In this document: piece after piece, positions 1-64,000 of the stretch
Layout: each line of letters begins with the position of its first letter
Numbering within the stretch: the stretch's first letter is position 1
NCBI GenBank assembly: GCA_016872115.1
Contig: VHBC01000002.1
Span: 62,001-126,000, forward strand
Length of the DNA stretch: 64,000 nt
Origin: Sphingomonadales bacterium
GTDB taxonomy: Bacteria > Bacteroidota > Bacteroidia > Flavobacteriales_D > Crocinitomicaceae
Reading direction: 5' to 3'
The notes under the pieces: model-generated
What the model was told of the DNA's origin: nothing
Seen by the model: the letters and a program-made list of their open reading frames with translations, nothing else
Database searches by the model: none
Program-made: the position numbers and the translations under genes

Positions 1-1
1 T

Positions 2-292
2 TTATTTGTCTAAAACTTTTGGGATTCTAAAATAATCGGAGTCTTTTTTTGGCGCGTTGCGAAGTGCCTCTTCATGGGTAATGTCCTGGTGAACGACGTC
101 CTCGCGAAGGCGATTTACTTCTTCGGACATAAAAATGAGGGGCTCAACTCCGGTGGTGTCGAGTTCAGAGAGTTTATCGACAAAGGCGATCATGCGTTCT
201 AAATCTTGGCGAATAGCATCTTTTTGAGCACCTTCAAACGAAAGTTTGGAAAGGTGAGCGAGGTGATCGATGAGGGCTTCGTTGATTTCCAT
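2..292 (-). CDS. gatC: Asp-tRNA(Asn)/Glu-tRNA(Gln) amidotransferase subunit C
   Basis: A 96-residue protein matching the usual length of GatC, the small subunit that stabilises the GatA-GatB amidotransferase making Gln-tRNA(Gln) or Asn-tRNA(Asn) from the mischarged tRNA in the cytoplasm. Seen: the family pattern of an N-terminal helix (LAHLSKLSF), a middle helix ending in FVDKLSELDTTGVEPL, and the C-terminal LREDVV...ALRNAPKKDSDYFRIPKVL tail. The ORF is complete, with TAA at positions 2-4. It lies 9 bp downstream of the acyltransferase and is probably cotranscribed with it. A near-consensus -7 element (TAATTTTA, 297-304) ends 4 nt before the ATG and overlaps the upstream stop codon. gatA and gatB are not in the window. 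Confidence 0.95.
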   Translation of the reverse strand: MEINEALIDHLAHLSKLSFEGAQKDAIRQDLERMIAFVDKLSELDTTGVEPLIFMSEEVNRLREDVVHQDITHEEALRNAPKKDSDYFRIPKVLDK

Positions 293-301
293 AATGTAAA
301 A

Positions 302-1069
302 TTACAAATTTTTGAAGAGTTGCGGGTGCGCCTCACGCAAGGGTTGTTCGATGAGTTGAAAACACTTTTTACTGAGCTCGTCTGCGCTTGTTGCTGCTAC
401 TTCTTCGGTAGGAATGTAGGGATGGATAAATACTTCTACCACCCCAGGATGAGCCGGCCCAAACCATTGGGTAGGGTCTGAAAATAAATGAAAGTTCTGT
501 GTAAAGGTGAGCGGTAAAATAGGTGTGTTTAGAATTTTAGCCAAGCGGAATGCCCCATTTTTGAAAGGCAACATTTGGGGAATGTTTTCCTCTGGAATGG
601 TTCCTTCAGGAAAAATAACAATGGACCAGCCCTCTTGCATGGCTTTTTGAGCGTGCACTAATGCTTGCCCGGCTTTTGATTTGTCTTTGCGGTAAACCGG
701 AATATTAAGGGCTTTAAAGTAAGTACGAACAATAGGGTATTTGAGAATTTCTGCTTTACCTAAAAATGCAAAAGGTTGTTGCGGTAGTATGGAGTGTAAT
801 AAAAAGATATCGAGGTAAGAGCTGTGATTCGAGATAATGATAAAAGGCGCATTGGGTAAGGGAGATCGGAGTTTGTATCGGACCGGGTAAAAGCAAAAAA
901 TACGGATCATCCAACTCCAGATGATGAAAATCTTAAAACCAAGTTTGCGCCACGACTGCTTGAGTTGTAAAATCCAAAAGAACGGATAAAACAACAATGC
1001 AAAAACAAAAAACACCACCGCAATGTAGAGCTTGTAGGTTAATCCAAAAAGACCTTTGATTTTTTGCAT
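302..1069 (-). CDS. 1-acyl-sn-glycerol-3-phosphate acyltransferase (PlsC-like)
   Basis: A 255-residue membrane acyltransferase of the PlsC/LPLAT family, which transfers an acyl chain to lysophosphatidic acid in phospholipid synthesis at the inner membrane. Seen: two N-terminal hydrophobic segments (about residues 8-33 and 45-62), the catalytic HX4D box in ISNHSSYLDIF near residue 82, and the substrate-binding FPEGT motif near residue 154. It is the first gene of a two-gene unit with gatC. The ATG at 1069 is preceded by TAACTTTA, 4 nt away, a one-mismatch -7 element. The exact substrate cannot be read from sequence, and lyso-ornithine lipid acylation is an alternative. Confidence 0.88.
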   Translation of the reverse strand: MQKIKGLFGLTYKLYIAVVFFVFALLFYPFFWILQLKQSWRKLGFKIFIIWSWMIRIFCFYPVRYKLRSPLPNAPFIIISNHSSYLDIFLLHSILPQQPFAFLGKAEILKYPIVRTYFKALNIPVYRKDKSKAGQALVHAQKAMQEGWSIVIFPEGTIPEENIPQMLPFKNGAFRLAKILNTPILPLTFTQNFHLFSDPTQWFGPAHPGVVEVFIHPYIPTEEVAATSADELSKKCFQLIEQPLREAHPQLFKNL

Positions 1070-1073
1070 AGTG

Positions 1074-1081
1074 TAAAGTTA
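1074..1081 (-). promoter_or_regulatory. Near-consensus -7 element (TAACTTTA) of the acyltransferase
   Basis: It matches the Bacteroidota -7 consensus TAnnTTTG at 5 of 6 fixed positions and ends 4 nt before the ATG. The same CACT linker occurs before tatA. No clear -33 element is seen. Confidence 0.4.
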
Positions 1082-1102
1082 ACAATAACCCCGCAGCATT
1101 TG

Positions 1103-1123
1103 CGCGTCAAAAACGCGTCAAAA
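1103..1123. repeat. 11-bp-period direct repeat CGCGTCAAAA x2
   Basis: The 10-mer CGCGTCAAAA occurs at 1103-1112 and again at 1114-1123, one helical turn apart, directly upstream of the trpS -7 element and between the divergent acyltransferase and trpS genes. It could be a binding site for a regulator of either gene. The function is inferred only from position. Confidence 0.4.
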
Positions 1124-1127
1124 TGAC

Positions 1128-1135
1128 TAATTTTG
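1128..1135 (+). promoter_or_regulatory. -7 element (TAATTTTG) of trpS
   Basis: A perfect match to TAnnTTTG, 15 nt before the ATG at 1151. It overlaps the alternative TTG codon at 1133, which argues that the upstream TTG is not the start. Confidence 0.6.
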
Positions 1136-1150
1136 AATAAAATTGAACGC

Positions 1151-2125
1151 ATGTCACGCATATTAACCGGAATTCAAAGTACAGGCACTCCGCATTTAGG
1201 AAACATTCTCGGCGCCATCTTGCCCGCTATTCATTTAGCCCAAGATCCGTCCAATGAGTCCTTTTTATTTATTGCCGACATGCACAGCCTCACCCAAATT
1301 AAAGAAGGGGCAACGCTCAAACAAAATACCTACGCCACTGCCGCCACCTGGCTGGCCTTTGGTCTCGATCCTCAAAAAACTGTTTTTTACCGACAGTCTG
1401 ATATTCCAGAAGTCACGGAGTTAACTTGGTATTTACTTTGTCAGTATCCTTATCAACGCCTCACACTAGCGCATTCTTTCAAAGACAAAGCAGACCGTCT
1501 AGACGACGTCAATGGTGGATTGTTCACCTACCCTATTCTCATGGCTGCTGACATCTTGCTTTACGACGCAGAAATTGTACCCGTTGGCAAAGACCAAAAG
1601 CAGCATATCGAAATGGCAAGAGATGTCGCCAATCGCTTTAATTTAGCCTATGGTGAAACTTTTGTTTTGCCGGAAGAACAAATCCAATCCGACACCATGC
1701 TCATACCAGGTACCGACGGTGAAAAAATGAGCAAATCAAGAAACAACTACATGGATATTTTCCTGCCAGAGAAACAGCTTCGAAAGCAAATTATGTCTAT
1801 TGTATCGGACAGCACGCCGCTCGAAGAACCCAAAAACCCCGATACTTGCCACACCTTTGCGCTCTATCAATTACTTGCTTCGGCAGAACAAACCGCACAA
1901 ATGAGAGCCAATTATGAAGGTGGCAACTACGGCTATGGACACGCCAAACAAGCGCTTTTTGAACTTATTTTAGAAAAATTTGCTTCCGAACGTGCTAAAT
2001 TCGAGTACCTGATGGCCAACCCTGCAGAAATTGATGCCGCATTGGCTATTGGCGCTCAAAAAGCAAAAGCCGTAGCACAAGTGGTTCTTAAACGTGTGCG
2101 TCAAAAACTAGGTTACACTGTTTAA
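1151..2125 (+). CDS. trpS: Tryptophanyl-tRNA synthetase
   Basis: A class I aminoacyl-tRNA synthetase charging tRNA(Trp) in the cytoplasm. Seen: the N-terminal strand SRILTGIQSTG followed by the HIGH-type signature TPHLGN, the specificity segment TYPILMAADILLYDA, VPVGKDQKQHIEMARD, and the KMSKS loop GEKMSKSRNN around residue 192. The length is 324 residues from ATG 1151, normal for bacterial TrpS. The reading frame is open to a TTG at 1133, but a perfect -7 promoter element covers that codon and family members start at MSRILTG-like sequence, so I use 1151. It is divergent from the acyltransferase and monocistronic. Confidence 0.96.
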   Translation: MSRILTGIQSTGTPHLGNILGAILPAIHLAQDPSNESFLFIADMHSLTQIKEGATLKQNTYATAATWLAFGLDPQKTVFYRQSDIPEVTELTWYLLCQYPYQRLTLAHSFKDKADRLDDVNGGLFTYPILMAADILLYDAEIVPVGKDQKQHIEMARDVANRFNLAYGETFVLPEEQIQSDTMLIPGTDGEKMSKSRNNYMDIFLPEKQLRKQIMSIVSDSTPLEEPKNPDTCHTFALYQLLASAEQTAQMRANYEGGNYGYGHAKQALFELILEKFASERAKFEYLMANPAEIDAALAIGAQKAKAVAQVVLKRVRQKLGYTV

Positions 2126-2153
2126 GGTTGTGGGTTTTTGCTCACTGCTACGA

Positions 2154-2435
2154 TCAGCGCTTGGAAATCTTGTTGCCGGTAATTTGGCGTTGCATGCTGC
2201 ATTTGTGGCGACCTACTTCAAAACCACGCAATGCGCTGTGTTTGGTGGCTCTACCCTGAACACGCGCACGCCACATGCGCCAAGAACTCGGCTTCATTTC
2301 TCTGCGCATTAAGGCAATAACCTCGGCTTCTTTGAGACCAAATTGCAGTAAGATGGCATCGAAAGGCGTACGGTCTTCCCAGGCCATTTCGATGATGCGG
2401 TCGATTTCTTGTTCGCTGAGTACACTGCGTTTCAT
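2154..2435 (-). CDS. DUF2805 / TIGR03643 family protein
   Basis: A 93-residue cytoplasmic protein. Seen: the family's N-terminal SEQEIDRIIEMAWEDRTPFDAI, the middle GLKEAEVIALMRREMKPSSWRMWRARV and a basic C-terminus (GRATKH...). The EIDRII...EVIALMRR layout resembles a small helix-turn-helix domain, but no function is established. It is divergently paired with a DUF2256 gene only 39 bp away. From memory, these two families often travel together, commonly near photolyase or cryptochrome genes, but no photolyase gene is present in this window. The C-terminal 30 residues run longer than the recognisable core. Confidence 0.8.
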   Translation of the reverse strand: MKRSVLSEQEIDRIIEMAWEDRTPFDAILLQFGLKEAEVIALMRREMKPSSWRMWRARVQGRATKHSALRGFEVGRHKCSMQRQITGNKISKR

Positions 2436-2474
2436 ACCCGATAAACAACAACGGATCTATTTTGTTTTTTATGT

Positions 2475-2615
2475 ATGAAAGGCCTCAAAAAACAGCACTT
2501 ACCAACAAAAATTTGCCTCACATGTGAACGCCCCTTTACTTGGCGCAAGAAATGGGAAAAGAATTGGGAAGAGGTCAAGTACTGCTCAGACCGTTGCCGG
2601 TCTCAGCGCAATTGA
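2475..2615 (+). CDS. DUF2256 family small zinc-ribbon-like protein
   Basis: A 46-residue protein starting at ATG 2475 ([17 protein letters not shown]...) and ending at TGA 2613-2615. Seen: the DUF2256 pattern of two cysteine pairs, C14-x2-C17 and C37-x3-C41, bracketing the aromatic-basic stretch [14 protein letters not shown], which suggests one bound zinc ion. Length and composition match the family closely. It is divergent from the DUF2805 gene and overlaps the 3' end of the convergent beta-mannosidase gene by 13 bp. Function is unknown; a nucleic-acid or protein-binding zinc ribbon is only a guess. Confidence 0.82.
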
Positions 2616-5104
2616 TAGGAGATTTCACCGATGTCGGGGAGCTGTTCTTTGTAAGTAAAAAGAATACGGTGTTTGCCGGGTAAATACGTTTGGAAATTTT
2701 GCTCGAATTGCAAATTTTGATTTTCAGCATATAACCAAAGATCTACCAATGGTTCTGCGTTTTCAATAAGTAATATACCCGTTTTCGTATTTGGATCAGC
2801 TCCTTCAATTTGAAAATTAATTTTTGGCGTAGGCGCTTTTCTTTTCTCGACGAAAGTAAATAATCGCACGTAATGCTCATCTAAAGTAACTTTGACAAAA
2901 CCTTGTTTTTCCGCAGAAAGCGCACTTAAAATCTGCACGGTATTGCATTGAAGTGGATAGGTTCGTCGTTGGGTGTCTTGGAGACGCCCATTGAGGTCGT
3001 AATACTCCATTTGAACGGTCACCAAGGTATCTTCAGGTAGATCACTCGTGAGGACAATAAAAGCTTGGTCTTCCTTTATTTGCTCCAAGACGGCAATTGG
3101 GCGGTAATCTTCACAAACAGCATAGTGCAGTGCTTTCCAGTTATTTTGGTCATCAAGGCTCGACCACGTTGGTGCAGGCCAGCAATCATTGAGCTGCCAG
3201 TATATGGTACCCATACAACGAGGTGCATCGGCGCGGTGCCCTGCAATGGCCATACTAACTGCCTTGCGCTGCGTAAGTTGCGAGAAATAAATAAATTGCT
3301 CAAAATCTTTATCCTTACCAAAGTAGTACTTTGCATGTTTTTCAATCATGCCATTGCCCACATAAGATTTCTGATGGTTTTTCATGACCGCAGATTGCAA
3401 ACGCTGCTCGCTTAACGCTGCAAATCGATTGATCGTACTCGGCTCAGGGAAACTCTGAAAACCGTACTCTGCATTGAAACGCCCAATTTTATTGGCAAAA
3501 TCGGACAACGGGTCTTTGCCGTGCCAAACCCCCCAATAATGCATGGTACCATGGTTGAAGAAGTCGTCTTGACCCCAGTTGCTCAGTGGAGAGGTGTGAA
3601 CATAAGGAATGCTATTCGATGTAGATAACGTAACTTGCGTAGGAAGTAATTCTCGAAATAATTTTTGATAAGCCACATCAATTTCTTGCTGCTGCTTTTC
3701 AAATAAGCGATATTGTACTTGAAAACCCCAGTTGTGCCAAGCGACATCAACCTCATTGTTTCCATTAAAATAAACCAAAGACGGATGCGCTGCCAAGCGC
3801 GGTATTTGTTGTTGGACTTCGTGGGTCACATTTTCTAAAAAGGCCGCATCCCCGGGATACATTGCACAAGCGAACATGAAATCGTGCCAAACCATTATTC
3901 CAGCGTGGTCGCAAGCAGCCATGAATGCCTCTGGTGCGTACATGCCCCCGCCCCAAATGCGCGCCATATTAAAATGGGCAGCTTGCATCTGTGGTACCAA
4001 ATGAACATATGCGCTGTCTAATGCTGAGCCGGCAAACATGCCTGGCGGAATAATGTTGGCTCCTTTAGCAAATACATTACGTCCATTGATTTGAAACGCA
4101 AAAGAAGTTCCCCACTCGTCTTTTTCTTGGAGCAGTTCTACTTTTCGGATGCCAAAGGAATAAGGATACGCCAACAGTAAATCGCCCTTGACACCATAAA
4201 AACGCAAGGTATCTTGATACAAATGCTGCGCGCCTTGCCCTGCTGGCCACCAAAGTTGGGCATTTTGTATGTTCAAGTTTTGGCCAAGTATTGAAAGCTT
4301 AAATGCCAAACCTTGGACCTCCTGAGAAGTAGGTTTTGTTTCTGAGTTTGATTCAATTGCTATGTTATCAAAAATTTGACTTTTTACAGAAATACCTTGT
4401 TCTTTGGTTGACATCCTGCCCTTCAGTTGAATCTGTGCCGACCCATCAGCGTTCAGGGAGATGGTATTCACTACCACATGCGTAACTTGAATATTTGGAA
4501 GAATATATATCGAAATTGGATATGCAAAACCAATTGTGTTGAGGCGGGGTGCCCAGTCCCAGCCAAATTGGTATTGTGGCTTGCGCGTCAAAGAAGCTAC
4601 TTTGACTGCCCCGACATCATTAGGAGCCGGGTAGGTAAATGATTTATAACGATCGGATTTTGAATGGTAATTAATTGGAGAAGCTATCTTTATATCTATG
4701 GAATTATAACCGCATACTAAATCTTTGACTTCTAAAAGAAATTGCTGATGTACAAAGAAATTATCTGTACTTGCCAGCAGTTTCCCATTCAAAAAGATTT
4801 GGGCATAGGTATCGAGGTTTGGAATGTCTAGCGCTAGGGTTGTGGCATTAAAAAAGGCTTCGTTTAAGAAAAACTTGGAACGAAAATGCCATTCGTGGTC
4901 TTCTATCCATTGGTATTTGGCTTCATTCTGACCGTAAAATGGATCTGGTAATTCTCCACTATGCCAAAGCCATTCTTGAACAGTTCCGTTTTGGCCAAAT
5001 GGCATCCAAACTTTTTTGATAGGATGGTACAATTCCCAAGAAAGCGTTTCTTGAGCGTGCGCAAAATTCATAACAAACAAGAAAATAAATAGAAAACTAC
5101 GCAT
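2603..5104 (-). CDS. Exported beta-mannosidase, glycoside hydrolase family 2
   Basis: A GH2 retaining beta-mannosidase that removes beta-linked mannose, for example from the Man-beta-1,4-GlcNAc core of N-glycans or from mannan oligosaccharides. Seen: a signal peptide ([17 protein letters not shown]), an N-terminal jelly-roll domain (WHFRSKF...[11 protein letters not shown]), a TIM barrel with [14 protein letters not shown] and the acid/base region [13 protein letters not shown], the nucleophile region [13 protein letters not shown], and C-terminal beta-sandwich domains; 833 residues is normal. The start is ATG 5104, forming a TGATG overlap with the glycosylasparaginase stop, so the two are translationally coupled; the frame extends upstream only through a TTG and a GTG. 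The pair suggests joint attack on Asn-linked glycans. Confidence 0.92.
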
Positions 5105-6093
5105 CACCAATTGCGGTCAAATTTGGCATCGACAAGGGCCTCGCCTTCGTTATTGCGCAAAGCAAAATTAAAACCTGCATAAATGGAATAGGCACCATAG
5201 TTTCCATTTTTGTCGAGGGCTATAAACCCACACTGCAAGCCAGAGAGGTCTTTGTGTTTGCGAATGATGCGCATACAGGCTTCTTTACAAGCATCGAATG
5301 GTGTGTAGCCTTGACGCATGAGTTCTACCACGGTGTGGCTTCCGGCCACACGAACAATGGCCTCGCCGAGGCCCGTAGCGGTGGCTGCCCCTACTTCATC
5401 GTCGACAAACAAACCAGCCCCGATAATTGGCGAATCACCGATACGCCCGTGCATTTTGTAGGCCCAGCCACTTGTGGTGCAAGCACCCGCAAGCTGACCT
5501 TGCGCATCCATGGCAATCATGCCGATGGTATCGTGGTTTTCGTGGTTGATTTCGGGTTTCTTGAATAAGTCTTTGTTTTCTTTGCGCCATTTTTCGTAGT
5601 CTTTCTTGACTTCGTCTATGGGCATTTTTGCGGTTGCAAAACCCTGCGCAAGGGCAAATTGGCGCGCGCCGTCGCCAACAAGCATGACGTGCTGGGTGCG
5701 TTCCATAATGGCGCGCGCCACACTGATCGGATGCGCGATGCCTTCCAAAAATGCTACCGAGCCACAACGCGCATCACCGCTCATGATACACGCATCTAAG
5801 GTTACGTGGCCATCGCGGTCTGGGCGGCCACCTACACCAACGCTGCGGTTTGTTAGGTCTGCCTCAGTGACCATGACACCTTTTTCGACGGCATCTAAAG
5901 CCGAGCCGCCTTTCTGCAATACTGCCCAAGCGCCTTCGTTGGCAGCCAAGCCATGGTTCCAGGTAGAAAGCACGATGGGACCCTTTGCAGAACCTTGTGC
6001 ACCCTGAGCCAAAATTTGGCTGGCTTTCGCTGTTTCTACCAAGCTCAGTGCACCAACTACAGCACCAAAACGTATAAATTGTCTTCTTTTCAT
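5104..6093 (-). CDS. Glycosylasparaginase / N4-(beta-N-acetylglucosaminyl)-L-asparaginase, Tat-exported
   Basis: A 329-residue Ntn-hydrolase of the asparaginase-2 family. These precursors cleave themselves before a conserved Thr, which becomes the nucleophile hydrolysing the GlcNAc-Asn bond. Seen: a twin-arginine-like signal (MKRRQFIRFGAVVGALSL, with a hydrophobic stretch to about residue 24), TWNHGLAANEGAWAVL, the DAVEKG segment, VGVGGRPDRDG, and the cleavage site HDTIGMIAMD near residue 190. The HDTIG context favours glycosylasparaginase over isoaspartyl peptidase. It is followed by the overlapping beta-mannosidase gene and preceded, 3 bp away, by mltG. A tatA gene lies in the same window. 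Confidence 0.9.
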   Translation of the reverse strand: MKRRQFIRFGAVVGALSLVETAKASQILAQGAQGSAKGPIVLSTWNHGLAANEGAWAVLQKGGSALDAVEKGVMVTEADLTNRSVGVGGRPDRDGHVTLDACIMSGDARCGSVAFLEGIAHPISVARAIMERTQHVMLVGDGARQFALAQGFATAKMPIDEVKKDYEKWRKENKDLFKKPEINHENHDTIGMIAMDAQGQLAGACTTSGWAYKMHGRIGDSPIIGAGLFVDDEVGAATATGLGEAIVRVAGSHTVVELMRQGYTPFDACKEACMRIIRKHKDLSGLQCGFIALDKNGNYGAYSIYAGFNFALRNNEGEALVDAKFDRNW

Positions 6094-6096
6094 AAG

Positions 6097-7176
6097 TTAA
6101 CGATTGCGAAGTTCTGCCGCCAACCAATTTTGAAAGGCCTTGGCATTTTGTGCATGTTCGGCACCAGATGCAGTGAAATTATGCGTGCCAGAGTAATCTG
6201 GCTTGGCACACATAAAAATGTAATTATTGTTGTTGGGATTCAGCACTGCCTCGACAACTCCAACCGGAGGTAAATAGATTGGTCCTGGTGGCAAACCTTT
6301 GATTTTATAGGTGTTGTAAGGGCAATTGATGTCGCGGTGCACGGCAAGTAAACGCTGTACACCTTTGAGTTGGTCTCCCCAACAAAATTTGAAAGTAGGG
6401 TCGGATTGTAATTTGATGCCTTGCTTGATGCGGTTGAGGTACAAGCCCGCAATGATCGGCCATTCCTCAGAACGTTTGGATTGCTCAGAATAAACAATGC
6501 TCGCTAAAGTCACCGCCTCGCTTGGTGTTTTCAGACCCACTTTTTGAAGACTGGCTTTGCGTGCGGGTGTCCAAAAATTCTTAAATTCTTGGGCCATGCG
6601 ATCTACAAAACCTGCCGGAGTTTGATCCCAGTAGAGCTCATAGGTATTCGGAATAAATAAGGCCGGAAGTTGTTCTAAGGTAAAACCCAAACGCGTCAGT
6701 GTTTGGCCATCTTGAAGGTGTGCAATAAAGCCTGTGCTGTCTAAGTCAAGTTGCTTTTGCAATTTGCCTGCCAAATCTTGAAGGGTTCGACAGTTTTCAA
6801 AACTCAGCTTAACAGTTCGCTCTGCGTTGCCATTGCCATTGCTATTGAGCTTGAAACCATTCCAAATATGACGATAAGCGGTTCCTGGAGCAATGATATA
6901 TTTTCCGGGTGCAATATTTTTGACGTTCATTTCCTTTTCGTTACCAACTAATTCGAATTGTTCCTTAGATGAAATAATTCCGCTGTCAAATAACAATTGA
7001 GATATGTATTTGATGTCCAAATCGCTTTGGCGATTTGAAAGGAAAATAGTCACTTCAGCGTTGTTTCTCGACTTTTGAAAAGCTGCGTAAACGTATTTTA
7101 GTTTAGGTAAAACCAAAAGTGTTACCGCAATAAAAATAATACCCGTAATTAAAATTAAATTTTGCTTTTTAGACAT
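6097..7176 (-). CDS. mltG: Endolytic peptidoglycan transglycosylase MltG
   Basis: A 359-residue YceG/MltG-family lytic transglycosylase that cuts nascent glycan strands at the inner membrane and sets strand length. Seen: one N-terminal membrane helix (about residues 7-25), a LysM-like region (GKYIIAPGTAY), and the C-terminal catalytic domain with ASIVYSEQ (Glu231 aligns with the catalytic Glu of the family), LYLNRIKQGIKLQSDPT, NTYKIKGLPPGPI and a Bacteroidota-type ending FMCAKPDYSGTHNFT. It overlaps the upstream GNAT gene by 22 bp, so it belongs to the dapF operon, which makes sense for cell-wall genes. Confidence 0.95.
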   Translation of the reverse strand: MSKKQNLILITGIIFIAVTLLVLPKLKYVYAAFQKSRNNAEVTIFLSNRQSDLDIKYISQLLFDSGIISSKEQFELVGNEKEMNVKNIAPGKYIIAPGTAYRHIWNGFKLNSNGNGNAERTVKLSFENCRTLQDLAGKLQKQLDLDSTGFIAHLQDGQTLTRLGFTLEQLPALFIPNTYELYWDQTPAGFVDRMAQEFKNFWTPARKASLQKVGLKTPSEAVTLASIVYSEQSKRSEEWPIIAGLYLNRIKQGIKLQSDPTFKFCWGDQLKGVQRLLAVHRDINCPYNTYKIKGLPPGPIYLPPVGVVEAVLNPNNNNYIFMCAKPDYSGTHNFTASGAEHAQNAKAFQNWLAAELRNR

Positions 7177-7685
7177 AATTGATAAGTGAGTTCGTCGAAA
7201 TATTCATTTTTAAAGCGCAACCAATTTTTGCGCGTTCCCGCATGCACAAATCCTGCTTTTTCAAAAAGGGCAATACTCGCATGGTTGTCGTGGTGAATTT
7301 GGCAATATAAATTGCGTAGCTCAAGGACTTCTGTGCAATAGGTGCCAAACAATTGAAGGGCATCAAAGGCAAATCCTTGGTCTTTGTCGGCATCTGAGGC
7401 AATTAAAATACCCACCGCAGCATAGCCATGTTTGAAATTGAGATCGTAGAGATCAATGACCCCAACCGGACGTTTTTCAGTGCTTGTTTCGATCACCAAA
7501 CGCATTTGACCCGATTTACGGATGTCGGATTGTTGTTCGATAAGCTGATGGATATCAAATAAAGAAAACGGCACTTCTGTATTTGATACCTTCCAGTTGG
7601 CAGGGTTGTTTTCCCACATGAAAATGGTGCTCGCATCGTCTTTTTCGACAGCGCGCAAAGAAACCAAACTACCCTCTAAGCTCAT
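7155..7685 (-). CDS. GNAT-family N-acetyltransferase (RimJ/RimL/SpeG type)
   Basis: A 176-residue acetyltransferase. Seen: an N-terminal LRAVEKDDASTIFMWEN motif typical of RimJ/SpeG-type enzymes, the central strand PVGVIDLYDLN, the GYAAVGILI segment at the acetyl-CoA site, and the C-terminal NHASIALFEKAGFVHAGTRK that closes the GNAT fold. The substrate cannot be deduced; a polyamine or a protein N-terminus are both possible. It overlaps dapF by 17 bp at its start and mltG by 22 bp at its end, so it is in the middle of the operon. Confidence 0.85.
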   Translation of the reverse strand: MSLEGSLVSLRAVEKDDASTIFMWENNPANWKVSNTEVPFSLFDIHQLIEQQSDIRKSGQMRLVIETSTEKRPVGVIDLYDLNFKHGYAAVGILIASDADKDQGFAFDALQLFGTYCTEVLELRNLYCQIHHDNHASIALFEKAGFVHAGTRKNWLRFKNEYFDELTYQLCLKSKI

Positions 7686-8454
7686 ATTTTCCGTTATAAA
7701 CGTACTCCGCTGGACCTGTTAAGTAAACGGCGGTAAATGATTGATCTGTTTGCATTTGCCACTCCACCATTAGTGGACCACCTTTGGTCAGTATATTGAC
7801 TTTTCCAATTGGTATTTGTCGAAGTTGCCCATAAACCAAAGCAGCAGCAGTAACGCCAGTGCCGCAAGAAAGCGTTTCGTCTTCTACGCCACGTTCATAG
7901 GTGGCTACACGGATCTTATCTTCCAGCACCTCAACCAAATTGACATTGATGCCTTCTTTTTGATAGCCAGCGCTATAGCGAACGGCCTTGCCAACCTCAA
8001 CGACGTGTTCGGAGCTATGATTGGCATCAATCAGAATATAATGTGGAGAACCCGTTTGAACAACATATGCGTTTTCCAATTTTTCGATAGGAGCCACCTC
8101 AGACATCTTGAGTCTGACTTCATGTTCGCACAGCCAAGCCTCATGCATGCCATCTATAGCCTGAAAATGGGTATGATGACTATTTAGCAATCCTAGTTTC
8201 CCGGCAAATGCCACCGCACAACGTGCGCCATTTCCGCAAAACGATTGTGAACCGTCTGCATTGTAATAAATCATTTCGAAATCGAGTTCTGAGTGTCTTT
8301 GAAGTAGAATCAGGCCATCAGCACCTATGCCAAATTTGCGCTGACACAATTCTTGAACTTGAGGAATTGACAATTTGTCATGCTGCCCGTTTGTGTTATC
8401 GAGCATAATGAAGTCGTTGCCAGTGCCTTGATATTTATCGAAATGTAGCGTCAT
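7669..8454 (-). CDS. dapF: Diaminopimelate epimerase
   Basis: Converts LL- to meso-diaminopimelate for lysine and peptidoglycan synthesis. Seen: the N-terminal FDKYQGTGNDFIMLDN motif, the two active-site cysteine motifs NADGSQSFCGNGARC and LSCGTGVTA, and YERGVEDETLSCG, all as in the PLP-independent epimerase family; 261 residues is normal. The frame is open to a TTG at 8478, but a perfect -7 element (8465-8472) overlaps that region and the conserved protein begins at MTLHFDKY, so ATG 8454 is used. It is the first gene of a five-gene operon and divergent from htrA. Confidence 0.96.
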   Translation of the reverse strand: MTLHFDKYQGTGNDFIMLDNTNGQHDKLSIPQVQELCQRKFGIGADGLILLQRHSELDFEMIYYNADGSQSFCGNGARCAVAFAGKLGLLNSHHTHFQAIDGMHEAWLCEHEVRLKMSEVAPIEKLENAYVVQTGSPHYILIDANHSSEHVVEVGKAVRYSAGYQKEGINVNLVEVLEDKIRVATYERGVEDETLSCGTGVTAAALVYGQLRQIPIGKVNILTKGGPLMVEWQMQTDQSFTAVYLTGPAEYVYNGKYELRG

Positions 8455-8464
8455 GGTGGTCGAA

Positions 8465-8472
8465 CAAAAATA
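8465..8472 (-). promoter_or_regulatory. -7 element (TATTTTTG) of the dapF operon
   Basis: A perfect TAnnTTTG, 10 nt before ATG 8454, giving a predicted leader of only about 6 nt. A TTG at 8488-8490 on the minus strand could be a -33 element, but with a short 15-bp spacer. Confidence 0.55.
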
Positions 8473-8544
8473 GTTCAATATTCGTTACAAAATCTTAACA
8501 AAATTTAACATTTTTCGGGCAATTTTTGGAACGCTCTTTGCGTT

Positions 8545-8552
8545 TATCCTTG
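8545..8552 (+). promoter_or_regulatory. Probable -7 element (TATCCTTG) of htrA
   Basis: One mismatch to TAnnTTTG, 21 nt before the htrA ATG. A TTG at 8526-8528 lies 16 bp upstream as a possible -33 element. Confidence 0.4.
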
Positions 8553-8573
8553 TAAATCTTAAAAACTGACAGC

Positions 8574-10046
8574 ATGACACTCACCAGTACTCTCAAATTA
8601 TTTGGCTTGGGTCTTCTAGGAGGTACCCTACCATTGGCTACTTACGTCGTCATCCAACATAACAGTAGCCGCCTTTCAGATCAAGTCATCGACGGCAACC
8701 GTCGCGCGCACATCCAACAAGTCGATTACCAAGGGGTTCCGCAAGGCTTAGACTTCACTGCGGCAGCAGAAAGCACCGTACATTCAGTGGTCCATATCAC
8801 CACCAAAGTGGTTCAAACCACTTTCCAACGCGATCCTTTTCAAGAATTTTTCTATGGCCCAGGCGCAGGTGGCCGCGAATTTAAGCAATACGGCGCCGGA
8901 GCAGGTTCCGGGGTTATTGTCTCCTCGCAAGGCTATATCGTTACCAATAACCACGTCATTGAAAATGCAAGTGAAATCGAAGTCATCCTCAACGATAACT
9001 CGAAATATGCTGCCAAAGTAGTTGGTGCCGACCCCTCTACAGACATTGCCGTGCTTAAAATTGAAGGCAATAACTTCCCCTCCATTCCAATTGGCAATTC
9101 CGACGACCTTAAAATTGGCGAATGGGTTTTGGCTGTTGGCAACCCATTTAACCTCACTTCTACCGTTACCGCAGGAATTGTCTCGGCTAAAGCGCGCAAC
9201 ATCAATTTACTATCTGAGCGCAATTCTAAAGATGTTGTGCCGATCGAATCATTTATTCAAACAGATGCAGCAGTGAATCCAGGCAACAGCGGAGGTGCAC
9301 TCGTTAACACCCGCGGAGAGCTCATTGGCATCAATACCGCCATTGCCTCGCAAACAGGTTCTTATGCAGGTTACTCTTTCGCTGTACCTGTAAATTTGGT
9401 TGATAAAGTCATGCGAGACCTCATCGATTTTGGTATTGTTCAACGTGGTTATCTCGGTGTTCAAATCTCTGATGTTTCCCAAGAAATCAAAGAGAAAAAT
9501 AAACTTCCTGACCTCAAAGGTGTATTTATCGCCAAAATTGTAGAAGGTGGTTCTGCCGAAAAGGCCGGCCTCAAAGACGGCGATGTCATTCTAAAAATTG
9601 GTAGCAAAGAAGTCAATTCAGTTGCAGCACTACAAGAAGAAATAGGCAAGCGCCGCCCTGGCGATAAAGTAACTCTAAGCGTGCGTCAAAAAGACGGCGA
9701 TATAATTACCAAAGACCTCGTTTTGCGAAACCAAGACGGCGAAACGCAATTACTCTCCAAAGAAGAAATTAGTAAAAATTACGCACTTGGGGCGACCTTC
9801 GTTGAGCTCACTGAGAAAGAGAAAAAAGAACTCAATATCAACTATGGTGTAAAGATCAAAACCATTAATACCGGCAAGCTCAAATCGATAGGTTTAACTG
9901 AAGGCATCATTATTGTAAAAGTCAACAACGAACCCATTGAAACCGTCGAACAACTCACCTCCAAACTGAGTGGCGTGAACCGCGGTATCCTATTAGAAAT
10001 CATGGATGAAACAGGTAAAAGAGACTACCGAGGCCTTGGTTTATAA
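8574..10046 (+). CDS. Periplasmic serine protease/chaperone of the HtrA/Deg family
   Basis: A 490-residue trypsin-like protease with two PDZ domains, acting in the periplasm on misfolded envelope proteins. Seen: an N-terminal membrane/signal segment (about residues 7-27), the catalytic triad His127 (TNNHVIE), Asp157 (PSTDIAVLKI) and Ser239 (NPGNSGGAL), and two PDZ domains (about residues 285-390 with YLGVQI, and 400-490). Its own promoter lies in the gap it shares with divergent dapF. It is followed by rpoD after 162 bp. It could equally be labelled DegP or DegQ. Confidence 0.94.
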   Translation: MTLTSTLKLFGLGLLGGTLPLATYVVIQHNSSRLSDQVIDGNRRAHIQQVDYQGVPQGLDFTAAAESTVHSVVHITTKVVQTTFQRDPFQEFFYGPGAGGREFKQYGAGAGSGVIVSSQGYIVTNNHVIENASEIEVILNDNSKYAAKVVGADPSTDIAVLKIEGNNFPSIPIGNSDDLKIGEWVLAVGNPFNLTSTVTAGIVSAKARNINLLSERNSKDVVPIESFIQTDAAVNPGNSGGALVNTRGELIGINTAIASQTGSYAGYSFAVPVNLVDKVMRDLIDFGIVQRGYLGVQISDVSQEIKEKNKLPDLKGVFIAKIVEGGSAEKAGLKDGDVILKIGSKEVNSVAALQEEIGKRRPGDKVTLSVRQKDGDIITKDLVLRNQDGETQLLSKEEISKNYALGATFVELTEKEKKELNINYGVKIKTINTGKLKSIGLTEGIIIVKVNNEPIETVEQLTSKLSGVNRGILLEIMDETGKRDYRGLGL

Positions 10047-10080
10047 TGCCTCGACACCTAAAATTAGTTGCGTTGAAAAA

Positions 10081-10102
10081 GTTAAGAACTCGTTAATAAC
10101 TC
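10081..10102. repeat. Tandem 11-bp repeat upstream of rpoD
   Basis: GTTAAGAACTC (10081-10091) is followed directly by GTTAATAACTC (10092-10102), 10 of 11 identical. It lies about 110 bp before the rpoD ATG, in the htrA-rpoD gap. It may be a regulator site; function is unknown. Confidence 0.45.
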
Positions 10103-10208
10103 AGCCAAAAAAGCCTTGTTCAGATTTTTTTATCCCTAATTTTCGGCGTTACTTTGCTTCACTACCAAAAGTCGAACATTACAACGTTAATCAAGTACAG
10201 ATCCGCGC

Positions 10209-11075
10209 ATGAGACAGTTAAAAATTACCAAATCCATCACCAACAGAGAAAGTCAATCTCTAGATAAATACCTCCAAGACATCGGTCGTGAAGAACTCAT
10301 CACCGCAGAGGAAGAAGTAGAACTCGCACGCCGCATCAAGGCCGGAGACCAAAAAGCACTCGAGAAACTCACCAGAGCCAATCTTCGCTTTGTGGTTTCT
10401 GTAGCTAAGCAATACCAAAATCAAGGCCTTACCCTTCCTGACCTCATCAACGAAGGAAACCTTGGCCTGATCAAAGCGGCTCAAAAATTTGATGAAACAC
10501 GCGGATTCAAATTCATCTCTTATGCTGTTTGGTGGATTCGTCAGTCTATTCTTCAGGCTTTGGCTGAACAAGCACGTATTGTACGTTTACCATTGAACCA
10601 AGTAGGCTCGCTCAATAAAATCAACAAAGCATTTTCTCGCCTCGAGCAAGAGTTCGAACGCCCACCAAGTGCCGAAGAATTGGCCGAAGCACTAGAAGTT
10701 CCAGAAGACAAAATCAAAGAAAGCCTCAATGTATCTGGTCGCCATGTATCCATGGATGCTCCGCTTACTACCAACGACGACGGCGGCACCCTCATGGACG
10801 TCATGGCCAACCAAGACTCACCGCGTACCGACCACATGCTCATGGCTGAATCGCTACAAAAAGAAATTGAGCGCTCACTCAGTACCCTTACCGACAAAGA
10901 ACGCGAAATCATCCGTTTGTTTTTTGGAATCGGCATGAACCACGGTCTTACCCTCGAAGAAATTGGCGCCAAATTCAACCTTACAAGAGAGCGCGTCCGA
11001 CAAATCAAAGAGAAGGCCATTCGCCGTCTTCGTCACACCTCTCGAAACAAGCTTTTGAAGTCATATCTAGGCTAA
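10209..11075 (+). CDS. rpoD: Primary RNA polymerase sigma factor (RpoD/SigA)
   Basis: The 288-residue vegetative sigma factor of Bacteroidota, which lacks region 1.1 and the non-conserved region of proteobacterial sigma-70. Seen: region 1.2 ([19 protein letters not shown]), region 2 with [35 protein letters not shown] and the -10-binding [15 protein letters not shown], region 3 ([14 protein letters not shown]), and region 4 with the helix-turn-helix [21 protein letters not shown]. In this phylum it recognises TAnnTTTG at -7, which agrees with the promoters found across this window. It ends in a strong terminator. A TTACTTTG at 10149-10156 is a possible -7 element. Confidence 0.96.
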
Positions 11076-11082
11076 CATATCG

Positions 11083-11115
11083 AAGGCTACCTACTTGTGG
11101 GTAGCCTTTTTCTTT
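11083..11115 (+). terminator. Rho-independent terminator after rpoD
   Basis: A 9-bp stem AAGGCTACC (11083-11091) / GGTAGCCTT (11100-11108) with an 8-nt loop, followed by T-rich sequence interrupted by one C. It lies 7 bp after the rpoD stop. Confidence 0.85.
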
Positions 11116-11153
11116 TCATCAGCAAACAATAATTAACATCAATCAACAACAAA

Positions 11154-12599
11154 ATGGAAACCAAAGACGGTTATGAAAAAGAGCTCAATCTCCACATCGA
11201 ACGAGAAAGAGCAGCAGTAAAGCTGCAAAGCAAAGTCGGCGAACTACTCTACGACAAAGGAATCGAACTGGTGCTTTTTAGAAATCACCTCACTGACATC
11301 ACGATTTCAGAAATTCTTAACTTACACGAATACGCCAAACAGGTCGTCAACAAACCAATTGACGTCTTTACCACAGCGGCGCTAGCAGAAACCCTAATGA
11401 CACTCGATATTCCGGCATCGAAACTAGATATCGGCTTACTTGCAAGCGAATGGCTCGCAGGTCACACAGAACAGAATGGCATGGCGCGTTTTTTAATGGA
11501 AAAACTCGGTGGACTCCAGACACCACAAATAATTGAACCGCGAGATGTCGTTTTATACGGCTTTGGTCGTATAGGCCGTTTGGCTGCCCGCGAGCTCATC
11601 AAACAAGCAGGTAAAGGTCAACAATTACGTTTGCGTGCTATTGTTACACGCGGCTCCTCGGATGCAGACATCATCAAGCGTGCCTCCTTATTGCGCAACG
11701 ACTCCGTTCACGGTGCCTTCAAAGGATCTGTCATTGAAGATATTGCCAATAAAAGCCTTATCATCAATGGTCAAATTGTCCACATGATCGATGCAGCCGA
11801 CCCTGAAGACATAGATTATACTGCGTATGGTATCCAAAATGCCCTCATCATTGACAACACAGGCGTGTTTACCAATCGCGAGGCGCTTTCACGCCATTTG
11901 CAAGCCAAAGGCATAGGTAAAGTCTTGCTCACGGCGCCAGGAAAAGAAATTCCGAATGTTGTTTATGGTATAAATCAGGGAACGCTCGATGTCGAAAATG
12001 AGAACATTTTTTCTGCTGCATCTTGTACCACCAATGCCATCTCTCCTATTTTAAAGGTGGTTAACGACCATTTTGGTGTTGTAAAAGGCCATATTGAAAC
12101 CGTTCATGCCTATACCAATGACCAAAACTTACTCGACAACATGCACAAAAAACCGCGTCGTGGCCGTTCGGCGGCGGTCAATATGGTCATTACTTCCACT
12201 GGAGCAGGTTCTGCAGTAACAAAAGTAATTCCTGAACTCAAAGACAAGCTTACAGCAAATGCGGTGCGCGTTCCTACACCAAATGGCTCTTTGGCTATCC
12301 TAAGTCTCGAACTCGAAAAGACCGTTGATGTCGCACAAATCAATGCGGCCATTAAAGATGCTGCCCTTCATGGTGAACTGGTTAATCAGATTTACTATTC
12401 TTTTGATCCGGAATTGGTATCGTCGGACATCATTGGCAATACCTGCTGTAGTGTTTTTGACTCCAATGCGAGCATTGTATCTGTAGATGGTAAAAATGTA
12501 GTTCTCTACGCCTGGTACGACAACGAATTTGGTTACACCAAACAGGTAATTCGTATGGCCAAATACATTACCCAAGTACGCAGGGCTATTTATTATTAA
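11154..12599 (+). CDS. Glyceraldehyde-3-phosphate dehydrogenase, long form
   Basis: A 481-residue GAPDH with about 130 extra N-terminal helical residues before the Rossmann fold, a form known in Bacteroidota and some proteobacteria. Seen: the nucleotide-binding GFGRIGR (136-142), catalytic Cys291 in SAASCTTNAISP, His318 in THE VHAYTND context, and the C-terminal WYDNEFGY. At the end of the second strand the sequence reads AIVTRG, with no acidic residue where NAD-specific enzymes carry Asp, so NADP use is plausible but inferred. It is translationally coupled to cmk through TAATG. Gluconeogenic or biosynthetic direction is possible if a second GAPDH exists elsewhere. Confidence 0.92.
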   Translation: METKDGYEKELNLHIERERAAVKLQSKVGELLYDKGIELVLFRNHLTDITISEILNLHEYAKQVVNKPIDVFTTAALAETLMTLDIPASKLDIGLLASEWLAGHTEQNGMARFLMEKLGGLQTPQIIEPRDVVLYGFGRIGRLAARELIKQAGKGQQLRLRAIVTRGSSDADIIKRASLLRNDSVHGAFKGSVIEDIANKSLIINGQIVHMIDAADPEDIDYTAYGIQNALIIDNTGVFTNREALSRHLQAKGIGKVLLTAPGKEIPNVVYGINQGTLDVENENIFSAASCTTNAISPILKVVNDHFGVVKGHIETVHAYTNDQNLLDNMHKKPRRGRSAAVNMVITSTGAGSAVTKVIPELKDKLTANAVRVPTPNGSLAILSLELEKTVDVAQINAAIKDAALHGELVNQIYYSFDPELVSSDIIGNTCCSVFDSNASIVSVDGKNVVLYAWYDNEFGYTKQVIRMAKYITQVRRAIYY

Positions 12600-13279
12600 T
12601 GACAAAAAAAATCACCATAGCAATTGACGGTTATGCGGCTTGCGGTAAAAGCACCCTAGCAAAAGCGCTCGCCCAAGCACTCAATTATACTTTTATTGAC
12701 TCCGGCGCGATGTATCGCGCCGTTGCTTTTTATTGCCTTGAGAAGCAGTTTGTTGACAACCAAGGTGTTATTCAAAAAAAACAACTAGAGAAATTCCTCA
12801 GCGAGATCGAGATAGAAATGACACCCGATCAAAGAATCTTTTTGAATAAACAGGATATTACAGACGCCATTCGCACGCCGCGGGTGGCCAACGTAGTATC
12901 ACAGGTGGCCACTATTAAGAGCGTTCGAAGTAAATTAGTAGAACTCCAACATGCAATGGGCAAAAACGGAGGAATCGTAATGGATGGCCGAGATATCGGA
13001 ACCGTAGTATTCCCTGATGCCGAACTTAAAATTTTTGTAACTGCAAGTACCGAAGTACGAACGGCAAGAAGACTTGCAGAATTAAATGCAACAGGAGCGC
13101 ATGTTGCTGCAAACGAAGTCACAAAAAATTTACTCGAACGAGACTATCTTGATAGTACCAGATTAGAGAGTCCGCTCAAGCAAGCTGCAAATGCAATTGT
13201 ACTCGACACCACTTATCTTAGTAGAGAAGAGCAATTGCAATGGGCACTTGAGCGCGTAAGGCTACTCATAACCAATTAA
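12599..13279 (+). CDS. cmk: Cytidylate kinase
   Basis: A 226-residue CMP/dCMP kinase of pyrimidine nucleotide salvage and DNA precursor supply. Seen: the P-loop GYAACGKSTLAKALA near residue 10, FIDSGAMYRAV, the NMP-binding region (TPRVANVVSQVATIKSVR), MDGRDIGTVVFPDA, and the LID segment RRLAEL...ERDYLDSTR. The ATG overlaps the GAPDH stop (TAATG). Its 3' end overlaps the convergent DUF2891 gene by 18 bp. Confidence 0.95.
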   Translation: MTKKITIAIDGYAACGKSTLAKALAQALNYTFIDSGAMYRAVAFYCLEKQFVDNQGVIQKKQLEKFLSEIEIEMTPDQRIFLNKQDITDAIRTPRVANVVSQVATIKSVRSKLVELQHAMGKNGGIVMDGRDIGTVVFPDAELKIFVTASTEVRTARRLAELNATGAHVAANEVTKNLLERDYLDSTRLESPLKQAANAIVLDTTYLSREEQLQWALERVRLLITN

Positions 13280-14377
13280 GGCAAATACAGAGAAGGAAGA
13301 CAACCAGTGGTCAATGTCGTAATTGCCCTTTCCAATGCTTTCTTGAGCGTAATCCCACATATCATTCATGGCTTTTACCCAAGCTGCTTTGGTTGCCGCA
13401 TCAAGACTTTCAGCTGGCAAGGTTTTGAGCATGCCATTCAAACACCAAATACGGTTGAGGTGGTAGCCATCCCAATGTGATTCATAGCCGTCATGTTTGT
13501 CGGTTTTCTTGATTTGTAAATCTTTTACGGCTGTTTGCGTTTCGAATAATCCAGGCGCAAAACCTTTAACCCACTTGAGGTATTCTTCTGGAGTATAAAC
13601 CTTGCGCATAAGATCTGTAACCAGTAAAGAAGCAGACATGAAATCGTATTCAAAAGGTTCGGCTCTCAGTGGCGCTTTGGTCATTTTACCGTAGTAGCGT
13701 TTGCTTGCTTTCAATGCTACTTTTAAGAGGTCTTGGTCTCCGAAAGTACGGGCGTAGTCTATGGCAAACGACAAATTGAGCGATGGTGCATCGTGAGAAC
13801 CAGACAATTCAACGGCTTTCATGTCTTTCCATATGACTTGGGCGGCAGCGGCACACAAACGGTGCAATGGACCCAAATTTTCTAACCAACGTGCTGCATC
13901 TGTGTCGTCCCAGCGGGCTAATTCATCGGCAACTTTGAGCAACCAACCTTGACCATATGGAAATTCGAAGATGTAGCGCTCTTTGTTGGTTTCAAAATAT
14001 TTGTATTCTTGACGAATGTTTTCTTCACTAAAGCTTTCCTCTAATTTGGCACGAATTGCTGCTGCTTCTGGAAGATCGGGATAAGTTTTAAGGATTTTAA
14101 TAAGCGCCCAGTGGTTATGCACAGCACTGTGCCAGTCGTAACAGCCATAAAATGCGGGCCAAATATCCGTTGGTGTTTGGGTATCGCCGGGCTGTCGCAA
14201 TGCCTGGTAGTAATAGTGAGGAGTCGGTTTAGCCGTACAATCCAATGAAAGTTTCGCAAAATAAGAGGCACCTTGTTCAGACAAGGTATAACGGCCATCT
14301 GATGAGGTAGTAACAAGTTGTGCAAAAAGCACCTGAACGCTAATAAGCGCCATAAAAAGGAATGAAAATTTAAGCAT
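13262..14377 (-). CDS. Exported DUF2891 family protein
   Basis: A 371-residue exported protein. Seen: a signal peptide (MLKFSFLFMALISVQVLFAQ) and the DUF2891 signature PAFYGCYDWHSAVHNHWALIK, followed by FEFPYGQGWLLKVADEL and SGSHDAPSLNLSFAIDYAR. The helical repeats and clustered Trp/His/Asp residues resemble an (alpha/alpha)6-barrel, which hints at a glycan-acting enzyme, but no activity is established for the family. The frame is open to 14419, inside the upstream membrane-protein gene; ATG 14377, 13 bp after that gene's stop, gives a proper signal peptide and is used. It probably shares a transcript with the membrane protein. Confidence 0.85.
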   Translation of the reverse strand: MLKFSFLFMALISVQVLFAQLVTTSSDGRYTLSEQGASYFAKLSLDCTAKPTPHYYYQALRQPGDTQTPTDIWPAFYGCYDWHSAVHNHWALIKILKTYPDLPEAAAIRAKLEESFSEENIRQEYKYFETNKERYIFEFPYGQGWLLKVADELARWDDTDAARWLENLGPLHRLCAAAAQVIWKDMKAVELSGSHDAPSLNLSFAIDYARTFGDQDLLKVALKASKRYYGKMTKAPLRAEPFEYDFMSASLLVTDLMRKVYTPEEYLKWVKGFAPGLFETQTAVKDLQIKKTDKHDGYESHWDGYHLNRIWCLNGMLKTLPAESLDAATKAAWVKAMNDMWDYAQESIGKGNYDIDHWLSSFSVFALIGYE

Positions 14378-14390
14378 GGGTAAATTAAAA

Positions 14391-15758
14391 TTAAGATTGT
14401 ACCGGTTTTTTGAATCCATTCTTTAAAATCGATAAAGATTCTGTGCCGATGCCCACAATGGAGACAATATTAAGTGGGAATTCGAGGAGTACATGAGAAA
14501 AACTCAAGAAAAATAGCAAACTAAGACCCAAGGAGTAGTCATAGGTATAAAAAACAGAGGAAGCTATCCAGACCAACATGACTAAAATAAAACGCACCTT
14601 TGGTACTTTATGCCAACGGATGATTTCAGTTTTACTAAACCAATTAAGGTAATGATACAAGTATGCGAATGCAATAAAACGCATGAGCATAATGCCAACC
14701 TCTGAAAAATAGATGAGAGCATCTGTCTCTTTTTTCGTGCGCGACTTCATGACTTTTCGCGGCAGCGCTTCAAAACGGTATTCGTTGATATTTTTTATGT
14801 AGCGACTCGAGGTATCAAAGAAATACAAAAGATGGTCGTATTGAAATTGAGGTGCTAAATTGGCCGTATTGATTGGCATAGGCTTGACAACAAATGGACG
14901 CTTTGCGATTTGTGACAGAGAGTCTACGTGCGCATCAAAGGCAATGGTGTCTATGATTCCCTGTCGTAAAAAGTAATTTTTATTGCCTTCTTTGGTAATG
15001 ATATCTAGGTATTCTTTGTTGGTGAGTTTTTGCTCTTCAATGAGCTCAAAATGATCCAAAATGAGGTAATTGGTGTTGTAAAAGCCGTCACCTTTGGCGT
15101 AATAGGCATCTTTTCCAAATTTGGACAAAAAAGTATTTTTAGTATCGACAGGCAAACTAAACACTAATAGAAGAGGTACAGCAACAAAACCAACCATTTG
15201 CCAAAGTCCAGACTTACTTCGGGACTTCAGCGCACCGTAAAGCATAAATAAACCCGTAAAGACATAGACGTGAATAAGGGTTGGAATAAGCGCAGTTAGA
15301 GCAAAAACGGTAGTGCTTTCGGCATTGGCCTCAGCTCTGTCTGGACTTAGCCAACCGGCTACAAAAACATAAAGTAAAAAAATGGATAACAATTTGATCC
15401 ATAAACTTTTAACCAATGCAAATAGAATAGAGGCAAATAAGGCAAAAACCAATAACTTGTCAAAAAGATTCATCTCGACAAAATAGTCGTATACATCTTT
15501 GCTGAAGCCGAAGTCTTTGGCAAATGCGGCATAGGAAAGTAAAACACCGACTATCAGTAGTACGAGGAAGTCCCATTTACCTTTGGCAAAATATTGACGG
15601 TCGTGGAGCCAGCTGATTTCGGTGAGGTAATGCAAAGGACCTAAATAAGCATAGGCCAACAAGAAAGTCTCAAAAGGAAAATAATAGGCCAATACCGCTG
15701 TTATCAGCATGAGGCCAACATTGAGGTAATTGATGCGATCTTCTTTTAGCAGGTTCAT
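14391..15758 (-). CDS. Polytopic membrane protein of unknown function
   Basis: A 455-residue integral membrane protein that I do not recognise. Seen: about nine to ten hydrophobic segments, a hydrophilic stretch around residues 210-330 that is probably periplasmic, and two histidine motifs near membrane segments at opposite ends of the protein: GPLHYLTEISWLHDRQYF (near residue 40) and SFSHVLLEFPLNIV (near residue 425). Such paired His motifs in helices are seen in metal-dependent membrane enzymes such as carotenoid oxygenases of the Brp/Blh type, but overall similarity to those is not apparent. It precedes the DUF2891 gene on the same strand. Confidence 0.7.
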   Translation of the reverse strand: MNLLKEDRINYLNVGLMLITAVLAYYFPFETFLLAYAYLGPLHYLTEISWLHDRQYFAKGKWDFLVLLIVGVLLSYAAFAKDFGFSKDVYDYFVEMNLFDKLLVFALFASILFALVKSLWIKLLSIFLLYVFVAGWLSPDRAEANAESTTVFALTALIPTLIHVYVFTGLFMLYGALKSRSKSGLWQMVGFVAVPLLLVFSLPVDTKNTFLSKFGKDAYYAKGDGFYNTNYLILDHFELIEEQKLTNKEYLDIITKEGNKNYFLRQGIIDTIAFDAHVDSLSQIAKRPFVVKPMPINTANLAPQFQYDHLLYFFDTSSRYIKNINEYRFEALPRKVMKSRTKKETDALIYFSEVGIMLMRFIAFAYLYHYLNWFSKTEIIRWHKVPKVRFILVMLVWIASSVFYTYDYSLGLSLLFFLSFSHVLLEFPLNIVSIVGIGTESLSILKNGFKKPVQS

Positions 15759-15779
15759 TGTTAGCTATTTTAGTTCTTA

Positions 15780-15787
15780 CAAAAATA
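15780..15787 (-). promoter_or_regulatory. -7 element (TATTTTTG) of the membrane-protein gene
   Basis: A perfect TAnnTTTG, 21 nt before ATG 15758. A TTG at 15804-15806 on the same strand is a candidate -33 element with a 16-bp spacer. Confidence 0.55.
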
Positions 15788-15839
15788 AGCAAAGCACTAG
15801 GAGCAAAAAAATGATATTGCTCATTTATTTTGAAGGCTT

Positions 15840-18533
15840 TTAAACGTTGGTTTCATCGGTATCAAAAAGCGGAATTTGATCGGGGTTGTCGTCCTCTTTT
15901 TTGGAGAGATCCCATTCCATGGTAAGTATATCCGCTTCTTCAGAATCAAACTCGAGCTCCGCTTCTGCGATATCTTCTTGGGGCCATGGCTCCGGACTTT
16001 CATCAATGGGATGTGTCAGGACAATTTCCTTGACTTTGAGTTTGGTCATTTGATTGCCTTGGGCTTTCATTCCTTTGATATCGATGAGGTCCGCCAAATT
16101 CAGTACTTGGTCTGGTAAGTTTTTAGTTTCTTTAAGTAACTTGTTAAATACGATCCTAGCTTCGGGGCGGTAGGCTGTTGAAACGATGTCTAAATAGGAG
16201 CCAGGTGCTTCTGAGATAAAACTCACGCGTTTGTCTTGGGTAACTTCACAGAGAAAACGCTTGACATAATGGAGTTCTTTTTCTGCATCAAAATAAACTG
16301 CCGAAATGGGACGGTCTTGAATCCATTTTTCAATATGGACCATGTCTTCGTCAAAATGGGTAGCAAGATCAAAGCTGCTGAGGCGATATTCGCCGTTTTT
16401 GTAGAGCGTGAGGATGCGGTCTTCGCCTTTGAAGGATCCGAGGAATTTTCCACGGCCTTCGTCATTGAGGCGCCCAACGACGGTGTCATACCAAATTTTA
16501 CGGGCCGCAAGTGTAGAGCCACCAACCTCTTTTTGGACAATTTTCTGGATGATTTCTTTGGTGACCCGATTGCCAGCTGAATTGCGGCCTTTGATGAGCA
16601 AAGCACCGAGGTCGATATCGAAACGCAAACGCTTGATATGCGGACGCGGACGCAACAATACACTCACTACTTCGCGCTCACCATTTGGATGCACGCTAAA
16701 ATAAAGCATTTTGGTGCCTTTGGTGCCTTTGGTGAGGTCGTATTCGGTATCGCGGGTGATGGAATTGACGTAAAAACGCTTCATCATAGTTGGGCCACCC
16801 GTTCCGTCTTGGTAAAACAAATGGTATATAGTTCGGGTGTCGCCTTTTTTCCAGACATTGGCGTAAATGAGTCCTTTACCAATGAACTTTTTATCTGCAA
16901 CCTTGGTAATCATCATTTTACCAGATGAGAAGAAGCAGATGACGTCGTCGATTTCGGAGCAATCGCAAACGGGCTCGTTCTTTTTAAGACCATAGCCGAT
17001 AAAGCCTTCTTCGTAATCGACGTAAAGCTTGCGGTTGGCGATAATCACTTTAGTTGCAGAGATGTTATCAAAGGTTTTGATTTCAGTCTTGCGTTCGCGG
17101 CCTGCGCCAAATCGCTTTTTGAGGTCTTTGAAGTAGTCGATGGCATATTCGATGAGATTGGCCAAATGATGCTTCACCTGTTGCATTTCTTCCTCTATTT
17201 TGAGAAGCGCTTCATCGGCTTTATCGGCGTCAAAACGCGTAATGCGAATCATAGGGATTTGCGTAAGCTTGTGTAAATCGTCGTCTTGGATCTCGCGTAA
17301 AAGCTGTTTTTTGAATGGCTTGAAGCGCTCATAGAGGTAAGCATACAAGGACTCGCGGTCGCTGTATAGCTTAAAGTCGATGTACATTTCGTGGTTAATA
17401 AACAACTTTTCAAGGGTCGAAAAGTGCCATTGTCGCTCGAGTTCGTCTAGTTTGATTTCGAGTTCGAGTTTGAGTAGTGCGGCTGTGTGGTCTGTATTGA
17501 CTTTTAGAATCTCGGAAACACCCAAAAAACGCGGCTTTTCGCCGTCGATGATCGAGGAGTTCGGCGAAACAGATACTTCGCAATCAGTGAAGGCATAGAG
17601 CGCGTCTATGGTTTTGTCTGGCGAAACACCGGGTGCCAAATGCACAATGATTTCGGCTTCTGAAGAGGTGTTGTCTTCAATTTTTTTGATTTTTATTTTG
17701 CCTTTATCGTTGGCTTTGATCACGGATTCAATCAACGAAGTGGTGGTGGTGCCATATGGTATTTCGTTGATGATGAGCGTTTTGTTGTCTACCTTGCGGA
17801 TTTTGGCCCGAATGCGCACCCGACCACCACGCAAGCCGTCGTTGTAGCCGGAAAAATCGGCCATACCGCCATTCGGAAAATCTGGTAAAATCTCTACTTT
17901 TTTTCCTCGTAGGTGATTAATCGACTGATCGATAAGCTCAATAAAGTTGTGGGGCAAGAACTTACAGGCCATCCCGACGGCAATTCCTTCGGCACCTTGC
18001 GCCAAAAGCAAAGGAAACTTCATGGGAAGCTGCTGTGGTTCTTTGTTGCGGCCGTCGTAAGAGGCCAACCAGTTGGTGGTTTTTGGATTAAAGGCCACAT
18101 GCAAAGCAAACTTCGACAAGCGTGCCTCGATGTAACGCGGTGCGGCTGCGCCGTCGCCAGTAAGGGTATTGCCCCAGTTTCCTTGGCAGTCAATGAGGAG
18201 GTCTTTTTGGCCAATTTGCACGAGCGCATCACCGATAGAAGCATCGCCGTGCGGGTGGTATTTCATGGTGTTGCCGATAATGTTGGCCACTTTGTTGTAA
18301 CGGCCATCTTCCATTTCGCGCATGGAGTGAAGAATGCGCCGTTGAACAGGCTTGAGACCGTCATACAAACTGGGGACTGCGCGCTCTAGAATCACATAAC
18401 TGGCGTAGTCGAGAAACCAATTTTGATACAAGCCGTTGAGCGGAACGATTTTTTCATCGACGTGCTGCTTCTCAAATGGATTGTGCTCGTTTTGCGCTTG
18501 TGGTAACTGATCTTCGATTTCGTCTTCGGCCAT
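15840..18533 (-). CDS. parC: DNA topoisomerase IV subunit A
   Basis: An 897-residue type IIA topoisomerase A subunit that with ParE decatenates chromosomes. Seen: the winged-helix/CAP region with DGLKPVQRRILHSM, KYHPHGDASIGDALV, the catalytic tyrosine Tyr134 in AAPRYIEARLS, a coiled-coil gate (about 360-480), and a C-terminal beta-pinwheel followed by an acidic tail. The gyrase A-box GQRGGKG-like motif is not seen in the C-terminal domain, which supports topoisomerase IV rather than gyrase. It begins 1 bp after the parE stop. Confidence 0.93.
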   Translation of the reverse strand: MAEDEIEDQLPQAQNEHNPFEKQHVDEKIVPLNGLYQNWFLDYASYVILERAVPSLYDGLKPVQRRILHSMREMEDGRYNKVANIIGNTMKYHPHGDASIGDALVQIGQKDLLIDCQGNWGNTLTGDGAAAPRYIEARLSKFALHVAFNPKTTNWLASYDGRNKEPQQLPMKFPLLLAQGAEGIAVGMACKFLPHNFIELIDQSINHLRGKKVEILPDFPNGGMADFSGYNDGLRGGRVRIRAKIRKVDNKTLIINEIPYGTTTTSLIESVIKANDKGKIKIKKIEDNTSSEAEIIVHLAPGVSPDKTIDALYAFTDCEVSVSPNSSIIDGEKPRFLGVSEILKVNTDHTAALLKLELEIKLDELERQWHFSTLEKLFINHEMYIDFKLYSDRESLYAYLYERFKPFKKQLLREIQDDDLHKLTQIPMIRITRFDADKADEALLKIEEEMQQVKHHLANLIEYAIDYFKDLKKRFGAGRERKTEIKTFDNISATKVIIANRKLYVDYEEGFIGYGLKKNEPVCDCSEIDDVICFFSSGKMMITKVADKKFIGKGLIYANVWKKGDTRTIYHLFYQDGTGGPTMMKRFYVNSITRDTEYDLTKGTKGTKMLYFSVHPNGEREVVSVLLRPRPHIKRLRFDIDLGALLIKGRNSAGNRVTKEIIQKIVQKEVGGSTLAARKIWYDTVVGRLNDEGRGKFLGSFKGEDRILTLYKNGEYRLSSFDLATHFDEDMVHIEKWIQDRPISAVYFDAEKELHYVKRFLCEVTQDKRVSFISEAPGSYLDIVSTAYRPEARIVFNKLLKETKNLPDQVLNLADLIDIKGMKAQGNQMTKLKVKEIVLTHPIDESPEPWPQEDIAEAELEFDSEEADILTMEWDLSKKEDDNPDQIPLFDTDETNV

Positions 18534-18534
18534 A

Positions 18535-20424
18535 TTAAGATGCTAGTTCGGTGGTGTTGTCTGTTGTTTCGGCGGCAACCAACGCTTCCGGCAGGTCTTT
18601 TTCTACGCGGAGGTTGTCAATGATGAAGTCTTGACGTTCGGGGGTGTTTTTACCCATGAAATAAGACAGAATGGAATCGATGGAGGCGTCTCTGGTGAGC
18701 AATACAGGCTCCAAGCGAATGTCTTCGCCAATGAAATGTACGAATTCGTCTGGAGAGATTTCTCCTAGTCCCTTAAAGCGGGTGATTTCCGGACTTTTAC
18801 CGAGTTCGGCTATGGCTGCACGACGTTCTTCGTCGGAATAGCAATAAATTGTTTTCTTTTTATTGCGTACCCTAAAAAGTGGCGTTTGCAATACGTAAAC
18901 GTGGTTGCGCTTGACCAAATCCGGGAAAAACTGTAAAAAGAACGTGAGCAAGAGCATTCTAATGTGCATACCGTCGACATCGGCATCGGTTGCGATGACA
19001 ATACGGTTGTAGCGAAGGTTGTCCATGTCTTCCTCGATGTCTAGGGCAGCCTGAATCAGATTGAATTCTTCGTTTTCGTAGACTACTTTTTTGGTGAGCC
19101 CATAGCAGTTTAGCGGCTTGCCACGCAAAGAGAAAACGGCTTGGGTATTGACATCTCTGGATTTGGTAATCGAACCACTTGCGGAGTCTCCTTCTGTGAT
19201 GAACAAAGTAGTGTCTTCGCGACGTTCATCCTTGAGATCTGTGAGGTGAGTGCGGCAATCTCTAAGCTTTTTGTTGTGCAGACTTGCTTTTTTAGAGCGG
19301 TCGCGAGCTAGTTTACGAATACCTGCGAGGTCTTTACGCTCGCGCTCAGATTGCTTTATTTTTTTCTCGATGGTTTCAGCTACACCCGGATTGCGATGCA
19401 GGTAGTTGTCGAGTTTATCTTTGAGGAAGTCGTTGACAAAAGCGCGCATGGATTTACCACCTGGCTCAATTTCTTGAGACCCAAGCTTTGTTTTGGTCTG
19501 AGACTCAAAAATGGGCTCAATGACCTTAACGGCAATTGCGGCTACAATAGATTGACGAATATCTGAGGCCTCGTAGTTCTTGTTGTAGAAATCGCGGATA
19601 ACTTTGGCAACGCTTTCACGGAAGGCACTTTGGTGCGTACCACCTTGGGTAGTGTGTTGCCCATTGACAAAAGAATAGTAGTCTTCGCCATAGGTGCGGC
19701 CGTGTGTAAATGCGACTTCGATGTCGTCGTCTTCGAGGTGAATGATTGGATAAAGTGGATCGCCGTCCATGTTGTTCTCAAGAAGGTCTTTGAGGCCGTC
19801 TTTAGAATTGTATTTTTCACCGTTATAGTAAATAGAAAGCGCGCGATTGAGGTAGCAGTAGTTCCACATCATTTTGTCGAGGTAGGCAGTTTTAAAGCCA
19901 TATTTCTTAAAAATGATTTCGTCTGGAATGAATTCTACATAGGTGCCGTTTGCTTCGTCAGTTTTTTCGATGGGTAGTTCCGAAACGAGCTCGCCGCGTT
20001 CAAAAATGGCAGTTTTCTTTTCACCCTCCCTTACCGCATAAACCATAAAGTAGGAAGACAAGGCATTGACAGCTTTGGTACCGACACCGTTGAGTCCTAC
20101 AGATTTTTTGAATGCTTTTGAGTCGTACTTACCCCCTGTGTTCATTTTGGAGACCACTTCCACTACTTTGCCGAGCGGAATTCCGCGGCCGTAGTCTCGG
20201 ACCGATACCTTACCATCTTTGACTTTGATATCTACCTTTTTGCCATTGCCCATGACAAATTCGTCGATACAGTTATCGACTACTTCTTTGACGAGAATAT
20301 AAATACCGTCGTCGGCTGCAGCGCCGTCGCCGAGCTTACCGATATACATACCGGGGCGCAAGCGGATGTGCTCCTTCCAGTCTAACGAGCGTATGTTGTC
20401 TTCGGTATATTGATTTTCAGCCAT
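18535..20424 (-). CDS. parE: DNA topoisomerase IV subunit B
   Basis: A 629-residue ATPase subunit of topoisomerase IV. Seen: the GHKL ATP-binding motifs [20 protein letters not shown] and [14 protein letters not shown], the TQGGTH segment of the transducer domain, the TOPRIM motifs [11 protein letters not shown] and [16 protein letters not shown], and [12 protein letters not shown]. The frame is open to a TTG at 20448, but family members start close to the first helix, so ATG 20424 ([10 protein letters not shown]) is chosen. It is cotranscribed with parC. Confidence 0.94.
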
Positions 20425-20449
20425 GTAGCTATACAAAATTTGGAACAAA

Positions 20450-20457
20450 CAAAAATA
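20450..20457 (-). promoter_or_regulatory. -7 element (TATTTTTG) of parE-parC
   Basis: A perfect TAnnTTTG, 25 nt before the parE ATG at 20424. No clear -33 element. Confidence 0.5.
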
Positions 20458-20512
20458 ACAATCTAAAGCGCTCCCACTACCTCAGCATGCCAGAAATTAT
20501 AAACTAAAAGTG

Positions 20513-20542
20513 TTGATAACATTAGGAATTCGGCTATATTTG
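20513..20542 (+). promoter_or_regulatory. Complete promoter of efp-gcvT (-33 TTG, 19-bp spacer, -7 TATATTTG)
   Basis: The best full match in the window to the Bacteroidota promoter: TTG at 20513-20515, exactly 19 bp, then TATATTTG at 20535-20542. The efp ATG follows after 21 nt. Confidence 0.75.
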
Positions 20543-20563
20543 CGCTCAAATTGAAACAGAATT

Positions 20564-21130
20564 ATGGCAACTACTGCAGATATCCGCAACGGACTGTGCA
20601 TTAAGCACAACGAAAAACTTTTTCAAATCATTGAATTCCAGCACGTAAAGCCGGGTAAAGGCCCTGCATTTGTCCGCACTAAAATGCGTCAGATTGAGTC
20701 TGGAAAAGTGCTCGACCACACCTTTTCTGCCGGTCACAAAATTGAACCCGTTCGCATCGAAAACCGCGAATACCAATACCTTTACCAAGAAGCTGAAGGC
20801 TATATTTTCATGAATAACGAAACCTTCGAACAAGTTGAAATTCCACTCAAAATGGTCGAGAAGCCTGGTTTCCTTCAAGAGGGCATGACCGTCAATATTT
20901 TATACCATGCTGAAGAAGAAACACCACTTGTGGTAGAACTTCCAATGTACATCATCTCAGAGGTCACCTATACCGAGCCAGGTGTAAAAGGAGACACCGC
21001 CACCAACTCTATGAAGCCTGCAACCATCGCCACAGGTGCTGAGGTACGCGTACCACTCTTCATTGACAACGGAGAAATCATCAAAATTGACACCAGAACT
21101 GGCGTTTATGTTGAACGCGTCAAAGGATAA
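20564..21130 (+). CDS. efp: Elongation factor P
   Basis: A 188-residue translation factor that relieves ribosome stalling at polyproline stretches. Seen: the KOW-like domain I with the exposed loop [14 protein letters not shown] carrying the lysine used for modification in other species, domain II ([18 protein letters not shown]), and the C-terminal domain ending [19 protein letters not shown]. The N-terminal ADIRNGLCI is typical. A textbook promoter precedes it and gcvT follows after 1 bp. No modification enzyme gene is in the window. Confidence 0.97.
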
Positions 21131-21131
21131 C

Positions 21132-22214
21132 ATGAAAAATACAGCACTCACCCAAATACACATTGCTCTTGGTGCCAAAATGGTTCCATTTGCTGGCTAC
21201 AATATGCCTGTACAATACGAAGGTGTCAATGCCGAGCACGAAACCGTACGAAATGGCGTAGGTGTTTTTGACGTTTCTCACATGGGTGAGTTCTTATTGA
21301 AAGGACCTAAAGCCCTTGACCTGATTCAAAAAGTTTGCAGCAACGACGCTTCCGTTTTGTTTGACGGCAAAGCCCAATATAGTTGTATGCCAAACGGCAA
21401 GGGAGGCATCGTCGACGACCTGATTATCTATCGGGTCAACGCAGAAGAATACTTCATCGTTGTCAACGCATCAAATATCGAAAAAGATTGGTCATGGATT
21501 TCTAGCCACAACAATCTTGGCGTCGAGATGCACAATTTATCAGACGACTACTCCTTGCTTGCAATTCAAGGGCCAAAAGCAGCAGAGGCCATGCAAAGCC
21601 TCACTTCTATTGACCTGTCCAACATGACCTACTACACGTTTCAATACAGCACTTTTGCCGGTATAGAAAACGTGATGGTTTCGGCAACAGGCTACACCGG
21701 ATCCGGCGGCTTTGAAGTGTACGTCAAAAACGAAGACGCCGAAAAACTCTGGCATGCTGTTTTTAAAGCCGGCGAAAGCTTCGGCATCAAACCCATTGGT
21801 TTGGCCGCGCGCGATACCCTGCGTTTGGAAATGGGCTTTTGTTTGTACGGAAATGACATCGACGACAGCACCTCTCCACTCGAAGCTGGATTGGGTTGGA
21901 TTACTAAATTCACCAAAGACTTCACTGACGCTGAATTTTTAAAAGGCCAAAAAGAAGCTGGCTTGCAACGTAAGTTGGTTGCATTTGAAATGATTGAACG
22001 CGGTATTCCACGCCACGACTACCTTATCGAAGACGCCAATGGCAATACCATCGGAAAAGTAACCTCAGGCACGATGTCACCAAGCATGAAGATAGGTATT
22101 GGCCTCGGTTATGTACAAACTGCATTCGCAGCACTAGATTCCGAAATCTTCATTTCTATCCGCGACAAGGGCATCAAAGCAAAAGTGGTCAAACTTCCTT
22201 TTTACAAAGCTTGA
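21132..22214 (+). CDS. gcvT: Aminomethyltransferase, glycine cleavage system T protein
   Basis: A 360-residue protein that moves the methylene group from the aminomethyl-lipoyl H protein to tetrahydrofolate. Seen: [82 protein letters not shown] and [21 protein letters not shown], all family blocks. The frame opens at 21036 inside efp, but ATG 21132, 1 bp after the efp stop, matches the family start. Glycine cleavage genes gcvP and gcvH are not in the window. Confidence 0.95.
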
Positions 22215-22217
22215 TTT

Positions 22218-23036
22218 TCAATCCCTAATGACCAGCGCACCCCGCGGGTCATCGGCTAATATTGCAAAGGGCTGCTTCTGTAGAGCGGCCCTTTGTTTTT
22301 TACTCGAGCGCATTTCGAACAAATAACAATCTTTGTCCATTGTTTTCAATTGCACAATTTGTTCGGCCGTAATGTCTTTACTTCTTAGCACCAGGCCTTT
22401 GAGTTGCGAAACTTTTTGAAGCTGTTTGACGCCTTCTTCAACGCTAACCGTTGAAAAAACGACCGAAAAATCTTCACTCAATGCCTCGAGCCAATTTGGA
22501 TTCGAAGAATCAAGGGTAATTTGATCCCAGTATTTTTCGGGAATATCATAGAGTGCTTCTTTAAAACGCGACATATCTACATAACCCTCAGTGCAGGCGT
22601 TCCAGTGTTTCAAATCGAGAATGAGCTGACGTGAGCCTATTAATGGCCAAACTTGTTCTAGACGGGCCAATTTTTCACGATGAAGACTTTTGTAGCGCAG
22701 TTGTTCTAATTCCAAATCAGTAGTTTCGAAAATACAACCTTCACCATTCGTATGCGCTTCCAATAGATTTTCATGATACAACCAAAGTGTACCATCTGCA
22801 CTCATGCGCACATCCACCTCCACACCATCGATGGTCGGAAGCGCCAAGGCAAGCTGAATGGCCTCGAGCGAATTGTCGTGGAAAATACTCATACCGATGT
22901 CCATTCCCATGCCTGCATGTCCAAAGATTTTGACCTCCGGGTAGCTTTCTTTTTTGTTGCAAGATTGAGGAATAAAAAAGGAGCAAAAAAGTAAAATCCA
23001 AACCACCCCTATTTTCCACTTCGCTTTCAAGCTCAT
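22218..23036 (-). CDS. Glycerophosphodiester phosphodiesterase-like lipoprotein
   Basis: A 272-residue lipoprotein with a PLC-like TIM-barrel fold of the GDPD superfamily. Seen: an N-terminal hydrophobic signal ending in a lipoprotein-type cysteine (FFIPQSCNKK), then GHAGMG (in place of the usual HRG), DNSLEAI, and VEVDVRMSADGTLWLYHE, which contains the expected metal-binding Glu/Asp pair and the second catalytic His. GDPDs hydrolyse glycerophosphodiesters to glycerol-3-phosphate and an alcohol. HAG instead of HRG replaces the conserved arginine, so substrate or activity may differ. It overlaps the preceding small gene by 4 bp (ATGA). Confidence 0.75.
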   Translation of the reverse strand: MSLKAKWKIGVVWILLFCSFFIPQSCNKKESYPEVKIFGHAGMGMDIGMSIFHDNSLEAIQLALALPTIDGVEVDVRMSADGTLWLYHENLLEAHTNGEGCIFETTDLELEQLRYKSLHREKLARLEQVWPLIGSRQLILDLKHWNACTEGYVDMSRFKEALYDIPEKYWDQITLDSSNPNWLEALSEDFSVVFSTVSVEEGVKQLQKVSQLKGLVLRSKDITAEQIVQLKTMDKDCYLFEMRSSKKQRAALQKQPFAILADDPRGALVIRD

Positions 23037-23539
23037 TTGGTCGATTTTAAAAAATGAAAATTGAGCTGTAGCTGCGGATTCAAAAATAGCGGCAAATTTA
23101 TCGGAGTGACTTGCGCTGTTCCGTACATTTTTTCATAGACCGCGCCTAATGAAAATAGTAAATCGATGCACTTTTTTTGTCCAAAAAAATAACCCATTCC
23201 TACAAATAAACCAAAATGGATATCGGTAAAACTAGCGTGTTGCCAATCCAATTGAAACCTAGTTTGATAGTACAAGCGATTTAATTTTGGATGCTGATCT
23301 GAAATAACAAGCGGACTTTGCCAATAAACTGCAAGTTGAGGAGCGAGCGCACCTTGCAAACTACGCTCTACGCCCAAACCCAGATCGAGTCCAATAGCAC
23401 CGATACCGAAATTCTTTTTTCCTTTCAAACTCAAGACTTGGTCATAACGGTGAATAGACGCGCCAAATCCCAAGTTATATTGACTCCTGCCCTCAACAAA
23501 AAGAGATAAAACAAATACAATGGTCCAAAATTGCCGCAT
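23033..23539 (-). CDS. Small exported protein, possible outer-membrane beta-barrel
   Basis: A 168-residue protein that I do not recognise. Seen: a signal peptide (MRQFWTIVFVLSLFVEGRSQ) and alternating hydrophobic strands (IGLDLGLGVERSL, LAVYWQSPLV, DIHFGLFVGMGYFFG, LLFSLGAVYE, LNFHFLKSTK), a pattern typical of small Bacteroidota porin-like barrels. The start is ATG 23539; the frame also allows GTG 23545. The -7-like TATTTTTG (23545-23552) ends 5 nt before the ATG but is also the T-tract of the gdhA terminator. It overlaps the GDPD-like gene by 4 bp, so both are likely cotranscribed. Confidence 0.6.
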   Translation of the reverse strand: MRQFWTIVFVLSLFVEGRSQYNLGFGASIHRYDQVLSLKGKKNFGIGAIGLDLGLGVERSLQGALAPQLAVYWQSPLVISDQHPKLNRLYYQTRFQLDWQHASFTDIHFGLFVGMGYFFGQKKCIDLLFSLGAVYEKMYGTAQVTPINLPLFLNPQLQLNFHFLKSTK

Positions 23540-23549
23540 AAACACAAAA

Positions 23550-23580
23550 ATAAAAAAGGCCCCTCAATCGAAGGGCCTTT
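23550..23580 (-). terminator. Rho-independent terminator of gdhA
   Basis: On the minus strand, a stem AAAGGCCC/GGGCCTTT (23573-23580 with 23555-23562), 10-nt loop, followed by a T6-A-T5 tract. It begins 18 bp after the gdhA stop. The same T tract contains a TATTTTTG just before the next gene. Confidence 0.8.
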
Positions 23581-23598
23581 GCTGTTGAATTGTTGAAT

Positions 23599-24954
23599 TT
23601 AAACGAGTCCTTGATCGATCATGGCATCAGCCACTTTAACGAATCCGGCAACGTTGGCACCTTTGACGTAGTCAATGGTTCCGTCGGCTTCTTTACCATA
23701 CTTCACACAAGCTTCGTGAATTGATACCATGATGCCGTGTAAACGTTGGTCTACTTCTTCAGCTGACCAAGATAAACGCAATGAGTTTTGTGACATCTCT
23801 AAACCAGAGGTTGCTACACCACCCGCATTCGATGCTTTACCTGGTGAAAACAATACTTTGGCAGCTTGGAATGCAGCAATGGCCTCTGGAGTTGATGGCA
23901 TGTTTGCGCCTTCTGCTACGCACATCACGCCATTGGCAATAAGCGCTTTCGCTTCGTCTCCGTTGAGTTCATTTTGCGTAGCACATGGAAGAGCGATATC
24001 TGCTGTTACTTCCCACGGGCGCTTACCGGCAACAAATTTCGCACCAGGGTATTGTTTCGCGTATTCAGAAATACGACCACGACGGTTGTTTTTCAAATCC
24101 ATGACCCATGCCAATTTCTCAGCATTGATACCAGCTTCGTCGTAGATGTAGCCTTCTGAGTCAGAAAGCGTAACCACCTTGCCACCAAGTTGCGTTGCTT
24201 TTTCACAAGCAAACTGAGCTACGTTACCAGAACCTGATACAGCCACTATTTTACCTTTGAAAGAGTCACCTTTAGTTGCCAACATTTCTTGGGCAAAATA
24301 AACGGTTCCGTAACCAGTTGCCTCCGGACGGATCAACGAACCACCCCAATTGCGACCTTTACCGGTGAGCACCCCTGTAAATTCATTGCGCAAACGCTTG
24401 TATTGTCCGAACATGTAACCAATTTCACGACCGCCTACGCCGATATCGCCTGCGGGTACATCTGTATCTGGACCAATATGGCGAGCGAGCTCAGACATAA
24501 ACGATTGGCAGAATTTCATGACTTCGTTGTCTGACTTTCCTTTTGGATCGAAGTCTGAACCACCTTTACCCCCGCCCATTGGCAAGGTTGTGAGCGAGTT
24601 CTTGAAAATTTGTTCAAAACCCAAGAATTTAAGGATGGACAAGTTTACAGACGGGTGAAAACGCAAGCCCCCTTTGTATGGACCAATTGCGCTGTTGAAT
24701 TCCACGCGATACCCTCGGTTCACTTGGATATTACCGTTGTCATCTAACCAAGGAACGCGGAAGATGATGGTGCGCTCTGGCTCTACGATACGATCAAGGA
24801 TTTTTGTAGTTTTATATTTAGGATTGGCCTCGATAAATGGAATAACTGCTTCAGCTACCTCTTGAACAGCTTGTAAGAATTCAGGCTCATGACCATTTTT
24901 AGCGCGAACGCGATCCATGAAAGCCTCAATCTCTGCGTGATACTGATTTGACAT
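23599..24954 (-). CDS. gdhA: Glutamate dehydrogenase, NADP-type hexameric
   Basis: A 451-residue enzyme interconverting glutamate with 2-oxoglutarate and ammonium, the ammonia-assimilating form by length and sequence class. Seen: [33 protein letters not shown], the catalytic-lysine block [38 protein letters not shown], and the Rossmann GSGNVAQF; after the second strand the sequence reads TLSDSEG. The frame is open to 24996 but a -7 element sits at 24983-24990, inside that extension, so ATG 24954 ([12 protein letters not shown]) is the start. A dyad operator candidate lies upstream. Confidence 0.95.
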
Positions 24955-24982
24955 AAATAAGATTTTAGTTTGTTGATTTGGG

Positions 24983-24990
24983 CAAAAGTA
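24983..24990 (-). promoter_or_regulatory. -7 element (TACTTTTG) of gdhA
   Basis: A perfect TAnnTTTG, 28 nt before ATG 24954. No good -33 element is seen, which would fit activator dependence. Confidence 0.55.
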
Positions 24991-25032
24991 ATCCAAAAAG
25001 CTGTCTGAAATTCATCTTTTTTCAACATTTTA

Positions 25033-25053
25033 TTAGTGTCCAAATGACACTTA
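25033..25053. promoter_or_regulatory. Operator-like dyad TTAGTGT-N7-ACACTTA upstream of gdhA
   Basis: AGTGTC-CAAAT-GACACT is a perfect 6-bp inverted repeat, flanked so that the whole site reads TTAGTGT-N7-ACACTTA. It lies 43 bp upstream of the gdhA -7 element and 132 bp before the divergent adhesin gene. The same asymmetric site recurs at 55023-55043. The regulator is unknown. Confidence 0.55.
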
Positions 25054-25185
25054 TCGATTGCGTACTTGAAAACTAATCACCTTCTTTATTACCAATAAAA
25101 AAAGTGACTATTTTTACACAACTAAAGGCAACCTATTTAGGTCTCCATACGTTTCAATAACGATTAGAAAAAGTACTACTACAAA

Positions 25186-27918
25186 ATGAAAGTCTTTACA
25201 CCTTCAAAACCAACACATATCGGAAAAATTTTGCTCTTTGTAAATTTTTTCTTTGCCCAATTGACATATAGTCAAGGTCCGGTTACACTTTGCCTTGGTC
25301 AAGATGCAACTGTCTGCCCTGGCCAGACCGTCATCATCAATAACTGCAATACCGGAACAACACCCGGAACAGCAGCTGGCCTTTACTTAAATACCCCAAC
25401 AAATGTCACCTTATCTGACGACGTATGGTCTGGGGTTGTCAATATAGGTTTTCCATTTAACTTTTATGGCAACACCTACACGCAGTGCGTTATTGGTTCA
25501 AATGGCTTGGTGTCCTTTAACCTAGCGAATGCTGGTGGCTTTTGTCCTTGGGCGCTTGCAGGGGTTGGGCCACTTCCAAACGCTGGCTTTGCAGCAGCGA
25601 AAAATACCATTATGCTCACCTACCAAGATATCAACCCGGCCTTAGGTGGCCAAATCCAATACCAAACAATCGGAACAGCACCAAACCGCAAATTTGTTGT
25701 ATTGTACAAAAACATCATGATGTTCAGTTGTACCTCTCAATGTAATTACATGGCCATCATCATGTACGAGACCTCCAATATTTTTGAGTTGCACATCGGA
25801 AACAAGCCAATCTGTGCAGGATGGAATGGTGGTTTGGCTATTCAGGGCTCCGAAAACAATATGCCGGCACCTACAGCGCACATCACTCCAGGCCGAAACA
25901 ACACCGTTTGGAGCGCAAACCAAGACGGTCGCCGCTTCTTGCCCACTTCACCAACCAATACAGCTGCTTATACAATTTCCCAAATACCATACCTTATGGT
26001 GAATAGCCCAGGAAGTAACTTTCTTTGGGCCAATACGAATGGGCAAACCTTCCCTTACAACAATGGCACATTGAATGTAAATATTGTTCCACCGGGCACC
26101 ACCGGATACTTTTTATCAGGATCCGCTTGCGGTACTAGCATCGGCTCTATTACCCAAGACACCACCTGGATTACCCGCGCTACACCTTCTGTTACCACCA
26201 CTACAATTCCTGACATTTGTACCCAAGGGGTTGGTAGTGCAACGGCTGTAGCGGGTGCAGGCTCACCAACACCATGCACCTACACTTGGAACCCAGGGGC
26301 AATTACAGGAAACCCTGCCAACAATTTATTTGCCGGAACTTACACCATAACTCAAATAGATGGCAATGGCTGCAGCGCCACGGCAACAGCTGTTGTGGGC
26401 GATACGCCCGCATCTTTCACCGCCACCACCACTTTGGTTTCTTGCCCAGGTGGAAATGACGGTACCGCCACTGCAATTGTAACACCTGCCACAGGTGTGA
26501 TTACCTACCAATGGAGCAACGGTCAAAATACTGCTACTGCTACTGGCCTAAGTGCTGGTAACTATTGGTGTTATGCCTCCAATACCACAGGTTGTTCAGA
26601 CACGATTTATGTGACCATCTCTGAAATTCCAGCAATGGTACTCAGCATGACCAACGTCATTGACGCCAACTGCTACACTATTGCCAATGGCCAAGCCACA
26701 GTCAACGTAATGCTCGGCACTGCACCTTACGCTTACGATTGGGATATCTCAACCTCTACAGCGGCAACAGCCCTCGATCTGGGCGCAGGCTTGCATACCT
26801 GTACGGTTACCGATGCCAATGGCTGTGTGCAAACCATCTCGGTAAACATCAATCAACCCTTGCCACTCGACATCACCTTCTTGACCCAAGACACCATGAT
26901 CTGTTCAGAGGCAAGCATTTTGCTTTCCGCAATAGGTGCCGGTGGCTCCAGTACCTACACCTATTCATGGACCGAAAATGGCATTCCGATCGGAAACGGC
27001 ACAAGTATCACCGTTGACCCTATCAATTCAGGAACGGTATATTGTGTTACCCTCAGCGAAGCCTGCGGCTCTCCAACCACCACCGAATGCATGACCATCG
27101 TATTCCCACTTGAAATCATTCCTGTTATTACGGCCGTAGACAATCAAATTTGTACGCCCGGAGACTTCCAATTCCACAACAACTCTACCAACGGACAAGA
27201 TATCGCCTCCACAACTTATTTATTCTCGAACGGAGACACCTACACCGTTCCAAACCAAGACGACCTCTTCAATACCATTGTTCAACCGGGTGTTTATGAC
27301 CTTTCGGTCGTCATGACTTCAATTCACGGTTGCATCTACAATGGCTTCTTCGATGACCACATCACTGTAACAGATAACCCCATTGCCAATTTTACGATTT
27401 CTAAAAACCCTGTGACATGGTTCGAAACAACCGTACAAACCAATGACGTTTCTATTGGCAATATTGCCCAATACAGTTGGTCCGCACCAGGGTCCACAAA
27501 TATTGCGAGTACAGGATCAAGTGCCTTGATTACTTTCCCTGAAGGTGTTATAGGCAGTTATCCAATCAATCTTACAGTAACCACCGTTGATGGTTGTTCT
27601 GACTCCATCACTATTGAAATCGATGTGGTATCAGATGTAATTTTCTATGCCCCTACTGCATTTACGCCAGACGACGACGAACACAACCAAGTATGGTCAT
27701 TTTATTTGGAAGGTATCGACTACGAAAACTTCCATTTAGAAATCTACAACCGTTGGGGTGAAGTCATCTGGGAAACCTACGACACCAAAGGTTTCTGGGA
27801 TGGCTACTACAATGGCGTTAAAGTGCAACCAGGAACTTACACCTGGAAAGCGTGGTTTAAAGACAAAGACACCGACGGTAAAACTGTAAAAACTGGCATG
27901 ATTCATGTGATACGCTAA
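25186..27918 (+). CDS. Secreted SprB-repeat protein with T9SS type-B sorting domain
   Basis: A 910-residue cell-surface or secreted protein exported through the Sec system and then the type IX system. Seen: a signal peptide (about residues 14-30), an N-terminal globular domain with IGFPFNFYGNTY and GSNGLVSFN, several SprB-type repeats (blocks of YTWNPG...GTYTITQIDGNGCSA, YQWSNGQNTATATGLSAGNYWC, YDWDIS...CTVTDANGC, about 350-560), a PKD-like region, and the C-terminal gliding-motility-type domain (FYAPTAFTPDDDEHN, IYNRWGEVIWET, WDGYYNGVKVQPGTYTWKAWFKD). SprB itself is a gliding adhesin; this smaller relative may bind surfaces or polymers. DUF4197 follows after 3 bp. Confidence 0.9.
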   Translation: MKVFTPSKPTHIGKILLFVNFFFAQLTYSQGPVTLCLGQDATVCPGQTVIINNCNTGTTPGTAAGLYLNTPTNVTLSDDVWSGVVNIGFPFNFYGNTYTQCVIGSNGLVSFNLANAGGFCPWALAGVGPLPNAGFAAAKNTIMLTYQDINPALGGQIQYQTIGTAPNRKFVVLYKNIMMFSCTSQCNYMAIIMYETSNIFELHIGNKPICAGWNGGLAIQGSENNMPAPTAHITPGRNNTVWSANQDGRRFLPTSPTNTAAYTISQIPYLMVNSPGSNFLWANTNGQTFPYNNGTLNVNIVPPGTTGYFLSGSACGTSIGSITQDTTWITRATPSVTTTTIPDICTQGVGSATAVAGAGSPTPCTYTWNPGAITGNPANNLFAGTYTITQIDGNGCSATATAVVGDTPASFTATTTLVSCPGGNDGTATAIVTPATGVITYQWSNGQNTATATGLSAGNYWCYASNTTGCSDTIYVTISEIPAMVLSMTNVIDANCYTIANGQATVNVMLGTAPYAYDWDISTSTAATALDLGAGLHTCTVTDANGCVQTISVNINQPLPLDITFLTQDTMICSEASILLSAIGAGGSSTYTYSWTENGIPIGNGTSITVDPINSGTVYCVTLSEACGSPTTTECMTIVFPLEIIPVITAVDNQICTPGDFQFHNNSTNGQDIASTTYLFSNGDTYTVPNQDDLFNTIVQPGVYDLSVVMTSIHGCIYNGFFDDHITVTDNPIANFTISKNPVTWFETTVQTNDVSIGNIAQYSWSAPGSTNIASTGSSALITFPEGVIGSYPINLTVTTVDGCSDSITIEIDVVSDVIFYAPTAFTPDDDEHNQVWSFYLEGIDYENFHLEIYNRWGEVIWETYDTKGFWDGYYNGVKVQPGTYTWKAWFKDKDTDGKTVKTGMIHVIR

Positions 27919-27921
27919 TTC

Positions 27922-28668
27922 ATGAAACAAAGTACTGCCATACTCATTCTTTCTTTGCTCATTGTCCAATTTTCTTGCGGACAAAACATTAAAGGACTTG
28001 TCAATCAACTACCTGTTCAAATTCCTACTGCTCCAACCAACCAGAAACCAGCTCTCTCGAACCAAGAAGTAATTTCTGGCCTAAAAGAAGCATTGCAATT
28101 AGGTATTAAAAATGCTGTCAACCAGAGCAGTGTTTTAGACGGTTTTTTAGGCAATTCACAAATTCGTCTCCCTTTTCCCCCAGACGCCATCAAAGTCAAA
28201 GAAAAGGCCTTGCAACTCGGCATGAGTTCCCAAGTCGATAAATTTGAAACAACACTGAACAGAGCAGCCGAAGAAGCAGCCAAGGAAGCCTTACCAATTT
28301 TCAGCCAGGCCATTCTCAATATGAGTGTTCAAGATGGTTTTGCCATTTTAAAAGGTGGCAATGGTGCAGCCACTGCCTATCTTAAAAACCAAACAAATCA
28401 ACAACTTTACAACGCTTTTCTGCCAAAAGTAAAAGAGGCTACCTCTAAAGTAAGCTTAACGGCTTACTGGAATCCACTCATTACCAAATACAATGCAGCA
28501 GTCAAACTTACTGGTGGTCAGCAACTCAATCCAGACCTAGATGCCTACATAACTGAGCGCGCTATTCAGGGTTTATTTACGCTTGTTACCCAAGAGGAAG
28601 ACAAAATAAGACAAAATCCGGCTGCGCGCGTTACCGATTTGCTAGCAAAGGTGTTTGGTTCGCTTTAG
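27922..28668 (+). CDS. DUF4197 family exported protein
   Basis: A 248-residue protein with an N-terminal signal (ILILSLLIVQFSCGQ) whose cysteine could be lipidated, although the lipobox is weak. Seen: the DUF4197 blocks LSNQEVISGLKEALQLGIKNAVNQ, IRLPFPPDAIKVKEKALQLGM, LNRAAEEAAKEALPIFSQAI and TDLLAKVFG. The family is widespread in Gram-negative bacteria, mostly helical, and has no known function. It is 3 bp after the T9SS protein and probably cotranscribed. Confidence 0.88.
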   Translation: MKQSTAILILSLLIVQFSCGQNIKGLVNQLPVQIPTAPTNQKPALSNQEVISGLKEALQLGIKNAVNQSSVLDGFLGNSQIRLPFPPDAIKVKEKALQLGMSSQVDKFETTLNRAAEEAAKEALPIFSQAILNMSVQDGFAILKGGNGAATAYLKNQTNQQLYNAFLPKVKEATSKVSLTAYWNPLITKYNAAVKLTGGQQLNPDLDAYITERAIQGLFTLVTQEEDKIRQNPAARVTDLLAKVFGSL

Positions 28669-28681
28669 TTAATAAAACTTC

Positions 28682-29545
28682 ATGCAGTTTCCCGCAACAG
28701 AACTTGTACTCGACACCAACGGCGCGGTTTATCATTTAGGCCTGCAACCCGAACAACTTGCCACAAAAGTCATACTCGTCGGAGACCAGGATAGAGTCAC
28801 TAAAATCTCAAGGTTTTTTGACCAAATTGAACACCAGATTCAACACCGTGAGTTTGTGAGCCATACGGGCTACTACAAAGGCAAGCACATTACTGTTTTA
28901 TCTACAGGAATTGGTACCGACAACATCGATATTTGCATGGCCGAACTTGATGCGTTGGTCAATATCGATTTGAAATTAAGAGTCGAAAAGCAAGAAAAAA
29001 TCAGTCTAGAAATAATCAGAATAGGCACTTGTGGCATACTCCAAGCCGATTTACCATTACACACATTTGTTCTATCGACACACGCCCTTGGGCTAGATAA
29101 TATTGCGCATTTTTATCCTATCGAATTCACGGCGGAAGAAGAAACGCTTTTGTCTGAAATACAAAAACAAGTGCGCTTTCCAAACGGCGTAGTACCATAC
29201 CTGAGCGCTGCGCATCCAGCACTCGTTGAAAAATTAAATTCGCCGAAAGTAAACAAAGGTATAACCATTACAAGCTCGGGCTTTTATGGTCCACAGGGCA
29301 GGTCATTGCGCTTGGCGAGCAACATGCCAGCTATACATCTTGCACTCGAAAAATTCAATTTTGACGGGCACCAAATTGTCAATTTTGAAATGGAAAGCTC
29401 AGCTATTTTTGCAATGGGTAAAGCGCTCGGACACAAGTGCACAAGCATTTGCCTTGGAGTTGCCAATAGACCAAAAGAAATTTTCTCTGAAGGAATTGAC
29501 GAGGCCATGAACGAGCTCATTGGGTATGTGCTCGAAAGAATCTAA
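28682..29545 (+). CDS. Nucleoside phosphorylase, uridine phosphorylase-like
   Basis: A 287-residue member of the PNP/UDP phosphorylase family, which splits nucleosides with phosphate to free base and ribose-1-phosphate. Seen: VILVGDQDRV, the phosphate-site STGIGTDNIDICMAELDAL, IRIGTCG, and the substrate-binding NFEMESSAIFAMG near residue 235. The base preference is uncertain; uridine-type is favoured by the ELDAL...RIGTCG arrangement. It ends directly against the convergent thioredoxin-like gene with no bases between the two stop codons. Confidence 0.85.
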   Translation: MQFPATELVLDTNGAVYHLGLQPEQLATKVILVGDQDRVTKISRFFDQIEHQIQHREFVSHTGYYKGKHITVLSTGIGTDNIDICMAELDALVNIDLKLRVEKQEKISLEIIRIGTCGILQADLPLHTFVLSTHALGLDNIAHFYPIEFTAEEETLLSEIQKQVRFPNGVVPYLSAAHPALVEKLNSPKVNKGITITSSGFYGPQGRSLRLASNMPAIHLALEKFNFDGHQIVNFEMESSAIFAMGKALGHKCTSICLGVANRPKEIFSEGIDEAMNELIGYVLERI

Positions 29546-30070
29546 TTACTGCAAGAATTTATCGAGCGTTATATGCAAATTGAGGCCGCGTAGGGCTGCA
29601 CCACTCGCTACAACCACCCCATTGCCATCGAGTAAAAAAGCATTCGGTATGGTAGCCACCTGATAATTTGCTGCAGCAATGCCTTGCGCATCGAGTGCGT
29701 GGTACTTCCAAGACAAATGATCTGCTGTAATGGCTTGTTTCCAAGCTTCTTGGTCGCGGTCTAGGCTCACACTGAAGACTTCGAAGCCTTTGCCATTTTT
29801 AAATTCTTTAGTGTGGTATTTTTGATAGGCCTCAACAACATTCGGACTTTCTTTTCTGCAAGGGCCACACCAAGACGCCCAGAAATCGACCAAGACCATT
29901 TTACCACGAAGCGAAGATAATTTGAGTGTTTTACCTTTTGGCGATGGCAAAGCAATCTCGGGTGCGGTGTTTTCTGGCGCCAATGTTTGGCCTTCGTCTG
30001 TTCTGAAACAAAGTGCGTAGCAGGCAAAAGCTGCGACCAAAGCCACTAAAAGCAGGGTTGATTTTCTCAT
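29546..30070 (-). CDS. TlpA-family thioredoxin-like protein
   Basis: A 174-residue membrane-anchored or exported thiol-disulfide protein. Seen: an N-terminal hydrophobic signal/anchor (LLLVALVAAFACYALCF), the redox motif FWASWCGPCRKE near residue 70, the cis-proline region VATIPNAFLLDGNG, and the AhpC/TSA-type insert. Such proteins reduce or rearrange disulfides in the periplasm, for example in cytochrome maturation. It overlaps the murA stop by 4 bp (ATGA). Confidence 0.9.
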   Translation of the reverse strand: MRKSTLLLVALVAAFACYALCFRTDEGQTLAPENTAPEIALPSPKGKTLKLSSLRGKMVLVDFWASWCGPCRKESPNVVEAYQKYHTKEFKNGKGFEVFSVSLDRDQEAWKQAITADHLSWKYHALDAQGIAAANYQVATIPNAFLLDGNGVVVASGAALRGLNLHITLDKFLQ

Positions 30071-31374
30071 CCGATTCTTCTGATGTCTGCGCCAATGTTA
30101 TTGAGGCGAATTTCGATGTCTTGGTAGCCGCGGTCGATTTGTTCAATGTTGTGAATGACACTTTTCCCTTTGGCAGAAAGTGCTGCAATCAACAAAGAAA
30201 CACCGGCACGGATATCCGGGGAAGTCATTTCAATGCCCTTAAGACTGTGCTCGCGGTTAAGGCCAATGACGGTGGCGCGGTGTGGGTCACAAAGAATAAT
30301 TTGCGCACCCATATCGATAAGCTTATCTACAAAGAATAAACGCGATTCAAACATTTTTTGATGAATCAGGACTGAGCCTTTGGCTTGGGTGGCGACTACT
30401 AAGATTATGGAAAGTAAATCTGGCGTAAAACCGGGCCATGGCGCATCATAGATGGTCATGATAGAGCCATCTATAAAGGTTTCGATTTCGTATTTTTCTT
30501 GGGCCGGAATGTAGATGTCGTCGCCGCGGCGTTCGAGTTTGATGCCGAGACGTCGGAATACATTTGGAATAACACCAAGGTTGTCCCAGGATACGTCTTT
30601 GATGGTAATTTCCGATTGTGTCATGGCGGCAAGGCCGATGAAACTACCGATTTCGATCATGTCGGGCAAAATGCGATGAAAACAACCTCCGAGTTCTTTG
30701 ACACCTTGTATTTTAAGCATGTTGGAACCAATACCGGTAATTTGTGCACCCATTGAATTAAGCATTTTGCACAATTGCTGGATATAAGGCTCGCAAGCCG
30801 CGTTATAGAAGGTGGTTTCGCCCTCGGCCAAGACAGCTGCCATGAGGATGTTTGCAGTACCAGTCACAGAGGCTTCGTCTAGGTGAATGTAGGTGCCTTT
30901 GAGCGACGGCGCTTCAACTGCATAAAAATGCTCGCCGGCGTCGTAATTAAATTTGGCGCCTAATAGAGCGAATCCTTCGAAGTGAGTATCTAACCTTCGG
31001 CGACCTATTTTGTCGCCACCTGGCTTTGGAATGAAGCCACGACCATAGCGAGCAAGCAATGGTCCGACAATCATGATTGAACCGCGCAAAGAAGATGCGC
31101 GTTTCTTGAAATCTTCAGTTTCAAGGTAGGCCATGTCTATTTCTTTAGCCTGGAAAATATAAGTTCCCTTTTCAACTTTGTCGATCTTGACTCCCATGGT
31201 TTGAAGCAAAGTAATGAGCTTATTGACATCGACAATATCTGGAATATTCGAAATGGTTACTTTTTCGGAGGTAAGTAAAGGCGCACAAAGCACTTGGAGG
31301 GCTTCGTTTTTGGCACCTTGCGGGATGATTTCACCTTTTAGTGGCTTTCCGCCATAAATTTCAAATGAAGCCAT
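30067..31374 (-). CDS. murA: UDP-N-acetylglucosamine 1-carboxyvinyltransferase
   Basis: A 435-residue enzyme for the first committed step of peptidoglycan synthesis, adding enolpyruvate from PEP to UDP-GlcNAc. Seen: the N-terminal GGKPLKGEIIPQGAKNEAL, SLRGSIMIVGPLLARYG, and the active-site loop KPGGDKIGRRRLDTH, where Asp121 occupies the position of the usual catalytic Cys115 of E. coli; later RAGVSLLIAALSAKG. Cys-to-Asp at this site is known to keep activity and give fosfomycin resistance. It sits between DUF4290 and the TlpA-like gene in a purL-led minus-strand run. Confidence 0.95.
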   Translation of the reverse strand: MASFEIYGGKPLKGEIIPQGAKNEALQVLCAPLLTSEKVTISNIPDIVDVNKLITLLQTMGVKIDKVEKGTYIFQAKEIDMAYLETEDFKKRASSLRGSIMIVGPLLARYGRGFIPKPGGDKIGRRRLDTHFEGFALLGAKFNYDAGEHFYAVEAPSLKGTYIHLDEASVTGTANILMAAVLAEGETTFYNAACEPYIQQLCKMLNSMGAQITGIGSNMLKIQGVKELGGCFHRILPDMIEIGSFIGLAAMTQSEITIKDVSWDNLGVIPNVFRRLGIKLERRGDDIYIPAQEKYEIETFIDGSIMTIYDAPWPGFTPDLLSIILVVATQAKGSVLIHQKMFESRLFFVDKLIDMGAQIILCDPHRATVIGLNREHSLKGIEMTSPDIRAGVSLLIAALSAKGKSVIHNIEQIDRGYQDIEIRLNNIGADIRRIG

Positions 31375-31375
31375 A

Positions 31376-32023
31376 CTATACTTTTTTGATGAATTTTTTC
31401 TTTTTATACTTGTTGTTTTTCTGCTTATTCTGGCGTTGGTTTTTCTGCTGATTCTGACCGATACCCATTGTTTTGAGAAGGGTGTTGGTATGAACTAAAT
31501 CATCGGGATTTTCCAAAATAAGTTCGCCTTTGGATAATTCCTTCAGCTGTTGGGCAATCACGTGGTTTTCGACGGTGTCATTGTTGTAGGCCAAGAACTG
31601 CTTTTTCATGAAGTTGGCCATGGTGCTCTTGAGGTACTCCTTCTCTTCCGTGTTGCTTACCTCTTTGGATGCTTCTAAAATCGATTGTGTGTATTTTCCG
31701 TAGTGTCCGTAACGGATTTTACTTGATGGGTAAGTCATGAGGGCAGGTTTCTCGCCGAGCACCTCTTGCTTTGGGCGCTCGTATGGAGAGTCTACGTCTA
31801 GTTCAAAATTGGACATCACAAATAAATGCGTCCAGAGTTTGTGGCGGTAGTCCTCTACATCGCGCAGGTGCGGATTGAGTTGGCCCATGACTTCGATGAT
31901 GGCTTGAGCTGCACGGTTGCGTTCGGTGCGGTCTGTGAGTTCCATGGCGTGCGCAATCATGTTTTGGACATTGCGGCCATATTCAGGTAAAATCAGGTGA
32001 CCACGGGTGGTGTTGTATTCCAT
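31376..32023 (-). CDS. DUF4290 family protein
   Basis: A 215-residue cytoplasmic protein of a Bacteroidota-specific family. Seen: MEYNTTRGHLILPEYGRNVQ, LNPHLRDVEDYRHKLWTHLF and SKIRYGHYGKYTQSI, the conserved blocks, plus a low-complexity Gln/Asn/Lys tail over the last 35 residues (QNQQKNQRQNKQ...KKKKFIKKV) that is strongly basic and could bind RNA or DNA. It lies 1 bp from murA and 2 bp from purL. Function is unknown. Confidence 0.87.
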   Translation of the reverse strand: MEYNTTRGHLILPEYGRNVQNMIAHAMELTDRTERNRAAQAIIEVMGQLNPHLRDVEDYRHKLWTHLFVMSNFELDVDSPYERPKQEVLGEKPALMTYPSSKIRYGHYGKYTQSILEASKEVSNTEEKEYLKSTMANFMKKQFLAYNNDTVENHVIAQQLKELSKGELILENPDDLVHTNTLLKTMGIGQNQQKNQRQNKQKNNKYKKKKFIKKV

Positions 32024-32025
32024 AT

Positions 32026-34263
32026 TTAGTTTTCTAAGTTTGCGCCGAGGGCGTTGTCGAAAATAGCTTTTGCCTCTGTGATGAAGCCAAAGTGTTGTTC
32101 GTCGATTTGAAGTTTGCCTTTGGTGACGTGCCCAAGTAGGGTCATGTTGACGCCACTGGCTACCATATACTCCACAAAAGCTTCTTCTTGTTCTTCTGTG
32201 ACACTTACAACCACGCGCCCCTGTCCTTCGCCAAACAAAAAGGCGTCTAGGCGAATATCCGCGTCGCTGACGATATCAAAACCGAGTTCACGAGGCATCG
32301 ACATTTCTACAAGGGTTACGTATAAGCCTCCATCGGCAACGTCGTGAACAGCGTTGACCAAGCCTTCAGCAATGAGCCCTTTCAAGGCTTGTTGCATTTG
32401 GTATTCTGACTCTAAATCAAAATAAGGAGCGGGTGATGCTTTGACACCATGATAGGTCGCTAAATATTCAGAAGAAGCGATATCTTCGATATAGTTACCA
32501 ATTAAAAAGATGAGATCTCCTTTTTGCTTGAAATCGAGGGTCATGACTTTTTCTTTGTCAGGGACGATACCGATCATACCTATGGTTGGTGTTGGGAAAA
32601 CCGGTACCTCTACCCCATTCATAGAAGTTTGGTTGTAGAATGATACGTTGCCGCCAGTGACAGGCGTTTCAAATTTAAGACAAGCTGCAGACATCCCTTT
32701 GATGGCGCCAACAAATTGCCAGTAGGATTCTGGATTGTAAGGATTGCCAAAGTTGAGGCAATTGGTAATGGCACTCGGTTGCCCACCCGCACAGGTAATG
32801 TTGCGTGCCGCTTCTGAAACGGCGATCATGGTGCCAATTTCTGGGTCTGCGTTGACGTAGCGCGAGTTGCAGTCTACGGTCATGGCGAGGGCTTTGTTGG
32901 TGCCTTTGATATTGACGACACCGGCGTCTGAAGGTCGGTTGGTGGTCATGTTGCGGGTACCAACCATGGAGTCGTATTGTTCGTAGACCCAACGCTTGGA
33001 GGCAATGTTGGGTAAACCGAGCATAGCGTCCGCAACTGCTTTGAGGTCGGGAGGCTCGGTTACTTGTGAAATGTTGAATTTCTTGAACTCTTGGTAATAG
33101 GCAGGCTCGGTGTATTCGCGCTTGTATTGTGGTGCGCCACCACCTAAAACCAAAGATTCGGCAGGAACATCGCCAACGAGTTCGCCGTGCATGTAGTAAC
33201 GAATCCGGCCGGTGTCGGTGACGTGGCCGATTTCTTCGGCATGGAGGTCCCATTTGTCGAAGATGTCTTTGACGATTTGTTCTTTGCCTTTTTGAACAAC
33301 TACCAACATGCGTTCTTGTGATTCAGATAATAAGATCTCGTAAGGCAACATGTGGTCTTGACGCGTAGGAACGCGGTCCAGGTAGATTTCCATTCCGACA
33401 TTGCCAGCGGCACTCATTTCACAGGTAGAGCAAGTTATACCAGCAGCGCCCATATCTTGCATACCAACAATTGCGTCGGTTTGAGCAAGCTCCATGGTGG
33501 CTTCTAATAGGAGTTTTTCCATGAAAGGGTCTCCTACCTGAACAGATGGGAGGTCGTTGGCAGATTCTTCGGTGATGTCTTTGGAGGCAAACGCAGCGCC
33601 TGCAATACCGTCTTTACCAGTGGCAGAACCAACGATAAAAACAGGATTACCAGGGCCTTTGGCTGTGGCTGAAATGATTTTTTTGGTGTCGATGATGCCC
33701 GCAGAAAAAGCATTGACGAGCGGATTGGTGTTGTAAGAAGCGTCAAAAAAGACTTCGCCACCAACAATTGGAATACCAAATGCGTTGCCGTAATCACCGA
33801 TGCCTTTGGTTACCCCTTTGACCAACCATTTGGTACGGGCCTCTTCAATATTGCCAAAGCGCAAAGAATTGAGCTGTGCGATTGGGCGTGCTCCCATTGT
33901 AAAAATATCTCGGTTGATACCACCTACACCCGTTGCAGCACCTTGATAAGGCTCCAAAGCACTTGGGTGGTTGTGAGATTCAATTTTGAAAACACAACCG
34001 AGGCCGTCGCCGATATCGACTAAACCGGCGTTTTCTTCACCTGCTTTAACGAGCATGTGGGGGCCGTCTTTTGGTAGTGTTTTAAGCCACAATATGGAAT
34101 TCTTATAGGAGCAGTGCTCACTCCACATAACGGAGTAAACAGCAGTTTCAGTAAAATTTGGGGTGCGACCGAGGATGGATTTTATGTGCTCAAATTCGTC
34201 TGCACGCAGACCTAAATCGATGGCTTGTTCTAAGGAAGCTTCTTTTTGGTGGTTGGTTTCCAT
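32026..34263 (-). CDS. purL: Phosphoribosylformylglycinamidine synthase subunit PurL (small type)
   Basis: A 745-residue FGAM synthetase of the small, Bacillus-like type that works with separate PurQ and PurS. Seen: VMWSEHCSYKNSI, the ATP/metal block GLGCVFKIESHNHPSALEPYQGAATGVGG, DMGAAGITCSTCEM, and the second-half CLNFGNPYNPESYWQ and AVHDVADGGLYVTL. The frame is open to a TTG at 34287, but a perfect -7 element covers 34285-34292, so ATG 34263 (METNHQKEASLEQ) is the start. It leads the purL-DUF4290-murA-tlpA unit. Confidence 0.95.
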   Translation of the reverse strand: METNHQKEASLEQAIDLGLRADEFEHIKSILGRTPNFTETAVYSVMWSEHCSYKNSILWLKTLPKDGPHMLVKAGEENAGLVDIGDGLGCVFKIESHNHPSALEPYQGAATGVGGINRDIFTMGARPIAQLNSLRFGNIEEARTKWLVKGVTKGIGDYGNAFGIPIVGGEVFFDASYNTNPLVNAFSAGIIDTKKIISATAKGPGNPVFIVGSATGKDGIAGAAFASKDITEESANDLPSVQVGDPFMEKLLLEATMELAQTDAIVGMQDMGAAGITCSTCEMSAAGNVGMEIYLDRVPTRQDHMLPYEILLSESQERMLVVVQKGKEQIVKDIFDKWDLHAEEIGHVTDTGRIRYYMHGELVGDVPAESLVLGGGAPQYKREYTEPAYYQEFKKFNISQVTEPPDLKAVADAMLGLPNIASKRWVYEQYDSMVGTRNMTTNRPSDAGVVNIKGTNKALAMTVDCNSRYVNADPEIGTMIAVSEAARNITCAGGQPSAITNCLNFGNPYNPESYWQFVGAIKGMSAACLKFETPVTGGNVSFYNQTSMNGVEVPVFPTPTIGMIGIVPDKEKVMTLDFKQKGDLIFLIGNYIEDIASSEYLATYHGVKASPAPYFDLESEYQMQQALKGLIAEGLVNAVHDVADGGLYVTLVEMSMPRELGFDIVSDADIRLDAFLFGEGQGRVVVSVTEEQEEAFVEYMVASGVNMTLLGHVTKGKLQIDEQHFGFITEAKAIFDNALGANLEN

Positions 34264-34284
34264 ATCGTATTGAGAATTCAGAGA

Positions 34285-34292
34285 CAAAAGTA
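34285..34292 (-). promoter_or_regulatory. -7 element (TACTTTTG) of purL
   Basis: A perfect TAnnTTTG, 21 nt before ATG 34263. A TTTG on the minus strand at 34316-34319 is a possible -33 element with a 23-bp spacer. Confidence 0.55.
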
Positions 34293-34328
34293 ACGATTAA
34301 TCAGATAGCATCTTTCAAATTTTCGCCT

Positions 34329-34336
34329 TAAATTTG
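34329..34336 (+). promoter_or_regulatory. -7 element (TAAATTTG) of lpd
   Basis: A perfect TAnnTTTG, 20 nt before the lpd ATG. It lies in the 93-bp gap with divergent purL. Confidence 0.55.
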
Positions 34337-34356
34337 TCCCTTAATACTTTGAAAAA

Positions 34357-35748
34357 ATGAGTTACGACATCATTGTTGTGGGCAGCGGCCCAGGCGGCTA
34401 TGTTACCGCTATTCGCGCTTCGCAGTTAGGCCTTAAAACTGCCATTGTAGAAAGAGAATCACTTGGTGGTATTTGCCTCAATTGGGGTTGTATCCCTACC
34501 AAAGCACTTTTAAAAAGTGCCAACGTATATGAATACCTTCAGCACGCTGCTGACTACGGCATTACCGTTAAAAATGCGAGTGCAGATTTCGACGCCATGA
34601 TCAAGCGCAGCCGCGAAGTGGCGAGCGGCATGTCTAACGGCATTCAGTTCTTAATGAAGAAAAACAAAATCGACGTTATCAATGGTAACGGCGTTTTAAA
34701 AGCGGGTAAATCCGTTGAAGTTACCGACGAAAGCGGAAATAAAACTACTTATACGGCAGCAAAAGGCGTGATCATTGCTACGGGTGCGCGCTCAAGAGAA
34801 CTGCCAAACTTACCGCAAGACGGCACCAAAATCATTGGATACCGCCAAGCCATGATCCTTCCTACCCAACCAAAAAAATTAGTGGTTGTTGGTTCAGGTG
34901 CCATCGGCGTTGAGTTTGCTTATTTCTACAACGCAATAGGCACAGAAGTCACTATCGTTGAATACATGCCAAACATTGTCCCCGTTGAAGACGAAGACGT
35001 TTCCAAACAACTCGAAAAATCCTTTAAGAAAGCGGGTATCAACGTGCTTACCAACGCCTCAGTAGAAAGCGTTGACACAAGCGGAAAGGGCTGCGTAGTG
35101 AGCATCAAAACTGCTAAAGGCGAAGAGAAAATCGAGTGCGACGTTGTGCTTTCAGCCGCTGGCGTTACCACCAATATCGAAAACATCGGCTTAGAAGAGC
35201 TCGGTATTGTCGTCGACAAAGGCCGTATTCTCGTCAATGACTATTATCAAACTAATTTGCCTGGCTACTACGCCATTGGCGATGTAGTTCCGGGTCCTGC
35301 ACTTGCGCACGTCGCATCAGCCGAAGGCATTATCTGCGTAGAAAAAATCGCAGGGCACCACCCCGAGCCGTTGAATTATGGCAACATCCCAGGTTGCACC
35401 TATTGTTCGCCAGAGGTAGCTAGCGTCGGCATGACCGAAAAAGCAGCCAAAGAAGCTGGCTACGAAATCAAAGTTGGTAAATTCCCGTTCTCCGCATCGG
35501 GCAAAGCCAGCGCTGCAGGCGCCAAAGACGGCTTCGTTAAGCTCATTTTTGACGCCAAATACGGCGAACTCCTCGGTGGCCACATGATTGGCGCTAATGT
35601 GACCGAAATGGTCGCAGAACTCGTTGCCGTGCGCAAACTAGAAACCACCGGTGAAGAGCTCATCAGAACCGTTCACCCGCATCCAACCATGTCCGAAGCC
35701 ATCATGGAAGCTGCTGCAGCAGCCTACGGCGAGGTGATCCACTTGTAA
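34357..35748 (+). CDS. lpd: Dihydrolipoyl dehydrogenase
   Basis: A 463-residue FAD disulfide oxidoreductase (E3) that reoxidises dihydrolipoamide in 2-oxoacid dehydrogenases and glycine cleavage. Seen: FAD-binding GSGPGGYVTAIRASQLG, redox disulfide GGICLNWGCIPTK, NAD-binding VVGSGAIGVEFAYF, the second FAD block YYAIGDVVPGPALAHVASAEG, and the active-site His/Glu motif HPHPTMSEAIMEA. It is monocistronic with its own promoter and a strong terminator. Confidence 0.96.
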   Translation: MSYDIIVVGSGPGGYVTAIRASQLGLKTAIVERESLGGICLNWGCIPTKALLKSANVYEYLQHAADYGITVKNASADFDAMIKRSREVASGMSNGIQFLMKKNKIDVINGNGVLKAGKSVEVTDESGNKTTYTAAKGVIIATGARSRELPNLPQDGTKIIGYRQAMILPTQPKKLVVVGSGAIGVEFAYFYNAIGTEVTIVEYMPNIVPVEDEDVSKQLEKSFKKAGINVLTNASVESVDTSGKGCVVSIKTAKGEEKIECDVVLSAAGVTTNIENIGLEELGIVVDKGRILVNDYYQTNLPGYYAIGDVVPGPALAHVASAEGIICVEKIAGHHPEPLNYGNIPGCTYCSPEVASVGMTEKAAKEAGYEIKVGKFPFSASGKASAAGAKDGFVKLIFDAKYGELLGGHMIGANVTEMVAELVAVRKLETTGEELIRTVHPHPTMSEAIMEAAAAAYGEVIHL

Positions 35749-35770
35749 GATATAATTTCTTTCTGAAATG

Positions 35771-35797
35771 AAAAAGCGCCCTTGTGGCGCTTTTTTT
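35771..35797 (+). terminator. Rho-independent terminator after lpd
   Basis: A perfect 10-bp stem AAAAAGCGCC (35771-35780) / GGCGCTTTTT (35786-35795) with a 5-nt loop and seven T in a row. The near-symmetry means it could also work in the other direction. Confidence 0.9.
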
Positions 35798-35871
35798 ATG
35801 GCACTAATTTTAGCTTTTTTGTAACCAAACCATCAACACTACTTTCTTTAGCATAAGCCTAAAATAGAACC

Positions 35872-37323
35872 ATGCGTTTGACTCTCCTCCTTTCTTTATT
35901 GCTTTTTACTCAAGTCTTGTTTGCTCAAAAATTTGCACTCATCGAAAACAAAGGTGAAAACGCCAGCTATTTTGACTATAGTAATCCGAACTCCTTTGTA
36001 AGTGTACTGCTGAACAACATCGACTACATACCAACATTGATCGACCAAAACGGCTATCAAGGCGTCTATGATGCCTACATGCTTGATTACATGGGCGTTG
36101 ACCCAGAAGAAATGCTTGCAGTTACTACCTCAACTAGGCTACTGCTCTACAACGCTGAGGAGAATGTAGAAACAATGGTCGTAAAAACAACGCAAACTTT
36201 AAACACCTTTCTTGATTCCGTGAAAGATATTCCGGCATATGAAAGTCTGGCACAAATAGATGATCAAAAACTACAACAATTTTGGGACAACAGTTGCGAA
36301 AATTGCGCAGTCCGTATTTTTTCTAAATTTTATTTTGACATCAGAAATACAGATGCTATTTTGATCGAAGACCGCGCAAATGAAAGATGGGTTCATTTGG
36401 TTGGGAAGTTAAGTGATGGCAGGCACATGGTTACCCTAGGCCTACGTGCCAGTCAATTAAATGATAATGCGTGTTTTAGATTTTTACAATATATCAATAC
36501 CGATGACTGCAGCCAGCTCTTCGCTGACTATAAAAAACAAGCGAATTATCAGGTCGAGTCCGACATTTGCCGTAAATGGCAACGCGGTGAGGCTTTTGAC
36601 TTTACTGCACTTGTCAATATTTACGATGTGTTAAACGAACCCACTTGTTGGAACTCGGTCACGGCCAGCGGTCTTCAACTTATGGGAGTCACGGATGCAG
36701 GAAAAATTGGTCATTTACAACAAATAACAGAGCTCGACACCCTTACCAAAGAATTTACGATTCAACAAGAACGCGGAGATGTCATGTATTTCTACTCATT
36801 CATCGACGAAGACACCGTTTATCTCATTAAAAATTCGGGGGACTTCAGAGCAGCTTATCACATTTTTGTAAATGAAACAGATTTTGCCAATTATGTATAT
36901 GCCGATAGCATCTGGCTACTGAATTGGTGGGAAACCGCTAATATGGGAGATACCCTTAGAACACTGCCGCAAAAAATCACTTATTGGAAAGAACGCCCGG
37001 AAGTGAATGCTGCATTTTACTACAAAATTGACACTGATCTTTTCAATGTACCAAAGGCTTACGTTTCTGACCTCTTGTTTTACACGCAAGCGCAAAACGG
37101 CGACAAACAAATTTTTCTCAGTTATAACTACCAACAAGCCAGGGATCAAGAAGAATTCTACGGTGCAATTTTGAAAGTGCTCAATAGTGCGATACAAAAA
37201 CAAGAAACTTATTTAAATCCATCTTTGAATTGGAATGCCTTTCTGGTGCAACCGACCCAAAAGCAAAGTTTCGAACACCTCCAAAAAAAACTACAACTCA
37301 TCAATACAAATCTAAGCTACTGA
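35872..37323 (+). CDS. Exported protein of unknown function
   Basis: A 483-residue protein that I do not recognise. Seen: a signal peptide (MRLTLLLSLLLFTQVLFAQ), then a soluble domain without membrane helices. Two close cysteines (NSCENCAVRIF, near residue 142) could form a disulfide or bind metal, with further single cysteines in NTDDCSQLF, SDICRKW and NEPTCWNS. It is 4 bp upstream of a GldM-like gene, so the two exported proteins are likely made together. No T9SS sorting domain is visible, so a periplasmic location is more likely than the surface. Confidence 0.65.
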   Translation: MRLTLLLSLLLFTQVLFAQKFALIENKGENASYFDYSNPNSFVSVLLNNIDYIPTLIDQNGYQGVYDAYMLDYMGVDPEEMLAVTTSTRLLLYNAEENVETMVVKTTQTLNTFLDSVKDIPAYESLAQIDDQKLQQFWDNSCENCAVRIFSKFYFDIRNTDAILIEDRANERWVHLVGKLSDGRHMVTLGLRASQLNDNACFRFLQYINTDDCSQLFADYKKQANYQVESDICRKWQRGEAFDFTALVNIYDVLNEPTCWNSVTASGLQLMGVTDAGKIGHLQQITELDTLTKEFTIQQERGDVMYFYSFIDEDTVYLIKNSGDFRAAYHIFVNETDFANYVYADSIWLLNWWETANMGDTLRTLPQKITYWKERPEVNAAFYYKIDTDLFNVPKAYVSDLLFYTQAQNGDKQIFLSYNYQQARDQEEFYGAILKVLNSAIQKQETYLNPSLNWNAFLVQPTQKQSFEHLQKKLQLINTNLSY

Positions 37324-37327
37324 AATC

Positions 37328-37951
37328 ATGAAAAAAATAATCCTTTCTTCCCTTTTGGCTTGCTGTAGCCAATTGGCAGTCGCACAAGTCGGCAACATCT
37401 CCCAACCTGAAATGCAAATTCTATATCGTGGTTACGACAACAAAATCATACCCAATGTGCCGTGTGGTCAGCAACTAGAACTCAGTGTAGAAGGCGCCTC
37501 ATATCAAAAAATTTCCTGGACCGACGCTCAAGGGCAAACCCAAATTGGATACAACTTACGCGTCAAGGAAGCGGCACGCACTGTTGTAGTCAAAGTAAAT
37601 GGCCTCGACGAAAAAGGCGACACCCTATCTCGTTCAACCCAAGTCTTTCATGTAAAAGCTTTTCCTGCCGCCCAACTATACAATGACCGCATCTCCAAAA
37701 CCAGCGGCATGAAGGCAAGTATTGGTCTTGGGCCAGATTGTCCTTTTACTGGGGTTTCATTTGAGGTAATCGGGGGTAGTTTGTCTTTAGGCAACGAGGA
37801 ATTCAATTTTTCTGGCCCCGTCATACCCGCTTCTTATTTAAACAAAGTAAAACCCGGTGACAAAGTAGTTGTCACCGTAAGTTACAGGCGCAAAGATAGC
37901 GCAGAAATGGGCGTCATGATTTGCAGTGCTGTGTTAGAGGTAATACCTTAA
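37328..37951 (+). CDS. Exported protein with GldM C-terminal-like domains
   Basis: A 207-residue exported protein. Seen: a signal peptide (KKIILSSLLACCSQLAVAQ), a segment EMQILYRGYDNKIIPNVPCG that closely resembles the third periplasmic domain of GldM (VLYRGVDNPI type), and a final domain (ASIGLGPDCPFTGVSFEVIGG... LNKVKPGDKVVVTVSY) resembling the GldM C-terminus. GldM drives the type IX secretion and gliding motor, but its membrane helix and coiled domains are absent here, so this is not GldM itself. Partner or regulator functions are speculative. It overlaps the convergent map stop by 4 bp. Confidence 0.65.
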   Translation: MKKIILSSLLACCSQLAVAQVGNISQPEMQILYRGYDNKIIPNVPCGQQLELSVEGASYQKISWTDAQGQTQIGYNLRVKEAARTVVVKVNGLDEKGDTLSRSTQVFHVKAFPAAQLYNDRISKTSGMKASIGLGPDCPFTGVSFEVIGGSLSLGNEEFNFSGPVIPASYLNKVKPGDKVVVTVSYRRKDSAEMGVMICSAVLEVIP

Positions 37952-38742
37952 AACCCCAACGCTTCGTAAACGAAGTCAAAGGTGGAGAGAATGACAGGTT
38001 GGCAATCGACCACCGCGATGTTGTGCTCAAAGTGGGCGCTGGGTTGGCGGTCGGCGGTGACGATCGTCCATTTGTCGTCAAGAGTTTCGACTTTTTCGGT
38101 GCCCATATTGATCATGGGTTCGATGGCGATGGTGAGGCCATTCTGGATTTTTTTGCCCCGACCGCGACGGCCGTAATTTGGTACTTGTGGTTCTTCGTGG
38201 AGTTCTTTACCGAGTCCATGGCCAACGAGGTCGCGGACGACGCCATAGCCATTCGCTTCGGCGTGCTGTTGAATGGCAAAACCGATGTCTTCGATGCGGT
38301 TAGCGGTAGTAGCTTGTTCTATGCCTAAATACAAGCATTCTTTGGTGACTTTACAGAGTTGTTTTTTGGCTGCGCTCACCTCTCCTACTTCGAAAGTATA
38401 GGCGTGGTCACCGTAGTAACCTTTGTACAACGAACCGCAATCTACCGATACGATATCGCCGTCTTGGATGGGCTTGTCGGTTGGTAAACCATGCACCACT
38501 TGTTCGTTGACAGAAATCAAGAGCGTACTTGGGCAACCGTAAAGCCCTTTGAAACCAGGTATGGCATTTTGGGTACGAATGTAGTCCTCGGCCAATTGAT
38601 CCAAGAAACGGGGTGTCACGCCTGGTTTCATGTGTTTTGCAACCAAACCAAGTGTGCGGCTCACAATCTGCGCAGCTTCGCGCATGATTTCTATTTCTTG
38701 GGGTGTTTTGTAGCGGATCATGAATTGGGCTAAGAGAGACAT
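37948..38742 (-). CDS. map: Type I methionine aminopeptidase
   Basis: A 264-residue dinuclear-metal enzyme that removes the initiator Met from nascent proteins. Seen: IRYKTPQEIEIMREAAQ, the metal ligands in VSVDCGSLYKGYYGDHAYTF, VGHGLGKELHEEPQVPNYG, IAIEPMIN and HFEHNIAVV. Two ATGs are possible, 38742 and 38721; the shorter is the usual family start, but a perfect -7 element (38747-38754) ends exactly 4 nt before 38742, predicting a leaderless mRNA from that codon, so I use 38742. The promoter lies within the end of the luxC-like gene, which overlaps map by 13 bp. Confidence 0.92.
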   Translation of the reverse strand: MSLLAQFMIRYKTPQEIEIMREAAQIVSRTLGLVAKHMKPGVTPRFLDQLAEDYIRTQNAIPGFKGLYGCPSTLLISVNEQVVHGLPTDKPIQDGDIVSVDCGSLYKGYYGDHAYTFEVGEVSAAKKQLCKVTKECLYLGIEQATTANRIEDIGFAIQQHAEANGYGVVRDLVGHGLGKELHEEPQVPNYGRRGRGKKIQNGLTIAIEPMINMGTEKVETLDDKWTIVTADRQPSAHFEHNIAVVDCQPVILSTFDFVYEALGF

Positions 38743-39779
38743 GCGGCAAAGTTACCAAGAAATTGCATGGTGTCGATGCCATCGGCGTAATCTGTAAGTG
38801 TTGGGCATTGGGCCGCACCAAAAGGCAAATAACCTTTTCCTACAATGCATTGTATATGTTGTTGGTTTGCTTCGATAAAAGCTTGAACTTCCTGTTGGTC
38901 TTGGTAGCGCTGGTAATGAAGCATACCAAGCGGCGCATGCAAATCTTGGCTTTCTTTGAGCAATACAAAATTGTTGTCGAGGATAGGCACTATGTTCATC
39001 AGGTGAATCGCCTTGTTGTAATCGTAATTATTGCCGTATTTTTTGTGATGAATGATGTCACCATATGAAACAATGGCCTCAAAAAAGCGGTTTAGCTCAT
39101 AATTTTCGGGCACCATTAAATGCGTTACATTGCGGCATCCGCGGCCAAAATATTGAAAAATATCGCGTCCGAGCGCCTGCAATTCTTCGTGGCTCTCAGA
39201 ACCATCAAGCACAGCTGCTGAGGTACGATGCCCTCTAAATAAGCTTGGATAACTGGCAAAGTACTGCTTGAAATGCTGCATGCTGTTGTCTGACCCCGTG
39301 GCAATTACAGCGTCAAAGCCTTGCATTTTACCCGCAACAAATGCAATGCGTTCTTTAAATTGGGGCTCTAAATTGCCAAGGATTTGAACAAGCGCTGGCA
39401 ACAAACGCGCATCTTCACTACTCTGCTTGACCAATGCTTTGTGGCCCGAACACAGTACACATAATAAATCGTGAAAACCAACTAATGGGAGGTTTCCAGG
39501 TAAAATTAAGGCAACGGTCTTTGAGTTGCTTGCGTAAGGGTAAGCACAAAGCCATTCTTCTAGGGTTGGGGCATTTAACCAACTTGAAATTTCTACAAAG
39601 ACATTCTGAATGGCTTCTTTGGTAAACCAACCATTGAAATGTTGTTCTTTTTCAATCAGGTTTTCAAGTGCTTCCCATTCGGCTTGCGTAATGATTTGAG
39701 GTCGATTTTTTCCTGTTGCAAGCGCGTCGAGTATGGTACCGAGCGCCGCAAAGGCAGATATGATTTGGCTTCTTTCCAC
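38730..39779 (-). CDS. LuxC-like acyl-CoA reductase
   Basis: A 349-residue aldehyde-dehydrogenase-fold protein of the LuxC/acyl-CoA reductase family, which reduces acyl-CoA to aldehyde with NAD(P)H. Seen: [42 protein letters not shown], the [10 protein letters not shown] segment and the catalytic cysteine in [13 protein letters not shown]. The start is GTG 39779; a perfect -7 element ends 4 nt before it. It is divergent from a ferredoxin gene, an arrangement I recall as common in Bacteroidota. No LuxAB luciferase is present, so bioluminescence is not implied. Confidence 0.85.
38747..38754 (-). promoter_or_regulatory. -7 element (TAACTTTG) giving a leaderless map mRNA
   Basis: A perfect TAnnTTTG ending 4 nt before ATG 38742, inside the 3' end of the upstream gene. 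Predicted +1 is the A of ATG. No -33 element is seen. Confidence 0.5.
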
Positions 39780-39783
39780 ACCG

Positions 39784-39791
39784 CAAAAGTA
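39784..39791 (-). promoter_or_regulatory. -7 element (TACTTTTG) giving a leaderless luxC-like mRNA
   Basis: A perfect TAnnTTTG ending 4 nt before the GTG start at 39779. No -33 element at normal distance. Confidence 0.5.
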
Positions 39792-39845
39792 CGCTTTTCT
39801 CTATTTTTTGTTTTCGAACGCACAAAAACTTCGCTCAGTCGTTGT

Positions 39846-39853
39846 TATATTTG
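39846..39853 (+). promoter_or_regulatory. -7 element (TATATTTG) of the ferredoxin gene
   Basis: A perfect TAnnTTTG, 16 nt before the ferredoxin ATG at 39870. It places the start downstream of the long frame open from 39639. Confidence 0.55.
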
Positions 39854-39869
39854 CACAAAAAATGTTCTT

Positions 39870-40217
39870 ATGGCTATCATGATCACCGACGAATGCATTA
39901 ATTGTGGCGCTTGCGAGCCCGAATGCCCAAACAATGCCATCTATGAAGGAGGCGCAGAATGGAAATTCGCCGACGGTACAACGCTAAAAGGACTTATTCA
40001 GACCCTAGACGGAGATGAAATCGAAGCGGAACACGCTTTTGAGCCGGTGAACATGGACGTTTACTACATTTCCCACGAAAAATGCACGGAGTGTGTTGGT
40101 TTCCACGACGAACCGCAATGCGCCGCCGTTTGCCCAGTAGATTGCTGCATCGATGACCCAGACTACCGTGAATCCAAAGACGAACTTCTTGCGAAAAAGA
40201 ATTTCATGCACTTGTAA
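39870..40217 (+). CDS. Ferredoxin with two 4Fe-4S clusters
   Basis: A 115-residue electron carrier. Seen: the first cluster motif [16 protein letters not shown] (residues 10-25) and the second [23 protein letters not shown] with an enlarged CxxC-x8-C-x3-C spacing, as in the Alvin-type (Allochromatium/Azotobacter-like) ferredoxins. Between them sits a 45-residue acidic insert. The reading frame is open from 39639, but the promoter at 39846 and the family start ([12 protein letters not shown]) fix ATG 39870. It is divergent from the acyl-CoA reductase, to which it might supply or take electrons (inferred). Confidence 0.93.
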
Positions 40218-40218
40218 G

Positions 40219-41877
40219 GTGTCTAAAGTCAGTCTTTTTTTAGTTTTTCTTCTTTTTTCCCATTCTTTTTTATATGCTGACAACGGTAGGGTAACACACC
40301 TTGCCTGGACCGAAAACCCGAACGGCACCATTCAAAATACCGAATCCAATCTTGGCCTCATTTTCTTTGAACAGCGCAACCAGTTTGTCAACTACAAAGA
40401 CCCCAACAACCCCTTTTTTAAAATCCGCTACACCTGGATTGGAATTGAATGGACGCTTATTCATTTTCTTGCGCTATTTCTAACTATTCTTCTTCAATTA
40501 CTCACCTTTCAACGGATCAATAGAAAAATGGCTGAAAGTCGTTTTTTCAAACGCTGGTCTTATCGAATTTTAAAGCTGTTCTTATGGGTAAGCGTTATTT
40601 CGGGTAATGCAGCAATCATTTGGGCTGTAGATTATTACAATACCCAAATTCACTTTCGCTACCATCAACTCAGTGATTTCAAGAAAGTGGCCCCGAACAA
40701 CTTGCGCGCAAGCCTTTCGGACCGCACCTATTTTCAGGCCAAAGAAACCAACAAATTGCGCTTTCAGCTTTACCGCAAAGCAAAAGGCAAATGGTATACC
40801 CAACGTGCGCTGCCCGTTTTGCATTTAGCGCAAAATAGCAAGAGGCAAATCGTTTACCAAAAAGATACCCGTTACTACAAATTGCACCCAGATTCTTCTC
40901 GGGTCAAAGCCACTACCCAACTCATCGCACTTCATCAAAAAAATAAAAGCGGCACAGACACCACCCTGTTTTTCAGATTTGAAAACAAGCAGTTGGTTCC
41001 GATGGAAGCACAACAAGACAAAGCTCAACGCATTCTCTTATTTGTAAATGGCTATCGGCCAGTTTCCAATGATCAAGATCCAGAAAAAGCACTGCAAGCC
41101 ATCAATAACAAAGGTTTGGAAAATCCACGCTCCAAAAATCTCATCTATACCTCCGATCTTTTCGGGTATTGGCCAGCAGACAAATTCATTGCGCCGCTCA
41201 TCGGAAAATTCTCACCACAGCGAACCTTATTTGCAGACGGGCATCATAGCGTGAGCACCTCTAATCACCAGTCTTTATTGAAATTCATCAGCAGTGCGGC
41301 GCTGTACCCCAAACCTTGCTTGGGAACACATCATTGTTCGACTACAAAAATTGCCAATCAACAAGAAGTCCGGACCTATTCTTTGTTGGCTACCGTGCCC
41401 AATTATGTGGGTTTTCGCAAGCGCTATCTTTCTGGACAGCAGGCGGGCAGAAATTTGTTGCAAGAACTCAGCAAAAATGGCAACCTCACCCTCAACGATA
41501 CGCTCTTTGCCGTGAGCCACAGCATGGGGCACGCCTACTTTGTGGGCATGGCAAGTATCTTAAAGGGAAAAATACAGTTTGGCGCTTATTACGCGTTCGC
41601 CCCTGAAAATCCGAAAGGGAAAACATTCAAGACCAAAGACTGGCAAGCAGTTTATCAATATGGCACAAAACTATATGGCAATCAACGCCATGCGCCGTGT
41701 CATCAAGACGGCGTGGCGCCTCAATGGCGTATGAGTGGCCTTAAAGAAAACCAGCAAATCAGTTTCCCGAAAAGCCGCTCCAAAAGACTCGGTTACTTTA
41801 GTTCGCACTACATCGGTTATTACGATTGGGTTTTTGACATTCCAAAAGGGCAAGCTGGTTTTTTAGGTCGACCTTAG
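40219..41877 (+). CDS. Membrane-anchored alpha/beta-hydrolase-like protein
   Basis: A 552-residue protein of no recognised family. Seen: a signal peptide or first helix at the N-terminus (VSLFLVFLLFSHSFLYA), two further membrane helices (GIEWTLIHFLALFLTILLQLL and ILKLFLWVSVISGNAAIIW), then a soluble domain with a serine-hydrolase nucleophile elbow VSHSMGHAYFVG near residue 450 and an upstream strand RILLFVNGYRP. A catalytic Ser is likely; the His may be in SSHYIGYYDW near the C-terminus. I choose GTG 40219, 1 bp after the ferredoxin stop; an ATG at 40153 would overlap that gene by 65 bp. Its 3' end overlaps the convergent Smr gene by 4 bp. Confidence 0.65.
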   Translation: MSKVSLFLVFLLFSHSFLYADNGRVTHLAWTENPNGTIQNTESNLGLIFFEQRNQFVNYKDPNNPFFKIRYTWIGIEWTLIHFLALFLTILLQLLTFQRINRKMAESRFFKRWSYRILKLFLWVSVISGNAAIIWAVDYYNTQIHFRYHQLSDFKKVAPNNLRASLSDRTYFQAKETNKLRFQLYRKAKGKWYTQRALPVLHLAQNSKRQIVYQKDTRYYKLHPDSSRVKATTQLIALHQKNKSGTDTTLFFRFENKQLVPMEAQQDKAQRILLFVNGYRPVSNDQDPEKALQAINNKGLENPRSKNLIYTSDLFGYWPADKFIAPLIGKFSPQRTLFADGHHSVSTSNHQSLLKFISSAALYPKPCLGTHHCSTTKIANQQEVRTYSLLATVPNYVGFRKRYLSGQQAGRNLLQELSKNGNLTLNDTLFAVSHSMGHAYFVGMASILKGKIQFGAYYAFAPENPKGKTFKTKDWQAVYQYGTKLYGNQRHAPCHQDGVAPQWRMSGLKENQQISFPKSRSKRLGYFSSHYIGYYDWVFDIPKGQAGFLGRP

Positions 41878-42404
41878 AAACATTCAAATTGGTGCAAAAC
41901 AAGCTCAATTTGGGAAGCGCCGACTGCACCGTTGCTCCATTGGGCATCGTGCATTTGGATACCCAAGCGGCTGTTCACCAAACCACGGATTTCTTGTTTG
42001 AGCCGGCCCTCACCTGCGCCGTGTATGACCAAAAACTTGGTTTTTCGACTGCGGTGTTGGGCATTACAAAAGTTTTTAAATGCACTTAATTGCGCCAGCA
42101 AGATATCGTGAACCCCTAATCCAATTGGTAAATTGAGGTTTTCGGCATGCAAATCAATAGTGGGTAATTGGAGATTTCCTGGCCTTTGATCCTTATTTAA
42201 CACAACCTTTTTAACTGTTTGCACATCTTTTATCGGAAGGTGTTCGCTAGGGATGTGTTGCCGAGCGGCAACTTGCGTTTGGTGGTAGCGATAAGTAAAA
42301 CCGTTTTCGTCTTCCAAAACAAGATGGCTGTGCTCGATGACGGCCACTTTAAATATACCGGTCTCTTGCAATACAACGACTTCTTGCCCTACAAACCAAC
42401 TCAT
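41874..42404 (-). CDS. Smr-domain protein
   Basis: A 176-residue protein with a C-terminal Smr domain, a nuclease-related fold also found in MutS2. Seen: an N-terminal small beta domain (VGQEVVVLQETGIFKVAVIEHSH), then the two Smr motifs IDLHAENL near residue 93 and VIHGAGEGRLKQEIRGLV near residue 135. Smr domains nick or bind branched DNA or, in ribosome rescue, mRNA; the specific role here is unknown. It overlaps the permease stop by 4 bp and follows it in the same direction. Confidence 0.85.
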   Translation of the reverse strand: MSWFVGQEVVVLQETGIFKVAVIEHSHLVLEDENGFTYRYHQTQVAARQHIPSEHLPIKDVQTVKKVVLNKDQRPGNLQLPTIDLHAENLNLPIGLGVHDILLAQLSAFKNFCNAQHRSRKTKFLVIHGAGEGRLKQEIRGLVNSRLGIQMHDAQWSNGAVGASQIELVLHQFECF

Positions 42405-44056
42405 TGGAATTTAAGGGCTTTGACAGGTGAAATCCGACCGACGACCCGACTCGGAAGCAATAGTGCGATCATGCAGGTGACAAAAGTAAGTATGTTGACC
42501 AATAAAAAGTTCCAGAAACTGAGTTCTAAAGGAACCGCATCGAGGTAATAGACTTCGGGGTTTAATTGAACAATACTATAATTTTGTTGCAAAAAACAGA
42601 GCACAATTGCCACGACATTTCCAATGAGTAAACCTCTAAACAAAAGGTAGGCTGCTTGATATAAAAAGATGCGTCGGATAGACCTGTTGTTGGCGCCTAA
42701 GGCTTTGAGTAAACCCACGAAAGACGTGCGTACAACGATTAAAACCAACATTGCTGAACCTATATTGATAATTCCAATAACAAGCATCAAGACAATGATT
42801 ATCAATACATTAAAGTCTAAAAAATCAAGCCAAGAAAATAAATCTGCTTCGGTATCCTTAATATTGGATACTTGCAATAAATGCTGATTGACTGGGCGCA
42901 TCTCTACAGTATTCCGTACGGCCAATTCTATGCGCTTGAGTTCGTCAAAATTATCGATCGAAATTTCAAAGCCCGACACAAAATGGGCGCCGGTGCCGGC
43001 ACCATCTTTAAATTCAAAGCGCAGTTCCCCGTTCTTGCAGGCATAAATTTGTTTTGTTAATCCGTCTGTTAAGCAAATTGGCTCTCCCGATTCAAATTGA
43101 AGGTCGCTATGTTTGAAAAGATGAGGCGCGTCAATTAGAACCGTGGCACTATCAATGCGCTCGAGTTGATCTGTGTTGTTTTGAAAACGATATGCGATGA
43201 CCTTCAGCGTGGTATCAACCAAATTGGTAAAACGGTGTGCGGTATAAACATCAGGGCCCAAGCCCCAATCAAAGAGCAGGTTGCTCGCATCTCCTTGAAC
43301 TTCTACTTTGATGAGCGTAGCGTTAAAATCAAGTTGAGGACGCAAGGCTATTTGGGTGCCGTTATCAGACATTTGCTGAACCAAAGCCAAATTACCAAAT
43401 ACGAGTTGTTGGTCGTATTCGGCAAAACCGGTATTGTAGAGCCCGACAACCCTCACTTTTTTAAGTAAAGGTTGTTGCTTGATATGAAAAACTGAAACCT
43501 CATCATTTAAATTGATATTCAGCTTTTTAGCAACATTTAATGAAATCAATACTTCATTTATATTTTTCTTTCTCGGCAAGCGCCCCTGATATAAATTTGT
43601 CTTAATAAATGACCAATCATAGTCGGAGTCCACTCCTTTAAAAAGCAAGCCAAGTAGGTCTTGTCGTGCTACAACAGAATCTTTTCCAGATTGCAACTGA
43701 ATGGTATCTGAGAAGCGCTGAGACTGCAGCATAATAGGCTTGAAACCAACCGCTTGAACCGACTTTAAGCCTTTTATTTGCGCTAGCTCTGCAAGAAAGG
43801 GAATGCGCCGATCGAGGGCCTCAGCTTCAAAAATATGTGCAGATCCTGCCTTCGAAATGAAAAGTGGAGCATTAAAACCCGTAATTTTGTCCTTGATTTT
43901 TTGCTGAAATCCGCGTACAATTGCCAGCGTCAAGGTATTGACTAATATGGCCAACGCTATACTAGCCACCGAAATGCGCAAAACAGGTCTAGACACCCTT
44001 AAACCGAGGTGTTTTTGACGGATCAGCCGAGATGATATGAAGCGTTCAAAAGACAA
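42401..44056 (-). CDS. LolC/LolE-type ABC transporter permease
   Basis: A 551-residue FtsX/MacB-type permease of the lipoprotein-sorting class. Seen: RPVLRISVASIALAILVNTLTLAIVRGFQQ (first helix), a long periplasmic domain (about 65-390) and three C-terminal helices including FNVLIIIVLMLVIGIINIGSAMLVLIV. The reported frame opens at 44359 with an implausible 100-residue extension. Homologs start near FERFISSRL, so I use TTG 44056. A perfect -7 element lies 19 nt upstream of it. This start overlaps the divergent NamZ-like gene by 20 bp. The ATPase partner LolD is not in the window. Confidence 0.82.
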   Translation of the reverse strand: MSFERFISSRLIRQKHLGLRVSRPVLRISVASIALAILVNTLTLAIVRGFQQKIKDKITGFNAPLFISKAGSAHIFEAEALDRRIPFLAELAQIKGLKSVQAVGFKPIMLQSQRFSDTIQLQSGKDSVVARQDLLGLLFKGVDSDYDWSFIKTNLYQGRLPRKKNINEVLISLNVAKKLNINLNDEVSVFHIKQQPLLKKVRVVGLYNTGFAEYDQQLVFGNLALVQQMSDNGTQIALRPQLDFNATLIKVEVQGDASNLLFDWGLGPDVYTAHRFTNLVDTTLKVIAYRFQNNTDQLERIDSATVLIDAPHLFKHSDLQFESGEPICLTDGLTKQIYACKNGELRFEFKDGAGTGAHFVSGFEISIDNFDELKRIELAVRNTVEMRPVNQHLLQVSNIKDTEADLFSWLDFLDFNVLIIIVLMLVIGIINIGSAMLVLIVVRTSFVGLLKALGANNRSIRRIFLYQAAYLLFRGLLIGNVVAIVLCFLQQNYSIVQLNPEVYYLDAVPLELSFWNFLLVNILTFVTCMIALLLPSRVVGRISPVKALKFQ

Positions 44057-45359
44057 AATAGCATTATTAGTAGCCCAAAAATACACAAAGGTTTTGGCAT
44101 GTATGGCGCTGCTCTCTATTTTGCTTGCTTCTTGTGGCTTAATTCCATCCAAACGTTTCACACCACATCCGGTGCAATTTGCCGAAACAATTGTCATCGA
44201 AGAAGATTCCATCTCGCTCGCAGCTTTTCCAGCCACCCAAACCAACCAAAGGCCTACCTTAGCACCACCACAACTCGGCATCGATCGCTTGCATTTATTT
44301 CTTGATTCGTTGAGTGGCAAGCGCATTGCGGTAGTAGCCAACCAAACCTCGGTGGTCAAAGGGATGCATCTTGTGGATACTTTGTTGGCCTTACAACTAA
44401 ATGTCGTGAAAGTTTTTGCTCCTGAACACGGCTTTCGTGGAGATGCCGATGCTGGTCAGCACATCAGCCACAGCACCGATGACAAAACTGGCTTACCGCT
44501 AGTCTCCTTGTACGGTTCCAACAAAAAGCCAACCGACACACAGTTGTCCGACGTAGATATCGTCATCTACGATATCCAAGATGTAGGCGTGCGCTTTTAC
44601 ACGTATATCTCCACCCTGCATTACGTGATGGAGGCCTGTGCGGAAAGCAACAAGCAAATGGTGGTTTTGGACCGACCCAATCCAAATGGGCATTACGTGG
44701 ACGGGCCCGTTCTTGAACCTGCCTATAAATCGTTTGTGGGCATGCATCCGGTTCCAATCGTATACGGCATGACCATCGGAGAATACGCCATGATGATCAA
44801 TGGCGAAGGCTGGCTACACAACCAAAAGCGCTGCCAACTTTGGGTCATCCCTTGCAAAAACTACAAACACAAACTGCCCTACAGCTTACCTGTGGCGCCC
44901 TCTCCAAACTTGCGTACCGACGCAGCTATTTCTTTGTATCCAAGTCTCTGTTTTTTTGAAGCGACAACAGTCAGCGTGGGGCGCGGTACCGACAAACCTT
45001 TTGAGGTTTATGGTCACCCCAAATTTCCTGTACTCAGTTACCAATTTATGCCGATTCCAACCATTGGGGCCAAGAATCCTTTACACCTCAACAAATTATG
45101 CCAGGGCTATGACCTCAGCCAAAACACGGTCAAAAGAGCTTACCAAATCAATTTAAATTACCTCATAAATGCCAAAGAATTGCTCGGTGACACCAACGTA
45201 TTTATTGATCAGACGGCTTTTTTCAACCGTTTGGCAGGCACGGCAAGTTTAAAAGAACAACTCGAAAAAGGTTGGTCAGCCAAGGAAATCAGAGCTACTT
45301 GGAAACCGGGACTCAATGCGTTTTTGGCCACGCGTAGCAAGTACTTGCTTTACGAATAA
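44037..45359 (+). CDS. NamZ-like exo-beta-N-acetylmuramidase (DUF1343), lipoprotein
   Basis: A 440-residue member of DUF1343, characterised in other bacteria as NamZ, which releases terminal MurNAc from peptidoglycan fragments during recycling. Seen: a lipoprotein signal (ACMALLSILLASCG), KRIAVVANQTSVV, FAPEHGFRGDADAGQHI, PLVSLYG, DIVIYDIQDVGVRFYTYISTLHYVMEA, VLDRPNPNG and YGMTIGEYAMMIN. The start could be ATG 44037, with a basic n-region, or ATG 44103, which would remove the overlap with the divergent permease but leave an uncharged n-region. It is convergent with purE. Confidence 0.88.
   Translation: MKRSKDKIALLVAQKYTKVLACMALLSILLASCGLIPSKRFTPHPVQFAETIVIEEDSISLAAFPATQTNQRPTLAPPQLGIDRLHLFLDSLSGKRIAVVANQTSVVKGMHLVDTLLALQLNVVKVFAPEHGFRGDADAGQHISHSTDDKTGLPLVSLYGSNKKPTDTQLSDVDIVIYDIQDVGVRFYTYISTLHYVMEACAESNKQMVVLDRPNPNGHYVDGPVLEPAYKSFVGMHPVPIVYGMTIGEYAMMINGEGWLHNQKRCQLWVIPCKNYKHKLPYSLPVAPSPNLRTDAAISLYPSLCFFEATTVSVGRGTDKPFEVYGHPKFPVLSYQFMPIPTIGAKNPLHLNKLCQGYDLSQNTVKRAYQINLNYLINAKELLGDTNVFIDQTAFFNRLAGTASLKEQLEKGWSAKEIRATWKPGLNAFLATRSKYLLYE
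44076..44083 (-). promoter_or_regulatory. -7 element (TATTTTTG) of the permease gene
   Basis: A perfect TAnnTTTG, 19 nt before the TTG start at 44056. If the NamZ-like gene starts at 44037, this promoter lies inside its coding sequence. Confidence 0.45.
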
Positions 45360-45380
45360 AATTTCAAGAATACAGTTTGA

Positions 45381-45854
45381 CTACAGTTTAGCGTCCGATA
45401 CTTGTTGGGCCATATCGTTCATGTAGGCATCCAGCTTGGTTTGTAGTTCAGGATCAAAAGCAGCTAAAATGCGCGCGGCCAAAAGCCCTGCGTTTTTAGC
45501 GCCATTCAGCGCCACGGTTGCTACAGGTATGCCGTTTGGCATTTGGAGAATCGACAAAATAGAATCCCAACCATCGATCGAATTGGAAGATTTGATGGGC
45601 ACGCCAATCACGGGCAGAGAAGTCATGGAGGCCGTCATACCCGGCAAATGCGCAGCGCCTCCTGCTCCTGCAATGATCACTTTGATACCGCGACTTGCCG
45701 CAGTTTTGGCGTAGCTGAACATTTTTTCTGGGGTCCGATGAGCCGAAACGACTTCGGCTTCTGAGGCAATTCCGAATGCCGCTAAAATGTGCTGTGCTTC
45801 TTGCATGATGGGCCAGTCGGACTTACTGCCCATGATGATACCTACTTGTGTCAT
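45381..45854 (-). CDS. purE: N5-carboxyaminoimidazole ribonucleotide mutase
   Basis: A 157-residue purine synthesis enzyme converting N5-CAIR to CAIR. Seen: [47 protein letters not shown] and [11 protein letters not shown], the complete family core. It overlaps the tatA stop by 4 bp (ATGA), so purE and tatA are cotranscribed. No purK gene is adjacent. Confidence 0.96.
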
Positions 45855-46258
45855 GCTTCGGGGTTTATTTGTTTTTCTGTAGCTTCTGTATTTTCATCTT
45901 CAAAAACAGCTTCAATGGGATTACCAGCTGTTACTTGCTGTTTAACTTGTTTTGGTAGCGATCCGTAGTGAATGGTGTTGTCGATGTCGGTGGTGACTTG
46001 ATCTAGAGGGCCCGTGAGGGTTTCTTCGGTTTCTTTAAGAATGCTTTGGATGTTGAGGTCAGCCTTCATTTCTTGACCAGACTTTCTAATTTCTTGTTGG
46101 AGATCATTGGAGGCGTTGCGTATTTGATACAAAGCCTGACCCAGCGTTTTGGCGATTCCGGGAATGCTTTTGGAACCAAAAAACAATAAGACAATCAGGA
46201 CAATGAGCAGGACCTCAGAGCCTGCTACATCGCTCAAGAATAGAGAAATGCCTTGCAT
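45851..46258 (-). CDS. tatA: Twin-arginine translocase TatA/TatB-type subunit
   Basis: A 135-residue membrane protein with one N-terminal helix ([30 protein letters not shown]), the TatA hinge FGSKSIPG and an amphipathic helix, then a long, acidic, unconserved tail. TatA subunits form the pore that moves folded twin-arginine proteins across the inner membrane. TatA and TatB cannot be separated firmly from sequence here. A perfect -7 element ends 4 nt before the ATG, predicting a leaderless mRNA. A probable Tat substrate, the glycosylasparaginase, lies in this window. tatC is not seen. Confidence 0.86.
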
Positions 46259-46262
46259 AGTG

Positions 46263-46270
46263 CAAAGCTA
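46263..46270 (-). promoter_or_regulatory. -7 element (TAGCTTTG) giving a leaderless tatA-purE mRNA
   Basis: A perfect TAnnTTTG ending 4 nt before ATG 46258. It sits in the 23-bp gap after the SDR stop, so any -33 element would fall inside that gene. None is obvious. Confidence 0.5.
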
Positions 46271-46281
46271 CAAAGAAAACA

Positions 46282-47055
46282 TCAAGATTGCTGCATTTTA
46301 GCAATGATTGCTGCAGTCCAGCTCTTTGGCAGTAAGGGCATAAGGACGCGGATCAGCAATGCAAACTGTATTTCAGAAATACAAATAACCTTTCCTTTTT
46401 CCATGGCGCTGTAGGCTTTTAGAGCCGTTTTGTAGGCACTAGCAGCGCCGTCAAACATTTTGGAGCCCCCAAAACCAGCAACTTGTGCGAATTCAGTTGC
46501 AACCGGCCCTGGGCACAATGCCGTTATGCTGACGCCTGTTCCTTTGAGCTCATGGGCCAAACCTTGCGTATGTGAAACCACGAATGCTTTGGTAGCAAAA
46601 TAAGTATTCTGAAATGGGCCTGGCAAAAAGCCAGCCGTACTAGCGGTTTGTAAAATTTTTCCTTTACCACGCGCTTTCATGTCTTTGCCAAATAAGTGCG
46701 TCAATTTGAGCAGCGCCATGACATTTAAACGCACCATTTCGACGTCTTTTTCGAGATCGCGGTCTAGAAAAGCGCCTTTTCCACCAAAACCAGCGTTGTT
46801 GAAGAGGTAATCAACTTGCCATCCATTTTGCGTGACTTCATCGTATAATTCTTGCGAAGAACCAACCACACTGAGGTCCTTTTGAATGACTTGAACCGCT
46901 ACGTTGGATTTACTGATTAGTTCTTCCTTTAAATCTTCTAGTAATTCTTTTCTTCGGGCTACTAAAATCAAATCTCGGCCTTTGGCAGCATGAATTCGGG
47001 CCAATTCTTTTCCTATACCGGAAGACGCGCCGGTGATGAGTGCAGTATTTTTCAT
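46282..47055 (-). CDS. Short-chain dehydrogenase/reductase
   Basis: A 257-residue classical SDR oxidoreductase with NAD(P). Seen: the cofactor motif TGASSGIG near residue 8, basic residues after the second strand (LVARR) that favour NADPH, NNAGFGG, catalytic Ser in TAST, and the YFATK catalytic Tyr/Lys pair. The C-terminus is hydrophobic (IQFALLIRVLMPLLP), as in SDRs related to DltE or lipid-acting enzymes. The substrate is unknown. Confidence 0.9.
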   Translation of the reverse strand: MKNTALITGASSGIGKELARIHAAKGRDLILVARRKELLEDLKEELISKSNVAVQVIQKDLSVVGSSQELYDEVTQNGWQVDYLFNNAGFGGKGAFLDRDLEKDVEMVRLNVMALLKLTHLFGKDMKARGKGKILQTASTAGFLPGPFQNTYFATKAFVVSHTQGLAHELKGTGVSITALCPGPVATEFAQVAGFGGSKMFDGAASAYKTALKAYSAMEKGKVICISEIQFALLIRVLMPLLPKSWTAAIIAKMQQS

Positions 47056-47086
47056 AGTTGTTTAACGATTCTAGCGTTTGGTTTGT

Positions 47087-47314
47087 TTAAACTTGCTTGT
47101 AAATGTTATAGAATTCTTCAAGCGTGCAAGGCAAGAAGACTTGTTGATTTTGGATCATGTCTTGAATGCGCAATAGGTCGGGAAATTGCCTCACTTCGAA
47201 TTCGTATTTGAACCATTTTGAACCCACTAATTGCACTTCAACAAAAGCATTGGGCGCTGTAATTTGGTAGTACGACCTGCCATTACTTAACTTTCTGCAC
47301 TGTGGAAATTCCAT
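47087..47314 (-). CDS. Small conserved protein of unknown function
   Basis: A 75-residue protein starting MEFPQCRKLSNGRSYYQI and containing VEVQLVGSKWFKYEFEVRQFPDLLRIQDMI. It resembles a small Bacteroidota protein of the FPQYRKLSNGKSFY type that I have seen annotated only as hypothetical. The longer frame (47452) overlaps the divergent YkgJ gene; a promoter with both elements (-7 at 47333-47340) places the start at ATG 47314. It is divergent from the YkgJ gene. Confidence 0.7.
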   Translation of the reverse strand: MEFPQCRKLSNGRSYYQITAPNAFVEVQLVGSKWFKYEFEVRQFPDLLRIQDMIQNQQVFLPCTLEEFYNIYKQV

Positions 47315-47332
47315 ATTGATTGTATCTTCGTG

Positions 47333-47364
47333 CAAAGTTAGTATATCAATGGGTGAGTTATCAA
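47333..47364 (-). promoter_or_regulatory. Promoter of the 75-residue protein gene (-7 TAACTTTG, -33 TTG)
   Basis: A perfect TAnnTTTG at 47333-47340, 18 nt before ATG 47314, with TTG at 47362-47364 on the same strand after a 21-bp spacer. Confidence 0.6.
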
Positions 47365-47843
47365 ATATCGACAAGGAAATCTTGGCTTTGGCACAAACCA
47401 ATTTCAAGCACAACCAGCAGCAACTCAAAAAGTGGAACAAGCAAAAACACAAAGACCTCGATACGCGTTTTCATACTGCGCACCAAAAAGAATTCGCAAG
47501 GCGCGATTGCTTAACTTGCGCAAACTGTTGTAAAACCACAAGCCCTATTTTTCGTCAGCCAGATATACGTCGTATGGCCAAAGCGCTTAGATTAAAAGAA
47601 AGCCAACTCGTGAACCAATACCTCAAGCTAGACGAAGACGGCGACTACGTATTGAAAAATGCGCCTTGCTTTAATCTGCTTGCCGACAATACTTGCGCCG
47701 TTTATGAAGAACGCCCACTCGCTTGTCGTGAGTACCCACACACCGACCGCAAAAATATGTACCAAATTATGGATCTTACCGCCCAAAACACACTCATTTG
47801 CCCCGCAGTGGCAAGCATTGTGGAGAAAATAATCGCTGGCTAA
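47349..47843 (+). CDS. YkgJ-family cysteine cluster protein
   Basis: A 164-residue protein with a zinc- or iron-chelating cysteine cluster. Seen: CLTCANCCKTTSPIF near residue 58, CFNLLADNTCAVYEERPLACREYPH near residue 105, and a final cysteine in TLICPAVASI; the spacing matches the CxxCxxCC...C...C...C YkgJ pattern. The family's function is unresolved. ATG 47349 (MGELSNIDKEIL) gives the usual start; the frame is open to 47316. A TATCTTCG (one mismatch to the -7 element) lies 18 nt upstream. Confidence 0.88.
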   Translation: MGELSNIDKEILALAQTNFKHNQQQLKKWNKQKHKDLDTRFHTAHQKEFARRDCLTCANCCKTTSPIFRQPDIRRMAKALRLKESQLVNQYLKLDEDGDYVLKNAPCFNLLADNTCAVYEERPLACREYPHTDRKNMYQIMDLTAQNTLICPAVASIVEKIIAG

Positions 47844-47860
47844 AGTTGCCGAAAAAAACC

Positions 47861-47868
47861 TAAATTTG
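47861..47868 (+). promoter_or_regulatory. -7 element (TAAATTTG) of icmF
   Basis: A perfect TAnnTTTG, 19 nt before the icmF ATG. Confidence 0.55.
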
Positions 47869-47887
47869 CGCATCAAGCACATACCCT

Positions 47888-50800
47888 ATGGAACAGGTTC
47901 AACCTTATATCCCACAACATAAAATTCGCATTGTAACTGCAGCTGCGCTTTTTGACGGCCACGACGCCGCCATTAACATCATGCGCCGCATTATTCAGGC
48001 AACTGGCTGCGAGGTCATTCACCTTGGCCACGACCGTTCTGTAGAAGAAGTCGTGAACTGTGCCATTCAAGAAGATGCGCAAGCCATTGCCATGACCTCC
48101 TACCAAGGCGGGCACATGGAGTACTTCAAGTACATGTACGACCTTTTACAAGAAAAAGGCGCACCACACATCAAAATATTCGGCGGCGGCGGTGGCACCA
48201 TCTTGCCATCTGAAATCGAAGAATTACACGGTTACGGCATAACACGCATTTATCACCCCGATGACGGCCGCGCAATGGGCTTGCAAGGTATGATCAACGA
48301 CCTCATACAAAAGTGTGATTTTGCCGTTGGCGAACCCCGAAAAGAAAGTCCTGAAACCATTTTAGCGGCCATCGAACAAAAAAGTGTGCCGCATTTGGCA
48401 CATTGCATTAGTGCAGCCGAAAACTTTCCGGAAGAAAACAGCGCATTACTTGCTGCCTTGCGCACAGCAGGAGAAAAAAACAACATTCCCGTACTCGGTA
48501 TCACCGGAACCGGAGGCGCCGGCAAGTCTTCTTTGGTAGACGAACTCGTACGCCGATTTTTGATCGATTTCCCAGAGAAAAACCTAGCGGTGGTTTCTGT
48601 TGACCCATCGAAAAGAAAAACAGGCGGCGCCCTACTTGGAGACCGCATCCGTATGAATGCCATCAAAAGCCCAAGAGTTTACATGCGTTCTTTGGCTACA
48701 CGCCAATCTAATTTGGCGCTTTCAAAACATGTAGCTGAAGCACTTTCTATTTTGAAGGCCGCCCGTTACGACCTCATTATTTTGGAAACCTCCGGGATTG
48801 GCCAATCCGATACCGAAATCTTAGACCACTCAGATGTCTCGTTGTATGTCATGACGCCAGAATATGGCGCCGCGACCCAACTCGAGAAAATCGACATGCT
48901 CGACTTCGCAGACGTCATTGCCCTCAATAAATTCGACAAACGCGGCGCCCTCGATGCGCTGCGCGATGTGCGCAAGCAATACCAACGCAACCACAACCTA
49001 TGGGACAGCCAGGTTGATGACATGCCAGTTTACGGCACCATTGCCTCTCAGTTCAACGACCCCGGCATGAATACACTCTACAAAGTGATCATGGACCACA
49101 TTGTGCAGAAAACAGGCGGTGCTTTGCAATCGACTTTTCAGATCACCCGCGAGATGTCTCAGAAAGTATTTGTGATTCCGCCAGAGCGCACACGCTACCT
49201 CTCCGAAATCTCTGAAAACAACCGCTCCTACGACAAATGGGTCAACGACCAAGTAGCGGTAGCCGAGAAACTCTATGGCTATCAGGTTTCCATGGACGCG
49301 TTGAAAGGCTCCACTTTAGAAGATAAAGATCGCCTAATTAAGGCTTTACAAGAAGCATTCGAAGGCGAAAAACTCAATTTTGACCCCAAAAACTGGGAAA
49401 TTCTTCAAAATTGGGACGCCAAAAAGCAAGCTTACAAAAACCCAACTTACGAGTTCAATGTCCGCGATAAAGTACTGAGCATCCAAACGCACACCGAATC
49501 GTTGTCGCATGTGCAGATACCAAAAGTTGCCACCCCAAATTTCAAAAGCTGGGGCGATATCTTGCGTTGGGTGCTGCAAGAAAACGTTCCGGGTGAATTC
49601 CCGTACACCTCTGGCCTCTTCCCTTTCAAACGCGAAGGCGAAGACCCAACGCGCATGTTCGCCGGCGAGGGCGGCCCTGAGCGCACCAACAAACGTTTCC
49701 ATTATGTTTCTTTAGGGATGCCCGCCAAACGCCTTTCTACGGCTTTTGATTCGGTAACGCTTTACGGCAACGACCCCGACCTGCGCCCGGATATCTACGG
49801 TAAAATCGGCAACTCTGGCGTTTCAATTTGCTGCCTAGACGACGCCAAAAAACTGTATTCAGGTTTTGACCTCAGCCACCCCGCTACGTCGGTCTCCATG
49901 ACCATCAATGGGCCCGCCCCAATGCTCTTGGCGTACTTTATGAATGCCGCCATCGACCAAAACTGCGAGAAATACATAAAAGCCCATGGCCTAGAGGCTG
50001 AAGTGGAAACCAAAATCGCAGCTATTTACAAAGCAAAAGGCACCGCTCGGCCAGCCTACCAGGACGAGCTCCCAGAAGGCAACGACGGCTTAGGCCTTGT
50101 GTTGCTTGGCGTAACCGGTGATCAAGTCTTACCGGCAGACATCTATGCACAAATCAAGGCCGATACGCTCAAACAAGTGCGCGGCACCGTTCAGGCAGAC
50201 ATCTTGAAAGAAGACCAAGCGCAAAATACTTGTATCTTCTCGACTGAATTTGCTTTGCGCCTCATGGGCGATGTCCAAGAATACTTTATCGCCAACGGTG
50301 TGCGCAACTTCTATTCAGTATCGATTTCAGGTTACCATATTGCCGAAGCTGGCGCCAACCCCATCACGCAATTGGCATTCACCCTTGCAAACGGATTCAC
50401 CTACGTTGAGTACTACCTGAGCCGCGGCATGGACATCAATGAATTTGGGCCAAACTTATCGTTCTTTTTCTCTAACGGCATCGACCCAGAATACGCAGTT
50501 ATTGGCCGCGTGGCGCGCCGCGTGTGGGCCAAAGCCCTTGCGCGCAAATATGGTGCAAATGCACGTGCGCAAATGCTCAAGTACCATATCCAGACCTCTG
50601 GGCGTTCTTTACACGCCCAAGAAATCGATTTCAACGACATTCGCACCACCCTTCAGGCACTGTACGCCATCTACGACAACTGCAACTCTTTGCACACCAA
50701 CGCCTACGACGAAGCCATTACCACGCCAACCGAAGAGTCTGTGCGCCGCGCCATGGCTATTCAGCTGATCATCAACCGCGAGCTCGGCTTGGCCAAAAAC

Positions 50801-51280
50801 GAAAACCCACTACAAGGTGCGTTCATCATTGAAGAGCTCACCGATTTGGTAGAAGAAGCTGTTTTAACTGAATTTGACCGCATCACCGAACGCGGTGGCG
50901 TGCTCGGTGCCATGGAAACGATGTACCAACGCTCTAAAATACAAGAAGAGTCTTTGTATTATGAAACCCTCAAACACACCGGCGAATTCCCGATTATTGG
51001 TGTCAATACCTTCTTGAGTTCAAAAGGGTCGCCGACTGTTCTACCTAAAGAGGTTATTCGCGCAACTGAAGAGGAAAAACAATACCAAATTCAAATGCTC
51101 GCCAACTTGCACCAAGCGCAGGTAGCGGCTGCCAACGACGGTATTGCCAAAGTGCAAGAGGCCGCCATTCAAAACAAAAACATCTTCGAACAACTCATGG
51201 AAACCTGTAAAGTAGCTTCTTTGGGGCAAGTAACGGGTGCATTATTCGAAGTAGGCGGGCAATACCGCAGAAACATGTAA
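47888..51280 (+). CDS. icmF: Fused isobutyryl-CoA mutase (IcmF)
   Basis: A 1130-residue adenosylcobalamin enzyme combining a B12-binding domain, a G-protein chaperone and the mutase in one chain. Seen: N-terminal cobalamin-binding [10 protein letters not shown] (His25) with [12 protein letters not shown], a MeaB-like GTPase with Walker [10 protein letters not shown] (206-214) and NKFD, then the mutase TIM barrel with [30 protein letters not shown]. The GLFPF segment places Phe where methylmalonyl-CoA mutase has Tyr, supporting isobutyryl-CoA to n-butyryl-CoA activity. The domain order is typical of IcmF. It is followed by bshC after 2 bp. Confidence 0.94.
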
Positions 51281-51282
51281 AC

Positions 51283-52731
51283 ATGAATGCGCAACTCCTT
51301 TCCAAGTTTGAGCAACAGCTTGCGCTCAAAAAACAATATTTTTCCTCGGAGAACAGAAAGGTGCTGCAAACCGCTTTACAAGCGCAATACAAAAATATAA
51401 ATACCTCTACTGCGGTCCAAAACAACTTAAATGTACTTGCTCAAAGCAATGCATTCACCGTGACCACAGGTCATCAGTTGTGCCTTATGACGGGGCCACT
51501 GTATTTCATTTACAAGATTTTACACGTCATCAAACTCAGCGAAGACCTCAACAAAGCTTTTCCAAACGAACATTTTGTTCCTGTGTACTGGATGGCCTCA
51601 GAGGACCACGATTTTGACGAAATCAAAAGCTTTTTATTATTTGGCCAAAAATGGATCTGGGAAAGCGAACAAAAAGGCGCTGTCGGTAGATTCGACACCA
51701 AAGATTTAGCACCTATTCTTGCCGAATTGCGCCAAAAATTTCACAACCAACCCGACAGCGAGATTCATGGTTTATTGGAAAAATTAAACACTGCTCCGTA
51801 CGCGAAGGGTTTTTTCGAATTTGTAAATGAACTCTTCTCTGCTTACGGGCTCGTCATTATTGATGCAGACAACGCCCAACTAAAAGAAAGCGCCTGGCCA
51901 ATTTGGGAGAAAGATTTGTACACCAACGATATCCATAATGCCGTCATTGATCAAACCCAGGCACTCAAAGATCAAGGACGCAATACGCCAATTGAAAGTA
52001 AAGCATCTAATCTCTTTATACTTGGTAAGGCGAAAAGAGAAAGGATAGAGAAAACCAGTCAATTGGACTTCAAAAAAGAAAATTGCGCCCAACTTTCTCC
52101 AAATGTAGTACTTAGACCTATTTATCAAGAATGGCTACTTCCCAACCTAGCTTACATTGGTGGGCCAAGTGAAATCGCTTATTGGCAACAGCTCCCCAAA
52201 GCATTTGAAAGCCTTGGGCTTCCGTTTCCGCTGACTATTCAACGGGCAGGCGGATACTTACTTCAAGAAAAAGATCTGGAACTCATCCTAAAACTAGGTT
52301 TTGAAAAACAAGATTTTTTGTCGGATAAAGCAGCACTCAAAGAGCGCTACCTCCAACAAGTTGGCAATCAAGAGCCCAATTACAGTTCATTAGATAAATT
52401 TTGGAGCGGCTACAAAACGGCTTTTCTAAAAATTACTGCAGAAGAACTACCTCAGCAAACAAGAATGATCGAGGCCGAACTCACGCGCATTCAAAAACAA
52501 ATTGAGGCGCTCGAACAGCGCTTCGAAAAGGCGCGCAAAGGCAAATTCGACAAAGCACTCAAGCAAATCGAGCAACTTTCAGAAAAAATTCAGCCCAAAG
52601 GCCAACTTCAAGAGCGCACCTTGAATATCTTAAACTTTTGCCCCGACGGCCAGCTCTCGCAGCGCATTGCGCAAATCTACCAACAACTCGATCTTTACTG
52701 TGAAGAAAAACAGTGGTTTGTGGTGTCATAA
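51283..52731 (+). CDS. bshC: Bacillithiol biosynthesis cysteine-adding protein BshC
   Basis: A 482-residue protein of the family thought to add cysteine to glucosaminyl-malate in bacillithiol synthesis. Seen: FTVTTGHQLCLMTGPLYFIYKILHVIKL, VYWMASEDHDFDEI, GPSEIAYWQQL, a long coiled coil (about 400-460) and the terminal LNILNFCPDGQLSQRIAQIYQQLDLYC. The usual N-terminal segment (TGYFSxLFxDY type, about 40 residues) is missing: no start codon exists between the in-frame stop near 51208 and ATG 51283. It follows icmF by 2 bp. Confidence 0.9.
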   Translation: MNAQLLSKFEQQLALKKQYFSSENRKVLQTALQAQYKNINTSTAVQNNLNVLAQSNAFTVTTGHQLCLMTGPLYFIYKILHVIKLSEDLNKAFPNEHFVPVYWMASEDHDFDEIKSFLLFGQKWIWESEQKGAVGRFDTKDLAPILAELRQKFHNQPDSEIHGLLEKLNTAPYAKGFFEFVNELFSAYGLVIIDADNAQLKESAWPIWEKDLYTNDIHNAVIDQTQALKDQGRNTPIESKASNLFILGKAKRERIEKTSQLDFKKENCAQLSPNVVLRPIYQEWLLPNLAYIGGPSEIAYWQQLPKAFESLGLPFPLTIQRAGGYLLQEKDLELILKLGFEKQDFLSDKAALKERYLQQVGNQEPNYSSLDKFWSGYKTAFLKITAEELPQQTRMIEAELTRIQKQIEALEQRFEKARKGKFDKALKQIEQLSEKIQPKGQLQERTLNILNFCPDGQLSQRIAQIYQQLDLYCEEKQWFVVS

Positions 52732-52766
52732 ACCAAAAATCACGACCTTTGTGTTTAATTGACAAT

Positions 52767-53324
52767 ATGGCTCAGAATAACATTCGCGAAGTGCTCGCCA
52801 AACACCCAACTATTCCTGTCGTAACTTTTACGCACACCAATGAAGTCATACCCAAAATGGACGCGCTTATTGCCCGTGGTATTTTCTGCATCGAAATTAC
52901 ACTGCGCACACCAGCTGCCTACGACTGTATCGCTTTGGCTAAAAAGCTTTACGGCGACCGCTGTGCAATTGGCATGGGGACCGTTGTGAAAGTCGAGCAA
53001 ATCGAAAAAGCCGTTGAACTCGGCATCGACTTCATGGTGAGCCCTGGCCTCAATGCCAAGCTTGCACCTCACTTTGAGAACAGCAAAATTGCTTTTATAC
53101 CAGGTGTGGCCACCCCGAGTGAAATCATAGAAGGCATTCAGTTTGGTTGGGATACCTTCAAATTCTTCCCTGCCAATTTATTTGGTGGTTTGGGCGCGCT
53201 CAAAGCCTACGGACAAGTATTTCCGAATATTCAATTTTGCCCAACTGGCGGCATTACCGAAGATACCTACCCCGACTACCTTGCCTTACCTAATATCATT
53301 TCTGTTGGCGGTTCTTGGATGTAA
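52767..53324 (+). CDS. 2-keto-3-deoxy-6-phosphogluconate aldolase family
   Basis: A 185-residue class I aldolase of the KDPG/KHG family, splitting KDPG to pyruvate and glyceraldehyde-3-phosphate. Seen: IPVVTFTHTNEVIPKMDALIARGIFCIEITLRTP, GMGTVVKVEQIEKAVELGIDFMVSPG, the Schiff-base lysine block FKFFPANLFGG and CPTGGITEDTYPDY. ATG 52767 (MAQNNIREVLAKHP) gives the family start; the frame opens earlier inside bshC. No edd dehydratase is adjacent, so KDG-type or uronate routes are also possible. Confidence 0.9.
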   Translation: MAQNNIREVLAKHPTIPVVTFTHTNEVIPKMDALIARGIFCIEITLRTPAAYDCIALAKKLYGDRCAIGMGTVVKVEQIEKAVELGIDFMVSPGLNAKLAPHFENSKIAFIPGVATPSEIIEGIQFGWDTFKFFPANLFGGLGALKAYGQVFPNIQFCPTGGITEDTYPDYLALPNIISVGGSWM

Positions 53325-53414
53325 TTATTAATGAGCCGGACTTTTCCAGGTTGGCATTTACCCTGAGATCACCGAATTTAGACTTCTTTCGGCGAAGTAA
53401 CACTAATTTTTTGC

Positions 53415-53422
53415 TAAATTTG
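53415..53422 (+). promoter_or_regulatory. -7 element (TAAATTTG) of the tRNA gene
   Basis: A perfect TAnnTTTG, 36 nt before the tRNA 5' end. The 134-bp stretch before the tRNA holds no gene. Confidence 0.5.
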
Positions 53423-53458
53423 CAGCCATCGTTATCGTACCGTTTGACCCGATAACCT

Positions 53459-53532
53459 GGTCCTATAGCTCAGTTGGTTAGAGCAACAGACTCATAATCT
53501 GTGGGTCCACGGTTCGAGCCCGTGTGGGACCA
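53459..53532 (+). tRNA. tRNA with anticodon CAT (Met or Ile2)
   Basis: A 74-nt cloverleaf. Seen: acceptor GGTCCTA / TGGGACC (one U-G pair), D stem GCTC/GAGC, anticodon stem ACAGA/TCTGT with loop CTCATAA and anticodon CAT at 53493-53495, T stem CACGG/CCGTG with TTCGAGC, discriminator A, no encoded CCA. Acceptor pairs C4-G69 and C5-G68 are those recognised by TilS in tRNA-Ile2, so the read could be Ile2 (lysidine-modified) rather than elongator Met. It is not the initiator, because position 1-72 is a G-C pair. Confidence 0.93.
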
Positions 53533-53538
53533 CCCAAG

Positions 53539-53575
53539 TGGGGATTTTGGCTAAAATGTCAGAATCCCCATTTTT
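53539..53575 (+). terminator. Rho-independent terminator of the tRNA gene
   Basis: A stem TGGGGATT (53539-53546) / AATCCCCA (53563-53570) with a 16-nt loop, followed by five T. It begins 6 bp after the tRNA. Confidence 0.8.
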
Positions 53576-53603
53576 ATAAGCCTCTACATGGCTTGTTTTA
53601 AAA

Positions 53604-53913
53604 ATGAGCAAGGAAATGTTGAAGGAATTGGAGGGTATGGGATTGTAAGAAGCATTCAAAACAAGACGACAAGACCTTATGCTTCGCCTGCGGCAAGGCA
53701 ATATTGCCACCTTGATTTATTTCTCATTACCTTCTGGTAAATTTTCAAAGTTTCACAAAATTGAATCTGACGAAATCTGGAAATGCCTTTTCGCTGTCGT
53801 CGTGTATGGTGGCGCCAGGCTTTGAATTTTCAGATTTTCAACTTTATGACCAACAGGAGCTCATCGGTAGATTTCCTGAATTATCGCAAATCATTTCGCA
53901 TTTGCATCAATAG
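53604..53913 (+). pseudogene. Decayed cupin_5 (DUF985) gene
   Basis: Three reading frames in order carry remnants of a DUF985 cupin. Frame one: VEGIGGYGIVRS...TTRPYAS (from about 53618), matching the family's N-terminal PEGGYF...RS block. Frame two: LIYFSLPSGKFSKFHKIESDEIW (53712-53780), the first cupin motif. Frame three: FSLSSCMVAPGFEFSDFQLYD...ELSQIISHLHQ up to TAG 53913, matching the family C-terminus (CTVAPGFDFADFEL type). The central about 60 residues are missing at the second junction. Frameshifts plus deletion make a functional product unlikely. It lies between the tRNA terminator and the KAS III gene and fills the 340-bp gap. Confidence 0.6.
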
Positions 53914-53914
53914 T

Positions 53915-54979
53915 TTACCAACGATACACCACTGCATTGATATTCATGCCGGCGCCCACAGAGGCGAGAATAATGACATCTCCTTTGTTTAACTCATGCT
54001 CGGGGTATTCTCCACGAATGACCGCATCTAACAAAGTAGGTACGGTTGCTACCGAACTGTTGCCATTAAATTGAATGTTCATAGGCATGATGTGTTCCGG
54101 ACGTGCTGCTTTGTACAAACGGTAAAAGCGATCAATAATGGCTTCATCCATTTTTTCGTTGGCCTGATGGATAAATATTTTCTTGACTTGATCGACTGAA
54201 ACACCGCTTTTATCCAATGCTATTTTCATAGCCGCAGGCACTTTAGTTAATGCAAATTCATAGATTTTACGACCTTGCATTTTGATGTACTTTTCGTGGA
54301 TATGATGCTTTGAATTTAAGGAGGGGCCGTTATTTAAAAAATAGGCTTCGTCTTTGGTAAAGGTTTGGGTGGCATGCGCTAAAATACCACTGCCATCTGT
54401 GCTATCTTGCGCTGCTAAGATACAGGCACCCGCACCGTCGGCAAAAATCATGGAATCGCGGTCGTGGGGATCCACTACCCTACTTAGCGTCTCAGCGCCG
54501 ATCACCAAACAAAATTTGGCTGCACCAGCTTTAATGAATAAATTGGCTTGGATGAGCGCTTCGATCCATCCGGGGCAGCCAAAAAGCATATCGTAGGCCA
54601 CACAATTTGGATTGGCAATCCCCAAAGCATGTTTCACTCTGGACGCTAAAGCTGGCAACATATCAAGATGGTTAGATGCAAAGCGCACATCTCCAAAATT
54701 GTGGGCAAAAATGATGTAATCTATTAGCTCCGGATCTATTCCCGAAGCGTCTATGGCCTTCTGCGCAGCAATGATACCCAAATCAGAATTCGTTTGTTCT
54801 TTTTGCGCGTAACGGCGCTCTTCAATTCCGGTGATGTCTTTGAATTTTTCGATAATGATTTCATTGCTATCCTCGAAGGGTTGGTCGATGTCTTTATAGA
54901 AACGATGGGCAATGAAATCTTGGTTAGTTATGCGCAAGGTAGGAAGGTAACTACCTACGCCAAGTAGTTTAGCACTCAT
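53915..54979 (-). CDS. 3-oxoacyl-ACP synthase III family protein (FabH-like)
   Basis: A 354-residue thiolase-fold condensing enzyme. Seen: LLGVGSYLPTLRITNQDF, TGIEERRYA, the nucleophilic cysteine in MLFGCPGWIEALIQAN near residue 130, His in IFIHQANEKMDEAI, Asn in FNGNSSVATVPTLL and a C-terminal GAGMNINAVVY. KAS III enzymes condense acyl-CoA with malonyl-ACP; this one is longer than housekeeping FabH and may accept other substrates. A near-consensus -7 (55001-55008) and a dyad operator candidate lie upstream. Confidence 0.86.
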   Translation of the reverse strand: MSAKLLGVGSYLPTLRITNQDFIAHRFYKDIDQPFEDSNEIIIEKFKDITGIEERRYAQKEQTNSDLGIIAAQKAIDASGIDPELIDYIIFAHNFGDVRFASNHLDMLPALASRVKHALGIANPNCVAYDMLFGCPGWIEALIQANLFIKAGAAKFCLVIGAETLSRVVDPHDRDSMIFADGAGACILAAQDSTDGSGILAHATQTFTKDEAYFLNNGPSLNSKHHIHEKYIKMQGRKIYEFALTKVPAAMKIALDKSGVSVDQVKKIFIHQANEKMDEAIIDRFYRLYKAARPEHIMPMNIQFNGNSSVATVPTLLDAVIRGEYPEHELNKGDVIILASVGAGMNINAVVYRW

Positions 54980-55000
54980 GGTTTACGTCAGTTTAGGATG

Positions 55001-55008
55001 TAAAGTTA
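55001..55008 (-). promoter_or_regulatory. Near-consensus -7 element (TAACTTTA) of the KAS III gene
   Basis: One mismatch to TAnnTTTG, 21 nt before ATG 54979. The dyad at 55023-55043 covers the expected -33 position. Confidence 0.45.
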
Positions 55009-55022
55009 GCAGAAATTTATAC

Positions 55023-55043
55023 TTAGTGTAAAAAATACACTTA
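55023..55043. promoter_or_regulatory. Operator-like dyad TTAGTGT-N7-ACACTTA upstream of the KAS III gene
   Basis: AGTGTA-AAAAA-TACACT is a perfect 6-bp inverted repeat, and the full site has the same asymmetric half-sites as the one at 25033-25053. It starts 14 bp upstream of the -7 element, where a repressor would block polymerase. Weak terminator action for ctaA is the alternative. Confidence 0.55.
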
Positions 55044-55133
55044 CAACCAAATAAAAATGTTGCTAAAAACGATAGATAAATCCAGAAAGCACACCAATCG
55101 AGGTGTAGCGATTCATTATCAGTCCATTATCGA

Positions 55134-56153
55134 TTAGTAAACCGATTTTCTTGCAGCTGCGTAGTCATATCGGACCATTAACAGGACCGCCAACAATAGA
55201 CTTGCAAAGACTAAATGAGCGGTCTGAACTAATCCTGGCATGTCCGCATAAGCGAGCGCAACACCGCTGAACAACTCGGCAGCAAGCAAATAAAAGGCGA
55301 CGTTAATGCGCTGATATTTCCATTCGGTTCGGTTTTTCCAAAAAAGATAGCTCAATAAAATAAGGACCAACCAACTGAAACTGCGATGAATAAAAAAAGG
55401 CATACCTAATTGCTCAATCCATTCGGCACGGCTGTAACCTTTTTTAACCAAAGCATCGATTGCCTCGCGCACTTGCGTACCGAGGAACATTTGATAAAAG
55501 GTGATGCCTAAAATAAGCCAACTAAGCCACTGAAACGCTTTGTTTTGCGGTAAATCGGCTCTTTTTTTATTTTGAACATCATGAAGCAAATAAAGTTGGA
55601 TGGCAATAATGATCAAAGCCAGCATCAGGTGAACGGTAATGGTCCAAGGTACTAAATTTGTCGCCACCACAATAGAACCAAACCAAGCCTCCAGCCCCAT
55701 AAGCACCAAGTTTAGTCCGGCTAAAACCAACCATTTACGCTTGCGGTAAAAGAGCAGCAACCAACCAAAACCGAGGAGCATGGCGTTGCCCGCTAAAAAA
55801 CCAGCGAGTCGGTTGATGTATTCTGTCCAGGTTTTGCGCGCATTGAAGGCCTCCTCGACATAAACAGTTGGGTCATTTTTAATTCTTTTTGCCGTGGACG
55901 CCATGCCTAATTTTGAAAGCAAGGCACAAAATTTTTCTACTTTTTTCTGTCTTTTAAGTAAATATGCTTCTTGGTAGCCTGAGGGCAACTCAGAAAGTTC
56001 AGTGGGTGGAATCCATTTTCCAAAGCATTTAGGCCAATCTGGACAACCCATACCGCTGCCAGACATACGCACAAAACTTCCGGCAAAAACCACTAAAAAA
56101 ATAAGGATCAATACAAGCCATTGAAACCTTAAAAAACGTCTAGAAACTTGCAT
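55134..56153 (-). CDS. ctaA: Heme A synthase (CtaA/COX15)
   Basis: A 339-residue membrane enzyme oxidising heme O to heme A for cytochrome oxidase. Seen: about eight helices, the cysteine-pair loop GCPDWPKCFG, EYINRLAG (the family's EYxHR block, with Asn instead of the usual His), TVHLMLAL, FFIHRSFSW and TAHLVFASL, which carry the other conserved histidines. A perfect -7 element ends 4 nt before the ATG, predicting a leaderless mRNA. It is divergent from purB. Confidence 0.92.
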   Translation of the reverse strand: MQVSRRFLRFQWLVLILIFLVVFAGSFVRMSGSGMGCPDWPKCFGKWIPPTELSELPSGYQEAYLLKRQKKVEKFCALLSKLGMASTAKRIKNDPTVYVEEAFNARKTWTEYINRLAGFLAGNAMLLGFGWLLLFYRKRKWLVLAGLNLVLMGLEAWFGSIVVATNLVPWTITVHLMLALIIIAIQLYLLHDVQNKKRADLPQNKAFQWLSWLILGITFYQMFLGTQVREAIDALVKKGYSRAEWIEQLGMPFFIHRSFSWLVLILLSYLFWKNRTEWKYQRINVAFYLLAAELFSGVALAYADMPGLVQTAHLVFASLLLAVLLMVRYDYAAARKSVY

Positions 56154-56157
56154 GCTT

Positions 56158-56165
56158 CAAATTTA
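56158..56165 (-). promoter_or_regulatory. -7 element (TAAATTTG) giving a leaderless ctaA mRNA
   Basis: A perfect TAnnTTTG ending 4 nt before ATG 56153. No -33 element is visible. Confidence 0.5.
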
Positions 56166-56207
56166 CGATAAATCGCTATTCCATTTTTCTATTTTTTGCG
56201 CTTGTTG

Positions 56208-56215
56208 TATCTTTG
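56208..56215 (+). promoter_or_regulatory. -7 element (TATCTTTG) of purB
   Basis: A perfect TAnnTTTG, 15 nt before the purB ATG, in the 77-bp gap shared with ctaA. Confidence 0.55.
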
Positions 56216-56230
56216 TGCTTTAGATAAAAT

Positions 56231-57586
56231 ATGGAATTCAACGCCCTCACCGCGATCTCCCCGATAGATGGTCGCTACCAATCCAAAACAGCAGCTCTAC
56301 AAGCTTATTTTTCAGAATTCGGACTCATCCGTTACCGCGTTTTGGTAGAGGTCGAATACATCATCGCATTGGTTCAGAGCGGAATATCCAATCTGCAAGG
56401 CTTCCCTGAAGACCAATTCGATAACCTCAGGGCCATTTACACCGAATTCTCACAGGCCGATGCCCTTTGGATCAAAGAAACAGAGCGCACCACCAACCAC
56501 GACGTCAAGGCGGTGGAGTATTTCCTCAAAGCTAAAATGGAGGCCTTAGGTCTCAGCGCTTATTCAGAATTTGTTCATTTTGGTTTGACCTCACAAGACA
56601 TCAACAATACTGCCATTCCGTTGTCACTTAAAGAAGGTATTGAAGCTGTTTATTTACCTCAACTTTTGGCGGTGCATGCCAAATTAGTAGCTATGTCCGT
56701 CGAATGGAAAGACATCCCAATGCTGGCGCGCACCCACGGGCAACCCGCATCTCCAACCCGTCTTGGTAAAGAAATTCAAGTTTTTGCCGAACGCCTCCAC
56801 AAGCAAATTCAGCAATTGAAGTCCATTAAGTTGCCCGCCAAATTTGGTGGCGCCACCGGTAATTTCAATGCGCATTTTGTTGCTTATCCAAAAACAGATT
56901 GGGTAGCTTTCGGTAATCGTTTTGTAAATGAAATTCTCGGCCTAGAACGCGCTCAGACCACGACACAAATCGAGCACTACGATAACCTTGCTGCACTTTT
57001 TGATTGCATGAAGCGCATCAACAACATTCTACTTGACCTCGACCGCGACATGTGGACCTACATCTCCATGGACTACTTCAAGCAACAAATTAAAGCCGGA
57101 GAAATCGGTTCATCTGCAATGCCTCACAAAGTCAATCCGATTGACTTTGAAAACTCAGAGGGCAACATCGGTTTGGCCAATGCGCTCTTTGAACACTTGG
57201 CAGCCAAACTTCCTGTTTCGCGTCTTCAACGAGACCTCACCGACTCTACAGTACTGCGTGTTGTCGGTGTTCCACTTGCACACAGCATCATTGCATTTGG
57301 AGCTACACTCAAAGGTCTGGGCAAGCTTTTGCTCAATGAAGATGCCCTCCGACAAGATCTCCAAAACAACTGGGCCGTTGTAGCTGAGGCCATCCAAACC
57401 GTTTTGCGCAGAGAAGGATTCGACAAGCCCTATGAAGCACTAAAAGGCCTAACCCGAAAAAACGAAAAAGTGACCAAAGAAAGCGTCCATGCTTTTATTG
57501 ATGAATTACCCGTTACGGATCAAATTAAAGCCGAACTCAAAAAGATCAGCCCCGAAAACTACGTCGGCATTCAACTCGTCAAGTAA
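56231..57586 (+). CDS. purB: Adenylosuccinate lyase
   Basis: A 451-residue enzyme of the fumarase/aspartase superfamily acting twice in purine synthesis, on SAICAR and adenylosuccinate. Seen: AISPIDGRYQSKTAAL, TSQDINNTA, ARTHGQPASPT with the catalytic His, the signature GSSAMPHKVNPIDFENSEGN, and LQRDLTDSTVLR. The class is the E. coli-like one. It is coupled to the next gene by TAATG. Confidence 0.96.
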   Translation: MEFNALTAISPIDGRYQSKTAALQAYFSEFGLIRYRVLVEVEYIIALVQSGISNLQGFPEDQFDNLRAIYTEFSQADALWIKETERTTNHDVKAVEYFLKAKMEALGLSAYSEFVHFGLTSQDINNTAIPLSLKEGIEAVYLPQLLAVHAKLVAMSVEWKDIPMLARTHGQPASPTRLGKEIQVFAERLHKQIQQLKSIKLPAKFGGATGNFNAHFVAYPKTDWVAFGNRFVNEILGLERAQTTTQIEHYDNLAALFDCMKRINNILLDLDRDMWTYISMDYFKQQIKAGEIGSSAMPHKVNPIDFENSEGNIGLANALFEHLAAKLPVSRLQRDLTDSTVLRVVGVPLAHSIIAFGATLKGLGKLLLNEDALRQDLQNNWAVVAEAIQTVLRREGFDKPYEALKGLTRKNEKVTKESVHAFIDELPVTDQIKAELKKISPENYVGIQLVK

Positions 57587-59163
57587 TGCATTTGCGTCTG
57601 CTCTTTGCTGGTTTAATTTGGGTTATGTTTCAAACCCACGCCCAAGAACTCAACTGGCAATGGGGTAGTTTTCAGCGCAGCAAAGGGCAACTCATCGACA
57701 TCATGCCCGCTCAGAAAGGCACATTCTCTACGATCGATGCCACCAATCAATTGGGCGGAGGTAATAATATCCTGACGCAATACGACGCTTTGCAAGCAAT
57801 AAATACCGTTCGCATTAAACCCGTTAGTCCGGAGGGCTACGGCTACTATGTTCAAACGCTTAGACAAGAAAACAAGCACCTCGTATTTGTTGCCGATAGA
57901 AATGGCAAGGAAATGAAACTATTTATGAAGGTCTTGGATGCCGAAAACAACGAAATCGAAGTTAGAGAACTGCTCAGCTACACCGATCCTAGACCCAATG
58001 CCTTACCTGATTTTAATATCATTGAAGCACCGAACAAGGCCTTTTTTGCCGTTTATTATCAAATTCCCGGTAAACGAAACGGAACAGACACCTACGGTTA
58101 TCAAGTATATAATGCGCTTGGTGATCCGCACAATGGCGGTGAATACAGCTTGCCGTTTGATGCCAATTTGAGTTCCATTGAGGATGTGTTCTTGACGAAC
58201 AATGGTGAGTTTTTTATTGGCGTTATTGAATTAGAAGCAATTGAGAACCAGGGTATTCGCGTTCGAAAATCCTTTAAAAATCTGCATGTTTATCAATTCA
58301 ATCAAGATGGTTTGAAAGATTACACCTTTGAATTAGAAAGCAAACGCATTTCAAATTTTGTCATGAATTCTCAACTTCCCGATCGCTTGACACTCTTTGG
58401 AATTTACAGCAATAGCGAATGGGACGGCATGCAAGATGGCTTTTTTAGTGTGCAGCTCAACTTAAGCTCAGACACCGCAATGGCTATTGGTTTTTTACCA
58501 TTTAGTGCAGAAATCATGCTCAGTGAATTCCGCAGCAATGAGCAAACACGTATCCAAAACCGCATGGACCGACGCAATGAAGACCCGCAATTATCAAGAT
58601 ACCAAGTGCGCGATATCTTCACCTTACCAGATGGCAGTTATGTGGGTTCTTTAGAAAAATTTTACGTTTACACCAGTACTAACATTAATAACCAAACAGG
58701 TCAACGCATGACCACCAGTTATTACCATTACAACGACATTATAGCTTTTTGCATCGATACAAGCGGTCATTTAAAATGGGAACAGCGCATCTCAAAAAAT
58801 CAAGTAAGCATCAATGACTACGGTCCGTTTAGCTCCTACTGTAGCTTTACTGATCAAAATTCTTTGAACTTTATTTTTAACGATGCAGCTGCCAATTATG
58901 ACCAAGAAGGTAAGTTCCGAAGCAATTTAGAAGAAGTCGCTACCTTTAGTCTAACTCGAAACCGCAATGTCGGAGCTTGGGTTCAAATAGACCTCCAAAC
59001 CGGTGTTGTAGAAAGAAAAGTAAGTCACCAAAGAGCAGAACAAAATATCTTGTTAGTGCCTAAAACTTTTGAATTTGATTTACTCAATCAACAAATCCTA
59101 ACCTACGGCGTACTTGGTCCGCAAGAAATTTTTGGGTATATTGAACTCCGAAAAAAGCCCTAA
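57586..59163 (+). CDS. Exported protein of unknown function
   Basis: A 525-residue protein that I do not recognise. Seen: a signal peptide (HLRLLFAGLIWVMFQTHAQ), then repeated short beta strands with aromatic ends (LVFVADRNGKEMKLFMKVLDAENN, EDVFLTNNGEFFIGVIEL, DIFTLPDGSYVGSLEKFYVY), a pattern that could form a beta-propeller. No sorting domain is visible. It overlaps purB at its start and the M1 peptidase at its end, each by TAATG, so all three are coupled. Confidence 0.65.
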   Translation: MHLRLLFAGLIWVMFQTHAQELNWQWGSFQRSKGQLIDIMPAQKGTFSTIDATNQLGGGNNILTQYDALQAINTVRIKPVSPEGYGYYVQTLRQENKHLVFVADRNGKEMKLFMKVLDAENNEIEVRELLSYTDPRPNALPDFNIIEAPNKAFFAVYYQIPGKRNGTDTYGYQVYNALGDPHNGGEYSLPFDANLSSIEDVFLTNNGEFFIGVIELEAIENQGIRVRKSFKNLHVYQFNQDGLKDYTFELESKRISNFVMNSQLPDRLTLFGIYSNSEWDGMQDGFFSVQLNLSSDTAMAIGFLPFSAEIMLSEFRSNEQTRIQNRMDRRNEDPQLSRYQVRDIFTLPDGSYVGSLEKFYVYTSTNINNQTGQRMTTSYYHYNDIIAFCIDTSGHLKWEQRISKNQVSINDYGPFSSYCSFTDQNSLNFIFNDAAANYDQEGKFRSNLEEVATFSLTRNRNVGAWVQIDLQTGVVERKVSHQRAEQNILLVPKTFEFDLLNQQILTYGVLGPQEIFGYIELRKKP

Positions 59164-61109
59164 TGCGCCATTTACTTATTCTGCTCATACTCGTCCTTTT
59201 GGGATGCAACCGAGCGCCTTCTACAAACCCTGCAGCTACTGAGCAGCTCACAGAAAATCCACAAGACGACCACAGCTATGCCAATTTGAAGCAAATCAAT
59301 ACAACGCACCTACACCTCGATTTAGAAGTTGATTTTGCAGCACAAACCATTTACGGAACAGCGCGTCACCGTATGCGTAACAACGGAGCCGACACCGCTA
59401 TTTTCGACATCAAAGGCTTGCTCATTCAAAAAGTTACACTTGGCCCTAAAAATAAAGAGAGGGAAACCGACTTTACAATTGGCCCCATGGACAAAGACAG
59501 CATTTTTGGCCAAGCGCTTCTCGTTAATGTAGATTCAACAACACAATACGTAAATATTTACTACCAAACCACCGAAGCCTCCGCAGCACTCGATTGGCTA
59601 GACACCACACTAACTAGCTCCAAAACCAAACCCTTTTTGTACACCCAAGGACAAGCCATTTTGACGCGCACCTGGATTCCTATTCAAGATTCACCATCAA
59701 ACAGACTTACCTACAGTGCAGATGTCAAAGTGCCGTCTGATCTTTTGGCCCTCATGAGTGCCAAAAATCCGACGCAGCTTCAAAAAAACGGTCTGTATCA
59801 CTTCGAGATGCCCAGAGCCATCCCGAGTTATCTTATCGCGCTTGCCGTCGGGGATATCGCTTTTAAAGATTTAGGCCACAACTGTGGTGTTTACGCCGAA
59901 AAAGAACTTGTTGACAATTGCGCCAACGAATTCGAAGATCTTCCAGAAATGATGCGGGTGGCTGAAGCGCTTTACGGCCCCTACAAATGGGGACGCTATG
60001 ACGTCTTGGTATTGCCTTATTCTTTTCCTTTTGGCGGTATGGAAAATCCCATGCTGACTTTTGCAAATCCAACCTTGCTTACTGGTGACAAAAGCTTAGT
60101 GTCTGTTCTTGCGCATGAACTTGCGCATTCGTGGTCAGGAAATCTGGTTACCAATCATTCTTGGTCAGATCTCTGGCTCAACGAAGGCACCACTGTCTAC
60201 TTTGAAGAACGCATCATGGAGGCCCTCAAGGGCAAAGAGGTAGCCGACATTTTAGCACAAGTCGAATTCAGGGAATTAGAACAAACGATTGCTGAAATGC
60301 GACAAGACAGCTCCTACGAGGACAGCAAACTCCATTTGAATTTAGTGAACCGCGACCCAGATATCGCTATGTCAGATGTTGCGTATGTCAAAGGTGCATT
60401 TTTCTTCCGAACACTAGAACAAATGGTTGGACGCAAAAAATTAGATGCTTTTCTCAAGCAATATTTCAGTCATTTTGCTTTTCAAACGATATCCGCAGAT
60501 GAATTCATTGATTATTTAGAATCCGAATTATTAGCGAAGTCTGGCAAAGACTTCAATTACCGCGATTGGATTTTTCAGCCTGGCTTACCTTCAAATTGTG
60601 TTCGTATAGCCGCACCCCGGATCGAAAAAATTGAATCCCAAGCCCAACTTTTCAATCAAGGAAAGAATCCTTTTAAAGCAAAAGTTAGCTACAAATGGGT
60701 CCGTAAAAATGGCAAACGCAAACGCATTAAAACCCTTGTTCAAACAAAATACCAAGACCTGCTTATCCAAGAATGGCAACTTTTCATCGGTGCACTTTCT
60801 AATCCCCCTGCCTACCGTTTGCAAGAATTAGACAAGCAATTTGCCTTCAGTGAATCGGGTAACAGTGAAATTCTCTGCAATTGGTTTGTACTTGCCGCAA
60901 AATCAGATTACGCCTTTCAAATAGAGCCCAAAATAACAGCATTTCTTGGTAAGGTCGGTCGTCGTAAATATGTGTTGCCGATTTATGAAGCGCTTGCATC
61001 TAGCCCTAAAGGCCTACAACTTGCCAAACGAATTTTTCATCAATCAAAAAGTAACTACCATAGTGTTACCCGCAGGTCGGTATGGAAAATGCTACAGAAA
61101 CAAGGCTGA
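59163..61109 (+). CDS. M1-family metallo-aminopeptidase lipoprotein
   Basis: A 648-residue zinc peptidase like leukotriene-A4-hydrolase-type enzymes. Seen: a lipoprotein signal (LLILLILVLLGCN), the N-terminal beta domain (residues 45-235), the substrate motif GGMEN (291-295), the zinc motif HELAHSW (His318, Glu319, His322) with the third ligand Glu341 in NEGTTVYFEE, and an alpha-helical C-terminal domain. It trims N-terminal residues from peptides at the envelope. It is coupled to the preceding gene by TAATG and abuts the recQ stop with no gap. Confidence 0.92.
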   Translation: MRHLLILLILVLLGCNRAPSTNPAATEQLTENPQDDHSYANLKQINTTHLHLDLEVDFAAQTIYGTARHRMRNNGADTAIFDIKGLLIQKVTLGPKNKERETDFTIGPMDKDSIFGQALLVNVDSTTQYVNIYYQTTEASAALDWLDTTLTSSKTKPFLYTQGQAILTRTWIPIQDSPSNRLTYSADVKVPSDLLALMSAKNPTQLQKNGLYHFEMPRAIPSYLIALAVGDIAFKDLGHNCGVYAEKELVDNCANEFEDLPEMMRVAEALYGPYKWGRYDVLVLPYSFPFGGMENPMLTFANPTLLTGDKSLVSVLAHELAHSWSGNLVTNHSWSDLWLNEGTTVYFEERIMEALKGKEVADILAQVEFRELEQTIAEMRQDSSYEDSKLHLNLVNRDPDIAMSDVAYVKGAFFFRTLEQMVGRKKLDAFLKQYFSHFAFQTISADEFIDYLESELLAKSGKDFNYRDWIFQPGLPSNCVRIAAPRIEKIESQAQLFNQGKNPFKAKVSYKWVRKNGKRKRIKTLVQTKYQDLLIQEWQLFIGALSNPPAYRLQELDKQFAFSESGNSEILCNWFVLAAKSDYAFQIEPKITAFLGKVGRRKYVLPIYEALASSPKGLQLAKRIFHQSKSNYHSVTRRSVWKMLQKQG

Positions 61110-63299
61110 TTAATTGCCGTATTCAGACATAAATTTAATACGCACCAAGCGCAATTCCTCTTCAGAATATAGCCCATCAAACTCATGGTAAGCCGAGATG
61201 AGGTCTTCGGAGTCAGCACCCAAAAAGTAGTCTATGATTTCCTCTTGGTTATCGGGGTCTAGGACCTCAGCCAAATAATAATCGATGTTGAGTTTGGTGC
61301 CTGAATTGACGACGGTTTCCAGTTCTTCGAGTAAGGCGTCGAAAGATTTCCCTTGAGATTTAGCGATGTCTTCAAGAGGCAATTTGCGGTCAATATTTTG
61401 AATGAGTTGTACTTTGGCTCCTGACTTATTGATCAAGGATTTCACGACGAAATCTTGGGGACGCTCAATTTGATTGGCAAGCACATGACTAGAAATCAGC
61501 TCCAAAAAGGGCAAGCCATAGCGCTGTGCTTTTCCAGCCCCGACACCTTGTATGGAGGTGAGCTCAGCGATTTCGATCGGGTATTGCAAACACATTTCTC
61601 GGAGAGAAGGCTCTTGAAAAACCACAAAAGGTGGCACACCTGCTTGCTTTGCAACGCGCTTGCGCAATTCAAGAAGTTGCGTATACAAAGCTTCGTCAAA
61701 TACAGCGCCGCGCTGATTGAGCACGATATCGTCGTCGTCGGTATTGGAGAAGTCGTGTTGCTTATAGAGTTGAAACGACCCTGGTGCAGTTAAGAATGCA
61801 TGTCCTTTTGGAGTCAGTTTAAGTGTGCCAAAAGTTTCGACATCCTTGTAGAGATAACCGGCAACGACAGATTGGCGTATAACCGCATTCCAAAAGTGTT
61901 CGTCGTGGTCTTTGCCAACCGCAAAAAGCGGTAGCTGGTCGTGTTTGTAGGCTTTGATATCGGCGTTGAGGTGCCCGGCTAAAAAAGCACAATAGTGTTT
62001 AGATTTTTGGGTTTGATCAAGCGCCACAACAGCTTGAAGCAAGTAACCCAGGTATTGGCCTCCTTCCATGCGTTCTTGCGGATGTTTGCAGTTATCGCAT
62101 TTCTCTTGGCAATTGCTTTGATTGAAATCTTCGCCAAAGTAATGCAAAATGAACTTGCGCCTGCAAACAGAGGTTTCGGCGTACGAAACGATTTCATGTA
62201 AGAGTTGTTTACCTATTTCTTGCTCCGTAAGTGCTTTTACCTGTAAAAATTTTTCGAGTTTTTCGATGTCTTTATAGCTGTAAAAAGCGATGCATTCTCC
62301 TACCCCACCGTCTCGGCCTGCACGACCTGTTTCTTGGTAATAACTTTCAATTGATTTTGGGATGTCGTGGTGAATGACATAACGCACATCTGGTTTGTCT
62401 ATACCCATTCCAAAAGCAATAGTAGCAACGATCACCTCAACTTCCTCCATCAAAAATGCATCTTGATGTTTGGCTCTTGAGTTGGCATCTAGGCCCGCAT
62501 GATAAGGCAGCGCATTGATGCCGTTGACTTGCAATAGCTCGGCGATTTCCTCTACTTTTTTGCGGCTCAGGCAATAAATAATTCCGCTCTGCCCTTCGTG
62601 TTGTTTGATGTAACGAATAATTTGTTTTTCAACTTCTCTTTTTGGACGAATTTCATAATAAAGGTTGTCGCGGTTAAATGAAGACTTGAAAACATCAGCA
62701 TCCAGCATATTGAGGTTTTTCTGGATATCGTATTGAACTTTTGGAGTTGCGGTTGCGGTTAAGGCAATGATGGGGACATTAGAAATCTTTTCGAATATTT
62801 CACGAAGACGGCGGTACTCTGGTCTGAAGTCATGACCCCATTCAGAAATACAATGGGCTTCGTCAATCGCAAAAAAGGAAATCGGAACGGCCGCTAAGAA
62901 ATCGATATTTTCTCGTTTGGTAAGTGATTCTGGCGCTACATATAGCATTTTGGTTTGGCCACTCAAAACGTCATCCTTTACCTGGGCAATTTCTGCTTTA
63001 CTCAGAGAAGAATTCAAGAAGTGTGCAACTTGCCCTGTTTGTGATAAACCACGCACGGCATCTACTTGATTCTTCATGAGGGCAATGAGCGGAGAAACAA
63101 CGATGGATGTTCCAGGTAAAATGAGCGAAGGCAGTTGGTAACAAAGTGATTTTCCGCCACCCGTAGGCATCAATACAAAGGTATTGCGACCAGCAATCAC
63201 ATTTTCTATGATTTGTTGTTGAGCGCCTTTGAAATGATCGTAACCAAAATAGGTCTTGAGGGCGTCCTTGAGGCGATATGGGGAGTTGATAAGCTGCAT
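61110..63299 (-). CDS. recQ: ATP-dependent DNA helicase RecQ
   Basis: A 729-residue superfamily 2 3'-5' helicase for recombination and repair of stalled forks. Seen: Walker A MPTGGGKSLCYQLP (Lys50), DEAHCISEWGHDFRP (Walker B 146-149), ETGRAGRDG (motif VI), the RQC zinc cysteines CRRKF...NCQEKCDNC near residue 370-400, the winged helix, and an HRDC domain (LRKRVAKQAGVPPFVVF). The final 100 residues extend beyond the core. Confidence 0.95.
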   Translation of the reverse strand: MQLINSPYRLKDALKTYFGYDHFKGAQQQIIENVIAGRNTFVLMPTGGGKSLCYQLPSLILPGTSIVVSPLIALMKNQVDAVRGLSQTGQVAHFLNSSLSKAEIAQVKDDVLSGQTKMLYVAPESLTKRENIDFLAAVPISFFAIDEAHCISEWGHDFRPEYRRLREIFEKISNVPIIALTATATPKVQYDIQKNLNMLDADVFKSSFNRDNLYYEIRPKREVEKQIIRYIKQHEGQSGIIYCLSRKKVEEIAELLQVNGINALPYHAGLDANSRAKHQDAFLMEEVEVIVATIAFGMGIDKPDVRYVIHHDIPKSIESYYQETGRAGRDGGVGECIAFYSYKDIEKLEKFLQVKALTEQEIGKQLLHEIVSYAETSVCRRKFILHYFGEDFNQSNCQEKCDNCKHPQERMEGGQYLGYLLQAVVALDQTQKSKHYCAFLAGHLNADIKAYKHDQLPLFAVGKDHDEHFWNAVIRQSVVAGYLYKDVETFGTLKLTPKGHAFLTAPGSFQLYKQHDFSNTDDDDIVLNQRGAVFDEALYTQLLELRKRVAKQAGVPPFVVFQEPSLREMCLQYPIEIAELTSIQGVGAGKAQRYGLPFLELISSHVLANQIERPQDFVVKSLINKSGAKVQLIQNIDRKLPLEDIAKSQGKSFDALLEELETVVNSGTKLNIDYYLAEVLDPDNQEEIIDYFLGADSEDLISAYHEFDGLYSEEELRLVRIKFMSEYGN

Positions 63300-63385
63300 G
63301 AAGCTAGACGGGAAACAACAGTTTTAAAAAGTTGTTCATTTAAATATAATGCAAATAATGCAAATAGCAAGTATTTACATGAAAA

Positions 63386-64000
63386 TTAACCGTTAAAAGC
63401 GACCACTTCTTTAACTTCGGGTAGATGCTGTTTGAGTAAGTTTTCAATTCCGCCTTTTAGCGTAGCGGTGGAGGACGGGCAACCCGCGCAGGAGCCTTTG
63501 AGCATGACTGTTACTTTGCCTTCTTCGTAACCAAGAAAGTCAATGGCACCGCCGTCGTTGGCCACTGCAGGGCGCACGTATTGGTCAAGTAGATCCATAA
63601 TGGCGTCGTCGAGCTCAGAGGGCGCAAAAGAAGCTGGCGATGGGTTTGCAGAGGGGCCTGCTGGGGTTTCTTGGTCTGCGTCGTGTTGTATTTGACTTGG
63701 CATGGCAATGAGCACTTCCTTGCCAAAACTGATCCATTCGCGAATAAATTCTCTGAGTTCCATAGTGATGAAATCCCAAGGAACATTGTCGGTTTTGGCA
63801 ACAGTGACAAAGTTGGAGGCTACAAAAACCTTAGAGACAAAAGGGAAGTCAAACAGTGCTTCGGCGAGTGGTGAGAATCCTTTGGCTGAAGACTTGCTGT
63901 CAAATTCAACCGAAGCACCCGTAGGCAAAAGATATTTGTTGGCCACAAACTTCATCGTTGAAGGGTTGGGCGTCATTTCGCTGTAGACTGTTACTGGAAT
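63386..64000 (-). CDS. Nfu-type iron-sulfur cluster carrier (5' end cut by window)
   Basis: A protein of about 200 residues that delivers Fe-S clusters to target enzymes. Seen: an N-terminal Nfu domain (MTPNPSTMKFVANKYLLPTGASVEF, FPFVSKVFVASNFVTV), a Pro/Ala-rich linker, and the C-terminal NifU domain with the cluster motif CAGCPSSTATLKGGIENLL. An ATG lies at 63976, but the frame stays open to the window edge with IPVTVYSE just before TPNP, as in homologs whose start precedes it by about 9 residues. The true start is probably beyond position 64000. Confidence 0.85.
   Translation of the reverse strand: MPVTVYSEMTPNPSTMKFVANKYLLPTGASVEFDSKSSAKGFSPLAEALFDFPFVSKVFVASNFVTVAKTDNVPWDFITMELREFIREWISFGKEVLIAMPSQIQHDADQETPAGPSANPSPASFAPSELDDAIMDLLDQYVRPAVANDGGAIDFLGYEEGKVTVMLKGSCAGCPSSTATLKGGIENLLKQHLPEVKEVVAFNG

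Follow-up and report, generated by a model that had tools for sequence, protein, structure and literature searches.

A glycosylasparaginase gene (AGA) and a GH2 beta-mannosidase gene lie in tight succession in a Crocinitomicaceae genome, and their products probably carry out two steps specific to the glycan core, within an exported exo-pathway that resembles the lysosomal one and degrades N-glycoproteins. The pair is a fragment of a dispersed enzyme set. The first-pass annotation had regarded it as a minimal N-glycan core degradation unit, a view that does not hold, since one GH20 hexosaminidase, two GH92 alpha-mannosidases and one CutC are encoded elsewhere in the same genome; the two genes are not a self-sufficient minimal unit. 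Breakdown of N-glycans is the likeliest role of the pair because the gene company in relatives includes GH20, GH92 and GH29.

Gene organisation of the locus

The window analysed here is a stretch of 64,000 nucleotides in which dapF, a GNAT acetyltransferase gene, mltG, AGA and GH2 form a run on the same strand (Table 1). From dapF to AGA, successive genes overlap or are separated by a 3-base gap. The first-pass annotation had placed the pair in a cell-wall gene context (dapF, mltG), joined by a TGATG overlap and with no SusC/SusD pair visible, and all of this was confirmed: dapF-GNAT-mltG lies directly upstream, the stop codon of AGA shares one base with the start codon of GH2, and no SusC or SusD domain is found in the 19 window ORFs scanned, the nearest neighbours included, so that the locus does not qualify as a Sus-type polysaccharide utilisation locus. 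The ATG within the overlap is the most likely start of GH2; an 835-aa ORF beginning with TTG at 5110 is two residues longer.

Table 1. Features of the AGA-GH2 locus (window coordinates).
Feature	Position	Strand	Evidence and remarks
dapF	7669..8478	-	First gene of the run; DAP_epimerase 2.4e-36 (Pfam), TIGR00652 above cut-off
GNAT acetyltransferase	7155..7685	-	Upstream neighbour; Acetyltransf_3 2.4e-18 (Pfam)
mltG (endolytic transglycosylase)	6097..7176	-	Upstream neighbour; YceG 2.7e-61 (Pfam), TIGR00247 above cut-off
AGA, putative glycosylasparaginase, Ntn hydrolase	5104..6093	-	329 aa; twin-arginine signal at N terminus
Twin-arginine signal region of AGA, MKRRQFIRFGAVVGALSLVETAKA	6022..6093	-	Read by eye; R3 and R4 invariant in 12/12
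Asp188-Thr189 codons of AGA	5527..5532	-	Expected self-cleavage site and nucleophile; aligned to EmAGA Asp151/Thr152
TGATG stop-start overlap, AGA/GH2	5102..5106	-	AGA stop TGA at 5106-5104; sequence read directly
Putative GH2 beta-mannosidase	2603..5104	-	Sec-type signal peptide; ATG at 5104-5102

Glycosylasparaginase and beta-mannosidase

AGA carries an Asparaginase_2 domain (Pfam, 1.8e-67) and matches the solved Elizabethkingia/Flavobacterium meningosepticum glycosylasparaginase (EmAGA; PDB 1p4k, 3ljq) over nearly its full length at about 1e-113 and 383 bits, compared with at most 134 bits for isoaspartyl peptidases; by sequence score it thus lies closer to the glycosylasparaginases. The part available of a study of EmAGA names eight substrate-site residues (PMC13204146). 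All eight are present in AGA (W45, T189, G209, R217, D220, G241, G243 and Q287) and invariant in the alignment, as is Asp188-Thr189, the Asp-Thr self-cleavage site with its Thr nucleophile, in 12/12 aligned proteins. NCBIfam returned a far beta-aspartyl-peptidase match below cut-off and nothing else. By score and by its complete substrate site, AGA is predicted to be a glycosylasparaginase (EC 3.5.1.26), and the first-pass assignment to this family stands. Like EmAGA, it appears to be exported: its N terminus reads RRQFIRF followed by a hydrophobic stretch. In this genome it adjoins a putative beta-mannosidase gene, behind mltG.

The GH2 protein aligns with the solved Bacteroides thetaiotaomicron beta-mannosidase (PDB 2je8, 2vjx) at 4.6e-138 over residues 24-816, and by this match it is probably a GH2 beta-mannosidase, in agreement with the earlier family assignment. 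Both candidate catalytic Glu residues (in GNNE and E-YGFQSF), which we take to be the catalytic ones, align with those of solved beta-mannosidases. In Pfam only N-terminal GH2 domains pass (4.9e-38 and 4.5e-08), NCBIfam offers no name, and, in a further difference from the Bacteroides enzyme, the stretch scanned holds no SusC/SusD. Three families are described as cleaving Man-beta-1,4-GlcNAc, GH2 among them, in the available part of PMC10154615. Export of both enzymes, one through a twin-arginine signal, had been proposed at first pass, and signals of the two types were recognised by eye in AGA and GH2, respectively.

Conservation and genomic context

Conservation in related genomes, which the first-pass annotation had suggested checking, was assessed in a sample of 80 public AGA loci, with neighbours counted within 5 kb. 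AGA directly follows mltG in 44 loci; in these the mannosidase comes next in 37, is absent in six, and in one the contig ends too early. The pair is thus conserved, and this conservation across public loci speaks against a chance pairing of AGA and GH2. Among the junctions listed, TGATG recurs once (L061) and a one-base TAATG overlap twice (L044, L064), with mostly a short gap otherwise: the tight packing of the two genes is conserved, the exact TGATG is not.

AGA is situated elsewhere in 36/80 loci, and its placement behind dapF-mltG is therefore a trait of the organism's own lineage. GH20, CutC, GH2 or GH92 occurs within 5 kb of AGA in 23 of these 36 loci and none of the four in the other 13, where some contigs are short. 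In L090, L101 and L106, AGA, GH2, GH20, CutC and GH92 form a single cluster, which in L088, L093 and L096 is interrupted by other genes; the order in some other Bacteroidota is GH20, AGA, CutC, GH2, GH92.

Co-occurrence was expressed as raw counts that ignore kinship and have no matched control family. Counted in this way, GH2 and GH20 occupy the same 13 genomes among 23 order-level relatives; the GH92 pattern departs from theirs in two genomes and that of AGA in three. Across 109 Bacteroidota genomes, GH2 is found in 15/55 with AGA versus 6/54 without AGA (p 0.05); as this association is weak, AGA often serves without the GH2 enzyme.

A dispersed set of enzymes

All five gene types (GH20, AGA, CutC, GH2 and GH92) are present in the genome but not clustered. 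The GH20, GH92 and CutC genes, the former two confirmed by Pfam, are distributed over contigs C1, C8, C9 and C22, and AGA is linked with GH2 alone. The first-pass annotation had advised searching elsewhere for an endo-beta-N-acetylglucosaminidase; the genome search gave no match to GH18 or GH85, which speaks against an endoglycosidase partner of these families. Together with the GH20 and two GH92 genes elsewhere, this absence fits a lysosome-like exo-degradation of glyco-asparagines, a pathway that needs no GH18 or GH85 endoglycosidase. One secreted protein of 1152 aa, which bears a type IX sorting tail, has a C-terminal domain distantly similar to PNGase F (5e-11). The alignment keeps the C-x-E-W Glu, but the N-terminal part aligns below noise, and the protein is at most a possible PNGase F.

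Two kinds of known system are informative for comparison. The alf-2 cluster of Lacticaseibacillus casei, which acts on fucosyl-GlcNAc-Asn and includes a ROK-type kinase, likewise groups a glycosylasparaginase gene with others that deal with remnants of the N-glycan core; it differs in that its AsnA2 is cytoplasmic and lies behind a permease and a fucosidase, and mannosidase, GH20 and CutC are not named in the portion of the paper available (PMC6960285). Bacteroides N-glycan loci share the GH92, GH20 and GH2 steps, the splitting of core chitobiose by a GH20 is known (PMC9522356), and CAZyme clusters without Sus genes also occur; as far as the accessible text of these papers goes, release there is by GH18, GH85 or PNGase, whereas the genes studied here are scattered (PMC10154615, PMC9522356). 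A search for asparaginase gave 0 hits in either text. A literature search on the flavobacterial enzyme set, with most subscription journals outside its reach, found nothing.

The CutC association

The CutC family extends from bacteria to humans; it was named for copper and has long been labelled a copper handler. The copper phenotype of E. coli cutC has reportedly been traced to a small RNA. Among the papers listed for the phrase 'copper homeostasis protein CutC', several appear to treat CutC as a copper gene. Among the matches listed in a literature search that left most subscription journals outside, no paper linked CutC to glycan breakdown in its title or the start of its abstract.

In the 109-genome phylum sample, AGA is present in 32/32 genomes with CutC versus 23/77 without it (raw counts, kinship ignored), and the two genes lie no more than 1 kb apart on the same strand in 12 of the 32. 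The distribution of CutC, GH2 and GH20 is identical (13/23 order-level relatives), and in compact clusters CutC sits between AGA or GH20 and GH2. Two control genomes carry CutC without this set: E. coli has no GH20 or GH92, and Lactococcus no Asparaginase_2 protein.

In its sequence as in its fold, the CutC of the clusters is an ordinary member of the family (Z 29-37; compare human 3iwp and Shigella 1twd); what sets the Bacteroidota proteins apart is their location in glycan-degradation clusters and their tracking of AGA. Among the matches listed, the nearest non-CutC folds to the CutC model are MJ1099, hexulose-6-phosphate synthase, aldolases and phosphoribosylanthranilate isomerase, so the modelled protein appears to resemble phosphosugar barrel enzymes, a common barrel being no proof of function. 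Glu, Arg, His and Asp residues are invariant in the CutC alignment; one Cys is invariant too, and the protein may therefore bind metal. Tentatively, Bacteroidota CutC could act in the cytosol on a sugar or sugar phosphate during the catabolism of N-glycans (GlcNAc-Asn, chitobiose or Man-GlcNAc).

Proposed pathway and alternatives

The proposed pathway builds on gene identities, residues, conservation and co-occurrence; its substrates, step order, localisation and direction of evolution are what we infer. Proteases would reduce the glycoprotein to glyco-asparagine, and GH92 alpha-mannosidases would cut its sugar chain back towards Man-beta-1,4-GlcNAc-GlcNAc-Asn. The GH2 enzyme would then take the beta-mannose off the core and GH20 would split the chitobiose. 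AGA, exported via TAT, would self-cleave at Asp188/Thr189 and convert GlcNAc-Asn into aspartate and 1-amino-GlcNAc, which would decay to GlcNAc and ammonia. In the Crocinitomicaceae-like lineage the genes would have become scattered, leaving AGA-GH2 as a linked remnant behind dapF-GNAT-mltG.

Mannan is also a substrate for GH2 beta-mannosidases. It is conceivable, if unlikely, that GH2 digests algal or plant mannan oligosaccharides and that AGA serves chiefly to scavenge L-asparagine or isoaspartyl peptides, the overlap reflecting operon packing with no common substrate. AGA is the sole Asparaginase_2 member found in the genome and might cover isoaspartyl repair, and GH2 is missing in 40/55 AGA genomes; moreover, EmAGA, the nearest relative with a characterised activity, accepts free asparagine as well, according to the available part of PMC13204146. 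However, an AGA that is predicted to be exported is ill-suited to cytosolic protein repair and is far nearer to glycosylasparaginases than to isoaspartyl peptidases, and mannan leaves the recurrent GH20, GH92 and CutC company of both genes unexplained.

It is even less probable, indeed very improbable, that the cell uses the pair to turn over its own envelope, be it peptidoglycan or its own glycoproteins. The dapF-mltG context suggests such a role, and the order dapF, GNAT, mltG, AGA, GH2 is conserved, with mltG directly before AGA in more than half of the public loci. Yet gene order points to likely co-transcription and not to a common substrate, AGA stands apart from mltG in the remaining loci, often near GH20, CutC, GH2 or GH92, and we know of no peptidoglycan bond that matches AGA or a GH2 beta-mannosidase.

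Outlook

Degradation of N-glycoproteins as the probable role of the AGA-GH2 pair suggests that small-genome Bacteroidota may dismantle these substrates to single sugars by means of scattered exo-enzymes, without GH18 or GH85, along a route resembling that of the lysosome. For CutC, a conserved protein also found in humans, the link to this enzyme set opens a concrete line of work that can be tested; its copper phenotype in E. coli has reportedly been reassigned to a small RNA.

Identity of the gene pair and its setting

Both open reading frames of the pair lie where the first-pass annotation had placed them, and the TGA of the glycosylasparaginase gene (AGA) shares one base with the ATG of the beta-mannosidase gene (GH2). 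Upstream of AGA lie mltG, a GNAT acetyltransferase gene and dapF; because these genes are on the same strand and spaced by a 3-base gap or by overlaps, dapF, GNAT, mltG, AGA and GH2 are likely to be carried on a single transcript. The G+C content of AGA is 52.1%, compared with 42.4% for GH2, 41.7% for mltG and 44.6% for the window, which belongs to contig C2 of a 2.22 Mb genome in 65 contigs. An exported DUF2891 protein (family match 2.6e-85) is encoded near the pair.

Positions of the features discussed, in the window or in the locus named
Feature	Position	Strand	Description
AGA	6093-5104	minus	Asparaginase_2 protein, 329 aa
GH2	ATG at 5104, end at 2603	minus	directly after AGA
DUF2891 protein	13262-14419		exported
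CutC, same genome	L114:9721-10485	minus	annotated as copper homeostasis protein
1152-aa protein, contig C8	L129:3443-6901	minus	laminin-G-like; distant PNGase F-like C-terminal domain; type IX sorting tail

AGA matches the solved glycosylasparaginases of Elizabethkingia/Flavobacterium at about 1e-113 (383 bits), versus 134 bits at most for isoaspartyl peptidases. The residues that a 2026 study names from docking in the Elizabethkingia/Flavobacterium meningosepticum enzyme, EmAGA (Trp11, Thr152, Gly172, Arg180, Asp183, Gly204, Gly206 and Gln254; PMC13204146), align with W45, T189, G209, R217, D220, G241, G243 and Q287 of AGA; all eight are invariant across 12 aligned proteins (55-92% identity to AGA), every one of which also retains R3 and R4 of the twin-arginine motif. 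EmAGA is reported to act on both Asn-GlcNAc and Asn (PMC13204146), and the substrate that AGA uses in the cell therefore cannot be read from its family alone. Glycosylasparaginases are described as requiring that a single amino acid remain on the sugar, and their product, 1-amino-GlcNAc, as decaying to GlcNAc and ammonium (PMC6960285). The best solved relatives of GH2 are beta-mannosidase chains of Bacteroides thetaiotaomicron (4.6e-138, residues 24-816), followed by other beta-mannosidases; a review counts GH2, together with GH5_18 and GH130, among the families that cleave Man-beta-1,4-GlcNAc (PMC10154615).

Conservation and gene clusters in relatives

That the pair recurs in related genomes is borne out. 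Among the best 80 of 335 loci from named genomes, a non-random sample with many close relatives (AGA identity 53-93%), mltG directly precedes AGA in 44, and in 37 of the 44 a GH2 match follows on the same strand within 700 bases downstream of AGA; one contig (L045) stops 338 bases past AGA, and in six loci (L062, L066, L067, L069, L071 and L072) a GH2 match is absent despite sufficient room. Across 36 same-genus genomes, which partly overlap with the named-genome records, AGA is matched in 35 and GH2 in 32, and their coordinates place the two genes side by side in 23; in G003, G005, G034 and some others they are on separate contigs.

In the remaining 36 of the best 80 of 335 loci AGA is not behind mltG, and CutC (18 loci), the hexosaminidase GH20 (13), the alpha-mannosidase GH92 (11) and GH2 (10) occur within 5 kb of it; at least one of the four is present in 23/36 and none in 13/36, several of the latter having short flanks. 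L090, L101 and L106 share the order GH20-AGA-CutC-GH2-GH92 (with a small ORF after AGA in L106), which L088 and L093 also show with about 1.8-1.9 kb of other sequence ahead of GH92; fucosidase genes separate CutC from GH2 in L096. A second order, AGA-GH20-CutC-GH2, occurs in L073, L081 and L100, and CutC lies inside glycan-degradation clusters in all nine of these loci. Relatives of MFS transporters are nearby in L073, L079, L081, L089, L090, L093, L096 and L101. Pfam was run on GH20, CutC and GH2 of L090, one L096 fucosidase and the MFS and ROK proteins of L124; the names of other cluster genes come from tblastn matches either to this set or to proteins encoded in the window. The GH2 type beside AGA or in L090-like clusters is about 820-870 aa long, unlike a shorter type of about 660 aa that follows CutC in L121, L122, L123, L073, L081 and L100. 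We infer that the clustered arrangement is the older and the scattered one derived.

The scattered enzymes of the same genome

The genome from which the window comes encodes one GH20, two GH92 enzymes and one CutC, all four supported by Pfam and each on another contig. The endoglycosidase that the first-pass annotation suggested seeking elsewhere did not appear, as the search of this genome returned no match for GH18 or GH85. The 1152-aa protein of contig C8 is possibly a secreted glycan-releasing enzyme. Since cleavage of the core chitobiose is known for a GH20 enzyme (PMC9522356), exo-enzymes alone could complete the breakdown of the N-glycan core.

The company of CutC

Among 23 order-level relatives the distributions of CutC, GH2 and GH20 coincide: 13 genomes carry all three and the other 10 carry none of them (Fisher 8.7e-07, like the tests below taking no account of shared ancestry, while set-carrying genomes tend to be somewhat larger). 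Compared with CutC, the distribution of GH92 is discordant in two genomes and that of AGA (>280 bits) in three. G041 carries AGA and GH92 but lacks CutC; CutC is present in G039, which lacks a true AGA. Across the phylum, CutC occurs in 32 of 109 sampled genomes, each at least 95% complete, AGA in 55 (E <=1e-45, a limit we set to keep out isoaspartyl-type members) and GH2 in 21 (E <=1e-40). AGA is present in 32/32 CutC genomes versus 23/77 without CutC (7.0e-13), or 29/32 versus 17/77 when nine weak or partial AGA matches are dropped (1.9e-11); for GH2 the figures are 15/32 and 6/77 (9.6e-06). In 12 of the 32 CutC genomes, CutC has AGA on its own strand at a distance of at most 1 kb; CutC and GH2 are within 1 kb of each other in five genomes of the sample. 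The control genomes of E. coli, Caulobacter and Lactococcus all have CutC, but that of E. coli yields no match for GH20 or GH92 and that of Lactococcus none for Asparaginase_2, which counts against a universal link.

By eye, CutC has no signal peptide. An alignment of 18 sequences has 21 invariant positions, including Glu, Arg, His, Asp and one Cys. The confidently predicted model (mean pLDDT 97) resembles CutC structures at Z 29-37; outside CutC, the solved structure that it resembles most is MJ1099 of methanofuran/methanopterin biosynthesis (Z 21.0), followed by a hexulose-6-phosphate synthase (19.9), an aldolase (18.2), pyridoxine phosphate synthase (18.0) and phosphoribosylanthranilate isomerase (17.8). 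As many barrel enzymes score close behind, the model hints at, and does not prove, a phosphosugar substrate. In E. coli, the copper-sensitive phenotype of cutC mutants has been ascribed wholly to the absence of a small RNA, MicL (PMC6538781).

A proposed pathway

The identities and linkage of these genes are observed directly, and the substrates, order, localisation and CutC step that follow are our most likely reading of them. Proteases and GH92 enzymes would trim N-glycoproteins towards Man-GlcNAc2-Asn; GH2, GH20 and AGA would then convert the core to mannose, GlcNAc, aspartate and ammonia; the released sugars would be taken up by the cell, and CutC may process one of them in the cytosol. 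Counting against this reading, the AGA-GH2 association across the phylum sample is weak (GH2 in 15/55 AGA genomes versus 6/54 without, p 0.05), which indicates that AGA has uses beyond this pathway. A role of the pair in N-glycan degradation, as first proposed, is probable, but the pair belongs to a type of gene set that is already known and does not constitute a new minimal system. Of the new leads, the genes that accompany CutC offer the strongest.
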